Shown here: positions 1 to 64,000 of the stretch, piece by piece
How the letters are laid out: each line of letters starts with the position of its first letter
How positions within the stretch are numbered: the first letter of the stretch is position 1
Source of the DNA: an uncultured Alphaproteobacteria bacterium
Lineage (GTDB): Bacteria; Pseudomonadota; Alphaproteobacteria; Rs-D84
DNA: 64,000 nucleotides
NCBI GenBank assembly: GCA_947367055.1
Contig: CANBCI010000002.1
Span: forward strand, 142,005 to 206,004
Direction of reading: 5' to 3'
The notes under the pieces: generated by a model
The model's input: only the letters and a program-made list of their open reading frames with translations
Database searches by the model: none
What the model was told of the DNA's origin: nothing
Position numbers and translations under genes: made by a program

Positions 1-1254
1 AATTCCGGATTTATGGATGGCATGGACAAAAAAGATGCAATTGCGGCCGCCATTAAGTTTGGGGAAGAGCACGGTTTTGCGCGCCCCAAGGTTCGTTTCC
101 GAATGGGCGACTGGGGATTTTCGCGCCAAATGTACTGGGGCGAACCGATTCCGCTGGTTTATTGTGAAAAATGCGGCTGGGTTCCCGTGCCGGATTCCGA
201 ACTGCCCCTGATGCAGCCGTATATGGAGGACTTTCGTCCCACGGCCGACGGGGAATCGCCATTGGCGCGTGCGTCGGATTGGGTTAACACTACCTGCCCC
301 AAATGCGGCGGCGCTGCGCGGCGTGAAACGGACACAATGCCGCAATGGGCCGGTTCTTCTTGGTATTACATGCGTTATTTGGATCCGCATAACAATGATG
401 CGTTCTGTTCCGCGGCACAAATGGAAAAATGGATGCCGGTCAGCCACTATAACGGCGGCAACGAACACAATACGCGTCACCTGATTTATTCGCGTTTCTG
501 GCACAAGGCTTTGTTTGATCTGGGGTTGGTAAACACGCCGGAACCGTATAAAAAAAGAACCACGAACGGTTTGCTTATGGGCAGTGACGGCAAAAAGATG
601 TCAAAGTCGTCCGGCAATGGGTTCCAGGTTGATGAAAAAATTGCGGCCGTCGGGGCCGATGCGGCACGAACAACGGTGTTGTCGCTGGGGCCGTGGGATT
701 CAAATGTCAACTGGTCCGAAGGTGCCCTGGCCGGTGTTCAACGTTTCCTGAAGCGGCTGGAGGCGATGGCGGACAATTTAACTGACAATGCGCCCAACGC
801 CGATCAGGAACGGTTGATAAATCGCCTGATTGCGGATGTGACGGAACGAATTGACGCGATGCGTTTCAATACCGCGATTTCGGCGATGATGGAATATATC
901 AATGCGTTTCCGGGCAAAATGCCCCGCCCCGCATATGAGGCGTTGCTGCAGATGCTGAATCCGTTTGCGCCGCATTTGACCGAAGAAATGTGGGAAAAGA
1001 TTGGGCATTCGCAAATGCTGGCCGTGTCGCAATGGCCGTCGTTTGATGCGTCCAAATTGGTTGAAACGGAAATGACGGTTGTTGTGTCGGTTAACGGGAA
1101 ACGGGTGGCCGATTTTAGAATACCGGTGGATATTGCCGAACCTGAATTGATTGCCGCGGCGAAAAATGCGGCGGGTGCAAAATTGGCTGGCGCGGAAATA
1201 ATAAAGACAATTGTCGTTCCGAAAAAGATGATTAATTTTGTTATAAAGAAATAA
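1..1254 (+). CDS. leuS: Leucyl-tRNA synthetase, C-terminal part (5' truncated by window edge)
   Basis: The frame is open from base 1, so the gene begins upstream; about 417 residues remain of a family that is usually 800-900. Class I leucyl-tRNA synthetase charges tRNA-Leu in the cytoplasm. Visible are paired CxxC zinc-type motifs (CEKC and CPKC), the KMSKS signature in GKKMSKSSGN at about residue 200, the helical anticodon-binding region, and a C-terminal domain ending in FVIKK. The editing domain and HIGH motif lie outside the window. No rho-independent terminator with a T-run follows directly, although a GC-rich hairpin sits about 30 bases downstream. Confidence 0.97.
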   Translation, partial: NSGFMDGMDKKDAIAAAIKFGEEHGFARPKVRFRMGDWGFSRQMYWGEPIPLVYCEKCGWVPVPDSELPLMQPYMEDFRPTADGESPLARASDWVNTTCPKCGGAARRETDTMPQWAGSSWYYMRYLDPHNNDAFCSAAQMEKWMPVSHYNGGNEHNTRHLIYSRFWHKALFDLGLVNTPEPYKKRTTNGLLMGSDGKKMSKSSGNGFQVDEKIAAVGADAARTTVLSLGPWDSNVNWSEGALAGVQRFLKRLEAMADNLTDNAPNADQERLINRLIADVTERIDAMRFNTAISAMMEYINAFPGKMPRPAYEALLQMLNPFAPHLTEEMWEKIGHSQMLAVSQWPSFDASKLVETEMTVVVSVNGKRVADFRIPVDIAEPELIAAAKNAAGAKLAGAEIIKTIVVPKKMINFVIKK

Positions 1255-1594
1255 ATTTATCACGGTAAAGGATGAAATAGTGCCGGGGGGCCGCCCGGCA
1301 TGGTGGGATATTTGCCGCAAATGTGCGCATGTTCTCAATGCTTTTTGGCAAAAAATCGCCTGCCGGTGCCGGGTATTCGCAGCCTGAATTTGGTGCGCGA
1401 GCAAGATGTCGTCAATTATATTAACCACACTTACCCATGGCCGTCCGTTATCGGAATATGTGATTCGCGATTTTTGGCGGCAATTTAGGTATAAACCGCA
1501 AGTTAATAAAATGTTGGCGGCGAAATTGCACAAGTCGAAGTAAAATATTTAAAAATCACGCCGCGCCATAGGGCGTTTGTTTTTACTAAAACTG
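1255..1594. other. Non-coding interval with GC-rich hairpin and rod-like pairing
   Basis: I see no convincing gene here. A 7-bp hairpin (TGCCGGG at 1281 with CCCGGCA at 1294) follows leuS but lacks a T-run. CGGCATGG near 1296 can pair with CCATGGCCG near 1436, enclosing about 135 bases with further partial pairing (TTTGC at 1311 with GCAAG near 1401). A structured RNA such as 6S RNA is conceivable from size and shape, but I recognise no diagnostic sequence. Confidence 0.25.
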
Positions 1595-1622
1595 TTGACA
1601 ATATGTCCTATTGTGTTATGTT
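1595..1622 (+). promoter_or_regulatory. Sigma70-type promoter for the YkgJ-like gene
   Basis: TTGACA (1595) and TATGTT (1617) are separated by 16 bases, about 30 bases upstream of the start codon at 1652. The spacing and near-consensus -35 make this convincing. Confidence 0.6.
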
Positions 1623-1651
1623 TTTGTAAATTTCTTAAAAGGTGTATATTT

Positions 1652-2122
1652 ATGAAGAAAAAACTTACCTTTGCGCAGCAAGAACGGGTAAAAGAGTTGG
1701 CGCGTTTGACGCCTGCCGAATGGGATGCGATATGCAAGCGTTGCGGAATATGCTGTTTAAGAAAGGTGGCCATATGTTTTGAGAAAGACGTTGCAAAATA
1801 CATTGGTTATAATGGAACGCTTTACTTAAAACTATGTTGCGATCATTTTAATACAAAAACCAAGTGTTGCAACATATATCAGACACGCCTGCAGGCGTCA
1901 AATTGTTGCAAGGTCGATATGGATGTAATTCTGGCGGGAGAATTGCTGCCGGCGTCATGCGGTTATGTTGAGTATATATTCGGTCCGGCTCCATTTCCGG
2001 CGAATGTTGATTTTAATATGGTGCGACCGATAGATAATGCCAAGATGGCGCGCATAACAAGTGCTGATGCGGAAAAAGAAATTATTTTGAAATCTTTTTT
2101 ATGGAATTTGCGCAGACGATAA
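1652..2122 (+). CDS. YkgJ/UPF0260-like Cys-cluster protein
   Basis: This 156-residue protein carries CKRCGICC near residue 27, then CC, CC, C and CC further on, matching the conserved cysteine pattern of YkgJ/YcgN (UPF0260) proteins, thought to bind a metal or Fe-S cluster; the family's function is not settled. Start at 1652 is chosen because the promoter lies just upstream and AAAGGTG precedes the ATG; the earlier in-frame ATG at 1577 precedes the promoter. The protein is probably cytoplasmic, with no signal peptide from this start. It stands alone between leuS and a converging operon. Confidence 0.75.
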   Translation: MKKKLTFAQQERVKELARLTPAEWDAICKRCGICCLRKVAICFEKDVAKYIGYNGTLYLKLCCDHFNTKTKCCNIYQTRLQASNCCKVDMDVILAGELLPASCGYVEYIFGPAPFPANVDFNMVRPIDNAKMARITSADAEKEIILKSFLWNLRRR

Positions 2123-2175
2123 AAAATTCCGCAATGATGTGGCATTGCGAATAAAAATTACGATTTGTAATAAAT

Positions 2176-2203
2176 AAACGGGCCGGCAATCTGCGGCCCG
2201 TTA
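2176..2203. terminator. Bidirectional terminator between convergent genes
   Basis: AACGGGCC pairs with GGCCCGTT across a short loop, flanked by A/T-rich tracts, between the UPF0260-like gene and rpiB. Confidence 0.7.
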
Positions 2204-2204
2204 A

Positions 2205-2648
2205 TTATGATATTTTTTGTAACCGGCGGATGCGGCGCTCGCTGCTGTCAAATGGGGTTTCCAAAAATTCGCGCACGCACATGAAGGCGATTTCTATATC
2301 AATGTCGTCCGCGGCCAGTGCCAAAACATTTATGTCGTCGTGATGACGGTCGGCGCGCGCCTGTTCGGGGCGGTCGCAACGCGTTGCACGCAAATGACGA
2401 TACCGATTCGCCGCAATCGTCACCCCGGCACCCGTTCCGCAAATTAAAATTGCGCGTGCGCTTTCATCCCCCAGCATGGCGTCGGCAACGGCCGCCGTAA
2501 TATCCGGGAAATCAACCGGTGTGTTCGGATCGTCCACGCCCATGTTTATCACCATGTATCCCGCCGCGGTCAGCATTTCAATCAAATACAGTTTCAGCCC
2601 CACCCCGCGGTGGTCGCCCGCGATATAAATCTTTGATGTGTTTTTCAT
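2205..2648 (-). CDS. rpiB: Ribose-5-phosphate isomerase B (RpiB/LacAB family)
   Basis: It interconverts ribose 5-phosphate and ribulose 5-phosphate in the pentose phosphate pathway. The 147-residue protein shows the N-terminal AGDHRG motif, the active-site loop ICGTGAG with its cysteine, and the INVLALA strand, all standard for RpiB at usual length. The start ATG at 2648 overlaps the bactofilin stop in an ATGA arrangement, so the two are translationally coupled; an earlier in-frame start would lie inside bactofilin. It is last in a four-gene operon followed by the terminator at 2176..2203. Confidence 0.92.
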   Translation of the reverse strand: MKNTSKIYIAGDHRGVGLKLYLIEMLTAAGYMVINMGVDDPNTPVDFPDITAAVADAMLGDESARAILICGTGAGVTIAANRYRHLRATRCDRPEQARADRHHDDINVLALAADDIDIEIAFMCVREFLETPFDSSERRIRRLQKIS

Positions 2649-3001
2649 GCCGCTTTTTCCTTGTCTTTGCGTTTTGATAATTTGCATTCCAAGCCAGTGT
2701 TTCCGGTTATATTCAGCGTGTGGTATGACAATGTTCCGGTCATCTGCGCCGCGCTGAACACATTGGCGATGTTTACCGTTGCCGGGCCGTCCAATGCGCC
2801 GTGCAGGAACAGATTTGACGCTATAATGCGTCCCGTCACGCGACCGCCCCGCCCGATTACGACCGTGTCGGCGGTTATGTTGCCGTTTACCTGACCGTGG
2901 ATTTGAACGGTGTGATCCGTCTTTATGTCACCGGTCAGTTTGCATCCGGCGCCGATTATGGTCGGCGATTGTTTTTCATTTGCGTTTGTAAATGCCAGCA
3001 T
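2645..3001 (-). CDS. Bactofilin
   Basis: This 118-residue protein contains the bactofilin beta-helix repeat pattern (GAGCKLTGDI, GQVNGNI, GGRVTGRI, ALDGPATV), with short charged tails. Bactofilins polymerise without nucleotide into membrane-associated filaments that organise local cell-wall synthesis. AAGGAATG precedes the ATG. It lies 4 bases after the M23 peptidase gene; bactofilin-M23 pairs are a known arrangement in which the filament positions the peptidase. Confidence 0.93.
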   Translation of the reverse strand: MLAFTNANEKQSPTIIGAGCKLTGDIKTDHTVQIHGQVNGNITADTVVIGRGGRVTGRIIASNLFLHGALDGPATVNIANVFSAAQMTGTLSYHTLNITGNTGLECKLSKRKDKEKAA

Positions 3002-3005
3002 TTTA

Positions 3006-4283
3006 TCATTCCTTTACAAATTTTGTCGGGTCGAACGGTGTTCCCTTGTACCGTATTTCATAGTGCAAGTGGGGTCCGGTTGAACGGCCCGATGACCCGC
3101 CCAGTCCCACGACCGTGCCGGGTCTGACCCAGTCGCCGCGCGATACCGTTATTTGCGACAAGTGCGCGTATAATGTTGAAAACCCGAGTCCATGATCGAT
3201 TTCAACCGTTGTCCCATATCCCACGCGTTCACCGGCGGACACAACGCGCCCCGGCGCAACCGCCATAAGTTCGGTGCCGATTTTACCGGCAAAATCAATG
3301 CCGCGGTGTTTCTTGGGCTTGCCGTCAAACGGATCGTTTCGCATTCCGTAATTTGATGTGACGCGCATTTTTGCCACCGGCGCCCCAATCGGCAGAATGG
3401 ATTTCAGCTTTGCAAGTCCGTGCCATAATTCCAATGCGTCCGCCAATTTTTGATATTTTGGATCCATTTCCTTGTCTATTTCCAGCGGATTAAATGCCGC
3501 CCCGACCAACGGGCTGGAATATTTGTTGGCATTCTTTATCAGGGTATTTTGACTTAACCCCAGATTGGCGATTGACCCGTTGATTCGTTTCAGGTTTGCC
3601 TTTAACTCATCTGTTTTTTCAGATGTCATTTTTGTAACCAATTCGACAATCTGGGTGTCCGCGTCGGCAACTGACTGCATGTTTTCAATTACCTGGGCGT
3701 TGCGCTTTTTTAATTCCTCGTTTTCGGCGCGGGTCAATTCATATTCCGCCGACAGTTCCGACAGTTTTGTGTATTCCGGCGCATAGTCTTCGTTTGTGAA
3801 CATTTCCGTCAGCCGCGCCCGCAGGAAATCCAGTTCGCCCCAGGTTTTCAGGCGCCCGTCCATCAACTTTTCGCGGTCTGCATCGGTTAATTTTTTCGTG
3901 TTCAATATCTTGTCGTCAATAACATTCAGTTCGCGCGTCAAATCATTATATTTTTTCAGATAGGTTTGCAAATCGCTCATTTGGCGGGTGTGCGCGGTGC
4001 GTGCCTCTTCCAATTGCTGGGTGCGCTTTTGTAGCAATGGGCGATGATATACGAACACATAGGTCGACCATGTCGCCCATATAATCAGCCCTATTTTGCC
4101 GCAGAATTTTGTAAAACGCCAAAAACTGCTTTGGCGGAATGTGTACACATTGCCGCGTGGCGTGTCCATTACGGTAAATTCGCGGGGCGGGAAAAATCGC
4201 ACAATTATGCGCCATATCGCGCGAAACGGCGACGTTATAAACGCCCACAGTGATGTAAAATATCGTGTTATAAAGTTAATCAT
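3006..4283 (-). CDS. M23 family metallopeptidase (LytM-type), membrane-anchored
   Basis: A 425-residue protein with a cytoplasmic N-terminus, one membrane segment near residues 65-85 (IGLIIWATWSTYVFVY), a long coiled coil to about residue 220, and a C-terminal LytM domain. The zinc ligands are visible as HRGIDFA and HLHYE, so the peptidase looks active. The expected substrate is peptidoglycan cross-bridges in the periplasm. The start at 4283 overlaps the upstream methyltransferase stop as ATGA. Its bactofilin partner follows immediately, suggesting a cell-shape or polar-growth module. Confidence 0.93.
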   Translation of the reverse strand: MINFITRYFTSLWAFITSPFRAIWRIIVRFFPPREFTVMDTPRGNVYTFRQSSFWRFTKFCGKIGLIIWATWSTYVFVYHRPLLQKRTQQLEEARTAHTRQMSDLQTYLKKYNDLTRELNVIDDKILNTKKLTDADREKLMDGRLKTWGELDFLRARLTEMFTNEDYAPEYTKLSELSAEYELTRAENEELKKRNAQVIENMQSVADADTQIVELVTKMTSEKTDELKANLKRINGSIANLGLSQNTLIKNANKYSSPLVGAAFNPLEIDKEMDPKYQKLADALELWHGLAKLKSILPIGAPVAKMRVTSNYGMRNDPFDGKPKKHRGIDFAGKIGTELMAVAPGRVVSAGERVGYGTTVEIDHGLGFSTLYAHLSQITVSRGDWVRPGTVVGLGGSSGRSTGPHLHYEIRYKGTPFDPTKFVKE

Positions 4284-4963
4284 GACTGCCACAGCATAGC
4301 CAATATTGCATCAATAGTCAAGCCGTCACGTAAAATCGCATCCGTATTCATGGACAGCCCCCTATGTATAATGCTGCCGCCCTTAGTGCCGACACGCCCG
4401 CCGATAAGTACGCGTTCCGCCGTATTTTTTGCGCCAAATAGCGGTAAAATCCGAATGTCGCCGCATGCGTGTGCCATGGCGGATATGACGGTTGCGGCGC
4501 ATGTTGCGTCAACAATTGTTATAAATGTGCCACGTGGCCGCACGCGTGCGACACACCGCGCCGTCCATGCGGCTAAATCTGCATTATGGTGCGCATTATG
4601 CCGCGCCGGCGAGCCCTTGAAATACGGCGGATTGGTCATTACCAGGTCGAATGTCCGGTCTGTCTTCCAATTTAATATGTCGCATTGAATCAGTTCAATA
4701 TCAATTCCGTTTAGCGCTGCGTTTGACGCGCATTCGGTCAACATTTCGCCTGATGCATCAATTCCGGTTATGCGCGCCGACGGATTGTGTGCCGCCGCGC
4801 ATAGCGCCACGCCGCCCGTCCCTATTCCGACGTCCAAAATTGTTTTTGGGGCCCCGGATACAAATGCCGCCAGCCATACCGCGTCAGATGTCGGGTTGTA
4901 TCGACCGCGCCGCATTTTGACGCGCCCGCCCATCAGGGTAAAAATTTCTTGTTTTTCGGTCAT
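4280..4963 (-). CDS. TrmN6-like SAM-dependent methyltransferase
   Basis: A 227-residue Rossmann methyltransferase with the SAM loop DVGIGTGGVAL near residue 48 and the NPPYFKG motif near residue 116, which marks N6-adenine or N5-glutamine methylation. The N-terminal pattern (GGRVKMRRGRYNPTSDAVWLAAF) resembles tRNA1(Val) adenine-37 N6-methyltransferase (YfiC/TrmN6), but the exact substrate is inferred. ATG at 4963 is chosen over the upstream in-frame start because the latter runs into the divergent gene's upstream region. First gene of the operon with M23 peptidase, bactofilin and rpiB. Confidence 0.85.
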   Translation of the reverse strand: MTEKQEIFTLMGGRVKMRRGRYNPTSDAVWLAAFVSGAPKTILDVGIGTGGVALCAAAHNPSARITGIDASGEMLTECASNAALNGIDIELIQCDILNWKTDRTFDLVMTNPPYFKGSPARHNAHHNADLAAWTARCVARVRPRGTFITIVDATCAATVISAMAHACGDIRILPLFGAKNTAERVLIGGRVGTKGGSIIHRGLSMNTDAILRDGLTIDAILAMLWQS

Positions 4964-5003
4964 ACAAATATATAATAATTCAACAAAATCAAAAGGCAAG
5001 TTT

Positions 5004-6038
5004 ATGTTTAATGATGCGATTATTGTTCAAAGTGCGGTCAGTGCGTTTAATAATGCGGCATTGGCGGCGCCGATGTTCTTTTGGCTTGGGATTTTAATAC
5101 TGCCGCTGTTTTGGTTGGTTTATGCCTGCGGGGCGAATTTTATTGAAAACCAGGCAATTTGGCCGGGGCTGCGCAATCAGAAAAACGCGCTGTTCAATTA
5201 TTCATTGATATTTTATGTAATGGTTTTTGGCTGGATGATTGTAATGGGGGGCAATTACGGCGTTTTGCGTGATGGCGTGTCATTGTTGCCGTATGCGATT
5301 GCCGTTGTTTTGTTTGTGCTGTCGGCGCTGATTGTGCGTGGGTTGCGCACGGTAAATCCGCCCATGCCCGAATGGGTGCCCGAACGATTCCGCCGTCATC
5401 CGCGGGCGTTGCGTTTTGGAATTTTGGTGCTGGCCGCCGTTTTTGCAGGACTGTTTGGTGCGCCGAATTTCTTTGGCTTTTTGCTACAGATGTCGTCGGT
5501 GCTGTGCGGTGCGTTGATTGGGCGCGCCATGCGTCGCGATACCGGCCCGATTTTAACAACAAGCCTGATTATATTGACGGTGGTGACAATATTGCTGATG
5601 CAGCCCGAATTTTTCCGATTTGGCCAGTTGGGTAATTTAACGCTGGTTCATATGGCGGCATTGTTGATTTGCGGGGGCTTGGTGGCGGCGACGCTGGCCC
5701 TGCGTAATATAAAGCCCAAGGGCCGGATACATCGGTCGGCATATATAAAATTGAAATGGATGGCGCGTTTTTTGGCGGCGTTGTGTGCGGCGCTGTTTTT
5801 GATGACCGAATCCGTGCCGGTATTTCTGGGAACGGTTGTGATTTTATTCGCAATGTTTGCAATGTCCATATGGCATGCGGAAAAGATTCCGGCAAAATTG
5901 GACAAAATGGTTTGGGCGGCGTTGCTGTGCGCGTTTGGTGTTGTTACAATAATGCCGGTGATTACGGCAATTGGGATTATATGCTGGACAACAATTGCGC
6001 GCGGTGTGCGTGCAAAGGCCGGACGCTTTCTGTTATAA
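5004..6038 (+). CDS. Polytopic membrane protein of unknown function
   Basis: A 344-residue protein with about nine hydrophobic segments, for example residues 20-42, 66-84, 92-110, 130-165, 175-193, 208-226, 243-262, 266-284 and 300-330. I recognise no family motif. AAAAGGCAAG before ATG 5004 supports this start. It sits divergently from the methyltransferase operon and upstream of lpxA with an 82-base gap. Paired basic loops (RRHPRALR, RRDTG) suggest defined topology in the inner membrane. Confidence 0.8.
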   Translation: MFNDAIIVQSAVSAFNNAALAAPMFFWLGILILPLFWLVYACGANFIENQAIWPGLRNQKNALFNYSLIFYVMVFGWMIVMGGNYGVLRDGVSLLPYAIAVVLFVLSALIVRGLRTVNPPMPEWVPERFRRHPRALRFGILVLAAVFAGLFGAPNFFGFLLQMSSVLCGALIGRAMRRDTGPILTTSLIILTVVTILLMQPEFFRFGQLGNLTLVHMAALLICGGLVAATLALRNIKPKGRIHRSAYIKLKWMARFLAALCAALFLMTESVPVFLGTVVILFAMFAMSIWHAEKIPAKLDKMVWAALLCAFGVVTIMPVITAIGIICWTTIARGVRAKAGRFLL

Positions 6039-6120
6039 TTCGTTATATTTATTTAATACAAATTTTTGGCGTTATAATGTATTATTGCCAGGATATGTAC
6101 AATAAAAAAGGCGATATATT

Positions 6121-6918
6121 ATGACTATACACCCAACCGCAGTTATTCATGAAGGCGCTAAACTGGGCGCCGATTGTAAAATCGGGCCGTTTTGCATTGT
6201 CGGGCCAAATGTAGTATTGGGCGATCGTGTCGAACTGATTTCAAATGTTGTGATAGACGGCAAGACGTCAATTGGCGACGATTCCATTGTCTACCCGTTC
6301 GCGGTTCTTGGCGTAATGAGCCAGGATTTAAAATGGCAGGACGAGGCGGCGATGACCGGTCTGCGTATCGGCAAACGTTGTAAAATTCGTGAATATGTGA
6401 CGATTCATTCCGGAACGCCCGCGTCGGACGGTACCGTAATTGGTGATGACTGTCAGATTATGGTCAATGCGCACGTTGGACACGATTGCAAAATCGGCAA
6501 CAGCGTGGTTATGTCCAATCTGGTTCAGGTTGCCGGCCATGTAGAGGTTGAAGATTTCGCAATATTGTCGGGCGGCGTAATGGTTTTGCAGTTTGCGCGT
6601 ATCGGTCGCAATGCATTTATCGGCGGCATGTCCGGCGTCGGAAACGATGTGTTGCCGTATGCGATATATGACGGCGCACGCGCGACATATCGTACAATCA
6701 ATCGTGTCGGATTGATGCGCCATGGCTTTACAAACGAAGACATGCACGCGATTCACGCGGTTTATTCCGCCGTATTTCGCGGAACCGAGGGCACTGTGGC
6801 GGAACGTCTGGCCAAGGTGCGCAAGGAAGTAAAAAACAACAAATACGCAATGGACGCAATCGATTTTATTGAAAACCGGTCAAAGCGCGGCATTGGAACA
6901 TCCTGCAATGCGGAATAA
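6121..6918 (+). CDS. lpxA: UDP-N-acetylglucosamine O-acyltransferase
   Basis: It catalyses the first step of lipid A synthesis, transferring a hydroxyacyl chain from acyl-ACP to UDP-GlcNAc in the cytoplasm. The 265-residue length is typical. Hexapeptide repeats fill residues 1-180 and the catalytic stretch NAHVGHDCKIG places histidines at about 118 and 121. A helical C-terminus follows. AAGGCGA precedes the ATG. lpxB overlaps its end by 11 bases, so the two are translationally coupled. It shows that this organism makes LPS. Confidence 0.97.
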   Translation: MTIHPTAVIHEGAKLGADCKIGPFCIVGPNVVLGDRVELISNVVIDGKTSIGDDSIVYPFAVLGVMSQDLKWQDEAAMTGLRIGKRCKIREYVTIHSGTPASDGTVIGDDCQIMVNAHVGHDCKIGNSVVMSNLVQVAGHVEVEDFAILSGGVMVLQFARIGRNAFIGGMSGVGNDVLPYAIYDGARATYRTINRVGLMRHGFTNEDMHAIHAVYSAVFRGTEGTVAERLAKVRKEVKNNKYAMDAIDFIENRSKRGIGTSCNAE

Positions 6919-8050
6919 GAAATTAAAGGTCTTTGTCATTGCGGGCGAAGTGTCCGGCGATGTGCTGGGGGCGCGAATAATGTCCCAAATGCCGGATGCC
7001 GATTTTATCGGCATCGGCGGTGAAAACATGATTGCGGCTGGTCTGAAATCATTGTTCCCGATGTCCGATTTGGCGGTTATGGGTGTGGTTGAGGTTTTGA
7101 TGCACGCGCGAACATTGACGCGTCGCATTGCCCAGACTGCGCGTGCGATAATTGATACAAAGCCAGATGTCGTTTTGACGATTGATGCACCGGGTTTTGC
7201 CAAAAGTGTTATAAAGGCGGTTCGCAAGTCAAAACAGGGTCGCGAATTGATTTCACATGGTTTGCGTTTCCAACATGTCGTCGCCCCCCAGGTTTGGGCA
7301 TGGCGTCCGGGGCGTGCAAAAAAATACGCCAAAATATTTGATAAACTTTACGCATTTTTTGATTTTGAGGTTCCGTATTTCACAAAATACGGTCTTGATA
7401 CCGTTGCGGTCGGTCATCCGATTGCAGACGGGATAATCGGAAAATATCAGTCGGCCGGCCAAACGCGCGACAAAGTGATAACGCTGGTCCCTGGCAGCCG
7501 CATGTCAGAGGTAAAGCGTCTGATGCCGATATTTAAATGTGTCGCGGAAATATTGTCACGCAGTGGCGATGCGTATAAATTTGTTATTCCGACGGTTGAA
7601 ACAACGGCGGATTATGTGCGGCGCGAAACTGAAAAATGGGATGTGCGCACCACCCTGGTGCCGGCGGCGGCGCGTTATGACGCATATTCCAAAACATTTG
7701 TTGCAATTGTCGCCAGCGGGACCGTTTCCGCGGAATTGGCCATGATGCATATCCCGGCGATTGTGATTTATAAAATGAACCCGGTGACAACATGGCTTGT
7801 TCGCCAGGTTATACGTATACGCTGGGTGTCATTGGTAAACATATTGTTGAACCGCGGGGTTTATCCGGAATTTTTGGGACCGGACGCCCGATGCGACAAT
7901 GTAATATTTGCATTTGGGCGCCTGACCGTGCCGACGGTGCGTGAAAAAATGATACGGGAACTGGCCGCGGCGGATAAATTATGGCGCCGCCCGGATGGTG
8001 CCCCGGCGCAGTTGATTGCGGACGGCGTGCGTTCTGCGGCGCGGGAATAA
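6908..8050 (+). CDS. lpxB: Lipid-A-disaccharide synthase
   Basis: It condenses UDP-2,3-diacylglucosamine with lipid X to form the lipid A disaccharide. The 380-residue protein begins KVFVIAGEVSGDVLGA and continues with GIGGENM, VAPQVWAWRPGRAKKYAK, PGSRMSEVKRL and ASGTVSAELA, all LpxB signatures. ATG 6908 is preferred to the in-frame 6869 because conserved sequence begins directly after it. It is coupled to lpxA by an 11-base overlap and followed by a strong bidirectional terminator. Confidence 0.97.
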   Translation: MRNKKLKVFVIAGEVSGDVLGARIMSQMPDADFIGIGGENMIAAGLKSLFPMSDLAVMGVVEVLMHARTLTRRIAQTARAIIDTKPDVVLTIDAPGFAKSVIKAVRKSKQGRELISHGLRFQHVVAPQVWAWRPGRAKKYAKIFDKLYAFFDFEVPYFTKYGLDTVAVGHPIADGIIGKYQSAGQTRDKVITLVPGSRMSEVKRLMPIFKCVAEILSRSGDAYKFVIPTVETTADYVRRETEKWDVRTTLVPAAARYDAYSKTFVAIVASGTVSAELAMMHIPAIVIYKMNPVTTWLVRQVIRIRWVSLVNILLNRGVYPEFLGPDARCDNVIFAFGRLTVPTVREKMIRELAAADKLWRRPDGAPAQLIADGVRSAARE

Positions 8051-8085
8051 AAGGCCGGCCGGCATAGTGGCTGGAAAAACATCGG

Positions 8086-8117
8086 GCAAATTATTTTGCC
8101 CGATGTTTTGTATTATA
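8086..8117. terminator. Bidirectional terminator after lpxB
   Basis: AAAACATCGGGCAA pairs with TTGCCCGATGTTTT across a short loop with T-rich flank, serving lpxB and the converging large exported-protein gene. Confidence 0.85.
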
Positions 8118-8131
8118 TTTGAAAAAACGAT

Positions 8132-10753
8132 TTATTTGGTTATCGCCTCCGGCAGTTGGTCCAATGTTGTTGTGGTGTTTTCTCCGTTTATTTCTTGGAC
8201 AATTACACACTTGCCGTTATTCAGTTTGCCACCAATCGGGCATACGCGGTTATCGGTTGACAACGTTTTTTGGATGCACCAATTTTTCGTATCATGTGTC
8301 GTTAGCCTTGTGTAATCAATGGTTCCATCCAGGCATTCGCCGTCATTCATTTCCTTTAGTGTCGGTAATGCCGCGACGCACTTGGCGCTGGTGCCGTTTT
8401 TACTGCGGCGGCCGCCGTTTTCCCAGCACAGGCATGCACCCCATGACTTTGTATCCACGCCCAAGGAATAATCGCGTGGGCACATGTTTTCACCGTTGAG
8501 AATTCCATAGTATTTTGTTAAATCTATTGGATCCAAATATTCGTTTGATTCTTGTTTATCAAAGCTGAACAAGCATAAGTCATCTGATTGATATACAAAA
8601 TCTTTTATATTTTGCATTTCCACAAAACGACCCTGCAGATTTACGCATTGTACTGTCAGTGCGTCGATAATCTGATTATATACTTCGGTTGCGGCGCCAC
8701 GGGAACGCAACAATCTGTGTCGCAATTGGATGCCTTGCGCTATGTTGCTGTTATCATCTGAATTTAGCAAACCGTACCGCTCTTGGTCACCTGCGTCGTC
8801 ATACTTATATACTGTTGTATTGTCAATCAGTTCAAATGTTGTATTCATTTTATCAAATCCGCCGAAGGCCTGTTTTATTATTTCTTCATCGTTGCAGGCG
8901 TCAATTTGCGTTAATTGTTTCGCGCATTGGGATACATATTCTTTGGTCTTGCCATTGTTGCTGTATTTATATAGCGTGAACCAATCGGCTGCCTGACCGT
9001 CGTTGAACAATCCGCTATACGGGTAATAGAAATTCTGATACCCGGTGCCGCCGAATTTATCAAAGCATTGTTTTGCAACCGCGTAACATGCGGCGACGGT
9101 ATCCGTAGTTTGGCGATTTTTTATATAGTCCGCGATAATATTTCCGTCAAACATATTGTCGCATGATTCAACATAATCCTTGCACATCTGGGATTCAAGG
9201 GCAATCTTGTCTGGTTGCAGCACGATTCCGTTGTCGCCGGTTAATTCTTTCATTGCGGCCGTTAATGCCGTATCACCGTTCATATAGCACATTGACACGA
9301 AATCAAAACAGCCCTGTTTTATTTCCGACACTTTTGCTTTCTGGGCGTAAAATATATCAAGCATGGCCCGGTCCAGGTATTCGGCCCATACTATATCCGC
9401 CTGCTCTGTGCACTTGTCCAATGCGGGCTGGGCGAATTTCTTGACACGATTTTCAAAGTTTTGCACGAATATGCGATTGCTGGGGTTTTGTGACAATTTC
9501 TGATCTGCGGCGTCAACTCCGGTGGCAAACTTTAGCAGATTTTCCAATTCATAGAACTTTACAACGCCCGCAATCGGTGCGCCGGTGTCCACATCTATGT
9601 ATTGCCCGTTATCCAGGCATTTATGATATCCGGCCCCGCATACTTCTTCGCTTAAAATGGCACTTTCAACATTATTTATACATTGCGCGATATTATCGGA
9701 ATTGTGTTTCTGGCGGTTTTCCACGCGCGCCAAGTCCAACATTGCACTGCCTTCGCGTATGGCGGATTTCATTTGCTTTTGCTTTTCCGTCAATGCGGTT
9801 TGAACCGTGTTGCAATCCTGTTCTATCGCCATTAGGTACGCCGTCACCGCGCGTTGCAGTGACGCGTCGTTACAGTCCGACTTTACGGCGTCGCGGCACT
9901 GCGGATATACGGCGGTGTACAGGCTTTGCCCGTTGTATGTTGCAAGCGTCTGGCCCGAATCCGCCGCGCCAAACATGTTTGCGGTATCAAATGAAATGTT
10001 TATGCTGTTCAGATCAGAAAATTTTCCGCCCACCGATGTGTCGCCGCCGCGGATAGAGTTCATAATCGCCTGCAACAATGCCTTGGATGTTGATGTGTCG
10101 GACGTCAGGGCATTTTCCCCCTCCGACGCGGTGCGCATTGCGGCGGCCTGGGCGGCGGTCATTCCGACTACATCCAGATTTTCGGTAAATATGGTTAACT
10201 GTTCGCCGGCCTGCTGTATCGCCTCGCGCGTTTTGGCCAGTTCCAACACACGGTCGTTACATGAGCACCGGCGATAGTCGTCGCTTTTTAATTGGCAAAA
10301 TTGATCCATGCATGCAAAGTATGCGCTTTTGCATTGTTCATATTCCGCACCGGTGCGTGTTTGCGTGGTTGCCGTTGCGTTTGTGTTCGTGGCGGCCCGG
10401 GCGGAAACGGCCGGCGTTGCGGTCCGTTTTGTTGTTGCGGTTGCTGCGCGCGCGGTGCGCGCCGCTGTGGATGATTGTGATGCGGTGCGTGCCACTGTGG
10501 ACGGAATGGTGCCGCGTGATGTTGCCGCGGTTCGCGAAACGGTTGTTTGCGCCGCGCCGCGTTGCGTGACATTTTGCGTGTTTGGAACCAGTGCCGTCCG
10601 TGCGGCGCGTTCTGTTTTTACGGTTGTTGATATGCGTTGTTGTGACGTGGCGGCCGAATTTTGACGTGTAACAGTGTTGCCGTCGCGTACGGCGGCATTC
10701 GCCCCGCCCATGCAGAGGCTGAAAATCAAGGCAAAATTCAGAATCTTCTTCAT
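8132..10753 (-). CDS. Large exported Cys-rich protein of unknown function
   Basis: This 873-residue protein starts with a signal peptide (KKILNFALIFSLCMGG, cleavage likely after ANA at residue 20). Residues about 20-135 are low-complexity Thr/Ala/Arg, then a Cys-rich body of roughly 700 residues (CKSAYFACMDQFCQ, CSCNDRVLELAKTRE, CLCWENGG and others). I recognise no known domain. It is probably periplasmic or surface-exposed with disulfides. ATG 10753 is chosen because the signal peptide begins there and a TTGCCC-N18-TAATAT promoter ends about 10 bases upstream, which would make the mRNA nearly leaderless. It is a single-gene unit. Confidence 0.85.
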   Translation of the reverse strand: MKKILNFALIFSLCMGGANAAVRDGNTVTRQNSAATSQQRISTTVKTERAARTALVPNTQNVTQRGAAQTTVSRTAATSRGTIPSTVARTASQSSTAARTARAATATTKRTATPAVSARAATNTNATATTQTRTGAEYEQCKSAYFACMDQFCQLKSDDYRRCSCNDRVLELAKTREAIQQAGEQLTIFTENLDVVGMTAAQAAAMRTASEGENALTSDTSTSKALLQAIMNSIRGGDTSVGGKFSDLNSINISFDTANMFGAADSGQTLATYNGQSLYTAVYPQCRDAVKSDCNDASLQRAVTAYLMAIEQDCNTVQTALTEKQKQMKSAIREGSAMLDLARVENRQKHNSDNIAQCINNVESAILSEEVCGAGYHKCLDNGQYIDVDTGAPIAGVVKFYELENLLKFATGVDAADQKLSQNPSNRIFVQNFENRVKKFAQPALDKCTEQADIVWAEYLDRAMLDIFYAQKAKVSEIKQGCFDFVSMCYMNGDTALTAAMKELTGDNGIVLQPDKIALESQMCKDYVESCDNMFDGNIIADYIKNRQTTDTVAACYAVAKQCFDKFGGTGYQNFYYPYSGLFNDGQAADWFTLYKYSNNGKTKEYVSQCAKQLTQIDACNDEEIIKQAFGGFDKMNTTFELIDNTTVYKYDDAGDQERYGLLNSDDNSNIAQGIQLRHRLLRSRGAATEVYNQIIDALTVQCVNLQGRFVEMQNIKDFVYQSDDLCLFSFDKQESNEYLDPIDLTKYYGILNGENMCPRDYSLGVDTKSWGACLCWENGGRRSKNGTSAKCVAALPTLKEMNDGECLDGTIDYTRLTTHDTKNWCIQKTLSTDNRVCPIGGKLNNGKCVIVQEINGENTTTTLDQLPEAITK

Positions 10754-10763
10754 CTCTGATAAA

Positions 10764-10793
10764 ATATTAGCAAAATTGCGAATTTTAGGGCAA
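10764..10793 (-). promoter_or_regulatory. Promoter of the large exported-protein gene
   Basis: On the minus strand TTGCCC (10793-10788) and TAATAT (10769-10764) are 18 bases apart. The predicted +1 lies about 4 bases before ATG 10753. Confidence 0.5.
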
Positions 10794-10919
10794 GCGAAAT
10801 CTAAACATTGCATCATATAAAACGATTATAAGGAGTGATGCCGCCCACGGCGAAAAAGCGCGGATTGCGTGTCATGGTAATGCGTTAATGGAAAAATGAT
10901 ACCGGCATAATTTTTCTTG

Positions 10920-10948
10920 TTGCAAACGTAAAATAATTGCGTTATTAT
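10920..10948 (+). promoter_or_regulatory. Promoter of the tRNA cluster
   Basis: TTGCAA (10920) and TATTAT (10943) are 17 bases apart, 21 bases before the first tRNA. Confidence 0.55.
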
Positions 10949-10968
10949 TCACATTGCTTTGACGCCGT

Positions 10969-11055
10969 GCGGATATGGCGGAATTGGTAGACGCGCTAGT
11001 TTCAGGTACTAGTGGTAGCAATACCTTGGAAGTTCGAGTCTTCTTATCCGCACCA
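10969..11055 (+). tRNA. tRNA-Leu (anticodon CAG)
   Basis: The acceptor GCGGATA pairs with TATCCGC, with encoded CCA. The anticodon loop TTCAGGT carries CAG, the variable arm is long, and the T-arm is GTTCGAGTC. Total 87 bases, as for a class II tRNA. Confidence 0.96.
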
Positions 11056-11062
11056 TAGTTTT

Positions 11063-11138
11063 GGGGTTGTAGCTCAGTTGATAGAGCGCTACGTTCGCAT
11101 CGTAGAGGTCGTGGGTTTGAGTCCCATCAGCTCCACCA
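11063..11138 (+). tRNA. tRNA-Ala (anticodon CGC)
   Basis: The acceptor GGGGTTG pairs with CAGCTCC including wobbles, with encoded CCA. The anticodon stem CTACG/CGTAG encloses TTCGCAT with anticodon CGC. Total 76 bases. Confidence 0.94.
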
Positions 11139-11147
11139 AGATAAATA

Positions 11148-11172
11148 AAGCCGGCATTAGCCGGTTTTTTTT
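11148..11172 (+). terminator. Terminator after tRNA-Ala
   Basis: CCGGC-ATTA-GCCGG hairpin flanked by A and followed by eight T. Confidence 0.85.
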
Positions 11173-11249
11173 AATTGTTTTTCATAATTTTTTCGCTTGA
11201 AACCTGTGCACCTTGCTGATAAGATTTATTCCGCACACAGAGGGCCGTC

Positions 11250-11336
11250 GGGGATATGGCGGAATGGTAGACGCTGAGGACTTAAAATCCTTTGGTTATT
11301 GCAACCGTGTGGGTTCGAGTCCCACTATCCCCACCA
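11250..11336 (+). tRNA. tRNA-Leu (anticodon TAA)
   Basis: The acceptor GGGGATA pairs with TATCCCC, with encoded CCA. The anticodon loop CTTAAAA carries TAA and a long variable arm is present. Total 87 bases. Confidence 0.96.
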
Positions 11337-11360
11337 GAGAGAATAAACGTGCGTAGTTTT

Positions 11361-11437
11361 GGATGTGTAGCTCAGTTGGTTAGAGCGCTTCGTTCACATC
11401 GAAGAGGTCGTTGGTTCGAGTCCAATCACATCCACCA
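11361..11437 (+). tRNA. tRNA-Val (anticodon CAC)
   Basis: The acceptor GGATGTG pairs with CACATCC, with encoded CCA. The anticodon stem CTTCG/CGAAG encloses TTCACAT with anticodon CAC. Total 77 bases. Confidence 0.96.
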
Positions 11438-11465
11438 CGAAATTGTTCTGTTAATGGGGGTTATT

Positions 11466-11834
11466 ATGGAAAGTGTGTTATCCGACAAAGATAAAGAATT
11501 GATACGCGATTATGTGCAATGCACAAAAAAGAATGTGCGTGATTTTTCACAGTTTTATAATGATGAATACTTGGCGCGTGCTAAAAAATTTTTTAAAAGA
11601 ATGGATCAGTTTAAATTCGGATTAAAAATCGCCGCGTTTGGCGGTATGTGCGCACTGATATCGTTTTATTATGTGCAATGCGAACGCGCCATTGAATCTG
11701 ATGCGGCATATTCCGCCAAAAAGCGCGAGATTGAACTAATTGAAAAGAATTTGGACAAGCAGAGAGCACAGTTGCGGCATATGCGCGATTCCCTGGCGAA
11801 TGTGTATCGCAATGAAATGTCAAAAATGAAATAA
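11466..11834 (+). CDS. Small membrane protein with C-terminal coiled coil
   Basis: A 122-residue protein of unknown function. One membrane segment lies near residues 52-70 (GLKIAAFGGMCALISFYYV), after a charged N-terminal half. A charged helix from about residue 75 to the end (KKREIELIEKNLDKQRAQL) looks like a coiled coil. A TGGGGG tract precedes ATG 11466, 28 bases after tRNA-Val. The gene may be read from the tRNA promoter. A terminator follows. Confidence 0.75.
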   Translation: MESVLSDKDKELIRDYVQCTKKNVRDFSQFYNDEYLARAKKFFKRMDQFKFGLKIAAFGGMCALISFYYVQCERAIESDAAYSAKKREIELIEKNLDKQRAQLRHMRDSLANVYRNEMSKMK

Positions 11835-11855
11835 AACAAAAAAATTCAAATAAGA

Positions 11856-11883
11856 AACCCGCCAAGATGGCGGGTGCTTTTTA
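11856..11883 (+). terminator. Terminator, shared with converging gene
   Basis: ACCCGCC-AAGAT-GGCGGGT hairpin followed by GCTTTTTATT. Confidence 0.8.
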
Positions 11884-12201
11884 TTATCTTAAACCCTTGG
11901 CACGGCAGCATGCGGATGCGGCGGCCTTCCAGTCGGAATATTTTGCGGACGGATTGCGCAAATCCTGCCATGGTTGCCAGCCGTTGCATTTCTTGTTTGT
12001 GCCGGTGCCCGTGCATTTTACGTATCTGCGCAACGAACAGGTCTGGCTTGAAACCTTGCCCGTGTCGGTGGTGCATTTTACAACGACGTTTTGATTCTTG
12101 GCGTCGTTTCGCCCCAATTCCTTGGACGACAGCAACTGATATGCGGATGCGCCGCCAGCCGACGTAATTCCAATTAAAATCGCGAACAGTATTTTTTTCA
12201 T
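11884..12201 (-). CDS. Small exported Cys-containing protein
   Basis: A 105-residue protein with a signal peptide (KKILFAILIGITSAGG, cleavage likely after ASA at residue 20). The mature part is basic and has five or six cysteines (KCTTD, QTCS, KCTG, KKCNG, CCRAKGLR at the end). No known domain is recognised. AAGGGGGCG precedes the ATG. It has its own promoter and is a single-gene unit, probably periplasmic or secreted. Confidence 0.8.
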   Translation of the reverse strand: MKKILFAILIGITSAGGASAYQLLSSKELGRNDAKNQNVVVKCTTDTGKVSSQTCSLRRYVKCTGTGTNKKCNGWQPWQDLRNPSAKYSDWKAAASACCRAKGLR

Positions 12202-12232
12202 AACGCGCCCCCTTGGTATGATTTATATATAA

Positions 12233-12261
12233 AGTATAGAAAAATCCGCCGGCAAATACAA
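12233..12261 (-). promoter_or_regulatory. Promoter of the small exported protein
   Basis: On the minus strand TTGTAT (12261-12256) and TATACT (12238-12233) are 17 bases apart. Confidence 0.55.
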
Positions 12262-12278
12262 TAGGGAAAATTGTATAA

Positions 12279-13958
12279 TTATTCCGTCGTGCCCACCCGC
12301 CATGGCTGGTCGTTCATAATCAGGTAATATAGCGCCGCATCCGTTGCGCCGGGGTCGCGGATAACGGGGCGAACCACGAATATGTCTATGTTGCACGGGT
12401 AATCGTTTTCTGCATCCTGTAATTCGGTCAGGTCCTGATAAAATTTGGCGGCCGTATCCATCGCCCGCAGGTATGCCGCATCATCATCCGCCGGATCGGT
12501 GGAGTTTCCAATCCATAAAAACCACATTCCATGGTTGACGACGTTTTCTTGGCCCTGTAAATCGTCTGCCGACAGCAATAATAATGGTGCAAATTCAATG
12601 CCGCTGGTAAAATCGCCGGTGCTTGTTTCCGTCCAGTCGTACATGTTTCCTAAAAATTGTATGCCGCCGTATATCAGGCCGCCGGCCTCTTCCATTTTTG
12701 CAATTTTGCCGGCGTTGCGCAGTGTCGCCTGAAACAACCAGTCGCGGATTCGTCCGGACTGCATCCCGCTGCGTGCGATTTTTGCCCCGCGGTTTAACAT
12801 TTTGTTCCCGTTGTTCGCCGCCTTGAATGCGCGAAAGCCACGTGTTACGATATTCCCGCGCTGGACCAGTCTGATTCCGTTTAACGCATGGCGGTATTTG
12901 TTTATTTCGCTAAAGCTTTCGGTTGCGCGCTTGTAATTGCGGACATTTTCATCTGCGCGTTCCAGTTCGCGCACCTTTGCGGACAGGTTTTTCACCTCTT
13001 CGGACTTGCGCGCGTATTGGGCGGCGTCCCGCGCCTGGTCCATTTTCTTTAATTCATTTGCGGCGCGTGTGTATGATTGCGATGCGCGTACATAGTCGCG
13101 CACGGTGTCCATGCGGCTCAAGGTGCGAATCTGGGTCGTCAAATTTTTTAATGTTCGTGCAGCGCGTGCGGATTTTGTCGCCCCCAGAACAGCGGCGCCG
13201 CCACCCATTGTTGCAACGGTTATTGCAACGTCGGCGGCAATTTCCGCATATGAAATCCACTGCAGATTTACGTCACCGGCGACATAGTAATCGTTTGTGT
13301 CGTCCGGAATATCAACCATGTTATGAACCGCCCGGTTCAGCATTGTATTGTCGCGCGTCAATGCGCTGTCACCGGTGCAGTTCCGGTTTTTGGGGAACAA
13401 TGCGTCTATATTATTTCGTATGTAGTCCAATGAAATAGTATGGTTTTTCCCCGGTCCTATAAAATTGTCAAGGGCCCCGCTCTGCACCACCATAATGGCA
13501 TACCAGGCCGGGTCTGTATTTGACCATTCGGCGTCATCGTTTGCACCGCCAATGCGCGGACTGGTGGGTAATGCGCCAACTGTGCGCTTTTGCGCCAGGT
13601 TTATCCGTTGTTTGAAAATCTTTGGCTGGGTTTCATAGCTGATGCTGATTTCACGCCCGCCGGGAAAATTATATTTTATGGGTAAAATTTTAATGGGTGT
13701 ATCGTCGTCTGCCGCGGCGATTTCCGGACAGGCCAATACTGTCCGTAACGTGTCTGGGGCGGAAAAAGTTTTATAAATCCATTCACGGACATCAGTTTCA
13801 GACGCATCTTCGGTAATTGCGTCGGAATTCTGGTGCAATGCGTTCGCAAATACGCCCGTTGCGCATTGGGTATTATCAAATTGCGGCACATTATCCAGCG
13901 CGTTGCAGGTTACTGCAAATAAAATGCAAACAAAGGCAAATGCAAATTTTCCGTACAT
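12279..13958 (-). CDS. Exported protein of unknown function, third exported protein of the operon
   Basis: A 559-residue protein with a signal peptide (YGKFAFAFVCILFAVTCNA). A hydrophobic Gly/Ala stretch lies near residues 240-260 (ADVAITVATMGGGAAVLG), followed by a basic helical or coiled-coil region of about 150 residues, and a C-terminal globular part. I do not recognise the family. ATG 13958 overlaps the preceding stop by one base (TGATG), so translation is coupled. It is the last gene of the operon starting with the prepilin peptidase, suggesting a shared envelope role, which is inference from order only. Confidence 0.8.
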   Translation of the reverse strand: MYGKFAFAFVCILFAVTCNALDNVPQFDNTQCATGVFANALHQNSDAITEDASETDVREWIYKTFSAPDTLRTVLACPEIAAADDDTPIKILPIKYNFPGGREISISYETQPKIFKQRINLAQKRTVGALPTSPRIGGANDDAEWSNTDPAWYAIMVVQSGALDNFIGPGKNHTISLDYIRNNIDALFPKNRNCTGDSALTRDNTMLNRAVHNMVDIPDDTNDYYVAGDVNLQWISYAEIAADVAITVATMGGGAAVLGATKSARAARTLKNLTTQIRTLSRMDTVRDYVRASQSYTRAANELKKMDQARDAAQYARKSEEVKNLSAKVRELERADENVRNYKRATESFSEINKYRHALNGIRLVQRGNIVTRGFRAFKAANNGNKMLNRGAKIARSGMQSGRIRDWLFQATLRNAGKIAKMEEAGGLIYGGIQFLGNMYDWTETSTGDFTSGIEFAPLLLLSADDLQGQENVVNHGMWFLWIGNSTDPADDDAAYLRAMDTAAKFYQDLTELQDAENDYPCNIDIFVVRPVIRDPGATDAALYYLIMNDQPWRVGTTE

Positions 13959-15163
13959 CACATCATATCCCCGCATTGGGATATTATATTGTTTCGTTCG
14001 GTTTCAATTTTGTATATCAGAACAGCATACGGGTCGTTAGCGTTTATAATCTGTCCGTCCGGGGTAGTTATTGATGATGTTGTTGTTGGTTCCCAACGCC
14101 AGCATATGTTGTCGGGGTCCGGGATATATTGAACAATTGAATTTTCCGGTGGCGGCGTGACGCCGGCGCAATATCTGACCACGCATTCCGGTTCCCATGC
14201 ATCGTCCAGCCACAGGCCGTCCCACCATGACGCGGGTTTTTCGTTTCCGCCCTGTCGGCATTGACGAACCATTGGCGCAATTTTTTCAGGGGTGCTGCTG
14301 TCGGTTCCACAGAACATATATCCGCCGATTTCAACATTTCGTTGCCCGCCGTTAAATAATGTATTGCAACATGTAAACAGTCCCGTCACCGGATCGTGCA
14401 GACAGTCCGTTTCGGAAAATAATTGTGATCCGCTGGCCAGGCCGCCTATAATCGCGCCGGCCGCCGCGCCAATTGCCGGACCAATTACCGGAACAACGTT
14501 TCCAATGGCGGCCCCCGTCATTGCGCCGCCGCCGACACCTGATGCAACATCCCAGCCGGAATGTTCGGTGTTGCCCGATGTTGCATCATATACCATTGCC
14601 GCCCCGCCGACCGCGCCAAGTACGGTGCCGGCCTTGCTCATGGTGGACATGCCCTTCCATTTTGTGGCGGTTTGGCTCGCCACATTGCGCAGTCCGGATG
14701 TTCCGCCGGCTGCGGCGGTTGCACCTGATGTTGCGGCACCTGCTGCCGCTGCGTTTGCGCCAGTTGTTGCGGCGGTTGATGTGCCCGTTGTGGCCGCCGC
14801 CGCGGGTGTGGCCGGTGTCGTTGGTACTGTCGCCGTGGCACTTGGCACGCTGTTGGCTTGGGCGAGTGTTGACGTACTGGTAAATCTATTTGCGGCACTC
14901 TGTGTAGAGGTTACCGTGCTGGTAAATAAATTGTTTGCCGTGGTTGGTGCTGTGGCAACCGGATTATTCCCCATGGCGGCATTTAATTGGTTTTTGTATT
15001 CGGGGGTTAACTTTATATATTTCCCGGTGTTTCCGTCAACAAATGCGCGATCTGAAATTCTTTGTGCTGGCGCAACGCCGATATCGTCGCTGGTCAAGGC
15101 GCGTGCCGCAGTGCACATAATCGAACAGCAGGCAAATAAAATGCTAAAACGATATATTTTCAT
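13958..15163 (-). CDS. Exported Ala/Thr/Gly-rich protein with glycine-zipper region
   Basis: A 401-residue protein with a signal peptide (KIYRFSILFACCSIM... ARA). Residues about 65-170 are low-complexity Ala/Thr/Ser, then glycine-zipper-like membrane-prone stretches (GAVGGAAMVYDATSG, GAIIGGLASG), then a Cys-containing C-terminal domain. Function unknown. ATG 15163 is chosen because the signal peptide begins there, 8 bases after the upstream stop. It may associate with a membrane through the Gly-rich helices. Confidence 0.8.
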   Translation of the reverse strand: MKIYRFSILFACCSIMCTAARALTSDDIGVAPAQRISDRAFVDGNTGKYIKLTPEYKNQLNAAMGNNPVATAPTTANNLFTSTVTSTQSAANRFTSTSTLAQANSVPSATATVPTTPATPAAAATTGTSTAATTGANAAAAGAATSGATAAAGGTSGLRNVASQTATKWKGMSTMSKAGTVLGAVGGAAMVYDATSGNTEHSGWDVASGVGGGAMTGAAIGNVVPVIGPAIGAAAGAIIGGLASGSQLFSETDCLHDPVTGLFTCCNTLFNGGQRNVEIGGYMFCGTDSSTPEKIAPMVRQCRQGGNEKPASWWDGLWLDDAWEPECVVRYCAGVTPPPENSIVQYIPDPDNICWRWEPTTTSSITTPDGQIINANDPYAVLIYKIETERNNIISQCGDMM

Positions 15164-15171
15164 TTGATTGC

Positions 15172-16062
15172 CTAATATGTCCCCTGTAATTTGCAGTTTG
15201 CAATCGGTGTACCCGCCGTGCGGCATTTTTTCAATGTCGCCAAATCCGCCGTTAGCATGGCCAACCGTTCGCGCTGTGACGCGCAATATGAATTTTGCGT
15301 GCGTTCACGCCGCGCCAAATAATCCTCGTAACTTTCGATGTTTCCGAGTGGGACGTATGCCTTGGCATCTTTGTAGGGTTCAAAGCCCGCGCGTTCATTT
15401 TCCATGCGTTCGGTAAATGACAAATCCGAATACGTGCTTGGAAAATCGGCGCGAACCAATTTTTCCGTACCCGCGCCGTTTTGTGATTGCAACTGTTTTA
15501 GTTCCTCTTCGCGTCCCTTCATTTCCAGCAACCAAGATTCACCGTTCCATGTAGGCGCTTTGGGTGCATACGGATTTTGAATTTTGAAATCCGTTTCATT
15601 TAACGACGGGTTTGGTGTTGTCGCCGTCGGGAACGCCGTCGCGGTTCCAGTTGGCGCCGCATTTGAATAATTCTTTACATAATCGTTAAATGCCTCGTCA
15701 ATAAAGCCGGCGCAGGCCGTTGCAAAATTATGCCCCGGCAGGCGTGACAATTGCAACATTATGGACGGGCGAATATCCGACAATGTGACGCCGACACATT
15801 TGTTGCGTGTCGCGCATTCCGATGCAACCAATGCGGAAACCGTCCGCTGGCAATCACCGGTGTTCAAATCTGCGCCCTGGACATAGACTGGTTGCGGCAT
15901 ACGCTGATTATACGGCCCGTTTGGGTTCCAGAACGGGTTTGATGAATAATTTTGGACATTTTGAATCTGGCCGTATTTGGAAAACGGCGTGCCGGCCGCG
16001 GGTGCCGTTGCCGGAATGGCGGCCGCCGCAATTAAAACGGCTGAAAAAATAATATTTTTCAT
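15172..16062 (-). CDS. Exported protein of unknown function
   Basis: A 296-residue protein with a signal peptide (KNIIFSAVLIAAAAIPATAPAAG). The mature protein has conserved-looking cysteines (DCQRTV, ECATRNKCVG, ATACAG near residues 70-120, and two or three near the C-terminus) and a Pro/Thr linker. I do not recognise the family. ATG 16062 is preferred to the TTG six bases earlier. It follows the prepilin peptidase gene by 27 bases in the same operon. Confidence 0.8.
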   Translation of the reverse strand: MKNIIFSAVLIAAAAIPATAPAAGTPFSKYGQIQNVQNYSSNPFWNPNGPYNQRMPQPVYVQGADLNTGDCQRTVSALVASECATRNKCVGVTLSDIRPSIMLQLSRLPGHNFATACAGFIDEAFNDYVKNYSNAAPTGTATAFPTATTPNPSLNETDFKIQNPYAPKAPTWNGESWLLEMKGREEELKQLQSQNGAGTEKLVRADFPSTYSDLSFTERMENERAGFEPYKDAKAYVPLGNIESYEDYLARRERTQNSYCASQRERLAMLTADLATLKKCRTAGTPIANCKLQGTY

Positions 16063-16089
16063 TCTCAATCTATGCCCCTGTGATTGTTA

Positions 16090-16563
16090 TTATAGCAAAA
16101 ATAGCATTCCAATCAAAGATAAAATTCCACCGCATATAAAGAATGGCGCGAACGGAATATATTTTTGTTTGTTTGTAATTCCCCAAATCATGCCCGTCAC
16201 ACATGCCACCACCAGCGCCGCCGCCATCCCCGTCGGCCCCAGCCATACGCCGCCCGTTGCAATCAGCTTTATATCCCCCAGGCCGATTGGCACCGGGGCG
16301 TCCGCATTGCGGCGCCGCATGCGCCGGTCAAACAAAAATCCGATTGCCGCCGATAATGCGTACCCGGTTGCGGCGCCGATTGCGGCCGTGCGCGCGCCGG
16401 TGGGCCACATTGGCATCCATGCAGCAAATATCATTCCAATCAGCAACAGCGGCCACAAATACGCGTCCGGAATTATACGGCGGCGAAAATCCGCCACGCA
16501 AATGCGCCATGCGCACCATATCGCCGTAGCGGCCAGTATTATAACACATATATTATAAATCAT
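16090..16563 (-). CDS. A24 family prepilin peptidase (PilD/TadV-like)
   Basis: A 157-residue polytopic membrane aspartyl protease that would cleave leader peptides of type IV pilin-like proteins at the inner membrane. Both catalytic aspartates are visible: the first in the DFRRRIIPDA region near residue 25, the second in GLGDIK (GxGD motif) near residue 97. It is the short form without the N-methylase domain, as in TadV/CpaA. GGGGGA precedes ATG 16563. No pilin or secretion ATPase is in the window, so its substrates are unknown; the three exported proteins downstream are candidates for associated parts. Confidence 0.85.
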   Translation of the reverse strand: MIYNICVIILAATAIWCAWRICVADFRRRIIPDAYLWPLLLIGMIFAAWMPMWPTGARTAAIGAATGYALSAAIGFLFDRRMRRRNADAPVPIGLGDIKLIATGGVWLGPTGMAAALVVACVTGMIWGITNKQKYIPFAPFFICGGILSLIGMLFLL

Positions 16564-16573
16564 GTTTTCCCCC

Positions 16574-16603
16574 TTGCCTTTCGAATCGGAACTGTGCTAC
16601 AAT
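16574..16603 (+). promoter_or_regulatory. gcrA promoter containing a GANTC site
   Basis: TTGCCT (16574) and TACAAT (16598) are 18 bases apart. GAATC at 16583..16587 falls within the spacer and fits the CcrM methylation site GANTC. Confidence 0.5.
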
Positions 16604-16637
16604 TACATATCATAATGTATAACAGGGGTTTTGTAAA

Positions 16638-17225
16638 ATGAGTAAAGGTTGGGATAACGCAACACTGAAAAAACTAAAAGCACTGACCGGCAAGGGATTA
16701 TCAACATCCGAAATCGGGAAGCGTTTGGGATTGTCTAAAAATGCGGTCGTGGGCAAATTAAACAGATTGGGCTGGAATCTAAAGGCGTCGGGCAGCGCAC
16801 CGGCCGCTAAAAAGGCGGCGCCCGCCCCAAAGAAAACCAAGACCGTTGCCGCGGCACCTAAAAAAGCCGCCCCGGTAAAGGCGCCCGCACCCAAAAAGCC
16901 GGCGGCCACCACAAAGGCAACTGCAAAGAAAACAACCGCAGCGCCCAAGGCGTCCGCAAAATCCGCGGTGCCGGCGAAGCCGACCGCAACTGTGGCGGCC
17001 GCACCGAAAACGTCCAAGTCGTCGACCAAAAATCTGGCAATGCATCAACGAATTATCCAGCATTCTTTGGAAATGGCCAACTTAAAGCCGAACCAGTGCC
17101 GGTGGCCGATTGGTGACCCTGATTCGGAAAATTTCCATTTTTGCGGCGAAACCGTGTTTGTCGGCAAACCGTATTGTTACGAGCATTGCAAACAGGCGTA
17201 TCAGTTCACGCAAAAGAAACAATAA
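16638..17225 (+). CDS. gcrA: GcrA cell cycle regulator
   Basis: A 195-residue protein. Residues 1-50 match the GcrA N-terminal helix-turn-helix (GWDNATLKKLKALTGKGLST...NAVVGKLNRLGW), and the C-terminus has the family's CRWPIGDP...FHFCG...YCYEHC cluster, which binds sigma70 RNA polymerase in Caulobacter. Between them is an Ala/Lys/Pro linker of about 75 residues, somewhat longer than usual. GcrA acts with CcrM methylation of GANTC to time cell-cycle genes. AGGGG precedes the ATG. It is divergent from the prepilin peptidase operon and 15 bases before the next gene. Confidence 0.96.
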   Translation: MSKGWDNATLKKLKALTGKGLSTSEIGKRLGLSKNAVVGKLNRLGWNLKASGSAPAAKKAAPAPKKTKTVAAAPKKAAPVKAPAPKKPAATTKATAKKTTAAPKASAKSAVPAKPTATVAAAPKTSKSSTKNLAMHQRIIQHSLEMANLKPNQCRWPIGDPDSENFHFCGETVFVGKPYCYEHCKQAYQFTQKKQ

Positions 17226-17240
17226 TTCTGGGGGAAGCCG

Positions 17241-19250
17241 ATGCCGTCCGAGAGAGAGAATCATTTGCCGATTTTAACGCCGCGCGACTATGACATTGCA
17301 GGAAATGTGTTCCGTGCATATTATGATGCGCGTCATAAACTGGTTTTTGTAATTGACTATACTATATCGCCGGACAAGCCGAATGTTCTGCTGGTTCTGA
17401 ATCCGGCGGGCGATCGAAAATGGGATGATGTGCTGGCCAATGATTTCGGGGTTGATTTGGAAACCGTGCGACCGAAAAAGGACAACAAGTATCAGAAACT
17501 GGATATTGAATATTCGGGTTTGGCCATATATGATGATTTGATTGCGAATTTTGAATCCGGAAACGAAATTGATGATGCAATGCGCTCCTTGGCGGAATTT
17601 AGAAATGCATCCGTGCGCCGTGCCGCGTCCGAACGCCTGGAAAGTGCGGAATTTATCGCCGCGAATACGCGCGAAACAATTATAAAGGCCAATGAAACCA
17701 TTGACGAACTGGAAACAAAAACCCGTGAATTAAAAACAAAACTGTCGCGTCAGCGCAAGGATGTCGGCCGGGAACCGACCAAGCAATCCGCATCGAAAAT
17801 TCTGCGGACAGAGGCGCAGATAGACGCAACCAATGAAAAGATTAAGCGCGCAAAAAAGCGTCTGGCAAACGCGCAGAAACGACTGGTTGCCGCCGAAGAC
17901 GACGCCCAGCGTGCGCGCGATATTCTGGAACGCGTTCCTGTTGCGGGGGATGCGGCATCACGTGATATTATGATAGCGCCCGCAAACGAGGTCTCCGTGA
18001 TGCGTGATAATTTGCCGGCGGAAATCGCACCGAAATTTACGGAAATCGTATCGTTTGATGCACCCGCGGCGCCGGATGAAACAATAATAACATCAGAACA
18101 AAAGGCGGAAAATATGGCCGATGAAGAAGTAAAACCTTTATTTGACAAGGATCCGGAAATTTTGAATGAAGAGATAGCGTTCAAACCGATAGATTTTGAT
18201 GTTTCGTCGGTTGAACCCGTGCCGCAGACACGTGCGGTTTCCGAACCCGCCCCGGTTGCGGCCCAAAATGTTTATGATGATACGCCTGCGCCGGTTCAGC
18301 CGCTTTCATTTACGCCGCCGACTGAAAATGTCACCAACGCGGCGCCGCAGCACGCACCGATTAGTGTCACGCCGGTTCTGGATTCAATAACGGCGGTGGA
18401 TGCGGAACCCAAATCCGAAACTGTCGTGACCGAGTTTATTCCGCGCCCAGTTGTCGCGCCGGAACCTGCGCCCGCGCCAATGCCGGAAATTTCACCGGCG
18501 CCCGCCACGTCCGATTTGCGGCCGGTTTCACCGATTACGGGTACAACCGCGTCTGCGGCGGCGGGTACGCGTGCAAAACCAACATTGCTGTATTATATCA
18601 TGCTTATAATGCTGATAATCATGTCGATATTCACACTGTGGCTGTATCAGAAATCATCCGGCGACAGCGTGCCAGATTTGGCGGCGTCAATGGCATCTAT
18701 GGCACCAAAGGAAACGACGGTTGCACCAACGCCGGATATTGTGACGCCGGATACGGTGACGGAAAGCGTTGTGCCGGATCCGTTTATTGTTTCCGTGGCG
18801 GTTGCGGAACCGCAGACGGATGACGTCATACCGGAACCGACCCCGGCGGTTGTTGCGGAACCTGCGGTTCCGGATTTGATGCCGGTTGTCGCGACCCCGG
18901 AACCCGTCGCGCCTGCAGAAATTGAATCAACAGTATCGGTGACGACGGAAATTCCGGAACCCGTCGTAACAGCAATTGAACCGGCGCCGGTCGCGGCGCC
19001 TGTCGCCACGGCCCCGGCGGAACCTGTGGTGAACAAGCCGGCATATGGCGTATCAAGTCCGGACAAAATGTTTGTCGCGGCGTCGGAATATGATGCGGGG
19101 AATGCGGCCACGTCTGATGATGCATCAACATGTGCGAACGGGGGAATGCCTGATATGTACGGATGCTGCCCGGGTGAAACGTTTACGGATATGGGCGGCG
19201 GCACGGTTGCATGTTGCGCGGATGGCGAATGTTTCCCGCCGATGTTATAA
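17241..19250 (+). CDS. Large single-pass membrane protein, Pro/Val/Glu-rich, with Cys-rich C-terminal end
   Basis: A 669-residue protein with no family I recognise. Residues 1-110 look globular, 130-235 are a charged coiled coil (RRAASERLESAEF... KKRLANAQKRL), and 250-440 are Pro/Ala/Val-rich. One membrane span lies near 450-472 (LLYYIMLIMLIIMSIFTLWLY), then about 150 Pro/Val/Glu-rich residues, and a compact C-terminus with CANGGMPDMYGCCPG and ACCADGECFPP. The N-terminus is probably cytoplasmic and the Cys-rich end periplasmic. GGGGGAAG precedes the ATG. It may be co-transcribed with gcrA. Confidence 0.8.
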   Translation: MPSERENHLPILTPRDYDIAGNVFRAYYDARHKLVFVIDYTISPDKPNVLLVLNPAGDRKWDDVLANDFGVDLETVRPKKDNKYQKLDIEYSGLAIYDDLIANFESGNEIDDAMRSLAEFRNASVRRAASERLESAEFIAANTRETIIKANETIDELETKTRELKTKLSRQRKDVGREPTKQSASKILRTEAQIDATNEKIKRAKKRLANAQKRLVAAEDDAQRARDILERVPVAGDAASRDIMIAPANEVSVMRDNLPAEIAPKFTEIVSFDAPAAPDETIITSEQKAENMADEEVKPLFDKDPEILNEEIAFKPIDFDVSSVEPVPQTRAVSEPAPVAAQNVYDDTPAPVQPLSFTPPTENVTNAAPQHAPISVTPVLDSITAVDAEPKSETVVTEFIPRPVVAPEPAPAPMPEISPAPATSDLRPVSPITGTTASAAAGTRAKPTLLYYIMLIMLIIMSIFTLWLYQKSSGDSVPDLAASMASMAPKETTVAPTPDIVTPDTVTESVVPDPFIVSVAVAEPQTDDVIPEPTPAVVAEPAVPDLMPVVATPEPVAPAEIESTVSVTTEIPEPVVTAIEPAPVAAPVATAPAEPVVNKPAYGVSSPDKMFVAASEYDAGNAATSDDASTCANGGMPDMYGCCPGETFTDMGGGTVACCADGECFPPML

Positions 19251-19275
19251 AAAAACCGCCAAATTGGCGGTTTTT
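19251..19275. terminator. Bidirectional terminator
   Basis: AAAAACCGCC-AAATT-GGCGGTTTTT between the large membrane-protein gene and acpS. Confidence 0.88.
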
Positions 19276-19277
19276 AA

Positions 19278-19655
19278 TTATTCTTTTTCAATTACAACGA
19301 TTGCGGCGGAATAATCGTCTTGGTCCGTTATGGACAGATGAACCCGCGCATCGCCGCCGGCGCGTTCTTTTAGTGCAGCCTTGGCGCCGCCTGCTATCAA
19401 CAGTTCGGGACAGCCCGCGTCATTATGCACAACCGATACATCGGAAAAAGCGATGTCGTCGCCGAATCCGGTCCCCAGTGCTTTTAAGCAAGCCTCGCGC
19501 GCGGCCCAGAAATTTGCCAAATGCTTTTCCGCATTTGCATTGTCCGCATCGGCGTATTCCAATTCCTTTTTGGTGAATATGCGTTGTTTTTTGAACGCGG
19601 ACCAATCCAAGAAACGACCGCATTCAACCAAATCGATTCCAATGCCAATTATCAT
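19278..19655 (-). CDS. acpS: Holo-[acyl-carrier-protein] synthase
   Basis: It transfers the 4'-phosphopantetheine arm from CoA to acyl carrier protein. The 125-residue length is standard. GIGIDLVE at the N-terminus contains the metal-binding Asp, FWAAREACLKALGTG is the second signature, and the SITDQDDYSAAIVV C-terminal strand completes the fold. It is a single gene after a terminator and before a repeat region next to tRNA-Pro. Confidence 0.96.
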   Translation of the reverse strand: MIIGIGIDLVECGRFLDWSAFKKQRIFTKKELEYADADNANAEKHLANFWAAREACLKALGTGFGDDIAFSDVSVVHNDAGCPELLIAGGAKAALKERAGGDARVHLSITDQDDYSAAIVVIEKE

Positions 19656-19754
19656 GAAATGCCCCCTGTATATTTCAATTTACATGCGCATACTAATAAC
19701 TTTTTTCCGATTCGTGCAAGCATAAAATATGTAATTGATATTTATACCCACCAA

Positions 19755-19999
19755 GCAATCCAAAAAACAAATCGGCGCAAGGCCGATTGATTTTTTGGTC
19801 GCCGTAGACAGGAATGTAATTCCTACCGCAATAGTGTTGCGGCGGGTCCCTTTCCGCTCGTAAGGCTCAAACTGCGTAAATACTTGTTTTCGCCAACTTC
19901 GCAGACGAACCTGCGGTGCGCAGGCCCTCTTCCGCACCCGCAATCCAAAAAACAAACCGGCACAAGGCCGATTGATTTTTTGGTCGGGGTGACAGGAAT
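19755..19999 (-). repeat. Duplicated tRNA-3'-end/terminator element next to tRNA-Pro
   Basis: Two near-identical copies of a 45-base block (19755..19801 and 19940..19986) lie 185 bases apart with two mismatches. Each contains a terminator hairpin (GGC-CAAGG-GCC type with A and T flanks). The right copy runs into the real 3' end of tRNA-Pro, the left copy into a degenerate version that still reads GACAGGAAT. The intervening 140 bases share short blocks with the equivalent spacer near tRNA-Gly (36520..36760). No gene is evident in 19656..19980. Confidence 0.7.
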
Positions 20000-20057
20000 C
20001 GAACCTGCGACCCCTTGCACCCCATGCAAGTACTCTACCAGGCTGAGCTACACCCCG
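19981..20057 (-). tRNA. tRNA-Pro (anticodon GGG)
   Basis: Read on the minus strand, the acceptor CGGGGTG pairs with CACCCCG and CCA is encoded. The anticodon stem CTTGC/GCAAG encloses ATGGGGT with anticodon GGG. Total 77 bases. Confidence 0.96.
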
Positions 20058-20116
20058 ACATGTGGGCTAATATAACGGATATTATTCAAAATTACAATTG
20101 TTTTTTTATACGCGCC

Positions 20117-20233
20117 CTATTTTGCATGGACGACAACCCATACAATAATACCAATACATAGCGCCACGACCAGAAACAACAATATATAGTGCGCGATTGT
20201 GAATGAATTTGTCTGTGGTGTTTTGTTTGCCAT
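20117..20233 (-). CDS. 38-residue membrane protein
   Basis: A small ORF starting MANKTPQTNSFTIAH, then one membrane segment YILLFLVVALCIGIIVWVVV, ending HAK. AAGGGAG lies 10 bases before the ATG, good Shine-Dalgarno spacing. Function unknown; small single-span proteins often modulate larger membrane complexes, but nothing here shows a partner. It sits between tRNA-Pro and corA on the opposite strand to corA. Confidence 0.65.
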   Translation of the reverse strand: MANKTPQTNSFTIAHYILLFLVVALCIGIIVWVVVHAK

Positions 20234-20317
20234 GGTGGATGCTCCCTTGTTATTTTCCTGGTTTTATTTTATCATACGGGGCGTGCGCAAAGTATGAATT
20301 TTTATTCCCAGAATGAA

Positions 20318-20346
20318 TTGCAATTTCGTTTTTTTGGGTATAAAAT
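20318..20346 (+). promoter_or_regulatory. corA promoter
   Basis: TTGCAA (20318) and TAAAAT (20341) are 17 bases apart, about 55 bases before the corA ATG. Confidence 0.55.
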
Positions 20347-20401
20347 GACGGCATATTGATTTACCACGCGCCCATCGCATCAGAAAACAAGGGAGATTGC
20401 C

Positions 20402-21286
20402 ATGTTTGTCACGGAAAAATTAAAAACATTCTCTTGGGTGAACGTGGGTAACCCCGATCATGCTGATTTTGAAAGACTGCAGACCGAGTTCAAAATCGAC
20501 GAAGACACAATTTCCGACATTTTGGACCCCGATGAACAGCCCCGGTTCGAGGTTGAAGATGATTATAAGGTTATCATCGTTCGTTTCCCAATTGTAAACC
20601 GCGAGACGGATACACTGTGGCATACGGAACCGTTGTCGATTATTTATTCGGGCGGGCGCGTTATCACGGTTTGCCGCAAGCGGTGCGACATTCTGGACAA
20701 GATGAAGAAAGACGAGAAAACAACGCGCGAAGAATTTATCCTGAATATAATCTATCACATTGCGGAATCATACCTGCGGTTTTTGAAGCAGTTGAATCGC
20801 CGCGTTTTGGAATCTAAAAAGGCACTGCAGGAACGCATCCGCAAAAAGGAACTGATGGATTTGTTAGAGGTTGAAAACAGTTACACACTTTACATGGCGG
20901 GGATAAAGGGCAATGTCGCGGTGTTGGACAAACTGGAAAAGGTGCGCGGATTTGTAAAGACCGACGATGCCACCGAATTGGCCGAGGATGCACGCATTGA
21001 ATTGTCCCAGGCGACCGAGGTTGTGACGAGCTATAGCAAGATGCTGAAATCAATCAAGGAAACGTTTGAAAGCGTCATCAACATGGATTCGAACACGTAC
21101 ATTAACCGTTTGACCATGTGGAACATTATATTAATGGCGCCGACGGTGATTGTCGGATTTTATGGAATGAACATGAAACTGCCATTGGCCGAATATGACC
21201 AGACGGCGATAATAATATTTGTGCTTATAATGGCGCTGCTGGTGGGATATGCGATGTTTGCCGCAATGTGCAGACGAATTGTGTGA
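20402..21286 (+). CDS. corA: CorA family divalent-cation transporter
   Basis: A 294-residue inner-membrane channel for Mg2+ (possibly Co2+ or Ni2+). An alpha/beta cytoplasmic N-terminal domain is followed by long helices from about residue 115 to 235, then two C-terminal membrane segments. The signature YGMN follows the first one (VIVGFYGMNMKLP near residue 258). AAGGGAG precedes the ATG. Single-gene unit with its own promoter, ending at a terminator shared with adk. Confidence 0.93.
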   Translation: MFVTEKLKTFSWVNVGNPDHADFERLQTEFKIDEDTISDILDPDEQPRFEVEDDYKVIIVRFPIVNRETDTLWHTEPLSIIYSGGRVITVCRKRCDILDKMKKDEKTTREEFILNIIYHIAESYLRFLKQLNRRVLESKKALQERIRKKELMDLLEVENSYTLYMAGIKGNVAVLDKLEKVRGFVKTDDATELAEDARIELSQATEVVTSYSKMLKSIKETFESVINMDSNTYINRLTMWNIILMAPTVIVGFYGMNMKLPLAEYDQTAIIIFVLIMALLVGYAMFAAMCRRIV

Positions 21287-21321
21287 TTCCCAGATAATGC
21301 GGCAACGCGCAACGGTAATAA

Positions 21322-21344
21322 AAATCCCGCCGTTTGGCGGGATT
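21322..21344. terminator. Bidirectional terminator between corA and adk
   Basis: AAATCCCGCC-GTTT-GGCGGGATT with T-rich flank on both sides. Confidence 0.85.
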
Positions 21345-21346
21345 GA

Positions 21347-21901
21347 TTATTTTTCCAACACGGCAAGTATGCGGTTAAAGTTGTCGTCAACTTCGCCCGT
21401 CACATCTACATCAGAGAATTTAATCCCCGCTGCCCCGCGCAGCCATTCAATTGCCGGCATTGTCACATTCCAGAATGTGTCCAGTCTGCGCCGTACCGCC
21501 GCCGCATCCGCATCGTCCGCACGACCGCCGCCGGCATTGATGCGTTTCTGTATGCGGGCCAGCATTATTTCCTCTGGCACATTCAGATAGATTACATGGA
21601 CATTGTATTTGTCCGCAAATGTCTTGACCAGCCATTCGGCCTGTGCAGTTGTGCGCGGAAACCCGTCAATCAGCATGTCTTTGTCGTCCGTCACCACGGA
21701 TTCGACCAATTTGAACAATTCCGCATCCGGCACCAGTTCGCCGCGTGCGATAATTTTTGCAATCTCGCTGTCGCTGGGCAATGCACGGAACATTGCGCCC
21801 GTTTCGATATAGTTATAGTCATGCTGTTCGCGCAGCATTTTTGAAAACGTGCCCTTGCCTACGCCCTGGCCGCCCATAAGAATAATCATATCTTTTTTCA
21901 T
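21347..21901 (-). CDS. adk: Adenylate kinase, short-LID form
   Basis: It converts AMP and ATP into two ADP. The 184-residue protein has the P-loop GGQGVGKGT near residue 10, the AMP-binding ETGAMFR and DGFPRT motifs, and a short lid (GGRADD... RRRL) like eukaryotic AK1 in place of the usual long bacterial zinc LID. With 184 residues against about 215 in E. coli, it is the short form, also seen in other bacteria. Single gene upstream of the rpsA terminator. Confidence 0.9.
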   Translation of the reverse strand: MKKDMIILMGGQGVGKGTFSKMLREQHDYNYIETGAMFRALPSDSEIAKIIARGELVPDAELFKLVESVVTDDKDMLIDGFPRTTAQAEWLVKTFADKYNVHVIYLNVPEEIMLARIQKRINAGGGRADDADAAAVRRRLDTFWNVTMPAIEWLRGAAGIKFSDVDVTGEVDDNFNRILAVLEK

Positions 21902-21987
21902 GGTGGTTTAATTTCCCCTTGGTTGTTTTACGAATATGTATGGTAAAACTTTTTTTGCCATTGTCCATAATTTTAGCATAAAAAAAT

Positions 21988-22011
21988 ATCCCCGGCAAGT
22001 GCGCCGGGGAT
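21988..22011 (-). terminator. rpsA terminator
   Basis: ATCCCCGGC pairs with GCCGGGGAT; on the minus strand it is followed by a run of T. Confidence 0.85.
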
Positions 22012-22032
22012 GCCATAATTCATAAATGTGAA

Positions 22033-23721
22033 TTATTTCTTGCTGTTTTCAATCGCAGCGCCCAAGATGTCGCCCAATACAGAACCGCTGTCGGCCTGGT
22101 TGGCGTATTCTTTGACTGCCTGCTTTTCCAGTGTCACCTGCAGTGCACGGATCGACAGTTTGACCGTGTTGCCTTCAACAGAAACAACAGAGGCTTCAAC
22201 CGTGTCGCCGACTTTGAATTTGTTCGTGTCCTGTTCGGATTTTTCACGAGACAAGTCTGTGCGACGGATGATGCCCTTTGCATCGCCCGGCAACGCCAGA
22301 ATCAGTTCGTCCGGTGTCACTTCGGAAACCGTGCCGGAAACAACCGCGCCCTTTTTCACGGAAACATTGCTGCTGTCCGCGCCTTCGGTCAATTGTTTGA
22401 TACCCAGTGTGACGCGTTCTTTTTCCGGATTGATGTCCAGAATCTTTGCCGTCACTTCTTGGCCGCGGACGAACTTTTTCAGTTCTTCTTCGTCCAGTTT
22501 GTTCCATGACAGGTCGGAAATGTGAACCATACCGTCCAGTTCCGGGGTCAGTGCAACGAACAGACCGAATTCGGTTGTGTTCTTAATCGGACCCGTGACG
22601 ATGTCGCCGACATTGTGTGTTTCGGCAAATTCTTTCCACGGGTTCGGCTGCAACTGTTTGTAGCCCAGGGAAATGCGGCGCTTGTCCTGATCGATGCCCA
22701 GAACAACAACATTTACATCCTGGCCGTTCTGCAGAACCTTGCTCGGGTGGATGTTCTTGTTTGTCCAAGACAATTCGGACATGTGGACCAGGCCTTCGAT
22801 GTTGTTGCCCAGGTCGATGAATGCGCCGTAATCGGTAATGGATGAAACCTTGCCCGACACTGTGTCGCCGACATTGAATGCGCGTGACGCGGTATCCCAC
22901 GGGTCATCTTCCAATTGTTTCGCGCCCAGGGAAATGCGGTGTGATTCCGGATCAAACTGAATAACTTTGACCTTGATCTTTTCACCAACATGAACCAATT
23001 CGCGCGGATGATTTACGCGTTTCCAGGACAAATCCGTCACATGCAGCAAGCCGTCGATTCCGCCCAAATCAATAAACACGCCGTAATCGGTGATGTTCTT
23101 GACGGTACCTTCGATAACCGCACCCAGGGCAATGTTCTTCATTGCTTCTTTCTGTGCGGCGGCAATGGAATCAGACTGAATCGCGCGACGTGAAACAATT
23201 GCGTTCGTGCGCAATGCGTCCATTTTCAATACGCGGAATTTGTCTTTCAATCCAATCAGGGATTTTGCATCGCGGATCGGTTTGTGATCAACCTGGCTTG
23301 ACGGCATGAATGCGAATACGCCACCCAGGTCAACGGTATAACCGCCGCGGACAACGTCGATAATCGTGCCTTCTGGATCAATACCTTCTGCAACGGTCTT
23401 TTCCAGGTCTTTCCATGCCTTTTCAGCGCGCGCCTTGGTATAGGACAGAACGGCCGTCCCTTCGCGTGATTCATAGCGTTCGACAAATACATCAATAATG
23501 TCGCCAACGCTTGGCACGGATGCACCGAATTCCTTTAACGGAACGCGGCCTTCGGATTTCAGGCCCACATCAACCATCGCGAAATCGCCGCGAATATCTT
23601 TGACGGTGCCCTTGGTTGCGTAGCCCTGCAAAGTTTCCTGTTTGCCATAGTTTTCATCAAACATTTTGACAAAGTCTTCGCCGGATACGGGATTAAATAA
23701 ATCTTTGGATAAATCTTTCAT
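22033..23721 (-). CDS. rpsA: 30S ribosomal protein S1
   Basis: A 562-residue protein that binds mRNA on the 30S subunit. Six S1 (OB-fold) repeats are visible, starting near GYATKGTVKDI, IDPEGTIIDV, VIEGTVKNITDYGVF, TVSGKVSSITDYGAF, IVTGPIKNTTEFGLF and VVSGTVSEVTPDELI. Repeats 3 to 5 keep the typical LVHxSxLSW-like ends; repeat 6 is divergent, as usual. ATG 23721 (MKDLSKDLFNPV) is chosen over an upstream in-frame TTG. No clear Shine-Dalgarno is seen, which is common for rpsA. Confidence 0.96.
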   Translation of the reverse strand: MKDLSKDLFNPVSGEDFVKMFDENYGKQETLQGYATKGTVKDIRGDFAMVDVGLKSEGRVPLKEFGASVPSVGDIIDVFVERYESREGTAVLSYTKARAEKAWKDLEKTVAEGIDPEGTIIDVVRGGYTVDLGGVFAFMPSSQVDHKPIRDAKSLIGLKDKFRVLKMDALRTNAIVSRRAIQSDSIAAAQKEAMKNIALGAVIEGTVKNITDYGVFIDLGGIDGLLHVTDLSWKRVNHPRELVHVGEKIKVKVIQFDPESHRISLGAKQLEDDPWDTASRAFNVGDTVSGKVSSITDYGAFIDLGNNIEGLVHMSELSWTNKNIHPSKVLQNGQDVNVVVLGIDQDKRRISLGYKQLQPNPWKEFAETHNVGDIVTGPIKNTTEFGLFVALTPELDGMVHISDLSWNKLDEEELKKFVRGQEVTAKILDINPEKERVTLGIKQLTEGADSSNVSVKKGAVVSGTVSEVTPDELILALPGDAKGIIRRTDLSREKSEQDTNKFKVGDTVEASVVSVEGNTVKLSIRALQVTLEKQAVKEYANQADSGSVLGDILGAAIENSKK

Positions 23722-23869
23722 AGAAAAGTGTTCATACAAAGTTTGCCGTTTGAATTCAGATTTCAAAGGACTTGTGGGGTTAATCGGATTGAAATTGCGC
23801 CCACCCGCAAAATCACACGGATTATATTGGATTTATTTTGAAAAAGCAAGGATTTAATGACTTATTACA

Positions 23870-24391
23870 TTATGGATTTATCGGTGTAATAATTTCTATA
23901 TCACCTATGTCAAGTTTGTTTGAATAATTACAATTGCTGGTATAAAAAAATGTGCCGGAATCATCGGTTTGCACCTGGTTGGCCGGGATATAGCAATCGG
24001 TTATTTTTGTCGCATTGCCAATCGGACTGGTTCCCGGTTCGGGACATTTAGTGCAGTTCCCGTTCGTGCCATATGTACCGTTGCCGCATATTTGTATTAC
24101 GGGCGTATCGCCGCCACTGCCCGGGCAGCATGTGTCGCACATTGATGCACTTGGTGCGGTGCATGATGTACTGCATTTGTATGCGTCTGTGTCTGACATG
24201 GTCATGCACTCCGAAGGAGTCCTTACGCACAGCGTGACGCATTGTTGCAATGTTTCCTTGCAGCAAGTGCCCTCGCAATATTTGCCATATTCATTTTGTG
24301 CACACGTTAGTGCGGCGGCGTTTTTTGTGCCAATCACTGGCGCGATTGTCATTGCGCATAATAATGTGCAGAATAACGATTTGAATTTCAT
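23870..24391 (-). CDS. Exported Cys-rich protein A with shared C-terminal module
   Basis: A 173-residue protein with a signal peptide (KFKSLFCTLLCAMTIAPVIG). The mature part holds about 19 cysteines, often paired (GTCCKETL, DTCCPGS), suggesting disulfide cross-linking outside the cytoplasm. Near the C-terminus it has CTKCPEPG, a TDC, then DDSGTFFYTSNCNY, the module shared with the proteins at 25685, 28402 and 47627. Function unknown. AAGGGGAAAAC precedes the ATG. Expression is likely controlled by the structured leader at 24392..24670. Confidence 0.85.
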   Translation of the reverse strand: MKFKSLFCTLLCAMTIAPVIGTKNAAALTCAQNEYGKYCEGTCCKETLQQCVTLCVRTPSECMTMSDTDAYKCSTSCTAPSASMCDTCCPGSGGDTPVIQICGNGTYGTNGNCTKCPEPGTSPIGNATKITDCYIPANQVQTDDSGTFFYTSNCNYSNKLDIGDIEIITPINP

Positions 24392-24670
24392 GTTTTCCCC
24401 TTTCCTTGTGTTTTCAAAAACAAAACCGTCAAGACATTGACGGTCGGGGAGTTAAGAAAATCATAATCAAAGAAATGACCCCTGTGGTTTTTACACATAA
24501 ATGGTGTGCTGTTATATAACCACAGGCTCCCCGACTGATTTATGTTATCGGGGGCAGTACAATAAATGGCGCAATTGCGCCGCAATGTACCGCGGACATA
24601 GCGGACGCATGCGTCCACCACTTTGATTAAGGGTTTTCTTACGACCCGAACCCAATGCCCATTTGGATCC
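24392..24670 (-). promoter_or_regulatory. Structured leader RNA, copy A
   Basis: From the predicted start near 24670 the minus-strand RNA contains: the helix P1 5' strand (24642-24621) pairing with its 3' strand (24472-24451), including TAATCAAAG with CTTTGATTA and TAAGAAAA with TTTTCTTA; a C-rich strand (24554-24548); a G-rich switch strand AGTCGGGGAG (24536-24527); a pseudoknot strand CTCCCCGACC (24451-24442) just past P1; and a terminator hairpin ACCGTCA/TGACGGT with TTTT (24444-24421). An inner stem CCTGTGGTT/AACCACAGG follows the switch strand. The ATG at 24391 lies about 30 bases beyond the terminator. Confidence 0.75.
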
Positions 24671-24676
24671 ATAAAA

Positions 24677-24705
24677 ATTATACAAAATCGTGTTATATAA
24701 GACAA
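24677..24705 (-). promoter_or_regulatory. Promoter of leader copy A
   Basis: Minus strand TTGTCT (24705-24700), 17-base spacer, TATAAT (24682-24677). Confidence 0.75.
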
Positions 24706-24803
24706 GCCTTTTTATCGCATGGGGTTTCACCAAACCGTCCCGCCATTTTGCAAGCAAAAAGATGCACACCGCGCCGTGCGTGGCGTGCATGGAAATCGGC
24801 AAG

Positions 24804-24832
24804 CAAAAAATCCCCGTTTGGGGATTTTTTGC
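24804..24832. terminator. Terminator of the glycine-zipper lipoprotein gene
   Basis: AAAAAATCCCC-GTTT-GGGGATTTTTT, symmetric with T-runs on both strands. Confidence 0.85.
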
Positions 24833-24849
24833 TGATTGTCCATATGAAT

Positions 24850-25308
24850 TTAATCGCGGGGGATTATGCGGGCGCGTTCACCGTATTCCGCATCCAAGAC
24901 ATAAACTTTTTGCCCGACGGAAAATTTAACATCCGTTCCCTGGGTCAGTGTAATCGCCTTGCCGGAATTCAGTTTTACAATGTATTCGTACCCATTTTGT
25001 GCGGACAGACCTTCCTGGGCCTTGGCGCCAATCATTCCGCCCAGCACCGCGCCGCCAACCGCGCCGATGACATTCACGGCCGAATTTCCCCCAATCATGG
25101 AACCCGCGGCGCCGCCCGCAATTCCGCCGGCCAGTGATCCTACACCGCCGTTTTCGGTTGCAATGCGCACTTGGCGTACATTGATTATGGTGCCTTCGGC
25201 CACGGAATTTATTTGCCCGGCGGCCGACGTTTCATAACGGTCGGTATTCAGATTTGCCGCACACGCCGTCAGCACCGCCGCCATAAATATTGCCAGAATC
25301 TTTTTCAT
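24850..25308 (-). CDS. Glycine-zipper outer-membrane lipoprotein (SlyB-like)
   Basis: A 152-residue protein with a lipoprotein signal peptide ending in the lipobox LTAC (Cys 16), so lipidated and probably in the outer membrane. A glycine-zipper pair (GGIAGGAAGSMIGG and GAVGGAVLGGMIG) spans residues 58-95, followed by a small beta domain (YIVKLNSGKAITLTQG). The organisation matches SlyB/Pcp 17-kDa antigen-type lipoproteins that support envelope integrity. AAGGAGTAAAA precedes the ATG. Confidence 0.85.
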   Translation of the reverse strand: MKKILAIFMAAVLTACAANLNTDRYETSAAGQINSVAEGTIINVRQVRIATENGGVGSLAGGIAGGAAGSMIGGNSAVNVIGAVGGAVLGGMIGAKAQEGLSAQNGYEYIVKLNSGKAITLTQGTDVKFSVGQKVYVLDAEYGERARIIPRD

Positions 25309-25381
25309 TTTTACTCCTTTTGATTTTTAGTGTACCGCCTATTTATGCCTTTTGCAAGTTTGATGCAAAGGATTTTTTGGG

Positions 25382-25410
25382 TTGTGTTTGGTTCGGGCAT
25401 TGGATATAAT
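25382..25410 (+). promoter_or_regulatory. Promoter of leader copy B
   Basis: TTGTGT (25382), 17-base spacer, TATAAT (25405). Confidence 0.75.
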
Positions 25411-25416
25411 AAAAAT

Positions 25417-25684
25417 TGAACCCAAAGGGATATTGGGTTCGGGGTCTTCAAAAAGCCCATAATCGAAATAGCGTGCGTGTGACGCATGCTATATCCACGG
25501 TGCGTACGGCGTGAACGCAGTACTGTTGCCCCGATTTATTCAAAGTCGGGGAGCGTGTGGCTATATAACAGCGCGTTTTTAGCGTAAAGGCCGCATGGGT
25601 CATTTTTCGATTATGATTTTTTGAACTCCCCGACCGCCATGTCCTTGGCGGTTTTGCTTGGAATACGCATAGTAGAGGGAAAAA
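25417..25684 (+). promoter_or_regulatory. Structured leader RNA, copy B
   Basis: The P1 5' strand at 25447..25468 (TTCAAAAA and CATAATCGAAA) pairs with the 3' strand at 25605..25625 (TTTCGATTATG and TTTTTGAA); the 11-bp match CATAATCGAAA/TTTCGATTATG is perfect. The C-rich strand CCCCGA is at 25529..25534, the switch strand GTCGGGGAG at 25545..25553 and the pseudoknot strand CTCCCCGACC at 25626..25635. The terminator ACCGCCA/TGGCGGTTTT is at 25633..25655. The ATG is 30 bases further on. Confidence 0.78.
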
Positions 25685-26518
25685 ATGATTAAGAAATTTA
25701 TGGCCGCTTTTATATTATTCTGTGGTATAACATACGATGTGTTTGCCGTTGGTGGGTGTAATGGCGATTATGGCAATAAATGTCCCGCCAATGGCGGTGC
25801 CGGTTCAGCTTGGAAAGATTATACTGTGGATACATCATTGAACGAGGAAATGTGCGGTGTGCGGGCATATGATGACGCCACGGGGGTTAAATATATGTAC
25901 GCGCCTGCCGATGATATGTGCGTGTGTAATATCGCAGATGACCCGCATATAAGTTTCTATTGGGGGGCCGGATGCTATTGTGATGATGGCTATTATCTGG
26001 CGAATTCTGATTCAACTGAATGCACAAAATGTCCGTCTAATTATCCGCTATCAATTGGTTTTCGCCAGACTGGGGATGATACTGGTTCTGTTGGCAATTG
26101 GGGAAATGATATGGACGCCTGCTATCGTAATTTTGTCGCGCGCGGGCAAAATGTTTCAATAGATGTAATGGAATATTCTTACGGAACCGGATATATAAAG
26201 TCGGTCACATGCGCAAACGGTTATTATACAACGGAAAATTGGGTTGATACAGAATATGATTTATACTATGAAGACAATGACGGCAATGCGGGATACGCAT
26301 GCAAACCGGTGGGCGAAGAATATTATTCAACTGCGGACAATTCGCGTGAAAAGTGCCCGTCATATGTAAATGCGTCCGGTGAAACGGTGCCCGGACATAC
26401 GACCGGGGCTGGCGATGGCGCGGCATCAATAACAGATTGCGCCATTGCGGAAAGTGAAATATTCAGCGATGAAACGGGAACATTTGTTTATGACGGCGGA
26501 TGCAAGTATTCAAAATAA
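25685..26518 (+). CDS. Exported Cys-rich protein B with shared C-terminal module
   Basis: A 277-residue protein with a signal peptide (IKKFMAAFILFCGITYDVFA). The mature protein is acidic, Tyr/Gly/Asp-rich, with about 16 cysteines in EGF-like spacing (CVCNIADD, GCYCDDGYYLANS, CTKCPSNYP). It ends with REKCPSYVN, a TDC, then DETGTFVYDGGCKY, the same module as proteins A, C1 and D. Function unknown, probably surface or periplasmic. GAGGGAAAAA precedes the ATG; regulation is probably through leader copy B. Confidence 0.85.
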   Translation: MIKKFMAAFILFCGITYDVFAVGGCNGDYGNKCPANGGAGSAWKDYTVDTSLNEEMCGVRAYDDATGVKYMYAPADDMCVCNIADDPHISFYWGAGCYCDDGYYLANSDSTECTKCPSNYPLSIGFRQTGDDTGSVGNWGNDMDACYRNFVARGQNVSIDVMEYSYGTGYIKSVTCANGYYTTENWVDTEYDLYYEDNDGNAGYACKPVGEEYYSTADNSREKCPSYVNASGETVPGHTTGAGDGAASITDCAIAESEIFSDETGTFVYDGGCKYSK

Positions 26519-26542
26519 TTTCAGGGATAAACCTTATATAAA

Positions 26543-26596
26543 AATCCCCCGCATGAAATGGGGGATTATAAAAGCATGCCGGGGCGGCATGCTTTT
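26543..26596. terminator. Tandem terminator hairpins between gene B and tig
   Basis: AATCCCCC/GGGGGATT (26543..26567) and AAAAGCATGCC/GGCATGCTTTT (26570..26596); the second is symmetric and can serve both strands. Confidence 0.8.
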
Positions 26597-26604
26597 ATGT
26601 GGTG

Positions 26605-27918
26605 TTATCGAACCTCGGCCTGCTTAAAAAGTTCTTCGGGCTTTACGGCCTTTTCCTTTTGCTTGACATGGGTCAGCATTGCGTCCAAAGCCTTGCGTTC
26701 GAAAATCATACCGCGCAGCATTGACAGTGCATTTTGATTCTTGTTATAGAATTCAAATACCTGTTTCGGGTCCGGATAGCGCGCGGCCTCGGCCCAGACG
26801 GCCTGCTGCAGGTCGTCACGGGAAACCTCTACCTTGTTCTGGGTGCCCCATTCGGCCAAAATCAGACCCAGTTTGACACGGCGTTCGGCATCCTTGCGTT
26901 CTTTCTTTTCATCCCATTTGTGGTCGTCCGATTTGCAATCGGTTCCGCAATGTGCATGATGCGCGTCGTGTTCGGATTTTGCCATGTTCAGTTCCTGTTC
27001 AACCAAAATTTCCGGCAAGTCCATTTTTACCTTGTCCGCCAGTATGTCCAGCAGTTCGTTGCGCATGTCGCGTTTTGAGGCCTCTTCATACTGTTCATTT
27101 ATTATATTGCGAATATGCTCGCGCAGGGCGTCAACCGATTCCTGGCCGACTGTTTTTGCCAATTCATCGTTCAGTTCCGGCAATTCATGCTTGCGCAGTT
27201 CGTGAATTTCAACTTCAAACCGGGCATCCTTGCCGGCCAGGTTTTCAGCATGGTATGCGTCGGGGAATTTCACATTGACGTCAAATTTGTCACCGACCTT
27301 GTGCCCGATAATCTGGTCTTCAAATCCGGGGATAAACGCGCCGGACCCCAAAATCAGATGATGCTTTTTCGCCTCGCCGCCTTCGAATGCGTCCTTGCCG
27401 ATAAAGCCCTTGAAATCAATCACCGCAACGTCGCCGTCTGCGGCAACATAGTCTGCGCCCTGCTTTACAGCGGTGCTGCGTGATTTGCGCAGGTTTTCCA
27501 ATGATTTTTCAACCTCGGCCTCGTCCAGTTTTGTAGTCTTTTTTGTGACGGTGAATTTGTCCAAATCAATCGCCGGCAGTGTCGGCAGAATATCAAATTC
27601 CAGTGTGTATTCGGCATCCTTGCCAATTTCCCAGCCGGCCAAATCTGCCTTTGGCGCACCGGCCAGACGGATTTTCTTTTCGGTCGTAAAGTCGACCAAA
27701 TCTTTGTTCATCAGTTTATCAATGGCTTCGCCGTATGCGGATGCACCAAATTTCTGGCGCAGGACGTTTAATGGGATGTGCCCCGCACGGAATCCCGGCA
27801 TTTTTGCCGTTTTGCCGTATTCGGTTAGGATTTCATCCGCCGCCGCCTGAATATCCGCCGCGGAAATCAAGCCGTTTACAGAATAATGCAAGTCTTTGAT
27901 TTTTTCTTTTTTAAACAT
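26605..27918 (-). CDS. tig: Trigger factor with His/Cys-rich insertion
   Basis: A 437-residue ribosome-associated chaperone and peptidyl-prolyl isomerase. The ribosome-binding signature is GFRAGHIPLNVLRQKFG near residue 42, the FKBP-type domain runs about residues 155-245 (DGDVAVIDFKGFIG), and the helical C-terminal chaperone domain follows. An unusual insertion of about 25 residues near 320 contains HDAHHAHCGTDC and HKW, resembling a metal-binding loop. Single gene with a terminator shared with gene B. Confidence 0.95.
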   Translation of the reverse strand: MFKKEKIKDLHYSVNGLISAADIQAAADEILTEYGKTAKMPGFRAGHIPLNVLRQKFGASAYGEAIDKLMNKDLVDFTTEKKIRLAGAPKADLAGWEIGKDAEYTLEFDILPTLPAIDLDKFTVTKKTTKLDEAEVEKSLENLRKSRSTAVKQGADYVAADGDVAVIDFKGFIGKDAFEGGEAKKHHLILGSGAFIPGFEDQIIGHKVGDKFDVNVKFPDAYHAENLAGKDARFEVEIHELRKHELPELNDELAKTVGQESVDALREHIRNIINEQYEEASKRDMRNELLDILADKVKMDLPEILVEQELNMAKSEHDAHHAHCGTDCKSDDHKWDEKKERKDAERRVKLGLILAEWGTQNKVEVSRDDLQQAVWAEAARYPDPKQVFEFYNKNQNALSMLRGMIFERKALDAMLTHVKQKEKAVKPEELFKQAEVR

Positions 27919-28008
27919 GTTTTTCCCCTAAAAAATATGAATTGCGGTGTGATTATACACGGTTTTTTTGTAAACGCAATATCAAACTTAACCTAAAATA
28001 TATTTATA

Positions 28009-28037
28009 TTGACAAAACGCGATGCGTTGTGTAGAGT
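28009..28037 (+). promoter_or_regulatory. Promoter of the 87-residue membrane protein
   Basis: TTGACA (28009), 17-base spacer, TAGAGT (28032). Confidence 0.65.
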
Positions 28038-28071
28038 TTTGCCTGCAATAAACTTGAAAGCAGGTATAAAT

Positions 28072-28335
28072 ATGAAATTGAATACAAAAATGTCTGCCTT
28101 TGATAAACGCGTGCACCGTGCGGCGGGTATTTTCTGGGCGATTGCATCTGATCCGGCGGTACTGCTGGGTGCGTTTTTGATTTCTGCGGCGGCGGCGGCA
28201 ATGATATTTGATAAAAACAATGAATCCGATTGCAAAGGTCGGCAATGTGTTTCGGTACAAAATGCCGATGGCTTTAATCGCGTGGATTCGGCGCGGTTAT
28301 CGTTATTTAATGACGAAACCATACGCGGGCGTTAA
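28072..28335 (+). CDS. Small single-pass membrane protein
   Basis: An 87-residue protein of unknown function. A basic N-terminal region (FDKRVHRAAG) is followed by a membrane segment near residues 29-45 (AVLLGAFLISAAAAAMIF) and a hydrophilic tail with two cysteines (CKGRQC). ATG 28072 lies 35 bases after a clear promoter; AGCAGG precedes it. It is divergent from tig and converges with the Cys-rich pair. Confidence 0.7.
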   Translation: MKLNTKMSAFDKRVHRAAGIFWAIASDPAVLLGAFLISAAAAAMIFDKNNESDCKGRQCVSVQNADGFNRVDSARLSLFNDETIRGR

Positions 28336-28401
28336 AATATTTTTGAATGCGCGCGGGAATGGAAACTGCCCGCGGCATGGGCACTGATTATTATTTTGAA
28401 T

Positions 28402-28677
28402 TTATTCTTTATAATAACAGTTGGATGTGAATTTGAACGTCCCGCTTGTATCTGTATAAGTACTGGTGGTCGTGGCATAGCAAGATGTCCGGCCACCGGT
28501 ATTTTTATCGGGGCTGGTGCCGGTGACGCCGCCGGATGTCGGGCACTGTTTGCATGTGGTGCCGTCCAGATAGTATCCCGCGGCGCATGAATATGTTGTG
28601 CTGGAAACCGTGCATGTGTCGCCATATGTCGGTATGATTGGCATTGAAAGTATAAAAAACAGACAGGCTTTTTTCAT
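28402..28677 (-). CDS. Exported Cys-rich protein C1 with shared C-terminal module
   Basis: A 91-residue protein with a signal peptide (KKACLFFILSMPIIPTYG). It is almost entirely the shared module: CAAGYYLDGTTCKQCP, a TSC, then DTSGTFKFTSNCYY near the end. This is the minimal version of the family. It lies 31 bases downstream of protein C2 in the same transcription unit, so leader copy C probably controls both. Function unknown. Confidence 0.82.
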   Translation of the reverse strand: MKKACLFFILSMPIIPTYGDTCTVSSTTYSCAAGYYLDGTTCKQCPTSGGVTGTSPDKNTGGRTSCYATTTSTYTDTSGTFKFTSNCYYKE

Positions 28678-28708
28678 TTTTTATTCCTATGATTTTCTGA
28701 TTTATGGC

Positions 28709-29086
28709 CTATAAAATTCCTACGGATGATGCTACGCACATAAGTTTTTTCCCGCATGTATCCGTTGCTGTATATTGCATACATTGTTCTATTGTGGTTG
28801 TCGGGCTGCATGAGCCGTATTTTGTTGTCGTATAACGATGTGTTGCGGAATCATATGTTGTAGTGCTGGCGCGGGTACAGGTATTGCAAAGTGTCCCACC
28901 CAGCGACCAGCCAGTCGGGCAAGTCGGTACATTTGTATTTGCCGGACAGCAGTACCCGTTTGTTGTACCGGCCGGGCATTCGCAGCCGTTTAAATTACAA
29001 CTGCCGCACCTGGAAAGTGCGCCAAATCCATGACCAGTATAAAACATAATGGCGGCGCATAAAATGCCGGGCATAATAATTTTCAT
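28709..29086 (-). CDS. Exported Cys-rich protein C2
   Basis: A 125-residue protein with a signal peptide (KIIMPGILCAAIMFYTGHGFG). About 14 cysteines follow (CGSCNLNGCECPAG, CCPANTNVPTCP, CNTCTR, CGKKLMC). It lacks the DxSGTF tail seen in its downstream partner. ATG 29086 is chosen because the signal peptide begins there with GGAG upstream and the leader ends just before. First gene of a two-gene unit; function unknown. Confidence 0.82.
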   Translation of the reverse strand: MKIIMPGILCAAIMFYTGHGFGALSRCGSCNLNGCECPAGTTNGYCCPANTNVPTCPTGWSLGGTLCNTCTRASTTTYDSATHRYTTTKYGSCSPTTTIEQCMQYTATDTCGKKLMCVASSVGIL

Positions 29087-29356
29087 GTTTTTCTCCTTCC
29101 GTTGTTTTGTTGTGACAAAGCAAAAACCACCAAAAGATTTTGGCGGTCGGGAAGTTAGAAAAATCATAAATATGAATGACCCCGCGGCTTTTGGCGAACC
29201 TTATCACCGCGGCTTCCCGGCCGTATTGGTCGGGATTGGAAAATATATGGCGCCAAACGCGCCGACATATTTTCGTGTCGGATAACGGCGGTTGCGAAAC
29301 CGCTGCATATTTATGGGATTTTCTAAGTCCCGAATCCAATATCCCTATTGAATTCA
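29087..29356 (-). promoter_or_regulatory. Structured leader RNA, copy C
   Basis: The P1 5' strand (29328-29306) pairs with the 3' strand (29174-29155): CATAAATATG with CATATTTATG is a perfect 10-bp match, followed by TTAGAAAA with TTTTCTAA. The C-rich strand TCCCGACC is at 29235-29228, the switch GGCCGGGAAG at 29222-29213 and the pseudoknot strand CTTCCCGACC at 29154-29145. The terminator ACCGCCAAAA/TTTTGGTGGT with TTTTT is at 29147-29122. The local inner stem is CCGCGG/CCGCGG. Confidence 0.75.
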
Positions 29357-29362
29357 TTGTGA

Positions 29363-29391
29363 ATTATAAATTAAGTCGGAAATAAAAACAA
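29363..29391 (-). promoter_or_regulatory. Promoter of leader copy C
   Basis: Minus strand TTGTTT (29391-29386), 17-base spacer, TATAAT (29368-29363). Confidence 0.72.
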
Positions 29392-29429
29392 GGGCATATT
29401 TAATATTGTTGACAATTGGATGCCATATA

Positions 29430-29457
29430 AAAAATCCCGCCATTTGGCGGGATTTTT
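29430..29457 (-). terminator. dnaK terminator
   Basis: AAAATCCCGCC-ATTT-GGCGGGATTTTTT, symmetric with strong T-runs. Confidence 0.88.
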
Positions 29458-29470
29458 TGTGACGGCGATA

Positions 29471-31369
29471 TTATTTCTTTTCAGAAAAATCCGCATCACG
29501 CGTGCCGTCATCGTTCGGCTTGTCGGCGTTCTGGTCGCTTGCGCCGTTTTGTGCCTCTTGGGTGGCTTTGTAGACGGCCTCGCCCAGTTTCATGGCCTTT
29601 TCAGTCAATGCGTCTGTTTTTGCCTTCAGGCTTTCCGCCGTGGCGTCCGCCTTGGCCAATTCGTCGGCCAATTCGGTCTTTGCAGATTCAATCGCCTTCT
29701 TTTCATCTTCGCTGATTTTGTCGCCATGTTCTTTCAGTGATTTTTCAATACTGAATATGGCGGTTTCGGCGACATTTTTTGCCTCGGCCAGTTCGCGTTT
29801 TTTCTTGTCCGCGTCGGCGTTGGCGGCCGCTTCGTCAACCATGCGTTTGATTTCCTCTTCGGAGAGCCCGCCGTCCGATTTGATTGAAATTGCCTGCTCT
29901 TTGCCGGTGCCTTTATCCTTGGCGGAAACATGCACGATACCATTCGCATCAATGTCAAACGATACTTCAATCTGGGGCATGCCGCGTGGCGCGGGTGCGA
30001 TGCCTTCCAGATTAAATTGCCCCAGCAGTTTGTTATCCGCTGCCATGTCGCGTTCACCTTGGAATACGCGGATGGTCACGGCCGACTGGTTGTCTTCGGC
30101 GGTTGAAAATACCTGGGACTTTTTCGTCGGGATTGTTGTGTTGCGGTCAATCAAACGCGTGAACACGCCGCCCAGTGTTTCAATGCCCAGTGACAATGGC
30201 GTTACGTCCAGCAACAGAACATCTTTTACATCGCCCTTTAGAACACCGCCCTGAATCGCCGCGCCCATTGCAACGACTTCGTCCGGGTTGACGCCCTTGT
30301 GCGGTTCGCGTCCAAAGAATTCTTTGACCGTGTCTTGAACTTTCGGCATGCGGGTCTGGCCGCCAACCAGAATAACTTCGTTAATCTGGGATTTGTCCAG
30401 GCCGGCGTCTTTTAACGCCTTGCGGCACGGTTCAATTGTGCGCTGTATCAAATCGTCAACCAATGATTCCAGCTTTGCACGCGTCAGGGTTGTGTTAAAG
30501 TGTTTCGGGCCGCTGGCGTCCGCCGTCAAGAACGGCAGGTTGATTTCCGTTGATGTCTTGGACGACAATTCAATTTTTGCCTTTTCTGCGGCCTCTTTCA
30601 AGCGCTGCAAGGCCAGTTTGTCGTTCGACAAATCAATGCCGGTCTGGGATTTGAATTCTGAAATCAGATATTCCAAAATGCGCGCGTCAAAGTCGGACCC
30701 GCCCAGCGCCGTGTCACCGTTGGTGGATTTAACCTCAAACACGCCGTCAACGATTTCCAAAATTGAAACGTCGAATGTACCGCCGCCCAAGTCGTAAACC
30801 GCAATAACACCGTTTTTGTTCTTTTCCAGACCGTATGCCAATGCGGCGGCCGTCGGTTCATTAACAATACGCAAAACGTTCAGACCCGCAATACGGCCGG
30901 CGTCCTTGGTTGCCTGGCGCTGGGAATCGTTGAAGTATGCAGGCACAGTTATAACCGCATCGGTGACCGTTTCGCCCAGATATGCTTCTGCGTCTTTCTT
31001 TAATTTCGCCAGAATCATGGCCGAAATCTGTGACGGGGCATATTTTTTTCCGTCCATTTCAACCCACGCGTCGCCGTTGTCGCCGGCAACAATATTATAC
31101 GGCACGCGTGCGTTTATATCGCGCACCGCCGGCGTGTCAAAGCGCAGTCCCATAAGGCGCTTGATTTCATAAATTGTGTTTTCGGGGTTGGTGACCGCCT
31201 GATTCTTGGCGGTAATACCGACCAATTGTTCGCCACCGGATGTCAGTGCAACGACCGACGGGGTTGTGCGTTGTCCCTCTGCGTTTTCAATGATTTTGGG
31301 GTCGGTGCCGTCCATGAATGCCATGGCGGAATTTGTCGTACCCAAATCAATGCCCAGTACTTTTCCCAT
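29471..31369 (-). CDS. dnaK: Chaperone protein DnaK
   Basis: A 632-residue Hsp70 that folds and refolds cytoplasmic proteins with DnaJ and GrpE. The ATPase domain has [14 protein letters not shown] near residue 4, [15 protein letters not shown] and [10 protein letters not shown]; the substrate-binding domain follows from about residue 385, with a helical lid and an acidic Asn/Asp-rich tail. AAGGAGTG precedes the ATG. dnaJ and grpE are not adjacent. The upstream minus strand has CTTGAA and CTATATAA, which could be a heat-shock or sigma70 promoter. Confidence 0.98.
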
Positions 31370-31454
31370 TTTTCACTCCTTGTTAATCTTTTGCTATGCC
31401 ATTATATAGTGAACACTAAAAAGCATTTCAAGACCACAGGAAAAAAATAATACG

Positions 31455-31481
31455 AAAAAAACCGCCCGAATTGGGCGGTTT
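31455..31481 (-). terminator. rplY terminator
   Basis: AACCGCCC-AATT-GGGCGGTT hairpin followed on the minus strand by a T-run. Confidence 0.85.
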
Positions 31482-31499
31482 GAACATGCAATATGCGAA

Positions 31500-32117
31500 T
31501 TATTTTTTCGCCGGTGCGGCCGCGGCTGCTGCAGGTTTTGCATCGCCCGCCTCTTCCGGCATTTTACCGCCGATGATTGCGAATGCCAATTCCGCCTGGT
31601 GCAGGCCCAGTTCAACGCCCGCCGGCAGAACCAGGTCGGTTCCATGAACGGTGTCACCGATTGTCAGGTTGGTCAAATCAATCGTGATTTTTTCCGGAAT
31701 CGCATCAACCAATCCGCGCAGTGCAACCTTGCGAACCGCAAAGTTCAATACGCCGCCCAATTTCAGGCCCTTTGATACTTCGGCATTGATGACTTCGACC
31801 GGAACAACGACGTTGACCGGGCTTTTTACATCAATACGTTTGAAATCAACGTGGATTGGCGCATCAGAAATCGGATGATATTGAATATCCATCAGCATGG
31901 CGTCTTCGGTGCCGGCCGATGTTTGAATTTGAAACAATTTTGTCCGCAAGCTGGGCTGTTTCAGCAACATTCCGAACTCACGCCCGTTCAGTTCAATTGC
32001 CACAGGGGATTTCTTTTCGCCATAGATGACGGCGGGAATGTTTTTGTTGTTGCGGATGCTACGCGCGGCCCCCTTGCCTGCGACATTGCGAATTTCTGCA
32101 TTTAATTTAATTGCCAT
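31500..32117 (-). CDS. rplY: 50S ribosomal protein L25 (Ctc family)
   Basis: A 205-residue 5S rRNA-binding protein of the long Ctc form. The N-terminal L25 domain includes GAARSIRNNKNIPAVIYG and MDIQYHPISDAPIHVDF, followed by the TL5 C-terminal beta domain (to about residue 185) and an Ala/Pro/Lys tail. AAAGGATAAAAA lies upstream of the ATG. Single gene between rsmD and dnaK. Confidence 0.95.
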   Translation of the reverse strand: MAIKLNAEIRNVAGKGAARSIRNNKNIPAVIYGEKKSPVAIELNGREFGMLLKQPSLRTKLFQIQTSAGTEDAMLMDIQYHPISDAPIHVDFKRIDVKSPVNVVVPVEVINAEVSKGLKLGGVLNFAVRKVALRGLVDAIPEKITIDLTNLTIGDTVHGTDLVLPAGVELGLHQAELAFAIIGGKMPEEAGDAKPAAAAAAPAKK

Positions 32118-32217
32118 TTTTTATCCTTTTAATAGCGTTTTGTTTATATTTCACGCAACCTCCAAGGGTGTTGCGCAGGCGATATTATTACTTAAAATAT
32201 TTGAAAATGCAAGGTTT

Positions 32218-32784
32218 TTATTCGGTGGGTTTGCGCATAATTAAAAATCGTGCACGCCCGTATTTTTTATCACGCAATATTTCCCATGCATCATCATCCG
32301 GTGCGGCGGCGTTTGGTGTATCCTGTTCCCAGATGACGACGGCCCCCGGATGCGCGACGCGGGCAAGGCGCGTTATAAATGCGCGGCCGACGGCATCGTC
32401 CGCATACGGCGGGTCAACAAATATCAAGTCGGCCGCCGCGCCAAATTGGTCGATTGCGCCGATCGCGTCCGTTTGCAGGGTTGTTGCCCGCGCATCAACA
32501 TTTAACATTGCCAAATTGTCGCGCACCGTTTTGATTGATGCGGTCGCCGTATCGGTAAATAAAACGGTGGAATTCGGATACCGCGACAGGCATTCAATTC
32601 CAAACGCGCCGCTGCCGGCAAACGCGTCCCATACGGAAATTTTTGCCGCCACGTCAATTATTCCAGATTCCAGCATATTAAACAGTGCAATGCGGGCGAT
32701 ATTCTGGGTCGGGCGTGCATTCGGCGGCAGGCGCAGTTTGCGTCCGCGGAAATTCCCCGAAATGATTTGCAATTTTGATTCCAT
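32218..32784 (-). CDS. rsmD: 16S rRNA (guanine-966-N2)-methyltransferase
   Basis: A 188-residue Rossmann methyltransferase. The N-terminus ISGNFRGRKLRLPPNARPTQN, the SAM loop WDAFAGSGAFGIE near residue 52 and the catalytic FVDPPYADD near residue 122 match RsmD, which modifies G966 in the small-subunit decoding region. Its 5' end adjoins the divergent tadA. Confidence 0.93.
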   Translation of the reverse strand: MESKLQIISGNFRGRKLRLPPNARPTQNIARIALFNMLESGIIDVAAKISVWDAFAGSGAFGIECLSRYPNSTVLFTDTATASIKTVRDNLAMLNVDARATTLQTDAIGAIDQFGAAADLIFVDPPYADDAVGRAFITRLARVAHPGAVVIWEQDTPNAAAPDDDAWEILRDKKYGRARFLIMRKPTE

Positions 32785-32801
32785 GGGTTAAAGTATATTA
32801 C

Positions 32802-33248
32802 ATGCACTTTATGACGCAAGCATTAAATTTGGCGAAACGCGCGGGCGGCCACGACGATGTTCCAATCGGCGCGGTTATTGTTTGTGACGGCCGCATAATT
32901 GCGCGCGGTGAAAATCGTGTGCAGTTGAAAAAGAATCCGACACTGCATGCGGAAATAGTCGCGATTGACCGGGCGTGCCGGAAACTGCAACAAAAATTTC
33001 TGGACGGGTGTGACATATACGTCAGTTTGGAACCATGTGCCATGTGCGCCACGGCGATTTCGTTTGCACGCATAAAAAACATATATTTTGCCGCATCCGA
33101 CCCAAAGGGTGGCGGCATTACATCAAATGCGCGTATTTTTGAAACGGATAAGCATTTGTGGAAACCGAACATTATTCAAATGCCGGAGTTTGCAGACGCG
33201 TCGGCCGAAATGTTGCGCGCGTTTTTTGCGCTACGTCGGAAAAAATAA
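32802..33248 (+). CDS. tadA: tRNA-specific adenosine deaminase
   Basis: It converts A34 to inosine in tRNA-Arg(ACG). The 148-residue protein has the zinc-deaminase motifs HAEIVAI near residue 48 (His and catalytic Glu) and PCAMC near residue 80, at the usual length. ATG 32802 is chosen because the family starts a few residues before the first helix (MTQALNLAKRA); ATG 32811 is an alternative. No clear Shine-Dalgarno. A terminator shared with pfkA follows. Confidence 0.9.
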   Translation: MHFMTQALNLAKRAGGHDDVPIGAVIVCDGRIIARGENRVQLKKNPTLHAEIVAIDRACRKLQQKFLDGCDIYVSLEPCAMCATAISFARIKNIYFAASDPKGGGITSNARIFETDKHLWKPNIIQMPEFADASAEMLRAFFALRRKK

Positions 33249-33278
33249 ATAACCGCCCTGCTTTGGACGGTTATTTTT
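33248..33278. terminator. Bidirectional terminator between tadA and pfkA
   Basis: AATAACCG pairs with CGGTTATT around a 12-base loop, T-rich on both sides. Confidence 0.75.
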
Positions 33279-33293
33279 ATTACATATAATATA

Positions 33294-34373
33294 TTACTTG
33301 ATTTCACCGATATAAATTCCGCTGTGATATGCAACGTCCAGCAACGGGTCGTCCGGCGATACATATGCGTTTGCGGTTTCCAGTTCCGGGATGTTCGGGT
33401 CTGCAACCGCGTCGCCTGCGGCAAAAAATTCCGACAACGGCACCGTATGGCAACGAAAACCGTCAACCGCGGTCATGACATATGTTTCATTGTTTTCAAT
33501 TGCATGCAGGGCTGCATCCGCCATACATGTCGCCAAAATGCGGTCGGTGGCGGTCGTGTCGCCCGCGCGCTGTATGTGTTCTGGAAATGCGGTGCGGTTG
33601 GCAATTCCCGCGGCGGAAAGTTTGCGCGCAATCATGTCTGCGGGTTTGCCCGAATGACCGCGCAGCGATATGCCCTCTGATACCATTATAATGCCGTAGT
33701 CGGTCGGTGCGTTTTTGATATGCGCAATCAGTGAATCCACATTGAATTTTATTTCCGGAATCAAGATTGCGCTTGCTCCGGTGGCGATTCCCGCATTTAG
33801 CGCCAGTTGCCCGCAATCGCGGCCCATACTTTGCACTACGAACCAGCGGTGGTGGCTGCGTGCCGTCAGCATCAATTGGTCGCAATACGATGTCAACTGT
33901 TGCACTGCGGTATCAAATCCGATTGTGCGGTCTGTTAACGGAATGTCCAAATCAATGGTTTTCGGTACGCATATCAGTTGCAGTCCAGAATACAGTTCTT
34001 TGTTTTTCCACGCCAGTGACAGACTGCCGTTGCCGCCGACCAAAATCAGCGCATCCAGTTTTAGTTCGTCCAGCGATTCGCGCAAGCGTCTGTTAAATTC
34101 GCGCAGGCGCCCGCATTTTGCCGATGTTTCAAAGTTCATCGCGCCCGCGTGCCCGTTGCAAAGTATGCTGCCCGCCAGTCGTGCGTTCTCAATCGGCAGT
34201 GTTCTTTCGTTAAATTCAATAATGCGCGGCGGATTTGGTATCAAGCCATCCGTCCCATCCAAAATGCCTATAACCCGCCAGCCGCGCAACATTGCGCCCG
34301 CGGCAAAGCGCTGAATAACAGTGTTTAGCCCGGAACAATCACCACCGGTCGTCATTATGCCAACTCTTTTCAT
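33294..34373 (-). CDS. pfkA: 6-phosphofructokinase-like protein with altered GGDG motif
   Basis: A 359-residue PFK family protein that would phosphorylate fructose 6-phosphate. Present are TTGGDCSGLN near residue 7, KTIDLDIPLTDRTIGFDTA around the catalytic Asp, SMGRDCG, SEGISLRG and HIQRAGDTTATDR. The nucleotide motif reads GGNGS where ATP-type enzymes have GGDGS, so the usual Mg-binding Asp is Asn. Neither the PPi-type GGDD nor the ATP-type GGDG is matched exactly, and donor specificity is uncertain. ATG 34373 has GGGGGAAAT upstream. Confidence 0.85.
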   Translation of the reverse strand: MKRVGIMTTGGDCSGLNTVIQRFAAGAMLRGWRVIGILDGTDGLIPNPPRIIEFNERTLPIENARLAGSILCNGHAGAMNFETSAKCGRLREFNRRLRESLDELKLDALILVGGNGSLSLAWKNKELYSGLQLICVPKTIDLDIPLTDRTIGFDTAVQQLTSYCDQLMLTARSHHRWFVVQSMGRDCGQLALNAGIATGASAILIPEIKFNVDSLIAHIKNAPTDYGIIMVSEGISLRGHSGKPADMIARKLSAAGIANRTAFPEHIQRAGDTTATDRILATCMADAALHAIENNETYVMTAVDGFRCHTVPLSEFFAAGDAVADPNIPELETANAYVSPDDPLLDVAYHSGIYIGEIK

Positions 34374-34414
34374 ATTTCCCCCTAAATTTTTTTTCAAATT
34401 ATATCACAAATAAG

Positions 34415-34444
34415 TTGACAAAGAAATATCTTTTGTGGTATTTT
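34415..34444 (+). promoter_or_regulatory. Promoter of the LysM-protein operon
   Basis: TTGACA (34415), 18-base spacer, TATTTT (34439). Confidence 0.6.
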
Positions 34445-34488
34445 GTCTAATAAGTTAAGACAATAACCCTGACATGGAGATTATACAA

Positions 34489-35664
34489 ATGTCAAAAAAG
34501 AATGTAAAAAGCAGCAATATCGGCAAGACAAAGCGTTCAACCGACGAAATGATAAATGATGCCATTGCGCAGCAAAATTCGTGGATGGAAAATCGTCGTG
34601 CGTTTGCAAAACGTTTCTTGAAAACACTGAATATTTTTGCGCGCCCCGCGCCAAAGAATGAAGAGGCCGCCGCACCTGCCGCGCGCAGTGGCGCCGACGA
34701 TGAACGCCGCAGCGTTTTGGCGGCGTACTGGTTCCCGATTTTGTGTGCGGTTCTGGTAATCTTGATTGCGATTTGGGCGATATTCCTGCGGACATCGCGT
34801 GCGCCGGAAACTGTTGTTGCGGAACCGGCACCGGTTGTTTCAGAACAGGTTGTTGAAAAAAAGCAGTCGGCGGATGAAATAACCACCCCTACATTTGATA
34901 TCGTTCGCATTGAACGTGATGGAAATATCATTGTTGCCGGCCGCTGGATGCCGCAGAAAAACGTTTCCATTGAAATTAACGGCCACATTGTTGCGACCGA
35001 AGGCGCCGATTACAACGGTGAATTTGTGTATGCGCCGACAACCGCGCTGAAACCGGGTAATTATACAATCGCGCTGATTGGGGCGGAACCGACAACGCGT
35101 TCGGCGGATAAAGTGTTTGTTTATATTTCCGAACAGGGCTATGAAAATTCCGTTTCGCTTTTGATGACGCGCGACGGCAGCACCCTGCTCCAGGCACCGT
35201 CAATGTTGCGCGACGGTGATTTGGTCGTGTCGAAAATTGATTATCTGGATACGGGGCGCATCGTGATTACCGGTGACGCAATGCCGCGTTTGCGCGTGTC
35301 TTTGACGCTGGACGGCAAGTACTTGGGCTTTGCACGTGTGTCCGACCACCGTCACTTTGGTTTGGGTGCCGATGTAGGCAAGCTGGAAACGGGCCGTGAA
35401 TATGAATTGGCGGTGCGCATGCACGACGGCGACGGCCGCACGATTGCGACGGTTGAACACAAATTTACAATGCCGGAAATGACGGGCGATGACGATACAT
35501 TCTATACGGTGCGTCGCGGCGACTGTCTGTGGGTGATCGCGCGCAATTTCCTGCGCCGCGGCATATTGTTCAGCATTATCGCCGAACGCAATAATATCAA
35601 GAATCCGGATTTGATTTTCCCGAAACAGAAACTGCAAATACCGGTGGACGGCGCAAACAAATAA
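34489..35664 (+). CDS. Membrane-anchored LysM-domain protein
   Basis: A 391-residue protein with a cytoplasmic N-terminal stretch, one membrane span near residues 82-102 (WFPILCAVLVILIAIWAIFL), two or three periplasmic beta domains (residues about 125-330), and a C-terminal LysM domain (FYTVRRGDCLWVIARNF... LIFPKQKLQIP). LysM binds peptidoglycan glycan strands, so it likely tethers the inner membrane to the wall. ATG 34489 is preferred because TGGAGA lies 8 bases upstream; ATG 34474 is possible. The radical SAM gene follows by 22 bases. Confidence 0.87.
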   Translation: MSKKNVKSSNIGKTKRSTDEMINDAIAQQNSWMENRRAFAKRFLKTLNIFARPAPKNEEAAAPAARSGADDERRSVLAAYWFPILCAVLVILIAIWAIFLRTSRAPETVVAEPAPVVSEQVVEKKQSADEITTPTFDIVRIERDGNIIVAGRWMPQKNVSIEINGHIVATEGADYNGEFVYAPTTALKPGNYTIALIGAEPTTRSADKVFVYISEQGYENSVSLLMTRDGSTLLQAPSMLRDGDLVVSKIDYLDTGRIVITGDAMPRLRVSLTLDGKYLGFARVSDHRHFGLGADVGKLETGREYELAVRMHDGDGRTIATVEHKFTMPEMTGDDDTFYTVRRGDCLWVIARNFLRRGILFSIIAERNNIKNPDLIFPKQKLQIPVDGANK

Positions 35665-35686
35665 TATTTGCGAATTGGTGGATATA

Positions 35687-36505
35687 ATGGATACGCTGCT
35701 GTTGGCCTTTAAAATTACAAACTGGTGTAATTTGGCTTGCGATAAATGCCATGGCCACAGCAGCCAATCCTGTGCGCCGCAGTTAATGGATATAAATTTA
35801 ATCGCTAAATATATTTCCGAATTTAAAAAATTGCCGTATAGCACGGTTGAATCGGTAACGTTGCGCGGCGGCGAAGCGACCGCTCCTTATTTCATGGGTG
35901 ACTATGAATATATCCCAAAATGCCTGGATTTGATTCACAGAAACGATATGATTCCCGTTCTTCAAACAAACGGCATGTGGGGGCTGGATTCTAAAATGCG
36001 GCAAAGAATTTTGGCCGATTTGCATAATACGTGGAAAAAACATGAATGCATGGCCCCGGTTTTGGAAATCGCATTAAGCGGTTTATATGACAATATTTCA
36101 CATATTGCCAAAATTCTTGCCGAATTTGGATATAACCCAAATTACTTATATAGCATTGAAACATGGCTGACCGGAAACGAAATGTCGGACACTTCGTTTG
36201 ATGCCCAGCGTGATCTTTTGGTGCGGATGTGTCGGTACGGATTGCGTTTTAGGGCATGTGATAACGGCATTTATTTTATATCAAATGAATTAAACAACTC
36301 TATAATATTTAATTATGATGTTTCGCCACTGGTTCCGATTGAACCAATGGCAACCCCGGTTGAGGTCGGTTGTCCATGGGCGCGTGATAACTATTTGGAA
36401 ATAGATAATGTTGGAAATGCGACATTAAACGGAATATACAAAACAAAAATCCAAAACCGTCCGCTGGCGTCTGTTGTCGCCGAATTAAAATCGAAGGTTA
36501 AATAA
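35687..36505 (+). CDS. Radical SAM domain protein
   Basis: A 272-residue protein with CNLACDKC near residue 14, the CxxxCxxC site for a 4Fe-4S cluster that cleaves SAM. VTLRGGEATAP near residue 58 fits the GGE motif that binds SAM. A further Cys (GCPWARDN, about residue 227) near the C-terminus might be part of an auxiliary site. The specific reaction is not evident; small rSAM proteins of this type include peptide-modifying and activase enzymes. GGTGGAT precedes ATG 35687. It is the second gene of the LysM operon. Confidence 0.85.
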   Translation: MDTLLLAFKITNWCNLACDKCHGHSSQSCAPQLMDINLIAKYISEFKKLPYSTVESVTLRGGEATAPYFMGDYEYIPKCLDLIHRNDMIPVLQTNGMWGLDSKMRQRILADLHNTWKKHECMAPVLEIALSGLYDNISHIAKILAEFGYNPNYLYSIETWLTGNEMSDTSFDAQRDLLVRMCRYGLRFRACDNGIYFISNELNNSIIFNYDVSPLVPIEPMATPVEVGCPWARDNYLEIDNVGNATLNGIYKTKIQNRPLASVVAELKSKVK

Positions 36506-36519
36506 TTCCCCAGCCTTTT

Positions 36520-36760
36520 CCGTCACCACAGGCCAAAAATAAAATTGGCGCAAGGCCAATTTAATTTTTGGGGCCGTCGCGAAGGGAATCCCTCGGGCTA
36601 TGCCCTGCGGGGAAACCGTGACGGCTCGATTGCACTTTGTTTATCTCGCCTACTTGTCTTCGAACCCTCTTGGTCGGGTTCTCTTCCGTCGCTACAGGCC
36701 AAAAATAAAATTGGCGCAAGGCCAATTTAATTTTTGGTGCGGGCGAAGGGAATCGAACCC
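36520..36760 (-). repeat. Duplicated tRNA-3'-end/terminator element next to tRNA-Gly
   Basis: A block reading ACAGGCCAAAAATAAAA, a hairpin (TTGGC-GCAAG-GCCAA) and TTTAATTTTTGG occurs at 36528..36570 and 36695..36737, about 167 bases apart and essentially identical. The right copy joins the real 3' end of tRNA-Gly, the left a fragment reading GCGAAGGGAATC--CCTCG, resembling the T-arm. The spacer has blocks in common with the tRNA-Pro locus (CGGAAGAG, AAGTAGGCGA, AAACAA on the minus strand). No gene lies in 36506..36734. Confidence 0.72.
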
Positions 36761-36808
36761 TCGTCTTCAGCTTGGGAAGCTGACGTGCTACCATTATACC
36801 ACGCCCGC
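36735..36808 (-). tRNA. tRNA-Gly (anticodon CCC)
   Basis: Read on the minus strand, the acceptor GCGGGCG pairs with CGCCCGC, with encoded CCA. The anticodon stem TCAGC/GCTGA encloses TTCCCAA with anticodon CCC. Total 74 bases. Confidence 0.96.
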
Positions 36809-36942
36809 AGAACTTTCAAATCTTCGCGATTTTATAACACCTGCGGATAAAAGTCCAGCACAAAACGACGCATTAAATTTTTGTTTGCTTTTTTTATTCT
36901 TTGGGCATACCGTATTTCATTAGCCAATCAAAGGAGAAAGTT

Positions 36943-38196
36943 ATGGCAAATGAAAATTTGAATCCGTTGGTCGCAGCCCAGCATCGCGTTAAGGTAGCGT
37001 GCGATAAACTGGGGCTAGAGCCGGCGGTTTATGAAATCTTGAAAAATCCGCAGCGCATGTTTGAAGTGTCGATTCCGGTTAAAATGGATGACGGCACGAC
37101 ACGCGTCTTTACCGGATTCCGTGCACAGCACAACACGGCCGTCGGCCCGTCCAAGGGCGGCGTGCGTTTTCATCCGATGGTGACGCGCGACGAGGTGTGC
37201 GCCCTGTCCATATGGATGACTTTTAAATGTTCGGTGACGGGTATTCCGTATGGCGGCGGCAAAGGCGGCATTATTGTCGACCCAAAAGAATTGTCTGCGG
37301 GCGAACTGGAACGCCTGTGCCGCGGGTATGTTGATGCGATTTATCCGATTTTGGGCGAAAAGCGCGATGTCCCCGCCCCCGATGTCAACACCAATGGCCA
37401 GATTATGGCGTGGATGATTGATGAATACATCAAGTTATCGGGCGAGGAATCTTTTGGCACATTTACCGGAAAACCGGTTGAACTGGCCGGTTCCAAGGGC
37501 CGTACCAAGGCGACGGGCCTGGGGATTTCCATTATTATAGCAGAGGCCCTGCGCGCAAGTGGCAAAGACATGCGCGGCGCGCGCATCGCAATTCAGGGCT
37601 TTGGCAATGTCGGTTCGTTTACGGCAAAATGTTCGCATGACATGGGCGCAAAGATTGTCGCAATTGCCGAATGGAATACAATTCTGTTCAATGAAAACGG
37701 CCTGGATATTGACGCGCTGATGCAGTATAAGTCTGATAACAAGGGCAGCATCAAAGATTTCCCCGGTGCACGTGAAATCACGGCCGATGAATTCTGGGGA
37801 CTGGATGTTGATGTCTTATCACCGTGCGCAATGGAAAACACCATTAACAAGGATACGGCGCCGCTGATTAAAACAAATCTGATTGTAGAGGGGGCAAATG
37901 GCCCGACAACATTGGATGGCGAAGAAATCCTGAATGCACGTGACGTGACAATTGTGCCGGATATTTTGGCGAACGCCGGCGGCGTCACCGTGTCGTATTT
38001 TGAATGGGTTCAGAACCGTTATGGCTACTACTGGTCAGAATCAGAGGTTGAACAGAAAGAACACATTGCCATGAAGGACGCATTCGACGCGATTTACAAA
38101 ATCAAGACCGAATATAATGTCACCATGCGCGAGGCTGCATATATGCACTCTATCAAGCGTGTGGCAACGGCAATGAAGCTGCGCGGATGGTATTAA
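36943..38196 (+). CDS. gdhA: Glutamate dehydrogenase (Glu/Leu/Phe/Val family)
   Basis: A 417-residue enzyme that interconverts glutamate with 2-oxoglutarate and ammonia, linking nitrogen and carbon metabolism. The N-terminal substrate domain has GPSKGGVRFHP and PYGGGKGGI with the catalytic Lys; the Rossmann domain has IQGFGNVGS near residue 218. The C-terminus RVATAMKLRGWY is typical. AAAGGAGAAAG precedes ATG 36943. A terminator follows. Confidence 0.93.
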   Translation: MANENLNPLVAAQHRVKVACDKLGLEPAVYEILKNPQRMFEVSIPVKMDDGTTRVFTGFRAQHNTAVGPSKGGVRFHPMVTRDEVCALSIWMTFKCSVTGIPYGGGKGGIIVDPKELSAGELERLCRGYVDAIYPILGEKRDVPAPDVNTNGQIMAWMIDEYIKLSGEESFGTFTGKPVELAGSKGRTKATGLGISIIIAEALRASGKDMRGARIAIQGFGNVGSFTAKCSHDMGAKIVAIAEWNTILFNENGLDIDALMQYKSDNKGSIKDFPGAREITADEFWGLDVDVLSPCAMENTINKDTAPLIKTNLIVEGANGPTTLDGEEILNARDVTIVPDILANAGGVTVSYFEWVQNRYGYYWSESEVEQKEHIAMKDAFDAIYKIKTEYNVTMREAAYMHSIKRVATAMKLRGWY

Positions 38197-38212
38197 ACAA
38201 GGATGCGCACCC

Positions 38213-38237
38213 GCCCCGGTTTAACCGGGGCTTTTTT
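38213..38237 (+). terminator. gdhA terminator
   Basis: GCCCCGG-TTTAA-CCGGGGC hairpin then six T. Confidence 0.9.
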
Positions 38238-38257
38238 ATTGCAATATTTTATGTTTT

Positions 38258-39490
38258 ATGATTAAAATCCCAATTGCTATGCTGAAACGAATATTTGGAA
38301 AATTTAAAAGTGAGCACAAAATTTTGTTACTGGCCGGATTGATTAGCATTTCTGTCGGTCTGTGGGAAAATTTTCAACAGTTATGGTTGGAAAACTACGG
38401 TTTTTCTGTTGAAACTATTGCGAATGTGTTAAGTGCTGCGACATTTATATGTGCGGCGGTGTGTCTGTTTGTCGCATGGCGTGTTAAGCCGGACAAAATA
38501 AAATCGTTTGTGGCGCTGTGCCTGATACTGCAGATTTGTGCACTGATTGGATTGGGACTGATGTCGGATATGCCGAATATGGCGCCATTGGTGAAATTGT
38601 TGGCGGTTATTGATACAATCGGCCAGAAAATTATATTTTTAAGCACATGGCCCTTGATGTCTGCATGCCGCAAAGATGATGATACGTATGGAAAAATCGG
38701 CCTGACTGAATATGTTTTTCGTGATCTAGGGGTTCTGGTGGGCGGACTGTTTATTGGGCGTACAATTGGGGGTTTTGTTGTCGGGTACAACATGTTTTTG
38801 GGGTTGGCCCTGGTATTTTATACAATGGCGCTACTTTCGTTGGTGTGGATAAAGCTACCCAAAATAAGAAATTGTGAAAACGGTCGATTGGCGATAGTTC
38901 TGCGCCATATACGTCGGGACCGCATTTTGAGCATGTATTTCCTGTATTATTTTATAAACCGCATTGCGTATTGTTGCGCATTGGGGTTGAAAATGCTGAT
39001 ATTTACAAATGTATTGTCGTTTTCGGCATCGGCGGCGGTAAATTTCTTTTTGATCGTCGGAATATTGGCCGACCTTATCGGTGTGATATGCCTGCGGTGG
39101 TTGACCCCGCGCAGCGATTACGTGACAATGTCAATAAAATTTGGCGGGCGTTTCATAATGTATTCGCTGGCGTTTTTAACGGGTAATCCGATTGTGATGT
39201 TGTCGGCGATGACGTTTGCGGTGCTGCTGTCCAAATCCTTTGATAACAGAACCGAGGCGCCGTACATAAACCGTATCGGTTGTCAGGGACAGTTCAGTCT
39301 GGTTGCAACGCGGAAAATGGTACGTTCTGTCGGTGAATCCATCGGCATGTCTATTGCCGGGGCGGCATATGCGTTCGGATTGCGCTATATTTTGGGTGCG
39401 GCCGCGGTATTTGTGCTGATTCAGACAATTATCGGATATATTCTGATATACATGCGCACGCATGAATCGAAAGTACATAAAAATATTTGA
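38258..39490 (+). CDS. MFS-type transporter
   Basis: A 410-residue polytopic protein with about twelve hydrophobic segments in two halves, a charged central loop near residues 205-230 (KIRNCENGRLAIVLRHIRRD), and MFS-like packing motifs. Substrate unknown. ATG 38258 follows the gdhA terminator by 20 bases without a clear Shine-Dalgarno. ATG 38279 is an alternative: a TTGCAA-N17-TTAAAA element at 38239..38267 would put the transcript start just before it. Confidence 0.75.
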   Translation: MIKIPIAMLKRIFGKFKSEHKILLLAGLISISVGLWENFQQLWLENYGFSVETIANVLSAATFICAAVCLFVAWRVKPDKIKSFVALCLILQICALIGLGLMSDMPNMAPLVKLLAVIDTIGQKIIFLSTWPLMSACRKDDDTYGKIGLTEYVFRDLGVLVGGLFIGRTIGGFVVGYNMFLGLALVFYTMALLSLVWIKLPKIRNCENGRLAIVLRHIRRDRILSMYFLYYFINRIAYCCALGLKMLIFTNVLSFSASAAVNFFLIVGILADLIGVICLRWLTPRSDYVTMSIKFGGRFIMYSLAFLTGNPIVMLSAMTFAVLLSKSFDNRTEAPYINRIGCQGQFSLVATRKMVRSVGESIGMSIAGAAYAFGLRYILGAAAVFVLIQTIIGYILIYMRTHESKVHKNI

Positions 39491-39642
39491 CTTTTGTGAA
39501 ATATTGGTGCATAATTTGCCCGCAAATCCCAAAGATTGCCATTTCTGATAAACCAGTACGCGGCATGCGTGTGGGACATCATCCGATGAGTTTTCATCCT
39601 TGGTGGCGGTTTTCTTTGTGGTTGGATTAAGGAAATGTAAAA

Positions 39643-39804
39643 ATGATATATATGTCACAGGAAGCGTTTTTGAAAGACTTGCAGCCGTCACCGAAAAGCA
39701 AGGCGGATAAGGTTAAGTCTGTGAAACAAAGTGAGAAAGAATTAAAACAATGGCAAGAAACCGCCAAAATGTTTTTTAAGAACCAAGAAATAAAAAATAA
39801 ATAA
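39643..39804 (+). CDS. 53-residue charged protein upstream of rpsP
   Basis: A short ORF beginning MIYMSQEAFLKDLQPSP and continuing as a Lys/Glu-rich, probably helical segment. AAGGAAAT lies 7 bases before ATG 39643; ATG 39652 is an alternative. It ends 19 bases before rpsP and is probably first in the ribosomal operon transcript. No family is recognised. The 150-base leader upstream contains no obvious autoregulatory fold. Confidence 0.6.
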   Translation: MIYMSQEAFLKDLQPSPKSKADKVKSVKQSEKELKQWQETAKMFFKNQEIKNK

Positions 39805-39823
39805 AACAAAGGAGCAAAATAAA

Positions 39824-40282
39824 ATGGCAACAGTTATTCGTTTGGCGCGCTTTGGTGCAAAAAAACGCCCGTATTATCACATCGTGGTCACGGATTCACG
39901 CAATGCGCGCAATTCCGGTAACGTTCTGGAAACAGTTGGCAAATACGACCCGATGCAGGCCAAAGATTCCGATAAGCGCGTCGTTTTGAAAATTGACGCG
40001 GTAAAGGCGTGGCTGGCCAAGGGTGCAAAGGCATCAGACCGTGTGCACAAATTCCTGGCCAAGGCCGGTTTGGTTGCGGCAAAACCGGTGCCAAATCAGA
40101 CCAAAAAACATCTGCAGTCCGAAAAGACCCAGATGAAGATCAAGGACAAGGCCGACAAATTGGCGAAAATAGCCGAGGAAAAGGCCGCCGCGGAAGCTGC
40201 CGCCAAGGCAGCGGCAGAGGCCCCGGCCGAAGAAGCCGCGCCCGCCGCAGAAGAAGCACCGGCGGAAACGGTTGCCGAATAA
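39824..40282 (+). CDS. rpsP: 30S ribosomal protein S16
   Basis: A 152-residue protein; the S16 core is residues 1-85 (TVIRLARFGAKKRPYYHIVVTDSRNARN, VGKYDPM). It is extended by a Lys- then Ala/Glu-rich tail of about 65 residues, a tail type known in alphaproteobacteria. CAAAGGAGC precedes the ATG. It heads the classic rpsP-rimM-trmD-rplS cluster. Confidence 0.97.
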   Translation: MATVIRLARFGAKKRPYYHIVVTDSRNARNSGNVLETVGKYDPMQAKDSDKRVVLKIDAVKAWLAKGAKASDRVHKFLAKAGLVAAKPVPNQTKKHLQSEKTQMKIKDKADKLAKIAEEKAAAEAAAKAAAEAPAEEAAPAAEEAPAETVAE

Positions 40283-40297
40283 TTTTGCTTTTATACA

Positions 40298-40319
40298 TGC
40301 CCGGGTTATCCCGGGCATG
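40298..40319 (+). terminator. Strong hairpin between rpsP and rimM
   Basis: ATGCCCGGG pairs with CCCGGGCAT over a 4-base loop. No T-run follows, so it may be a weak terminator or an RNA-processing or stability element that sets S16 above the downstream genes. Confidence 0.6.
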
Positions 40320-40336
40320 GTGTTCTTTGTGAAATA

Positions 40337-40804
40337 ATGAAAAACGAAAACAAAATCTTAATCGGAAAAATTGTTGCGCCCCAGGGTATTCGTGGCGAGA
40401 TTCGGGTTCAAACGTACACCGCGTCGCCCATGGATTTTCAAAAAATAAGTGTTCTGTCCGAACGCTTTGCAGACGGCGCGTTCCATTTTGTGCGGCGTCT
40501 GAATCCGACATCAAATGTGATTGTTGCACGCATTGACGGGGTTGCCGACCGAAACGCGGCCGAAACCTTGCGCGGGACGGAACTGTTCATGATGCGTGAC
40601 GCCCTGCCCGCGTTGCGCGACGGCGAATATTATCAGGCGGACTTGATTGGTTTTGATGTTTTTCGCGGCGGTGAAAAAATTGGGCGCATTGCGTGTTTCC
40701 AGAATTTTGGCGCCGGCGATATAATTGAATTGGAAAATGGCGACATGCTGTCTTTTCATGGCGCCGCGGTTGATTTGAACGAAAAAACGATAACAATTAA
40801 ATAA
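40337..40804 (+). CDS. rimM: Ribosome maturation factor RimM
   Basis: A 155-residue 16S rRNA-processing factor that binds S19 during assembly of the 30S head. The N-terminal barrel starts LIGKIVAPQGIRGEIRVQTY and the PRC-barrel half begins around residue 90 (EYYQADLIGFDVF). Length is at the short end of the family. It follows the hairpin after rpsP. Confidence 0.94.
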   Translation: MKNENKILIGKIVAPQGIRGEIRVQTYTASPMDFQKISVLSERFADGAFHFVRRLNPTSNVIVARIDGVADRNAAETLRGTELFMMRDALPALRDGEYYQADLIGFDVFRGGEKIGRIACFQNFGAGDIIELENGDMLSFHGAAVDLNEKTITIK

Positions 40805-40815
40805 AGTAATTAAAG

Positions 40816-41076
40816 ATGAAAAGAATACATTTTATTTTTCATAAAGAGCCTTTGATAAGCGTTGAGTGTAACAAAATGGACGGTTATGAGCAGTGTCCTG
40901 TGATTGAAAAGTTTTGCACATTAGTAAAGTGTTATAATTATTCAGTTGATTTCAATTTTGAAAATAATGAGGTTAAGAAAATATTTCAAGGATTTCGCCC
41001 GCCGCTGACGTGCCAAGATAAAGACAGTCTGATACAGGCATGCCAACAGTGTAAGTATCACGGCCGCGCGCGGTAA
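40816..41076 (+). CDS. 86-residue Cys-containing protein inserted in the ribosomal operon
   Basis: A hypothetical protein with seven cysteines (VECNKMDGYEQC, FCTLVKCYN, LTCQDK, ACQQCKYHG). It has no signal peptide, so the cysteines may bind metal or remain reduced in the cytoplasm. It lies 12 bases after rimM and 17 before the next small ORF. The family is not recognised. Confidence 0.6.
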   Translation: MKRIHFIFHKEPLISVECNKMDGYEQCPVIEKFCTLVKCYNYSVDFNFENNEVKKIFQGFRPPLTCQDKDSLIQACQQCKYHGRAR

Positions 41077-41093
41077 TTTCAAAGGAGTAAAAA

Positions 41094-41429
41094 ATGGATA
41101 TTATGGAACAGGAGTACAAAGTGACGCCGCATCCGTTCAAACGGCAAAAAGGAACAAAATATATTTTTGTTCCCAAAGAACCGTATTGCGACAACACCAA
41201 TCATATTGCTTCATGTACAGATGTTTGCCCAGAATTTTTTAATTATCCGGTTGATGATGCTGGTGTTCGTATAATTCCCAAAGGTGCGATTTGTCCCCAA
41301 ACTGGCGGATTGTGCAAAGGGTCGGGATTATGCGTTAACGGTTCTTGGGCATCTTGTGCAAATATAGCTGTATACAGAGCGCCCATTCAGAAATATACGT
41401 CGTGGTATATAAAACATAACGCCAGATAG
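41094..41429 (+). CDS. 111-residue Cys-containing protein inserted in the ribosomal operon
   Basis: A hypothetical protein with nine cysteines (YCDNTNHIASCTDVCPEF, ICPQTGGLCKGSGLC, SCANIAV). AAAGGAG precedes the ATG with good spacing. No signal peptide. It ends 4 bases before trmD. With its neighbour it interrupts an otherwise highly conserved operon, and both may come from the same recruitment; function unknown. Confidence 0.65.
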   Translation: MDIMEQEYKVTPHPFKRQKGTKYIFVPKEPYCDNTNHIASCTDVCPEFFNYPVDDAGVRIIPKGAICPQTGGLCKGSGLCVNGSWASCANIAVYRAPIQKYTSWYIKHNAR

Positions 41430-41433
41430 AAAT

Positions 41434-42114
41434 ATGCACTTTAATATACTGACCATTTTTCCGGAATTGTTCCCGGGCACATTGGGGGCCGGGGTGGTTG
41501 GCCGTGCACTGAATAATGGCATTTGGTCGTATGACGCGATAAACATTCGCGACTTTGCCATAAATAATTATGGCAGTGTTGATGACGAGCAATTCGGCGG
41601 CGGCGCGGGTATGGTTATGCGCCCCGATGTCTTGGGGGCGGCGTTGGATTCGGTTAAAAAACCGGGGCGCATAATATATTTTTCGCCACGCGGGCCGCGC
41701 CTGACGCAGCATATGGTGCGCGAATTTGCGGCGGATGCCGGGGCCGTGTACACCCTGCTCTGTGGTCGGTACGAAGGAATTGATCAGCGCGTAATTGAAG
41801 AATATGATATAATGGAATTGTCCATTGGGGACTATATACTGTCGGGGGGCGAAATTGCCGCCGAAGTTTTTATTGACAGTTGCGTTCGCGTGATGGATAA
41901 TGTGCTGCATGGCGGTTCGGACACAACCGCAAACGAGAGTTTCGAAATCGGGGGGCTGGAATGGCCGTTATACACCCGCCCGTCGGCATGGCGTGGACGC
42001 AATGTCCCAGAAGTCCTGCTGTCCGGTCACCACGGCAACATCGAACGGTGGCGGAAACAACAATCGGATGACATAACCAAGGAACGTCGTCCGGATTTAA
42101 TAAAGGAAAAGTAA
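41434..42114 (+). CDS. trmD: tRNA (guanine-37-N1)-methyltransferase
   Basis: A 226-residue SPOUT-class enzyme that makes m1G37 to prevent frameshifting. [14 protein letters not shown] at the start, the [12 protein letters not shown] loop, [15 protein letters not shown] and the trefoil-knot [12 protein letters not shown]-type loop near 135 are all characteristic. The length is normal. rplS begins 2 bases after its stop. Confidence 0.97.
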
Positions 42115-42116
42115 AA

Positions 42117-42509
42117 ATGAGCATTATTAAAAAAATCGAAGACGCCCAGATTGCAAAATTAAAGGGCGACAAAAAAATCCCGAACTTCAAGGCCGGTGAT
42201 ACGTTGAAAGTGCACGTCAAGATCAAGGATGGCGACAAATTCCGTATCCAGATGTTTGAAGGTGTCGTAATCGCACGCGACGGCGGCATGGGCAATAATG
42301 CATCCTTTACGGTTCGCCGCGAATCATACGGTGTCGGTGTGGAACGCAAATTCCCGCTGTATAGCCCGGCGATTGAAAAAATCGAAAAGGTTCGTATCGG
42401 TAAGGTTCGTCGCGCGAAACTGTTCTTCCTGCGCGGGTTGTCCGGCAAAAAGGCTCGTATCGTCGAAGACTTGGCTGCGGCATCTGCGGAAAAGAACGCA
42501 AACAAATAA
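42117..42509 (+). CDS. rplS: 50S ribosomal protein L19
   Basis: A 130-residue protein at the 30S-50S interface. [24 protein letters not shown] and [24 protein letters not shown] are diagnostic. GGAAAAG precedes the ATG. Last gene of the rpsP cluster, ending with a terminator. Confidence 0.97.
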
Positions 42510-42530
42510 TACTCCATATTTGTTAAACAA

Positions 42531-42556
42531 AGTCCCGCTTTGGCGGGGCTTTTTTG
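42531..42556 (+). terminator. rplS terminator
   Basis: AGTCCCGC-TTTG-GCGGGGCT hairpin followed by six T. Confidence 0.88.
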
Positions 42557-42574
42557 TAGGTTCAATTTATAAAA

Positions 42575-42603
42575 TTGACTTTGCATGATGTGCGCGCTAA
42601 TAT
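42575..42603 (+). promoter_or_regulatory. Promoter of the DUF2155 gene
   Basis: TTGACT (42575), 17-base spacer, TAATAT (42598). The predicted +1 coincides with ATG 42611. Confidence 0.65.
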
Positions 42604-42610
42604 GCTGATT

Positions 42611-42985
42611 ATGAAAAGGCAGATTGTAAAACTATTGATTGGCGGGGCATTTGCGCTTGGGTTTGCGTCCGGCGCGAACGCGTATGTTGAACGCGATGTG
42701 GCAACCGTCCGTATTATGAACAAGGCCGCGGGCAAAACCCAAACCTTGGAAATTCCGGTTGGGCGCACGGTGGAATTTGAAAAACTGACCATGACCGCGC
42801 GTTCATGCAAGCAGACGGATCCGTTCCAGGCGGAAAACTATTTCATGTTTATAGAGGTTGCAAAATCCGGCGATGGTGATATTTTTTCCGGCTGGATGAA
42901 TAAAAATGAACCGGGCGATAACCCGTTACAGGATGCAGATTATGACCTGTGGCTGGTGGGATGCGCGGCAAGCAAAAAGGAATAA
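42611..42985 (+). CDS. DUF2155-family exported protein
   Basis: A 124-residue protein with a signal peptide (KRQIVKLLIGGAFALGFASGANA). The mature part shows LTMTARSCKQTDPFQAENYFMFIEV and IFSGWMNKNEPGDNPLQDADYDLWLVGC, the conserved pattern of DUF2155, widespread in alphaproteobacteria and unassigned. ATG 42611 is chosen over ATG 42602 because the promoter would place +1 at or beside it, making a leaderless mRNA. Two further small genes follow closely. Confidence 0.87.
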   Translation: MKRQIVKLLIGGAFALGFASGANAYVERDVATVRIMNKAAGKTQTLEIPVGRTVEFEKLTMTARSCKQTDPFQAENYFMFIEVAKSGDGDIFSGWMNKNEPGDNPLQDADYDLWLVGCAASKKE

Positions 42986-42987
42986 GA

Positions 42988-43419
42988 ATGTATTATAAGA
43001 AAGTACCTGTGTCTGATATGCTAATTGTTCCGAATTTGGTCGGATATGTGTTGGGCGACAATAGTCATATTATGGCCGTGGGTGAACAATTTTCGGAAAA
43101 ACCAGATTATGCCTGGATATGTCATAATTTAGAAACCGCAAAAAATATACTTGCGGCCGGCCGCGATACATATAATTGCTATTGTTCGCCCAATAGGCGC
43201 ATATATAATGTAATATATCGCGTGCATGCGGATAATATTTCGGGCGTATGGGTGGATAAAAAATTATTTTCTACAAATCAGGCGGATAAAATTATTGTCG
43301 ATCAAATTGTTCATTACGAGGAAAATAAATCGCCGTTTAATGCTGATGACATGATGCGGCAAATTTCTAAACTAAAACAGCATGGGATTTTGAGACAAGT
43401 CAAAACGAGGGGGAAATAA
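42988..43419 (+). CDS. Hypothetical protein
   Basis: A 143-residue protein with no signal peptide and mixed alpha/beta character (LIVPNLVGYVLGDN, NVIYRVHADNISGVWV). Not recognised. AAAAGGAATAAG before ATG 42988 supports the start. It is 2 bases after the DUF2155 gene, and its stop overlaps the next start (TAATG), so the three are co-translated. Confidence 0.75.
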   Translation: MYYKKVPVSDMLIVPNLVGYVLGDNSHIMAVGEQFSEKPDYAWICHNLETAKNILAAGRDTYNCYCSPNRRIYNVIYRVHADNISGVWVDKKLFSTNQADKIIVDQIVHYEENKSPFNADDMMRQISKLKQHGILRQVKTRGK

Positions 43420-43724
43420 TGAAACACTTAAAAAAGTTTTTATTGTTTTTTGTCGGTGTATGCGTGCTGATAATGGCGCTGGTCCTGTTCTTTTTTGCGC
43501 AACGCAGCAGTGATTTGGAATCCGGCACATTAAAGAATTGGCGTTCCGCATCATTGGAACGGCGCGCGGCCGCCGTGCGTGTTTTGACCGCATCGGAAAG
43601 TAATACGGATTTGACGGTTGCGTGTGTGGATAAGATGTCCACGCTGCCCGATTCCGGCGAAATGGCGATAAAGGACGCCGTGTCGTTGTGCTATACCGGG
43701 ATTCAATTAAAAGAAAATTTGTAA
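43419..43724 (+). CDS. Small single-pass membrane protein
   Basis: A 101-residue protein. A membrane segment near residues 5-28 (KKFLLFFVGVCVLIMALVLFFF) leaves a hydrophilic C-terminal part with two cysteines, probably periplasmic. Function unknown. The start overlaps the previous stop by one base and GAGGGGGAAA precedes it. Confidence 0.75.
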   Translation: MKHLKKFLLFFVGVCVLIMALVLFFFAQRSSDLESGTLKNWRSASLERRAAAVRVLTASESNTDLTVACVDKMSTLPDSGEMAIKDAVSLCYTGIQLKENL

Positions 43725-43729
43725 ATCAA

Positions 43730-44851
43730 ATGACCAAAGAAAATATTATTCGTACCGATATGGGCGCGATGCGCGGTGACGGTGTGGCGGCGCACCCTGT
43801 TTTATGTTTGGGAATTGAATCGTCTTGCGATGAAACCAGTGCCGCGATTGTTGATTCAAACCGCAATATATTGTCGCACATAATTTATTCACAGATTCCG
43901 GAACATCAAAAATACGGCGGTGTGGTTCCGGAACTGGCCGCGCGTGCGCATATATTGGCGATTGACGCGGTAATAAACCAGACGCTGGCCGCGGCGGGTA
44001 AAACAATCGCGGATATTGATGTTATTGCCGCGACGGCCGGCCCGGGGCTTATCGGTGGTGTGTTGGTCGGGTGGATGGCCGCCACCGGAATCGCGCAATC
44101 AACGGGCAAGCCGCTGGTTGCGGTCAATCATTTGGAAGGACACGCCCTGGTCCCGCGGTTGCATGCCGCGGCGGCAAACGGAACCGATGAAAACACGTCT
44201 GTCGCGTTTCCGTATCTGTTAATGCTGGCGTCGGGCGGTCATTGCCAGATTTTGCTGGTGCGCGGTGTCGGAAAATATGAATTGATTGGTCAGACACTGG
44301 ACGATAGCGCGGGCGAGGCATTTGACAAGGTTTCAAAAATGCTGAATCTGGGGTATCCGGGCGGACCGGTGGTGGACAACCGCGCCAAATCCGGTAATCC
44401 GAACGCGTTCAAGTTTCCGCGTCCGCTGTGCGACAAGCCCGGTTGTGATTTTTCATTCAGCGGCATAAAAACCGCGGCTCGAACATTCTTGGAAAAAAAT
44501 CCCGGACCTCATTCGGACGAATTTATAAATGATTTTTGTGCATCGTTTCAGGCGTCCGTCGTTGACTGCATAATAAACCGACTGGGCAATGCAATGCGGG
44601 ATGTGCGCGTACATTCCGCTGCGCCAAAAACATTGGTTGTGGCCGGCGGTGTTGCTAAAAACAGTGCAATACGTGCGGCAATGGAAAAATTAGCCGCTGC
44701 GCATGGCATGGTATTTGCTGCCCCGCCTATGAATCTGTGTACGGACAACGGGGCCATGATTGCATGGGCCGGGCTGGAAAATTACGCGGTGGGTCGCATC
44801 GTGCGTGAACCGATTGCGCCGCGGCCGCGTTGGCCGTTGACCGAATTATGA
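43730..44851 (+). CDS. tsaD: tRNA N6-adenosine threonylcarbamoyltransferase
   Basis: A 373-residue enzyme that installs t6A37 on ANN-decoding tRNAs with TsaB/TsaE. LGIESSCDETSAAIVD near residue 24, VVPELAARAHI, the metal-binding HLEGH, and LMLASGGHCQI are diagnostic. The N-terminal extension of about 20 residues before VLCLGIE may be partly absent if a later start is used. It begins 5 bases after the small membrane-protein gene and ends at a terminator. Confidence 0.96.
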   Translation: MTKENIIRTDMGAMRGDGVAAHPVLCLGIESSCDETSAAIVDSNRNILSHIIYSQIPEHQKYGGVVPELAARAHILAIDAVINQTLAAAGKTIADIDVIAATAGPGLIGGVLVGWMAATGIAQSTGKPLVAVNHLEGHALVPRLHAAAANGTDENTSVAFPYLLMLASGGHCQILLVRGVGKYELIGQTLDDSAGEAFDKVSKMLNLGYPGGPVVDNRAKSGNPNAFKFPRPLCDKPGCDFSFSGIKTAARTFLEKNPGPHSDEFINDFCASFQASVVDCIINRLGNAMRDVRVHSAAPKTLVVAGGVAKNSAIRAAMEKLAAAHGMVFAAPPMNLCTDNGAMIAWAGLENYAVGRIVREPIAPRPRWPLTEL

Positions 44852-44856
44852 GATAT

Positions 44857-44878
44857 ACGGGGCGCTGCCCCGTTTTTT
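44857..44878 (+). terminator. tsaD terminator
   Basis: ACGGGGC-GCT-GCCCCGT hairpin then TTTTTT. Confidence 0.9.
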
Positions 44879-44887
44879 ATGCACAAT

Positions 44888-44996
44888 AAAAAGGTTCGTT
44901 TTTTTTTGTGACGCGCATAAAATTGACTATCGGCCAAAAATGCGATAAAATTTTGTTAAAGCGGGTTAAAAATAATGCACCAAAAAAACGAACCTT
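44888..44996 (+). repeat. Inverted repeats flanking a promoter
   Basis: AAAAGGTTCGTTTTTTT near 44889..44905 is the exact reverse complement of AAAAAAACGAACCTTTT at 44982..44998, a 17-bp perfect inverted repeat, extending imperfectly with GTG/CAC. The promoter at 44923..44951 lies between the arms, and the right arm covers codons 3-8 of the next gene. Confidence 0.75.
44923..44951 (+). promoter_or_regulatory. Promoter of the first Cys/His/Asp paralog
   Basis: TTGACT (44923), 17-base spacer, TAAAAT (44946). Confidence 0.62.
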
Positions 44997-45550
44997 TTGA
45001 TATGGCGTCGGAACGCATAAAGGCTTATGAAAAAGCAACCAGGTTTTTAATATGGCGCCTTGCCAAAACGAAATTTCCAAACGATGTCGATATTGAATTT
45101 GATATGCCGGGCATGGTTGCGAAATTTCGTCAGGCATTCAGATTGCCGGATTTACGCGCGACTGTTTTGGCGCCAAAGTATGAGGTGGCGCGTTGTTCCG
45201 CGGCAAATTTTTCCGCCGGATTTTGCGGTATTGCAAGTTATGCATGGCATCATATGTTCCGCCTGAAATCTGGGGCGCCGATATGGCAGATGTATTATTT
45301 TTCAAATGTCGGGGATGGGCGTCGACTGATAAATCATGTTTGGCTGCAAAATATTTATGATGGTTCGGTTTTGGATTTGACTTTTGATCAATCGGTTGAT
45401 TCGCGCGGCCGCTTTATAGAAATTCCGTATGAATTAGGGCGCCGGATTGACGGTGATTTTGCATTTAAGCGCGCATTTGAATTTGGAAAATATATTGATA
45501 TAGATCTGAAAAGAATCGTAATGCGCAATGCGCTGCGCGGACATGACTAA
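44975..45550 (+). CDS. Cys/His/Asp paralog 1, putative peptidase-like or transglutaminase-like fold
   Basis: A 191-residue protein, not recognised, but clearly homologous to the next gene: ATRFLIWRL, GFCGIASYAW, NHVWLQNIYDGSVLDLTFDQ and IPYELGR have counterparts there. The order of Cys (about residue 84), His (about 121) and Asp (about 135) resembles papain-like or transglutaminase-like triads. That is inference. No signal peptide. ATG 44975 is used; ATG 45002 is an alternative that would leave the inverted-repeat arm outside the gene. Confidence 0.75.
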   Translation: MHQKNEPFDMASERIKAYEKATRFLIWRLAKTKFPNDVDIEFDMPGMVAKFRQAFRLPDLRATVLAPKYEVARCSAANFSAGFCGIASYAWHHMFRLKSGAPIWQMYYFSNVGDGRRLINHVWLQNIYDGSVLDLTFDQSVDSRGRFIEIPYELGRRIDGDFAFKRAFEFGKYIDIDLKRIVMRNALRGHD

Positions 45551-45558
45551 TTATAAAA

Positions 45559-45587
45559 TTGAAAAATCTGTGGTACTTTGTTATAAT
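45559..45587 (+). promoter_or_regulatory. Promoter of the second paralog
   Basis: TTGAAA (45559), 17-base spacer, TATAAT (45582); the predicted +1 is the A of ATG 45595. Confidence 0.7.
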
Positions 45588-45594
45588 TCCAATT

Positions 45595-46098
45595 ATGGAA
45601 AAAAACAAAACAGATTTTTATGAAAATGCAACGCGTCAATTGCTAAAACGCCTAGATTCCATGGGGGGGGGATTATCCCCTTATGATAAGATGCGTGCAA
45701 AAAATTTTATTTTGTTATTTCGTGATGGGTTTAAGTCAGAAACCGTAAAATACAATACATTTTATCCAATACTGGGGGATAAATATAAATTATTCACATA
45801 TGATTCCGACGGCTTTTGCCGCGCGTCCAGTTCGGCGTTCGTATCGCTGATGAATGCCGACTGGCAGTTGATGTACATTGATGAAATATGGACTTATGGT
45901 CCGCATTTTTATGTTCAACATATTCCAACCCGGCATGTTCTTGATATAACTTTTGATCAATATAAATTTTATGATTTTGAAATTCCATACTATTTGGGCC
46001 GCCCGACTGAGATGAATAGTGATAATCGTGACATTGCCAAGAAATTTCTAAATTCTTTGGGTATTGGGAAATTAGTGAACAATAATGGGAAAGATTAA
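45595..46098 (+). CDS. Cys/His/Asp paralog 2 with G9 tract
   Basis: A 167-residue homolog of the preceding protein: ATRQLLKRL, GFCRASSSAF, PHFYVQHIPTRHVLDITFDQ and IPYYLGR align with it. Its candidate Cys/His/Asp order is the same. Codons 23-26 contain nine consecutive G (45663..45671); loss or gain of one G gives a stop codon within about 30 codons, so it could be phase-variable. ATG 45595 is favoured because the promoter puts +1 there. Function unknown. Confidence 0.78.
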   Translation: MEKNKTDFYENATRQLLKRLDSMGGGLSPYDKMRAKNFILLFRDGFKSETVKYNTFYPILGDKYKLFTYDSDGFCRASSSAFVSLMNADWQLMYIDEIWTYGPHFYVQHIPTRHVLDITFDQYKFYDFEIPYYLGRPTEMNSDNRDIAKKFLNSLGIGKLVNNNGKD

Positions 46099-46102
46099 TA
46101 TC

Positions 46103-47341
46103 ATGCAAATACCAGAACCATTTGTACAACCGGATATGATATTCAGTGTTTCTGATGCGTCGGCGCTGTTGAAAAATGTGGTGGAAACCGCATTCCCGCG
46201 CATAAAAATTCGCGGCGAATTATCGCAGATAACGCGCGCCACGTCGGGGCATATGTACATGACGATAAAGGATGCCGGCGCCGCAATTTCCGTTATAATA
46301 TGGCGCGGAACCCCGGTGTCGTTTCGCCTTGAAGAAGGTATGGAGGTTGTCGTCACCGGGCGCTTTACCACCTATCCTGCGCGCAGCAATTATCAGATTA
46401 TCGTCACTGAAATTGAAATGGCGGGTATTGGCGCAATCCTAAAAATGTTGGAGGAACGGAAACAAAAACTTGCCGCCGAGGGGTTGTTTGACACGTCGCG
46501 CAAAAAGCCGTTACCGAAATTACCGGCGCGCATCGGTGTCGTAACCAGTCCAACCGGCGCCGCATTTCAAGATATTCAAAACCGTCTGCGCGAACGTTTT
46601 CCGGTGCATGTGATTTTGTACCCCGCCACGGTTCAGGGCGCAACCGCCGCGGCAGAAGTGGCCGCCGGCATAGAATACTTTAACCGTGCGGACAATGTTG
46701 ATTTGATAATTGTCGCGCGCGGCGGTGGCGCATTGGAAGACTTGCTGCCCTTTTCCGAAGAAATTATTGTACGGGCCGCGGCCGCCAGTCACATACCCCT
46801 TATATCCGGCGTTGGGCATGAACCGGATTGGATGCTGATTGATTTTGCGGCGGATTTTCGCGCGCCGACCCCCACCGGTGCGGCCGAGGCCGCGGTTCCT
46901 ACAAAATTATCCCTGATTCAAGATTTGGATAATCAGTGGCACAGATTGCAGGGTGCGCTTGCGGCACGTTTGGCGACCGCGCGTCAGAAAATGGAATTAA
47001 TATCATTGAAAAGCCCGCAACAAATGTTAATGGAACGTCAGCAGCGTCTGGACGACATGTCGCGAACACTGGGGATTATCATAAACGGCCGACTGCAGAC
47101 CGCGCGCCAGAAAATGGATGCGGTGCCGTCCATGGCCGTGATGTTGGCCAACAAGATGCAGTCCATGCGTCAGATGATTTCGCATGTCGGCCAAATGTTG
47201 AATTCTTTGAGTTATAAGAGCGTTCTGTCGCGTGGGTTTGCAATTGTGCGTGATGCGTCCGGCGGTGTTGTGTCGCATGCGGCCGATGCAGCGCGCATAT
47301 TCTCGATTGAATTTGCGGACGGTGTTGCAAAATTGCAATAG
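46103..47341 (+). CDS. xseA: Exodeoxyribonuclease VII large subunit
   Basis: A 412-residue subunit of ExoVII, which degrades single-stranded DNA in repair. An N-terminal OB fold (FSVSDASALLKNVVETAFPRIKIRGELSQ) is followed by the catalytic domain with ARIGVVTSPTGAAFQDI, VARGGGALEDLLPFSEE and GVGHEPDWMLIDFAADFRAPTPTGAAE, and a coiled-coil C-terminus. ATG 46103 has GGGAAAGA upstream; ATG 46085 is an in-frame alternative overlapping the previous gene. xseB is not adjacent. Confidence 0.95.
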   Translation: MQIPEPFVQPDMIFSVSDASALLKNVVETAFPRIKIRGELSQITRATSGHMYMTIKDAGAAISVIIWRGTPVSFRLEEGMEVVVTGRFTTYPARSNYQIIVTEIEMAGIGAILKMLEERKQKLAAEGLFDTSRKKPLPKLPARIGVVTSPTGAAFQDIQNRLRERFPVHVILYPATVQGATAAAEVAAGIEYFNRADNVDLIIVARGGGALEDLLPFSEEIIVRAAAASHIPLISGVGHEPDWMLIDFAADFRAPTPTGAAEAAVPTKLSLIQDLDNQWHRLQGALAARLATARQKMELISLKSPQQMLMERQQRLDDMSRTLGIIINGRLQTARQKMDAVPSMAVMLANKMQSMRQMISHVGQMLNSLSYKSVLSRGFAIVRDASGGVVSHAADAARIFSIEFADGVAKLQ

Positions 47342-47344
47342 GGC

Positions 47345-47373
47345 TTGTGTTTTTCGCACTGATTATTTATAAT
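47345..47373 (+). promoter_or_regulatory. Promoter of leader copy D
   Basis: TTGTGT (47345), 17-base spacer, TATAAT (47368), immediately after the xseA stop. Confidence 0.75.
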
Positions 47374-47379
47374 AATTTC

Positions 47380-47626
47380 TGAAACCATATGGATGATGGC
47401 TTCAGGGACTTAAGAAATCCTTTATTTCGGCGATGGTGTTCCATCGTAATCCGCCCCGGCGGTCGTCGCATTGGCGCGCGCCGTTTGCATTTGCAGCCCG
47501 ACCAAAAATAAACCGGTCGGGGATCCGTCGGCTATATGTTGAAGGCCGCGGGGTCATTCCGAAATATGATTTTCTTAATCCCCGACCGCCATGCCTTTGG
47601 CGGTTTTATAAAGCGAGGGGGATAAA
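47380..47626 (+). promoter_or_regulatory. Structured leader RNA, copy D
   Basis: The P1 5' strand at 47410..47430 pairs with the 3' strand at 47559..47578 (TTAAGAAA with TTTCTTAA-type, TATTTCG with CGAAATA). The C-rich strand CCCGACC is at 47497..47503, the switch GGTCGGGGAT at 47515..47524 and the pseudoknot strand ATCCCCGACC at 47578..47587. The terminator ACCGCCA/TGGCGGTTTTA is at 47585..47607. The ATG follows 20 bases later. Confidence 0.75.
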
Positions 47627-48337
47627 ATGAAAAAATATATAACCGCGTTATGTGTTGCCATTGCGATGTTTGCAGGGAATTCGCGGGCGGACGATTGTCC
47701 GATAAACGGGAATATGTCGTCAAATTATTGTTATGTTGATCCGGATATTCTGGGCGATGACTGTCTGGAGCTCAATTGGTCCGGCGATTGCACGTCGTCT
47801 GCACTGCCGGTTGATTCCAGTTGCACCACGGCATGTAAAACATGGCAGCAGACAAGAACGCAGACAAAGTCTGTGGTAAACGGCGCGTATGCGACAAAAT
47901 ATTGGCCCGTATTGGAAATTAGTTGCAATAGCGGCAGCGGTACGATTTATTGCAATATAAACGACCAGAACGGCAGTACCTATTCCAGCGTCAAAGTTTG
48001 CGCATCGGGGTATTATGGTGATGGAAAAACATGCACAAAGTGTCCTGCAAACGCGACATGCAGCGGTGAAGGAAACACGACGTTTACCTGTAACAGCGGG
48101 TATTGCAACACAGGTACCGCATGTGTGGCGCGGCCGGCCAATTCCACCTGCAGCGGTTCAACATTCAAATGTAATGCCGGGTATTATAAAAACGGTACGT
48201 CATGCCAAGCGTGCCCGTCCGGCGGAACCAGTGTTGCCGGCGCAACGGCGCAATCGCAATGTTTTATTCGTTCGGGTGCCTCGCAAAGCGATAGAAGCGG
48301 AAAGTGGCAATACACTTCAAATTGTTATTATAATTAG
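47627..48337 (+). CDS. Exported Cys-rich protein D with shared C-terminal module
   Basis: A 236-residue protein with a signal peptide (KKYITALCVAIAMFAGNSRA). The mature protein holds about 22 cysteines in repeats such as CASGYYGDGKTCTKCP, CSGEGNTTFTC and CNAGYYKNGTSCQACP, resembling EGF/TNFR-like repeats. It ends with QCFIR...DRSGKWQYTSNCYYN, the module shared with proteins A, B and C1. GAGGGGGATAAA precedes the ATG. A terminator shared with recN follows. Confidence 0.85.
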   Translation: MKKYITALCVAIAMFAGNSRADDCPINGNMSSNYCYVDPDILGDDCLELNWSGDCTSSALPVDSSCTTACKTWQQTRTQTKSVVNGAYATKYWPVLEISCNSGSGTIYCNINDQNGSTYSSVKVCASGYYGDGKTCTKCPANATCSGEGNTTFTCNSGYCNTGTACVARPANSTCSGSTFKCNAGYYKNGTSCQACPSGGTSVAGATAQSQCFIRSGASQSDRSGKWQYTSNCYYN

Positions 48338-48341
48338 ATAT

Positions 48342-48368
48342 AAAAATCCCAGTAATCTGGGATTTTAT
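48342..48368. terminator. Bidirectional terminator between protein D and recN
   Basis: AAAATCCCAG/CTGGGATTTTA hairpin with A/T flanks on both sides. Confidence 0.85.
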
Positions 48369-50021
48369 TTATTTGTGAATCAGGGTCTTTGCCGTCGCCA
48401 GTGATTGTGGGGTTATTTTTTCACCGCTGATTATTCGGGCGATTTCGTTTAGTCTGTCGTTCCCGCTTATTTCCATGACCGTCGTTGTTGTCACATCGTT
48501 TTTTACGGTTTTGGATATTTTATAGTGACGGTCTGCGTAACCTGCGACCTGGGCAGAATGTGTGATAACCAATGCCTGGGACCCGTTCGCCAATTTGTTA
48601 AGGCGTAAGCCAACCGCGCTGGCGGTGGCGCCGCTGATTCCGGTGTCAACCTCGTCAAACACAAAAGTGTGCGCATTGTCATCACCGGCCAGCACAACGC
48701 GCATGGCCAGCATCAGTCGCGCCAATTCGCCGCCCGATGCGGATTTGTGCAGTGGCGCAAACGGGGCGCCGGGATTTGTTTTTATCATAAACAATATGTC
48801 GTCGGTTCCGTGCACAGATGGTGCGGCCGGATTGTTGACGACGGCAAAGTCCGCCTGCCCCAGTTTCAAATCCGGTAATTCAGCCAGCAATGCCGCGCGC
48901 ATTGCGTTTGCCGCCGCATCGCGCGCCGCGGTCAATTGTTCGGCATATTGGTCAAACGCCGCGCGGTATTTTTTTACGTCCGATTTCAGTTTTTTTAATT
49001 CCGCGTCAGAATTGTCAATTGCGTTCAATTGTGCCGTCATTTTTTCATAAGTTTGCGGCAGTTCATCCGGTGTTACGCGGTGTTTGCGTGCGGCGGCGCG
49101 AATGGCAAACAGTCTTTCTTCTATCGCGTCCATGTCGTCCATATCGGCATCCGGCGGCGTAAGCGTTCCGGCCACATCGGAAACTATTTCCGCAGCATCA
49201 AACAGACGTTCAATCTGGGCCGCATAGGGATTTGGGTCTGTTTTTATGCGCCCCAGTATGTGTGCGACGGTGCAGATTGCCGCATCAAGTGATTGGCCGC
49301 GCGGGGAAATTGCATCGGCGGCCTCTGACAATATGGCGGCGTTTTTTTCCGCGTTCATCATTGCGGCGCGACGGGCCGCCAATTCGCTTTCTTCGCCTGG
49401 TTGCGGATTCAATGCGCGTAATTCCGCGACGTTATGCTCTAAAAATTCGCGTTCCGACGCCGCCCGGTCCAACATTTCGCGCAGATTTTTTAACTGCGTG
49501 TCGGCCGCATGATATGCGTTATAGGCGTCCTTTACCGCGGCTAATAATTTGTCGTAATCGCGTATGCGCCGTGCCGCAAATTCGTCCAGTGCCGCGCGAT
49601 GCGTCGCCGGATCCAATAGTGTGTGATTCGCAAACTGACCGTGAATTTCAACAAGTGCGTCGCCAATTTGTTTCAACGTTTTTACCGATACAGGTGTATC
49701 GTTAACCCATGCGCGGCTTTTCCCGTCGGCGCCCAGTGTGCGTCGCAATATCAATGGGCCGTCACATTCTATTCCGTTGTCGTCAAGGATGCTTTTCGCG
49801 GTCGCAGGGCATGTGTCAAATTCTGCAACAACGGACGCACTGTCGCACCCGTGCCGTAGCAATCCCGTGTCGGACCGCGCCCCCAGCGCCATGGATAATG
49901 CGTCAAGCAGAATGCTCTTTCCGGCGCCGGTTTCGCCGGTTAATATGTTTAACCCGGACCCAAATTCAAGATTTAGCCGTTCAATCAGTACGATATTTGA
50001 AATGCTTAATGACACTAACAT
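48369..50021 (-). CDS. recN: DNA repair protein RecN
   Basis: A 550-residue SMC-like ATPase for double-strand break repair. Walker A is GETGAGKS near residue 30, a long coiled coil occupies about residues 150-370, the ABC signature SGGELARLMLAMRVVL lies near 438, and Walker B is FVFDEVDTGISG near 462. The family length is 550-560. It shares a repair context with the AddA genes upstream, 61 bases away on the same strand. Confidence 0.96.
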   Translation of the reverse strand: MLVSLSISNIVLIERLNLEFGSGLNILTGETGAGKSILLDALSMALGARSDTGLLRHGCDSASVVAEFDTCPATAKSILDDNGIECDGPLILRRTLGADGKSRAWVNDTPVSVKTLKQIGDALVEIHGQFANHTLLDPATHRAALDEFAARRIRDYDKLLAAVKDAYNAYHAADTQLKNLREMLDRAASEREFLEHNVAELRALNPQPGEESELAARRAAMMNAEKNAAILSEAADAISPRGQSLDAAICTVAHILGRIKTDPNPYAAQIERLFDAAEIVSDVAGTLTPPDADMDDMDAIEERLFAIRAAARKHRVTPDELPQTYEKMTAQLNAIDNSDAELKKLKSDVKKYRAAFDQYAEQLTAARDAAANAMRAALLAELPDLKLGQADFAVVNNPAAPSVHGTDDILFMIKTNPGAPFAPLHKSASGGELARLMLAMRVVLAGDDNAHTFVFDEVDTGISGATASAVGLRLNKLANGSQALVITHSAQVAGYADRHYKISKTVKNDVTTTTVMEISGNDRLNEIARIISGEKITPQSLATAKTLIHK

Positions 50022-50082
50022 AATGTGAATTATAACCGTTTTGTGGTGCGCAGTTCAAGAATTTTTATAGCTTATGCAAACT

Positions 50083-50529
50083 TTATTGCAGCTGTTCCAA
50101 TTCCCAGTAATGCGTCCATAAAATATATGTCCGTATTGTGTAGTTCGGATATATTTTTGATATAAGGGTGCGGTATTCCCCCAGTTGCCGGATGTATTTC
50201 GCACGCATTGCATCGCGCGACACGTCCGTTTTATAATCCAGTATGTCAATTTGTCCGGATTCATGGTTTATGCAGATTCTGTCGATGCGCCGACTGATAA
50301 ATTTATCATTTACGTATCCGGCGACGGGCGCCTCTGTGCGTGAATCGGGCCCAAAAAATTTCGCCGCCGCCCCACAGGATTTTATTCGCCGGATTAGTTC
50401 GGGATCGCCGTAGCTGTTATCGTCGTTAATGACAACCGCCTGCAGTTTGGCATGCATTCTTCGCCCCGCATCGGTTGCGTGTGCGGCTTGATTTTCGGCC
50501 TTAATCAAATCATGCAATGTCAGGGTCAT
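50083..50529 (-). CDS. addA: AddA nuclease domain encoded as a separate ORF
   Basis: A 148-residue protein matching the C-terminal nuclease domain of AddA: AGRRMHAKLQ near residue 20, then DRICINHESGQIDILDYKTD with the PD-(D/E)xK catalytic Asp and Lys, and QLGEYR. All motifs are intact. The ORF begins 20 bases inside the 3' end of the helicase ORF in another frame, so normally fused domains are split. This may be genuine fission with translational coupling or a sequencing frameshift. Confidence 0.8.
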   Translation of the reverse strand: MTLTLHDLIKAENQAAHATDAGRRMHAKLQAVVINDDNSYGDPELIRRIKSCGAAAKFFGPDSRTEAPVAGYVNDKFISRRIDRICINHESGQIDILDYKTDVSRDAMRAKYIRQLGEYRTLISKIYPNYTIRTYILWTHYWELEQLQ

Positions 50530-53185
50530 CTGTTATCCTGATTGTGTCCGCGTTTACATCTGCGCCGGGCATGGCGGACAAAACACGCCACAATTGCGTG
50601 TGCCATGCGATTTCCGGGGCGTTTTTGTACGGCGTATACCCGTATATGTATAGTCGGTCGCGCGCGCGCGTCATCGCGACATAAAGCAACCTGTAGTATT
50701 CGGCGATATCATCCTGTTTTGCCGCATCAAATGCGATTTGCCGGCGTGCACTTTCGGTCCCGCGCGGCGACCAAAGCCAGGTGTTCGGCATATTGGATTC
50801 TTTTGCGTGTTTTTTTGCCGGCAGTTCGTTTTTCGGTATCGGCAAAATCGCATCCGCATCCGGCGTGCGGACCGTATCAATAAGGAAAATAACCGGCGCC
50901 TCCAGCCCCTTGCTGCCATGAACGGTTGCGATGCGGACGCCGCCGGCGGCATCCATATCGCGTTTTATTTCACTGGCGCCGGTAATAAACCATTTAATAA
51001 AATGATGCAACGTGCCCGGTTGTGTTCTTTCGTATGACAGGCAGATGGTTAAAAATTCTTCCAGCGGGTCGATTATTTGTGTTCCAAGTGCGGCAATCAT
51101 GCTTTCGCGCACGCCGTCATGGTTAAGCAGGTTTGAAAAGAACGAAAACGGCCCCATGTTTTTTGAGTTTTCAATTGTTTTTACCAAGTGCGCAAATATT
51201 TCCGGATGCACATCGCGCAAAATGTCGAATATAGTTGTCACGGTGGCATCGGGGGCCTCGTTCGCGCGTATTTTATTTGCATCGTTCCGAATTTTGCATA
51301 AATTGTAAATATCTTGTTCTTTCAATCTATAAATCGGACTTTTTAAAACGCAACATAAACTATAGTCGTCGGCATTATTCAAACAGAATCTGATCATGTT
51401 CATCATGTCCCGCACCGCCGGAAAATTTGGCAGAACAATTCGGTCGCTGCCGGCGACGTCAATGTTTCGCCGTTTTAATTCCGAAACCAGCGGTGCGGCC
51501 ATAGGGTTTCTTTTTTGCACAAGCACCATTATGTCACGGGCCGAATATCGGCCGCTATCGATCAGGGATTTTATTTTGTCGGCAATATCGCGCACATATT
51601 GCGTTGTGTCGATACCGGTATCCTGTTTTGAAACCAGAGCGTGCATTTCGACCAGTCCGCCGCATTCCCCGCGGAAACATGCGTGGCGGTTGTTGTTGAA
51701 TCCAGTTTGTTCCATTGTTACGGCATCGCTGAAAAATTCATCAACGACACGCAGAATCGGGGGCAGCGACCGGAAACTTTGGGTAAGCGGCACCTCGCGT
51801 ATTGTGCGCAGATTTTGTTTTATATGGCTTGCGATGTCTTCGCGTGACGCCGTGAATGCGGCTGGATCGGCTCCCTGGAATCCGTAAATGGATTGTTTCG
51901 TGTCGCCAACAACAAACAGCGAACGCGGCGAATCCATTGTGTCGCCGCCGACAAAAAAGTCGCCGGCCAGCATGCGCATTATGTCCCACTGCGCGGGGCT
52001 GGTGTCCTGCGCTTCGTCCACCAATATGTGTGATAACGACATGTCCAGTTGCGATAATACCCAGCCCATGCTTTCGGGTGATGAAAAGAGTTTTCGCGTA
52101 TATAAAATCAAATCTTCGAAATCCAGCAGGTTTCGCGCCCGTTTCATCTGGCGGTATGTTTTTGCAAATGCATACGACAGGTCAAACAATGCGACGGTGT
52201 CATCAAAAACCTGTCGGTTTGCATTATGCTGATTTATACGATATACGCGTTCCTGTTCATCCTGCAGAAAGCCTTTCTTTTCAACTGCCTGGATTTTGTT
52301 ACCGTCGGCCTTTAGATATGCAGTTTTGTATTTTTCAAAATCTATAGTTTTATCAATATATTGTTGCGTTAAGTTAATAATAGTATCCAGATATTTTGCC
52401 GGCTTTTTTAGGGTATTTTGCTCTTCCGTGGCCATATTGACGATATTTTGCAGTGTTTTGGTATCATCCGCTGCCGCCGGTGCGTCATCTAGATTTAAAA
52501 AATACCGCGTTGTATCAATAAAATAATTGCGATAATTGTCATTATTTTCGGTGTCAAAGAAATACTTGTACTGCGAACTTAATATATCCAGCAAATCAGT
52601 TAAGTATGTTTCCGAAATGCGTCCCACGATATGCGCAAAGGCGTCCGTCACGCGTGCGCCGTCGGCAATATTTGACAGTGACGAGTTTATCAGTTTGGAA
52701 AACGCATCCTGCAGCAGCATTCGCTGGTTCGCGTCGGACACCAGCGTCCATGACGGGGATACGCCCGCCTCTATCGGGAAACGGCGTAAAATTTCTTCAC
52801 AGAATCCATGAATGGTTTTTATTTTTAGCAATTCTGGATTGTCGATATATGTAAAGAATATTTCGCGCGCATGTGCGGCATCTGCACATGTGGCCGGTTG
52901 ATTTTCCGCAATGCCGTTTAACAGTTCAATTAACTCGTCGTCGGTCGCCCGCACCCATGTGCGCAGTGCGGCCAAAATACGATTGCGCATTTCACCGGCC
53001 CCCGCATTTGTATAGGTCAGACACAGTATCCCGGCGTGCGTTATTTCACCGCGAAACAGTATACGCAGCAACCTTTGCACCAAAACGCTGGTTTTTCCGG
53101 TGCCTGCGTTTGCCTGAACCCAGACGTTTTCCGTCGGATTTGCGGCAATATCCTGTTCCGGTGAAAGAGTGCGTTTTTGTGCCAT
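50510..53185 (-). CDS. addA: AddA (UvrD-like) helicase part
   Basis: An 891-residue superfamily 1 helicase of the AddAB double-strand break repair complex. Motifs in order: Walker A QANAGTGKTSVL near residue 25, LVDEAQDTSPAQW near 385, VVGDTKQSIYGFQGADP near 425, ATVHGSKGLEAPVIFL near 755, and LLYVAMTRARDRLYIYG near 835. Usual alphaproteobacterial AddA is about 1100-1200 residues because it includes the nuclease domain, here in the following ORF. addB is not in the window. Confidence 0.93.
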   Translation of the reverse strand: MAQKRTLSPEQDIAANPTENVWVQANAGTGKTSVLVQRLLRILFRGEITHAGILCLTYTNAGAGEMRNRILAALRTWVRATDDELIELLNGIAENQPATCADAAHAREIFFTYIDNPELLKIKTIHGFCEEILRRFPIEAGVSPSWTLVSDANQRMLLQDAFSKLINSSLSNIADGARVTDAFAHIVGRISETYLTDLLDILSSQYKYFFDTENNDNYRNYFIDTTRYFLNLDDAPAAADDTKTLQNIVNMATEEQNTLKKPAKYLDTIINLTQQYIDKTIDFEKYKTAYLKADGNKIQAVEKKGFLQDEQERVYRINQHNANRQVFDDTVALFDLSYAFAKTYRQMKRARNLLDFEDLILYTRKLFSSPESMGWVLSQLDMSLSHILVDEAQDTSPAQWDIMRMLAGDFFVGGDTMDSPRSLFVVGDTKQSIYGFQGADPAAFTASREDIASHIKQNLRTIREVPLTQSFRSLPPILRVVDEFFSDAVTMEQTGFNNNRHACFRGECGGLVEMHALVSKQDTGIDTTQYVRDIADKIKSLIDSGRYSARDIMVLVQKRNPMAAPLVSELKRRNIDVAGSDRIVLPNFPAVRDMMNMIRFCLNNADDYSLCCVLKSPIYRLKEQDIYNLCKIRNDANKIRANEAPDATVTTIFDILRDVHPEIFAHLVKTIENSKNMGPFSFFSNLLNHDGVRESMIAALGTQIIDPLEEFLTICLSYERTQPGTLHHFIKWFITGASEIKRDMDAAGGVRIATVHGSKGLEAPVIFLIDTVRTPDADAILPIPKNELPAKKHAKESNMPNTWLWSPRGTESARRQIAFDAAKQDDIAEYYRLLYVAMTRARDRLYIYGYTPYKNAPEIAWHTQLWRVLSAMPGADVNADTIRITDDPDIA

Positions 53186-53274
53186 TTATGCCCTTGCTTT
53201 ATTATGTAAATTTTAGTATAAATCGAACAGAACTGCAAGGATTATACTCTGTTAAAATTCGGGGGATGGAAAGC

Positions 53275-55209
53275 ATGATTGTCAATCAAATAGTTTTAAT
53301 TGCCGGTATTGTTTGCATTATTGCGCTGCTGATGTGTGCGACGGGTTTGTTTTTTGTGTCGCGTCGTTCACAAAAGGTTATGGAATCATTGTTGCAATTG
53401 ATGATGCGGCCGGAACGGGCCCGCGTTAATGATGCGACGCGCGTACTGCAAAACATAATGGCGGACGAAATTGCAAAAATAGAATCCGGATTTGCACGCA
53501 TGTGCGGTACATTAAATTCACAAATTGCGGCGGCAAATGATTTGAAACAGGAATTGACGGTTCAAAACGACAAACTGGTGGCAACCGCCGATGATGCGAC
53601 AAAAAAATTATCCACAATGTCGCAGCGTCTGGATAATACAATATCTGGATTGCGCGGGATTGTGTCATCGCCTGATTGGTCTGATGTGGAAACCATAACA
53701 GATAAATTTAGTGCGAATATCAATGACTTGTTGAGTAAAATTAACACGACATCTCTGGATTCGACCGAACGGGTTTCGCAAATTCAATCGCAAATTGACG
53801 CGTGGGTTGCGCGTGGGCGCGAACTGTCGCAAAATCTGGAGGCGGAATTTGATCGTAACACAAAACAGATGAATGACATGGGGGCGTCATCCGATGAAAT
53901 GCGTGAAAAGTTGTCGTCATTGGCCCAAACATCGGTGACGGATTTTGAAGGTATAAAAAATGCCGCCGCGGATTATGAAGATGTTCTGGAAAAGAATAAC
54001 AAGTCATTGGATTCCTATCTGGTTAAGATGGATAGCTTTAGCAAGCAGTCAAAAAAACAATTAACCAGTCAGATGAACACGTTGACCAATACGGCGAATG
54101 TGGTCGGCGGCCAGGTGCGCCTTGCCGAATCGTCAATTGAAAAACAGGTACGCAAATTAACCGACGCGGTGGAAACACTTATGGCGTCCGCAACCGCGAC
54201 CGAGGCGTCTGTTCGCGGCATATCGACGGAATTGGCGGCATTAACAAACCGTTTTGACGGCGAAATAAAGGAATTTGCAACCGGTGTCGTGTCTGAATTG
54301 AATACGGTTTCCGGTGTTGCGAACATCACATTGGAAAACACGAAAACCGCGGCGGGGGCGTTTTCTGATTCCGTGCGTGCAATGGCGACCGGGGTGCGCG
54401 AAACATTAATGGAAATGAACACCGCGCACACGCAGTTGTCGGGCCAGTCGGAGAATTTGATAAAATTGTCGGCCCAGACAACAGAACAGTTGCAGCCGCT
54501 GTCGCAATTGATGGAAAAGTATTTTGCGGCCCTGCCCGATTTGTCGCAAAGTGCCGCGGCGACCGGGGAAAATCTGGACAAGATTGTTGAATCTTTGAAC
54601 GAGAAGATAAATCTGATGAATGCGACGGTGTCGCAGTCCACCGCCACAATTTCTGAATCTGCACTAAAACTGGAGGATTTGGCCGGCACATCGCGCCAGC
54701 AGATGATTGATTTGATGTCTGACTATGCCAAGGCGGTGGAAACCATGCAAACTCTGAACAAACAAATGGTGGTTGCGCGTGCAACGGCCCCCATGGAAGC
54801 GATTGCGTCCGCGCCTACAATGGCCAAGGCGTCATTGCGCATCAGCAGTGCGGATTTCCTTAAGCAAAGCGAGCGCATGTTTGAAAAAATGCACGAACAG
54901 TCGCTGGATTTAACCCGTGCGGCCGGGGCGGAAATTCCGGATGTAGTGTGGAAAAAGTATCATGCCGGCGACAAGACCATATTTTCCAAATGGCTGGCCA
55001 AGATGATGGCTGCTGCGGATAAAAAACAAATACGCGATCTGCTGAAATCTGACGCGGTGTTCCGTTCCCAGGCGACGCAGTTCGTACGCAGTTTTGACAA
55101 GGTTTTGGCGGCCGCCCAAAATGCCGACAATGCGGACAAGTTGGGTGCGATGCTGATTAAGACCGACCTGGGTCAGGTTTATGTCACATTAAAGCCGCAT
55201 TTGGGATAA
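53275..55209 (+). CDS. Membrane-anchored coiled-coil protein
   Basis: A 644-residue protein of unknown function. One membrane segment at residues 4-27 (QIVLIAGIVCIIALLMCATGLFFV) is followed by about 460 residues of heptad-rich helix and a C-terminal globular part (residues about 530-644, VWKKYHAGDKTIFSKWLAKM). The layout is like proteins that bridge or brace cell structures, but no family is identified. ATG 53275 is preferred because GGGGGA lies 8 bases upstream; ATG 53266 is adjacent. The next gene is 15 bases away. Confidence 0.82.
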   Translation: MIVNQIVLIAGIVCIIALLMCATGLFFVSRRSQKVMESLLQLMMRPERARVNDATRVLQNIMADEIAKIESGFARMCGTLNSQIAAANDLKQELTVQNDKLVATADDATKKLSTMSQRLDNTISGLRGIVSSPDWSDVETITDKFSANINDLLSKINTTSLDSTERVSQIQSQIDAWVARGRELSQNLEAEFDRNTKQMNDMGASSDEMREKLSSLAQTSVTDFEGIKNAAADYEDVLEKNNKSLDSYLVKMDSFSKQSKKQLTSQMNTLTNTANVVGGQVRLAESSIEKQVRKLTDAVETLMASATATEASVRGISTELAALTNRFDGEIKEFATGVVSELNTVSGVANITLENTKTAAGAFSDSVRAMATGVRETLMEMNTAHTQLSGQSENLIKLSAQTTEQLQPLSQLMEKYFAALPDLSQSAAATGENLDKIVESLNEKINLMNATVSQSTATISESALKLEDLAGTSRQQMIDLMSDYAKAVETMQTLNKQMVVARATAPMEAIASAPTMAKASLRISSADFLKQSERMFEKMHEQSLDLTRAAGAEIPDVVWKKYHAGDKTIFSKWLAKMMAAADKKQIRDLLKSDAVFRSQATQFVRSFDKVLAAAQNADNADKLGAMLIKTDLGQVYVTLKPHLG

Positions 55210-55224
55210 AAGGAATTTTAGCTA

Positions 55225-55797
55225 ATGGCAGATAATGATAAATTGTTGAATATTGTAAATGCATCCGACCTGACTGATTGGTTCAAGACATTCACATGGG
55301 GTGACACGGCGGCCGCAATTCGGTTCGCCGATATAAAACAACGTGAATTTGTGGCGGCAAATGCGGATGCGGTGGCAAAAATGATGCGTCATGCATATAT
55401 TAAAAAGTTTATTCCGTTTTATATGAATGAATTGATTGGAACGGCGGCGCTGACTGTACCTGGGGTCGGTGTGGAATTGCCCGATTGCGTGCGCGCGGCC
55501 GCAAACGACGGGTTTTCGCCATATATATTTAATGCGGCGGCGGTGCCACCCGAATTTACGGCCAAGATAAAGAAATTAAATGAATTCCTGTTTGATGCGG
55601 CGCGCCAATACATCGCGCGTCAAACAACGGAAACGGGGTCTGAATTTACATTTGACATTCAATATCTGACGCGGGAATTTGCAGATTATCGTACAACCAT
55701 GAACCGTGCGCGCTGGAACGCCAAATTGCCACCGCGGCAACATGTACCGGGTGGTAATATTTTGCAACAAATAAAAGATATGGATAATTCAAAATAA
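55225..55797 (+). CDS. Hypothetical protein, partner of the coiled-coil gene
   Basis: A 190-residue soluble, mostly helical protein (LLNIVNASDLTDWFKTF, FLFDAARQYIARQTTETG) without signal peptide. I do not recognise it. AAAGGAATTTTAG precedes the ATG and it shares a transcript with the coiled-coil gene, so it is a candidate cytoplasmic partner. A nested terminator follows. Confidence 0.78.
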   Translation: MADNDKLLNIVNASDLTDWFKTFTWGDTAAAIRFADIKQREFVAANADAVAKMMRHAYIKKFIPFYMNELIGTAALTVPGVGVELPDCVRAAANDGFSPYIFNAAAVPPEFTAKIKKLNEFLFDAARQYIARQTTETGSEFTFDIQYLTREFADYRTTMNRARWNAKLPPRQHVPGGNILQQIKDMDNSK

Positions 55798-55857
55798 AAA
55801 TCCCCAACGGGTCCCACGCAAAAAAGTTTGCGTGGGTGTTTTATTGGGGGATTTTTA
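55797..55857. terminator. Nested bidirectional terminator
   Basis: AAAAATCCCC pairs with GGGGGATTTTT around an inner CCCACGCAAA/TTTGCGTGGG hairpin, placed between convergent genes. Confidence 0.8.
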
Positions 55858-56181
55858 CTGCAACACAGGGCTTTGTGTAATTTTGATTTTTTGCAATTTG
55901 TTGTGCAGTTCCATCGCCTTGGTGTGCATATGTCGCCATTGGCGCGTCATATATTGATAATCGTTTATCATATAACGCGTGTGCATCATCAGCAGTCCCA
56001 TTTGGAATAATGTATCCAACAGGTGTTTTGGAATCTCAACCTCGCCATTTTCAAATAATGTTAGTTCTTCACGGGTTATTTTCAGCATGCGCGCCGTATC
56101 TTCGTGCAGGATTGACGCGTTTAATCGCGCCTGCTTTAGCGATTTGCCAATTTGCCATGCCTTCATTGTTAATGCAGCCAT
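55855..56181 (-). CDS. XRE-like HTH protein
   Basis: A 108-residue protein. Residues about 10-65 resemble an XRE helix-turn-helix (IGKSLKQARLNASILHEDTARMLKITREELTLFENG), followed by a helical tail with a run of His/Met/Gln. It probably binds DNA; target unknown. GGAGTGAAAA precedes the ATG. It lies behind leader copy E, so it is expected to share that regulation. Confidence 0.75.
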   Translation of the reverse strand: MAALTMKAWQIGKSLKQARLNASILHEDTARMLKITREELTLFENGEVEIPKHLLDTLFQMGLLMMHTRYMINDYQYMTRQWRHMHTKAMELHNKLQKIKITQSPVLQ

Positions 56182-56376
56182 TTTTCACTCCATTTGTTTG
56201 GTTAATTAAAAACAAAACCGTTTGGAAAAACCAAACGGCTGGAGGTTAAGAACTATTAAACCAATAGTGCTGTTTATTTAGATATATCACAGCCCTCCAA
56301 CCAATGGAGTTTTAATTTTATGTCTTTCGACAGGTTTAAAAGGTTCTTACACCTTGCGCCGGTCTTATCCTTTGCG
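56182..56376 (-). promoter_or_regulatory. Structured leader RNA, copy E (short form)
   Basis: The P1 5' strand (56349-56333: TAAGAAC, TTAAACC) pairs with the 3' strand (56262-56247: GGTTTAA, GTTCTTA). The local hairpin strand ACTCCA is at 56310-56305, the switch GGTTGGAGG at 56302-56294 and the pseudoknot strand CCTCCAGCC at 56245-56237 (nine pairs including one G-U). The terminator CCGTTTGG/CCAAACGG with TTTTG is at 56239-56213. It lacks the long variable arm of the other copies. Confidence 0.7.
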
Positions 56377-56382
56377 ATGTGT

Positions 56383-56410
56383 ATTATATCATATAATTTA
56401 CCGATTGCAA
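56383..56410 (-). promoter_or_regulatory. Promoter of leader copy E
   Basis: Minus strand TTGCAA (56410-56405), 16-base spacer, TATAAT (56388-56383). Confidence 0.7.
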
Positions 56411-56417
56411 AAATAAA

Positions 56418-56441
56418 AACCGACATATTTGCCGGATTTTT
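56418..56441 (-). terminator. Probable tmk terminator
   Basis: On the minus strand CCGGC pairs imperfectly with GTCGG followed by TTTTTATTTTT. Confidence 0.55.
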
Positions 56442-57139
56442 TATTTGCGTTTGCCTTTGCGCTGCGTAACAACCATATTATCAATCACGGTTTTTAATTT
56501 CCCAAAGACTTCATCAATCGTCATGCGTTCGCCGTTTGGTTTCATTTCGTCGACTATTGTCCACTTGGCTGGATTCATGGATGCGATTTTTCGATATACC
56601 CGCGATACGTCATAGAGCAATTGAAAATCACTTTCATGCATATCGGGGCGGCCGTTTTGGTATGCCTTTAATCCCTGATTGCGCATTTCATATGATATGC
56701 GCGGATCCAGGTACAGATAGATGTTATAATCCGGACGAATTATGCCCATGTGGTTAAATTCTGTTTCCTCCATAAACTGAATTTTCTGCGCCCATTCGCG
56801 TTCGTCGCATTTTGCAACGGAAAATGAATTGCTGTATGTGTACCGGTCCAGCACAACCCATTTGCCGTCATTTAACCATTTGTGGATTTGGGGCATGTGT
56901 GCCTGGCGGTCAAGTGCATACGGAAACATTGTGTATTCGGCCGGCAATTGCCGCGTTGGGCCAAATTTGCCGTTTAAGTAATCCTTGATAAAGCGCCCAA
57001 AGTATGAGTTATATTGCGGAAAATCAAGTGTTTCTGCGGCAATGCCCCGCCCGCGCAGATATTCAACGATTTTCATTACCTGTGTGTGTTTGCCGGCCTT
57101 GTCGGCACCTTCAACTGCAATCAGTTTTCCGTTGTTCAT
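56441..57139 (-). CDS. tmk: Thymidylate kinase-like protein
   Basis: A 232-residue P-loop nucleoside monophosphate kinase, expected to phosphorylate dTMP. The P-loop reads EGADKAGKHTQ near residue 8, DFPQYNS follows near 38, and VVLDRYTYSNSFSV near 95 is the DR[YH] motif. The DKAGK form is closer to eukaryotic and archaeal TMP kinases than to the EGIEGAGKST type of proteobacteria. A His replaces the usual Ser after the Walker Lys. ATG 57139 has AGGGGAAAAA upstream; 49 bases downstream of rpoD. Confidence 0.85.
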   Translation of the reverse strand: MNNGKLIAVEGADKAGKHTQVMKIVEYLRGRGIAAETLDFPQYNSYFGRFIKDYLNGKFGPTRQLPAEYTMFPYALDRQAHMPQIHKWLNDGKWVVLDRYTYSNSFSVAKCDEREWAQKIQFMEETEFNHMGIIRPDYNIYLYLDPRISYEMRNQGLKAYQNGRPDMHESDFQLLYDVSRVYRKIASMNPAKWTIVDEMKPNGERMTIDEVFGKLKTVIDNMVVTQRKGKRK

Positions 57140-57188
57140 GTTTTTCCCCTGGTTATAAAGCACGCCCGGGAAAACCGGGCGGCAAAAG

Positions 57189-59279
57189 TTAATCATCTTC
57201 CAAGAAACTGCGCAGTTTGCGCGCACGTGTCGGATGCTTCAGCTTGTTCAGCGCCTTTTGCTCTATCTGGCGGATACGCTCGCGGGTCACGCCGATGTAT
57301 TCGCCAACCTCCTCCAGGGTGCTGGTTTTGTTTGTTGACATGCCAAATCTCTGGCGCAGGACGGTTTCCTCCTTGGGGTCCAGTTCCGACAGGATTTGTG
57401 TAACGATTTTGCGCAGATTCTTTTGCGCGGCGGACACAAACGGGTTTTTCGCCGTTTCGTCCGCTATGATTTCAATGCGTGAACTATCGTCTTCGGTGCC
57501 GACCGGTGCCTCCAGCGAGATTGGTTTCAAATTCACCTTCATCGCCTTGTGAATCTTGTCCACCGGCAGATAGATGATTTTTGACAATTCCTCGGCTGTG
57601 GGCTGGCGGCCGTATTTGTGCATGAATTGACGCGATGCACGTTGAATCTTGTGTATGTTGTCAATCATGTGAACCGGAATGCGGATTGTGCGCGCCTGGT
57701 CGGCAATGCTGCGCGATATGCCCTGCTGAATCCAGTTTGTTGCGTATGTCGAGAATTTGTTCCCCAATCGATAGTCAAACTTATCAACCGCCTTCATCAG
57801 GCCGATGTTTCCGTCCTGAACCAAGTCCGAGAAATCCAGACCCAAACCGCGGTTGCTGGATTTTTTGGCAAATTTTATAACCAGACGCAGGTTTGCCTCT
57901 ATCATTTCGCGTTTGGCACGGGCGGCCTCGGTCTGGCCGCGGCGGACCAGTTCCACAACCTTTTTGTATTCCGCGGTGGGTTGGCCCGTTTCAAATGCGA
58001 TTGCGGTAATGTCCTCTTGGATTTTCTGAATATCCTTTTCGTGCTTTTTCGCAAAGTTTGCCCATACTGGGTTTTTGTGTTTCTGCAGTTTCTTGACCCA
58101 GTTGCGGTTCAGTTCGTTGCCCGTATATTCGGCCAGAAAATCTTCGCGCTTAATCTTGTTCGCCATTGCCAGACGCAACAGTTTGCCTTCCAGTCCCATC
58201 AGCAATTGATCGCGTTTGGTCAACTGTTCCAGAATTTCGGCGTTTCTGTCGTCGTTCAGGCGGATTTTGCTAACATGCTCGAACAATTCCAGGCGCATTT
58301 TCGTGTATTTCTTTTCCAGTGCTTCGTCCGGTTTGGCCGATGTCAGCAGGTTTTCCAAACGCTTTGCCTGCAGTTTCTGCATGCTGTTGAATATGCGTTT
58401 TATTTTCGCAAACAATTCGGTAATCATCGGCATCAATGATTCTTCCATTACAGGAATTGGAACGCCCGATGTGCCGCGCGGCGTGTCTTCTTTTTTGATG
58501 CCGTCTTCTTCATCCGCATCTTCGTCGTCGTCATCGTCTTCTTCCGTTTCGGCGGCGGATTCGGCCAAATCGTCCAAATCTTCGTCGTCTAATTCGTCGA
58601 CATGCTCGACCCCTTTGGATTTCAATGCCTCGGACAATGCGGCCAATGATTTTTGTTCGGCGTCCGAAGAATACATGACTTCCAGATTAACGATATAGCG
58701 CAACCGTATGTCTTCGTTCAACAATTGCTGGTACCAGTCCAGCATTGCCTGAATTGTCATCGGGCTTTCGCACAGGCCATACACCATGAGTCTTGACGCC
58801 GCCTCGATGCGTTGTGCGATTGCAACTTCGCCCGCCGCGGTCAGCAATTGCACCGTGCCGATTTGTTTCAAGTATGATTGAACAGAATCCTGAACCCCCA
58901 GTACCAGGTTGCCTGTCTGGCTGCGTTCCAATTGCTTGGCATAATGTTCATAGTCATCGTCGTTGACATCAACCTGCTCTGCATCTGCGTTCAGCAAGTT
59001 GCGAGTCTTGTCGCGTGGTTCGTCGGAATCGTCGTCATAGTACTTTTCCATTGACTGGGCGAAATTGTCCGTTTCCAGAATTTCCAGTCCCAAATCCTGC
59101 TGAAAGAAATCCAAAACTTCGGCCTGTTCCGATTCCGGGACTTCGTCCGCCTCGGTCGCAGCGGCGAAATCCATCTGCGACATATAGCCGACATCCATTG
59201 CCGTTGTTGCGAGTTTCTGTAAATTTTCCGGCAAAGACTCAATCAGGAGTTTTGTCGCCTCGTCCAATTTTTTTGCCAT
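57189..59279 (-). CDS. rpoD: RNA polymerase primary sigma factor RpoD
   Basis: A 696-residue housekeeping sigma. Region 1.2 starts DSVQSYLKQIGTV near residue 127, a very acidic non-conserved insert (EEDDDDDEDADEEDG) lies near 245, region 2 has ANLRLVIKFAKKSSNRGLG and DLVQDGNIGLMKAVDKFDYR near 470-510, and region 4 ends with GVTRERIRQIEQKALNKLKHP. It lies between trcR and tmk on the same strand. The many TTGACA/TATAAT promoters in the window are consistent with its specificity. Confidence 0.98.
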   Translation of the reverse strand: MAKKLDEATKLLIESLPENLQKLATTAMDVGYMSQMDFAAATEADEVPESEQAEVLDFFQQDLGLEILETDNFAQSMEKYYDDDSDEPRDKTRNLLNADAEQVDVNDDDYEHYAKQLERSQTGNLVLGVQDSVQSYLKQIGTVQLLTAAGEVAIAQRIEAASRLMVYGLCESPMTIQAMLDWYQQLLNEDIRLRYIVNLEVMYSSDAEQKSLAALSEALKSKGVEHVDELDDEDLDDLAESAAETEEDDDDDEDADEEDGIKKEDTPRGTSGVPIPVMEESLMPMITELFAKIKRIFNSMQKLQAKRLENLLTSAKPDEALEKKYTKMRLELFEHVSKIRLNDDRNAEILEQLTKRDQLLMGLEGKLLRLAMANKIKREDFLAEYTGNELNRNWVKKLQKHKNPVWANFAKKHEKDIQKIQEDITAIAFETGQPTAEYKKVVELVRRGQTEAARAKREMIEANLRLVIKFAKKSSNRGLGLDFSDLVQDGNIGLMKAVDKFDYRLGNKFSTYATNWIQQGISRSIADQARTIRIPVHMIDNIHKIQRASRQFMHKYGRQPTAEELSKIIYLPVDKIHKAMKVNLKPISLEAPVGTEDDSSRIEIIADETAKNPFVSAAQKNLRKIVTQILSELDPKEETVLRQRFGMSTNKTSTLEEVGEYIGVTRERIRQIEQKALNKLKHPTRARKLRSFLEDD

Positions 59280-59310
59280 AAATCAAACCCCGGGGTATAA
59301 GTTTGTTAAA

Positions 59311-59829
59311 TTATTTTTTTGCCTTTGCAACCGCTTCGTGCAGTGCGGATTCGGAAACCAGTCCAAGTACAATCGGGCTTTGAATCTGAATGATTGAATA
59401 AGACTTGTGCGTTTTATTGCGAACGGATGCGACCGTCGGATTTGTGCTGCGCATCAGGCGTGCAATCTGGCCGTCGGACAATTCCGGATAATTTTTTACA
59501 ATCCACAAAATGCCGCCCAGTCTGTTTTGACGATGCAGTTTTGGCGTGTATCCGACGCCTTTTTTATTCTGGGCCTTTTGCGCGTTCACAATGGTTTCAC
59601 GCAGTGTCAGGCGTTTTTCGGGGTCGGCCTCGCACGCTTCAATATCTTCGCGGGTCACCTGGCCGTTCAGGATTGGGTTTAGCCCCTGAATCTTGTATGT
59701 TTCGGCGTCGGCGATATTTTTAACCTCCAATTCATGCAGACCGCAAAAATCTGCGATTTGTTCAAATGTCAATGCAGTGTTTTCAATCAACCAAAGTGCG
59801 GTGGATTTCGGCATATATGGGTAATTCAT
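59311..59829 (-). CDS. trcR: DUF1013/TrcR transcriptional regulator
   Basis: A 172-residue protein of the alphaproteobacterial DUF1013 family: MPKSTALWLIENTALTFEQIADFCGLHELEVKNIAD at the N-terminus and QNRLGGILWIVKNYPELSDGQIARLMRSTNPTV further on, two HTH-like units. Caulobacter TrcR associates with RNA polymerase and supports CtrA-dependent cell-cycle transcription. Its position 31 bases upstream of rpoD fits that role. AGAGGAATA precedes ATG 59829. Confidence 0.93.
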   Translation of the reverse strand: MNYPYMPKSTALWLIENTALTFEQIADFCGLHELEVKNIADAETYKIQGLNPILNGQVTREDIEACEADPEKRLTLRETIVNAQKAQNKKGVGYTPKLHRQNRLGGILWIVKNYPELSDGQIARLMRSTNPTVASVRNKTHKSYSIIQIQSPIVLGLVSESALHEAVAKAKK

Positions 59830-59894
59830 GAATATTCCTCTTGATTCTGGGGGCAATATACACTAAAAAGCGCCCAAATTCAAGATATTTTTAT

Positions 59895-59922
59895 AAAAAT
59901 AACGCCCGGAATTTCCGGGCGT
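59895..59922 (-). terminator. cysS terminator
   Basis: ACGCCCGGA/TCCGGGCGT hairpin followed by a T-rich tract on the minus strand. Confidence 0.8.
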
Positions 59923-59941
59923 GCACGGTTTATGCGGTAAA

Positions 59942-61366
59942 TTATGCCTTTTTTATAATTTTGGTGCCGTCGCGTGTGTCGACTATCGCCCATCCGGCGG
60001 CATCTATCTGTGCGCGGATTTCGTCCGCTTTGGCCCAGTCTTTGGCCGCCTTGGCGGCGGCGCGCGCATCGGCCAAAGCCTGAATTTCCGTGGGGACGGT
60101 CGCATTTTCCAGTTCGCGTAACGCGTTTGCACGCGGTATGAATTGCAGTCCCAACAGGCGGTCAATAAATTCAAATAGTTTTATTTTTGTTGCGGCGTTT
60201 ACAGTTGTGTCTTTCAATAACTTTTGAACCAAAACCAGTGCTTCCGCAGTTTTCATATTGTCGGATACGACGGCCAATATTTTATCGTGCCATTGGTCAT
60301 ATTGTGTCGGGTCAACCGTGCCGTCGGGTGCTGACATTAAATCGGCAACGGCGCGCACAATGTTTTTATACCCGTTTGATGCGGATTCCAATGCGTCCCA
60401 GGAAAACGCCAATTGTGACTGGTAATGCCCCAGCAGTATCATGTATCTATATGCCATCGGATCATATCCGCGGTTTTTCAGGACGGATAAACTTAAAAAT
60501 TCGCCGTCGGATTTGGACATTTTTTCACCGCTTTTGTCGACCAAAAATTCAAAATGCACCCAATAATTGACCCAAGGTTCACCGGTAAGCGGTTCTGATT
60601 GGGCAATTTCATTTGCGTGATGTACGCGTGACAGGTCAATGCCCCCCGTGTGAATGTCAAAGTGATCACCCAGCAGCGCCATGCTCATTGCACTGCATTC
60701 CGCGTGCCATCCGGGGAACCCGACGCCCCAGGGACTGGCCCATTCCATTTGGCGTTTTTTGTCGGTTGGTGAAAATTTCCACAACGCAAAATCGGTCGGA
60801 TTGCGCTTTGCGTCGTTAAATTCAACTCGGGCACCCGCGCGATTGCCGGACAACGCCCCGCCGGTTAATGCGCCGTACCCGGCGAACTTTGATGTGTCGT
60901 AATAAATTCCGTCGTTTGGAATTTCATAGGTATAACCCAGTTCTTCCAATTTTTTTACCAAATCAATTTGCTCGTTTATATAATCCGTTGCATGCGGCAT
61001 GTCGGTCGGGCGAATTATGTTCAAATCGTCATAGTCGCGCAGGAATTCATCTTTGTAATATTTCGCAATATCCCATACGGATTTGTTGTCGCGGGCGGCA
61101 CCCTTTTCCATTTTGTCTTCGCCGCAATCATCGTCTTCATTGGTCAGGTGGCCAACATCGGTTATATTCATAACATGATGCACGGCATATCCGTTTTCAA
61201 TAAACATGCGCTTTAATATATCATTGTGAATCATTGTGCGCAAATTTCCGATATGTGCGGAATGGTACACCGTCGGCCCGCATGAATAAAAGCCCACGTG
61301 TTCCGGACGTAACGGCTTGAATTCTTCAATTTTACGGCTCATGGTGTTGAATAATTTTATTTGCAT
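59942..61366 (-). CDS. cysS: Cysteinyl-tRNA synthetase
   Basis: A 474-residue class I synthetase. FYSCGPTVYHSAHIGNLRT contains the zinc Cys and HIGH-type motif; KMSKSDGEFLSL near residue 275 is the KMSKS loop; GWHAECSAM and HHANEIAQSE are the metal-binding and substrate regions. The C-terminal helical domain ends at residue 474. ATG 61366 has AAAGGAAAT upstream and is the normal start; a longer in-frame reading enters the divergent gene. Cys supply matters in a genome with so many Cys-rich exported proteins. Confidence 0.97.
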   Translation of the reverse strand: MQIKLFNTMSRKIEEFKPLRPEHVGFYSCGPTVYHSAHIGNLRTMIHNDILKRMFIENGYAVHHVMNITDVGHLTNEDDDCGEDKMEKGAARDNKSVWDIAKYYKDEFLRDYDDLNIIRPTDMPHATDYINEQIDLVKKLEELGYTYEIPNDGIYYDTSKFAGYGALTGGALSGNRAGARVEFNDAKRNPTDFALWKFSPTDKKRQMEWASPWGVGFPGWHAECSAMSMALLGDHFDIHTGGIDLSRVHHANEIAQSEPLTGEPWVNYWVHFEFLVDKSGEKMSKSDGEFLSLSVLKNRGYDPMAYRYMILLGHYQSQLAFSWDALESASNGYKNIVRAVADLMSAPDGTVDPTQYDQWHDKILAVVSDNMKTAEALVLVQKLLKDTTVNAATKIKLFEFIDRLLGLQFIPRANALRELENATVPTEIQALADARAAAKAAKDWAKADEIRAQIDAAGWAIVDTRDGTKIIKKA

Positions 61367-61445
61367 AACGGATTTCCTTTGACTTTGTGAAATATTATCC
61401 CAAATGCGACCGATAAAGTCAAGTGCCCGGCAATGCGCAAAATTA

Positions 61446-61474
61446 TTGATTGTCGCATAAAAATCGTGTATGAT
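61446..61474 (+). promoter_or_regulatory. Promoter of the GH3 hexosaminidase gene
   Basis: TTGATT (61446), 17-base spacer, TATGAT (61469). The predicted +1 is near GTG 61482. Confidence 0.6.
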
Positions 61475-61481
61475 TTTTGAT

Positions 61482-62636
61482 GTGAACAGATATAGAAAGT
61501 ATCTTTTGTACATATTGTGTTTGGTGCCGGTCTTGGGGCATGGTGATTGTGAACCATCGCTGAAAATGATGATTGGTCAAATGATAATGACCGGATTTCA
61601 TGGCAATGGCGCCGGCCAGAATGAGGCGGATTTAAAAATTGTCGAATCCCAGGTGCGCCGCGGTATAATCGGGGGCGTCATATTGTTTGATATTGATTTG
61701 CATGGTTTACAGAAACGCGGTATTGCGCCGGGTGAAATTCATAATCATGTGTTTTCATCAAATATAAAAAATGTAAATCAGGTAAAGGCCCTGAATGAGC
61801 GCCTGCAAAATGCGGCGGGCGGCGGTCTTTTTATCGCCATAGACCAGGAAGGCGGCGCGGTGCAGCGTTTAAAGCCCGCGCACGGCTTTGCGTCAACGCC
61901 TGCCGCCGCCGATATGGCGCACGACTCGATTGAAACATATAAAATTGCTTATGATTTGGGGCGGCGTTTGCATGAGTTGGGATTTAATATGAACTTTGCG
62001 CCGGTATTGGATGTAAACGTAAATCCAGACTGTCCGGTTATTGGAAAGCGCGGGCGTTCGTTTTCCGACAATCCAAAGCTGGTTGTGCGGTTTGCGGGTG
62101 CATTTGGTCGTGGTCTGAATGATGCGGGACTCGCCTATTCCTTCAAGCATTTTCCCGGTCACGGCAGTTCGACCATGGATTCGCATAAAGGCATTACGGA
62201 CATAACAAATACATGGCGTGAATATGAGCTGGAACCGTATCGCGTGCTGGCGGCTAAAAATCCGCGCGGTGCAATGGTTATGGTCGGGCATATAATAAAT
62301 CGTAATATTGACGATGTTCCGGCGTCACTATCGCCGCGTACAATCGGCATGTTGCGCGACATGGGGTTTGACGGCGTTGTGGTTTCCGATTGCATGAACA
62401 TGGGTGCAATATCCAATCAATACGGTCGCCGCGATGCGATTTTTCGGGCGATAAACGCCGGGAATGATTTGCTGGTGTTCAGTAATAACCTGATATACGA
62501 TGCATACACCGGCGATGATGTTTATGCAATTATTGTTGATTTGGTAAATAGCGGAGAAATCAAAAAATCCCGTATTCGCGAATCTTATCGTAGAATTATG
62601 AAATTAAAGAAATCAATTGGACTAAAACAGCGATAA
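61482..62636 (+). CDS. nagZ: GH3 beta-N-acetylhexosaminidase (NagZ-like), possibly exported
   Basis: A 384-residue glycoside hydrolase family 3 enzyme that removes GlcNAc from muropeptides. IAIDQEGGAVQRL near residue 120, KHFPGHGSSTMDSHKG near 225 (the Asp-His dyad) and VVSDCMNMGA near 305 with the nucleophile Asp are all present. Unlike typical cytoplasmic NagZ it starts with a signal-peptide-like stretch (NRYRKYLLYILCLVPVLGHGDC). GTG 61482 is preferred because ATG 61470 lies inside the -10 element. Divergent from cysS. Confidence 0.88.
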   Translation: MNRYRKYLLYILCLVPVLGHGDCEPSLKMMIGQMIMTGFHGNGAGQNEADLKIVESQVRRGIIGGVILFDIDLHGLQKRGIAPGEIHNHVFSSNIKNVNQVKALNERLQNAAGGGLFIAIDQEGGAVQRLKPAHGFASTPAAADMAHDSIETYKIAYDLGRRLHELGFNMNFAPVLDVNVNPDCPVIGKRGRSFSDNPKLVVRFAGAFGRGLNDAGLAYSFKHFPGHGSSTMDSHKGITDITNTWREYELEPYRVLAAKNPRGAMVMVGHIINRNIDDVPASLSPRTIGMLRDMGFDGVVVSDCMNMGAISNQYGRRDAIFRAINAGNDLLVFSNNLIYDAYTGDDVYAIIVDLVNSGEIKKSRIRESYRRIMKLKKSIGLKQR

Positions 62637-62666
62637 AATTGATAGTATTCACATGGGCATAAAAAA

Positions 62667-62755
62667 TGGCGGAGCGTATAGGACTCGAACCTATGGACCG
62701 ACATAAACCGGTCACAGATTAGCAATCTGCTGCATTACCACTCTGCCAACGCTCC
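62667..62755 (-). tRNA. tRNA-Ser (anticodon GCT)
   Basis: Read on the minus strand, the acceptor GGAGCGT pairs with ACGCTCC, discriminator G, encoded CCA, with a long variable arm (GACCGG... CCGGTC type). The anticodon loop TTGCTAA carries GCT. Total 89 bases. Confidence 0.96.
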
Positions 62756-62836
62756 GCGTGGTTGCGTGGGTTATTATAAATGAAGCCGCGGGCAAATGCA
62801 AGCGGGAAAATTCACAGCGGCATTTCATAATTATTG

Positions 62837-62865
62837 TTGACAATTTGTGGACCCAAGGATAATAA
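62837..62865 (+). promoter_or_regulatory. Promoter of the ABC exporter gene
   Basis: TTGACA (62837), 17-base spacer, TAATAA (62860); the start codon is 12 bases downstream of the -10. Confidence 0.65.
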
Positions 62866-62876
62866 TCTTAACCGTT

Positions 62877-64000
62877 ATGAAAACATTATTTATCGCGTTA
62901 AAGATTGTTTGGGCGGGCGCCGAAACATATAAACTGAAATTTAAGCTGATTCTGTCCCTGCTGGTGGGAATCGCAAATGGTGTCATGCTGTTTTTTCTGC
63001 CGCTGTCATTGGCGTGGCTGGTAAAAGCGCTGACTGACGGGGGCGATGCGTTGTTGTATTTCTGGATTCTGGTGGCGGCGTCATTGATAATGGTGTTGCT
63101 TAAATTTATTCGCAGATTCTTTTTGGAAAGCACAATCAACACCATTCCCACAATAATTCGGGTGCAATATTATAAGAAGTTGTTCGCCCAGTCGTATTCG
63201 TGGCACCTGAATAATAACGCAGGATTTTTCCTGGCTGCATTGAACCAGGTCTGCGGCAGTATCAAACAGTGGCTGCAAACTTTTCCCGATAAATATATTC
63301 CGAATACCGTTATGGGAATTTTGTTTTTTGCGTACACTTGGACAATATCACCCGTAATGTTTTTATTCTTTTTATGTTCACTGGTGGGGGTGATTGTCTT
63401 TGGCAAGGTGCTGCATAATTTGCGTATGAAAATCGCCACCGCAAACACCGTAAAGCAAATTGCATTTGACCGAACATTTATAGACTTTTTGAATAACATC
63501 AGGTCCGTTAAGAAAATGGATTTATTGGACTTTACGTATGGGCGCCTGACGCAGAGAAAAAATGATTTGAATGCACAAAGCGAGAAATTTAGCAGATACA
63601 ACGGTAATCAATGGGGTTTTATAGAACTGTGCATAGAATTATTGTTTCTGATACCGATTGGTTATTTGGTATACCGTGCGGTTATGGGATACGGCGGCAT
63701 AGACACGATTGTTTTATTTGCATCGATGCAGCCGCGCATAGGTGGCCTGACCCAATATATAATGCTGTTTATGGAAGACGTGTCGTTCAGTTATGTGCAA
63801 TATGACATATTGGCGCATCATTTGGAAAAAGTTACGGATTGCAAATCCCGCCACCAAGGTAAATACAGGTGGAAGAAAATAATTTTTGAAAACACCAAGT
63901 TTTGCTTTAAAAAAGACAATGCTTTATTTACCCACTGTGTGCCGAAATTTGTTATAAACAAAGGTGATCATATTGCGGTTGTCGGAAAATCCGGCGAAGG
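62877..64000 (+). CDS. ABC transporter, permease-ATPase fusion (3' truncated by window edge)
   Basis: The frame is open from ATG 62877 to the window end, about 374 residues. Six hydrophobic segments form an ABC exporter transmembrane domain (LILSLLVGIANGVMLFFLP, FWILVAASLIMVLLKF, MGILFFAYTW, MFLFFLCSLVGVIVFG, FIELCIELLFLIPIGYLVY, and a weaker TQYIMLFMEDVSF). The window ends in Walker A of the ATPase, GDHIAVVGKSGEG. Substrate unknown. There is no Shine-Dalgarno; the promoter places +1 about 5 bases before the ATG, so the mRNA may be leaderless. Confidence 0.88.
   Translation, partial: MKTLFIALKIVWAGAETYKLKFKLILSLLVGIANGVMLFFLPLSLAWLVKALTDGGDALLYFWILVAASLIMVLLKFIRRFFLESTINTIPTIIRVQYYKKLFAQSYSWHLNNNAGFFLAALNQVCGSIKQWLQTFPDKYIPNTVMGILFFAYTWTISPVMFLFFLCSLVGVIVFGKVLHNLRMKIATANTVKQIAFDRTFIDFLNNIRSVKKMDLLDFTYGRLTQRKNDLNAQSEKFSRYNGNQWGFIELCIELLFLIPIGYLVYRAVMGYGGIDTIVLFASMQPRIGGLTQYIMLFMEDVSFSYVQYDILAHHLEKVTDCKSRHQGKYRWKKIIFENTKFCFKKDNALFTHCVPKFVINKGDHIAVVGKSGE

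Follow-up and report, generated by a model that had tools for sequence, protein, structure and literature searches.

The CI RNA of phage P4 pairs with seqA upstream and with seqC downstream, and termination results; IsrK/STnc1160 is comparable (PMC4825925). The c4 RNA of phages P1 and P7, which is excised by RNase P, targets the antirepressor start site with two segments, a' and b' (PMC5320573). A further RNA, sRNA-Xcc1, has been described as an sRNA that acts in trans, and integron cassettes carry it upstream of symE (PMC12444791). Here we describe leader RNAs, repeated through the genome of a gut bacterium, that are probably antisense leaders which the host took over from phages and which work in the manner of P4 CI, P1 c4 and IsrK.

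Five leader copies in the window and their relatives in the genome

The window (the whole stretch of DNA analyzed, 64,000 nucleotides) belongs to a Candidatus Enterousia-like gut bacterium with a reduced genome of 959,553 bases (0.96 Mb), whose neighbours in a public collection include Candidatus Enterousia species. A sequence-only reading had proposed five leader copies in the order promoter, 5' strand of a long-range helix P1, variable arm, C-rich strand, G-rich strand, inner stem, P1 3' strand, C-rich strand, terminator hairpin and start codon. All five copies are real and all have this order:

24392-24690, minus strand: copy c1, subtype A; leader of a 173 aa Cys-rich secreted protein (gene 23870-24391)
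25390-25684, plus strand: copy c2, subtype A
29087-29380, minus strand: copy c3, subtype A; leader of a secreted protein (gene 28709-29086)
47352-47626, plus strand: copy c4, subtype A; leader of a secreted protein (gene 47627-48337)
56182-56400, minus strand: copy c5, subtype B; leader of a 108 aa HTH-like protein (gene 55855-56181)

Copies c1, c2, c3 and c4 are clear homologues from sequence alone, by comparison and by sequence profile. Copy c5 was missed by a sequence profile of the other window copies (2.4 bits) and represents a second subtype, matching a type-B model that includes c5 itself with 83.8 bits (C2:198216-198305) beside 55 other genome places. The model of the gammaproteobacterial rimP leader matched 24756-24861 on the minus strand weakly and below its cut-off (25.6 of 47 bits), probably by chance.

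Taking c2 as reference, the leader begins with a promoter-like pair, followed by a 5' hairpin, a GGG..CCC mini-hairpin bearing strand b, strand a (the P1 5' strand), a variable arm and the C-rich strand C1. Its 3' part comprises the G strand, hairpin H1, with an interior conserved among leaders (ATATAACA..AAA), hairpin H2 carrying a' (the P1 3' strand), b', the C-rich strand C2, the terminator, a Shine-Dalgarno sequence and the start codon. The features of c2, with the evidence for each in brackets, are as follows:

25382-25410, plus strand: promoter-like TTGTGT, 17 bases, TATAAT (sequence)
25418-25440, plus strand: 5' hairpin GAACCCAA/TTGGGTTC (consensus fold of c1-c4)
25441-25458, plus strand: mini-hairpin GGG..CCC with b in its loop (TTCAAAAAG, 25447-25455) (b:b' covariation, own and related genomes)
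25458-25468, plus strand: strand a, CATAATCGAAA (self-over-cross pairing tests)
25469-25491, plus strand: variable arm (sequence, consensus fold)
25529-25535, plus strand: C1 (CCCCGAT), partner of the G strand (C1:G self over cross, 0/20000 permutations)
25545-25634, plus strand: sRNA-Xcc1-like antisense module (RF02221, 32.9 bits, positions 1-87; models R1/R2)
25545-25553, plus strand: G strand, within the antisense module
25555-25596, plus strand: hairpin H1, within the module
25600-25616, plus strand: hairpin H2, within the module, with a' (25605-25615) in its loop
25617-25625, plus strand: b', within the module
25626-25634, plus strand: C2, within the module
25633-25655, plus strand: intrinsic terminator, its base overlapping the end of C2 and competing with G:C2 (consensus fold)
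25685-26518, plus strand: gene for a 277 aa Cys-rich protein with a signal peptide

A subtype-A model matched 35 places in the genome and a subtype-B model 56, giving a union of about 63 (A matches to E 0.05, B matches to about 7e-4) and a density of about one copy per 15 kb. Matches occurred in all 23 genus mates and in 10 of 16 other genomes of the order in our genome sample, with up to 49 matches in one genome by the A model alone. Among 30 genome copies inspected, a terminator hairpin follows C2 in 30/30, a TTG-N16..18-TATAAT-like pair lies 5' of 17 (c1-c4 included), and most lie 11-33 bases 5' of a start codon. By one crude rule, a signal-peptide-like start was found in 22/29 of the downstream (cargo) proteins versus 8/56 window genes, and 16/29 versus 5/56 were Cys-rich, the 56 window genes including four cargo genes. 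Other cargo comprises a trypsin-like protease, an outer-membrane barrel, a GT-D glycosyltransferase and an XRE-type HTH protein.

Pairing of strands within copies

All P1 pairs quoted in the sequence-only reading were found, and the strands vary among copies with complementarity kept. P1 does not stand alone as a long-range helix, since a short hairpin (TCAT...ATGA or CTAT...ATAG) encloses its 3' strand in the loop. New here is a second pairing with covariation, b:b', which joins the loop of the 5' mini-hairpin with the stretch before the last C-rich strand; in c5 the partners, read by eye, are TAAGAAC/GTTCTTA for b and TTAAACC/GGTTTAA for a.

We compared the best ordered b' plus a' pairing of each copy with its own upstream region against that with every other copy's. 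Across 30 genome copies the self score was 35.4 versus 27.6 for cross pairs (0/20000 permutations), the own partner ranking first of 30 in 23 copies; an earlier set of 17 copies, for which the c5 partner lay outside the stretch searched, gave 34.7 versus 27.9 (0/20000). The pairing of a'/b' with the upstream b-a element was likewise reached by 0/20000 permutations in 18 copies of other genomes. Cross pairs received the identical best-match search, which excludes match-picking as the cause of the self excess. The two-strand ordered test was chosen because, with wider strands, matches of the conserved H1 region in every copy had kept the self/cross ranks weak. An apparent orthologous leader in a relative (L105) carries a double compensatory change, from CATAATTGAA/TTCAATTATG to CATAATAGAA/TTCTATTATG. 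With P1 and b:b' together far above chance (0/20000 permutations), the proposed selection for a structured leader RNA is supported.

The C-rich and G-rich strands form two alternatives, C1:G or G:C2. The C1:G pairing covaries (self over cross, 0/20000 permutations), and G:C2 is present in every copy with correctly placed ends; C2 was misplaced in a few copies (e.g., L075 and L086), a source of noise that works against, not for, the pairing result.

Relation to sRNA-Xcc1 and to phage antisense RNAs

No Rfam family reached its cut-off for the window leaders, and neither T-box nor other Rfam leaders matched. The sequence-only reading knew of no described RNA class with such a layout; that claim is not supported, in view of a full-length sub-threshold relation to sRNA-Xcc1 (RF02221) and of the layouts of phage P4 CI, P1 c4 and Gifsy IsrK. 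At permissive settings sRNA-Xcc1 was the top sub-threshold family, best of 4227, for c2, c3 and c4, the model being aligned over its full length (positions 1-87) with its three-helix fold. The RF02221 cut-off of 53 bits was reached by none (22.4-32.9 bits in the window, 42 at best in the genome), and 12 further genome places matched (best 42 bits, E 1.9e-6). Reciprocally, model R1, built from copies of the studied genome only and without any RF02221 member, detected 17/30 authentic Xcc1 loci at their coordinates (E<=0.11), with best E values of about 1e-7 to 1e-6 at listed Xcc1 sites; a further L033 copy reached 1e-8. Sub-threshold scores, reciprocal matches and common architecture suggest that the leaders are distant relatives of sRNA-Xcc1. 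Both groups have a G-rich/C-rich closing helix, two hairpins, CCCGACC plus an NCCA-like end and, as found in the present analysis, an upstream b-a element. The genome copies differ in scoring under the cut-off, in their altered H1 and in lying 5' of secreted-protein genes without a detectable downstream target site.

Authentic sRNA-Xcc1 was found above cut-off in 39/398 Pseudomonadota genomes. The upstream flank of these loci, in Proteobacteria and prophages, carries a mini-hairpin displaying b in its loop, followed by strand a and an intrinsic terminator. The next gene often has a further b-a copy, the third, around the Shine-Dalgarno sequence of its start region, as at L042 (upstream site CCGAAAACC..CAACAAG; RNA CTTGTTG-CGG-TTTTCGG; start region CCGAAAAGGAGCAACAAGACC-ATG). 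The next genes include those for Bro-N, KilA-N, P22_AR_N, Phage_pRha and SymE proteins, and often encode a phage antirepressor. Pairing of a'/b' was reached by 0/20000 permutations both with the upstream b-a element and with the downstream start region, in 30 proteobacterial loci and likewise in 48 distinct viral loci. Of the proteobacterial loci, 23/30 have an upstream unit that closes with a terminator of its own (2.3 expected), versus 11/30 copies of the studied genome (3.9 expected). The Xcc1 H1 motif has at least 120 matches in viral contigs, and the exact subtype A and subtype B patterns were absent from the viral contigs searched. At L022, some 1.3 kb separate a sub-threshold match to c4-2 RNA (RF02944; 2890-2958, minus strand) from an sRNA-Xcc1 locus, which looks like two antisense-RNA systems close by in an apparent prophage.

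The likeness to P4 CI, drawn at the level of layout, lies in an antisense module placed between an upstream and, in the phage relatives, a downstream complementary site, with termination as an output that is modeled for the leaders described here. A seqA-type upstream site is present by the pairing tests in the studied genome, in other genomes and at viral loci, but no seqC counterpart was detected in the studied genome (no signal for a downstream site, 7217/20000 permutations). With the P1/P7 C4 (RF01695) and c4-2 (RF02944) RNAs the leaders share two antisense segments and, in the phage relatives, an antirepressor start-region target; the covariance models of these families had no match in the window or in the tested copies, nor at the place of the Xcc1 loci. 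The closing helix and the NCCA-like 3' bases could possibly allow RNase P to cut at the 5' end of the module, as in phage c4. IsrK/STnc1160 of Gifsy-1 (RF01394) is likewise a 5' RNA with its own terminator and an antirepressor downstream, whose read-through form bears a complementary antisense segment, but IsrK acts via an upstream ORF, and its model had no match to the 5' units tested. Membership in the C4 or isrK families was not supported by these covariance-model searches. From the Xcc1 relation and the P4/c4/IsrK layout, we therefore regard the leaders as a branch of a phage system of antisense leaders that has diverged, been adopted by the host and multiplied massively. Because sRNA-Xcc1 lies between two complementary sites, like the P4 immunity RNA, the comparison also offers a testable mechanism for this RNA, whose function lacks a firm assignment in the literature we found. 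The literature searched, though not exhaustively, held no earlier recognition of a tripartite or P4-CI-like layout of sRNA-Xcc1.

Proposed mechanism, alternative readings and cargo

By its sequence, the leader combines a 5' element (b, a) with a complementary and largely private 3' module (a' in a loop, b') homologous to sRNA-Xcc1, and offers two alternative C/G helices and a terminator directly 5' of the start codon. We propose that, in the OFF state, b:b' and a:a' would close over the C1:G hairpin during transcription, leaving C2 free and letting the terminator form. In the ON state, with the 5' element occupied or missing, the module would fold as sRNA-Xcc1 with its G:C2 closing helix, which would take the terminator base so that polymerase reads into the gene. 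The occupant of the 5' element might be a module that another transcript releases and that acts in trans, or a protein. Folding energies, which disregard co-transcriptional folding, made the closed state (a:a', b:b') more stable than G:C2 in 29/30 leaders, by a mean of 7.9 kcal/mol, and gave a terminator stem of 7.6 pairs in the closed state versus 2.9 with G:C2 forced (30 leaders). With the closed state the stabler and the terminator whole in it, 5' pairing should mean termination and its loss read-through; an overlap of just 2-3 bases between G:C2 and the terminator could make the switch weaker than modeled. The largely private codes would prevent interference among copies.

In relatives from phages and mobile elements, the start region of the following gene is a further pairing partner of the module, which should repress that gene as phage c4 does. 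We considered whether this holds for the host copies too, the released 3' module repressing translation of its own downstream gene and the 5' element serving as a relieving decoy, and think it unlikely, though the best placed of the alternatives. It would accord with the b-SD-a-AUG sites that stand out at the proteobacterial and viral loci and with 7-9 base b' matches to the start region in a few genome copies (e.g., L045, ATTTTTCA/TGAAAAAT, and L049, GTGATTTTC/GAAAATCAT); such matches are likely to arise by chance in A-rich start regions, and 25 own-genome start regions gave no convincing self-over-cross signal (b 824/20000, a 4180/20000 permutations). Since a downstream site is undetectable in the studied genome, attenuation in cis is the likelier output, and the weaker upstream terminator (11/30) together with this lack would fit the conversion of a phage RNA that acts in trans into an attenuator that works in cis.

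The conserved H1 core could instead be the binding site of a stand-alone, riboswitch-like attenuator sensing a ligand or protein, with a convergent likeness to sRNA-Xcc1, and the placement of leaders on functionally related genes (the 22/29 signal-peptide-like cargo proteins) would suit such a sensor. The reciprocal sRNA-Xcc1 model matches, the b-a partner that both groups carry in the same upstream position and the private pairing strands, which diverge freely unlike a conserved binding pocket, make this decidedly improbable. That the leaders are a mobile DNA repeat (MITE or integron-cassette-like) with inverted repeats for DNA transposition has very little going for it: the roughly 63 copies, some in arrays, and the carriage of sRNA-Xcc1 itself in integron cassettes (PMC12444791) speak in its favour, against paired strands that differ among copies with pairing kept, the short fixed distance of most copies to a start codon, just two tyrosine recombinases in the genome as candidate integron integrases and a terminator retained in every inspected copy.

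Returning to the phage-derived antisense leader, a bolder interpretation, for which we would put the chance just short of even, is that a phage immunity RNA has been turned into some 60 largely orthogonal, self-addressed RNA switches with codes of about 6-11 bases, setting the expression of secreted proteins copy by copy. The leaders look like a large host adoption of a phage RNA with diversified private codes, and so many naturally orthogonal pairs would serve studies of RNA attenuators well.

Many cargo proteins of the genome (G000) share a C-terminal motif like SGTYxFTxxCxYxx, without a Pfam family, and perhaps form an undescribed secreted family. In the window, a second small Cys-rich secreted protein without its own leader follows the c3 gene (28402-28677, minus strand) and carries the C-terminal pattern FTSNCYY, as in other cargo proteins. 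Antisense modules also occur in arrays of two to seven or more, in part with no intervening genes, at L193 (G000:C3:144098-145712), L196 (C5:20915-21263) and L194 (C4:26939-27735); these arrays may be the phage-like state ancestral to this lineage's system. An XRE-type HTH gene that begins MSGRPFKP lies downstream of the C3 array (L193), the start after the C5 array (L196) reads alike, and L072 is the leader of an HTH gene resembling that after the C3 array.
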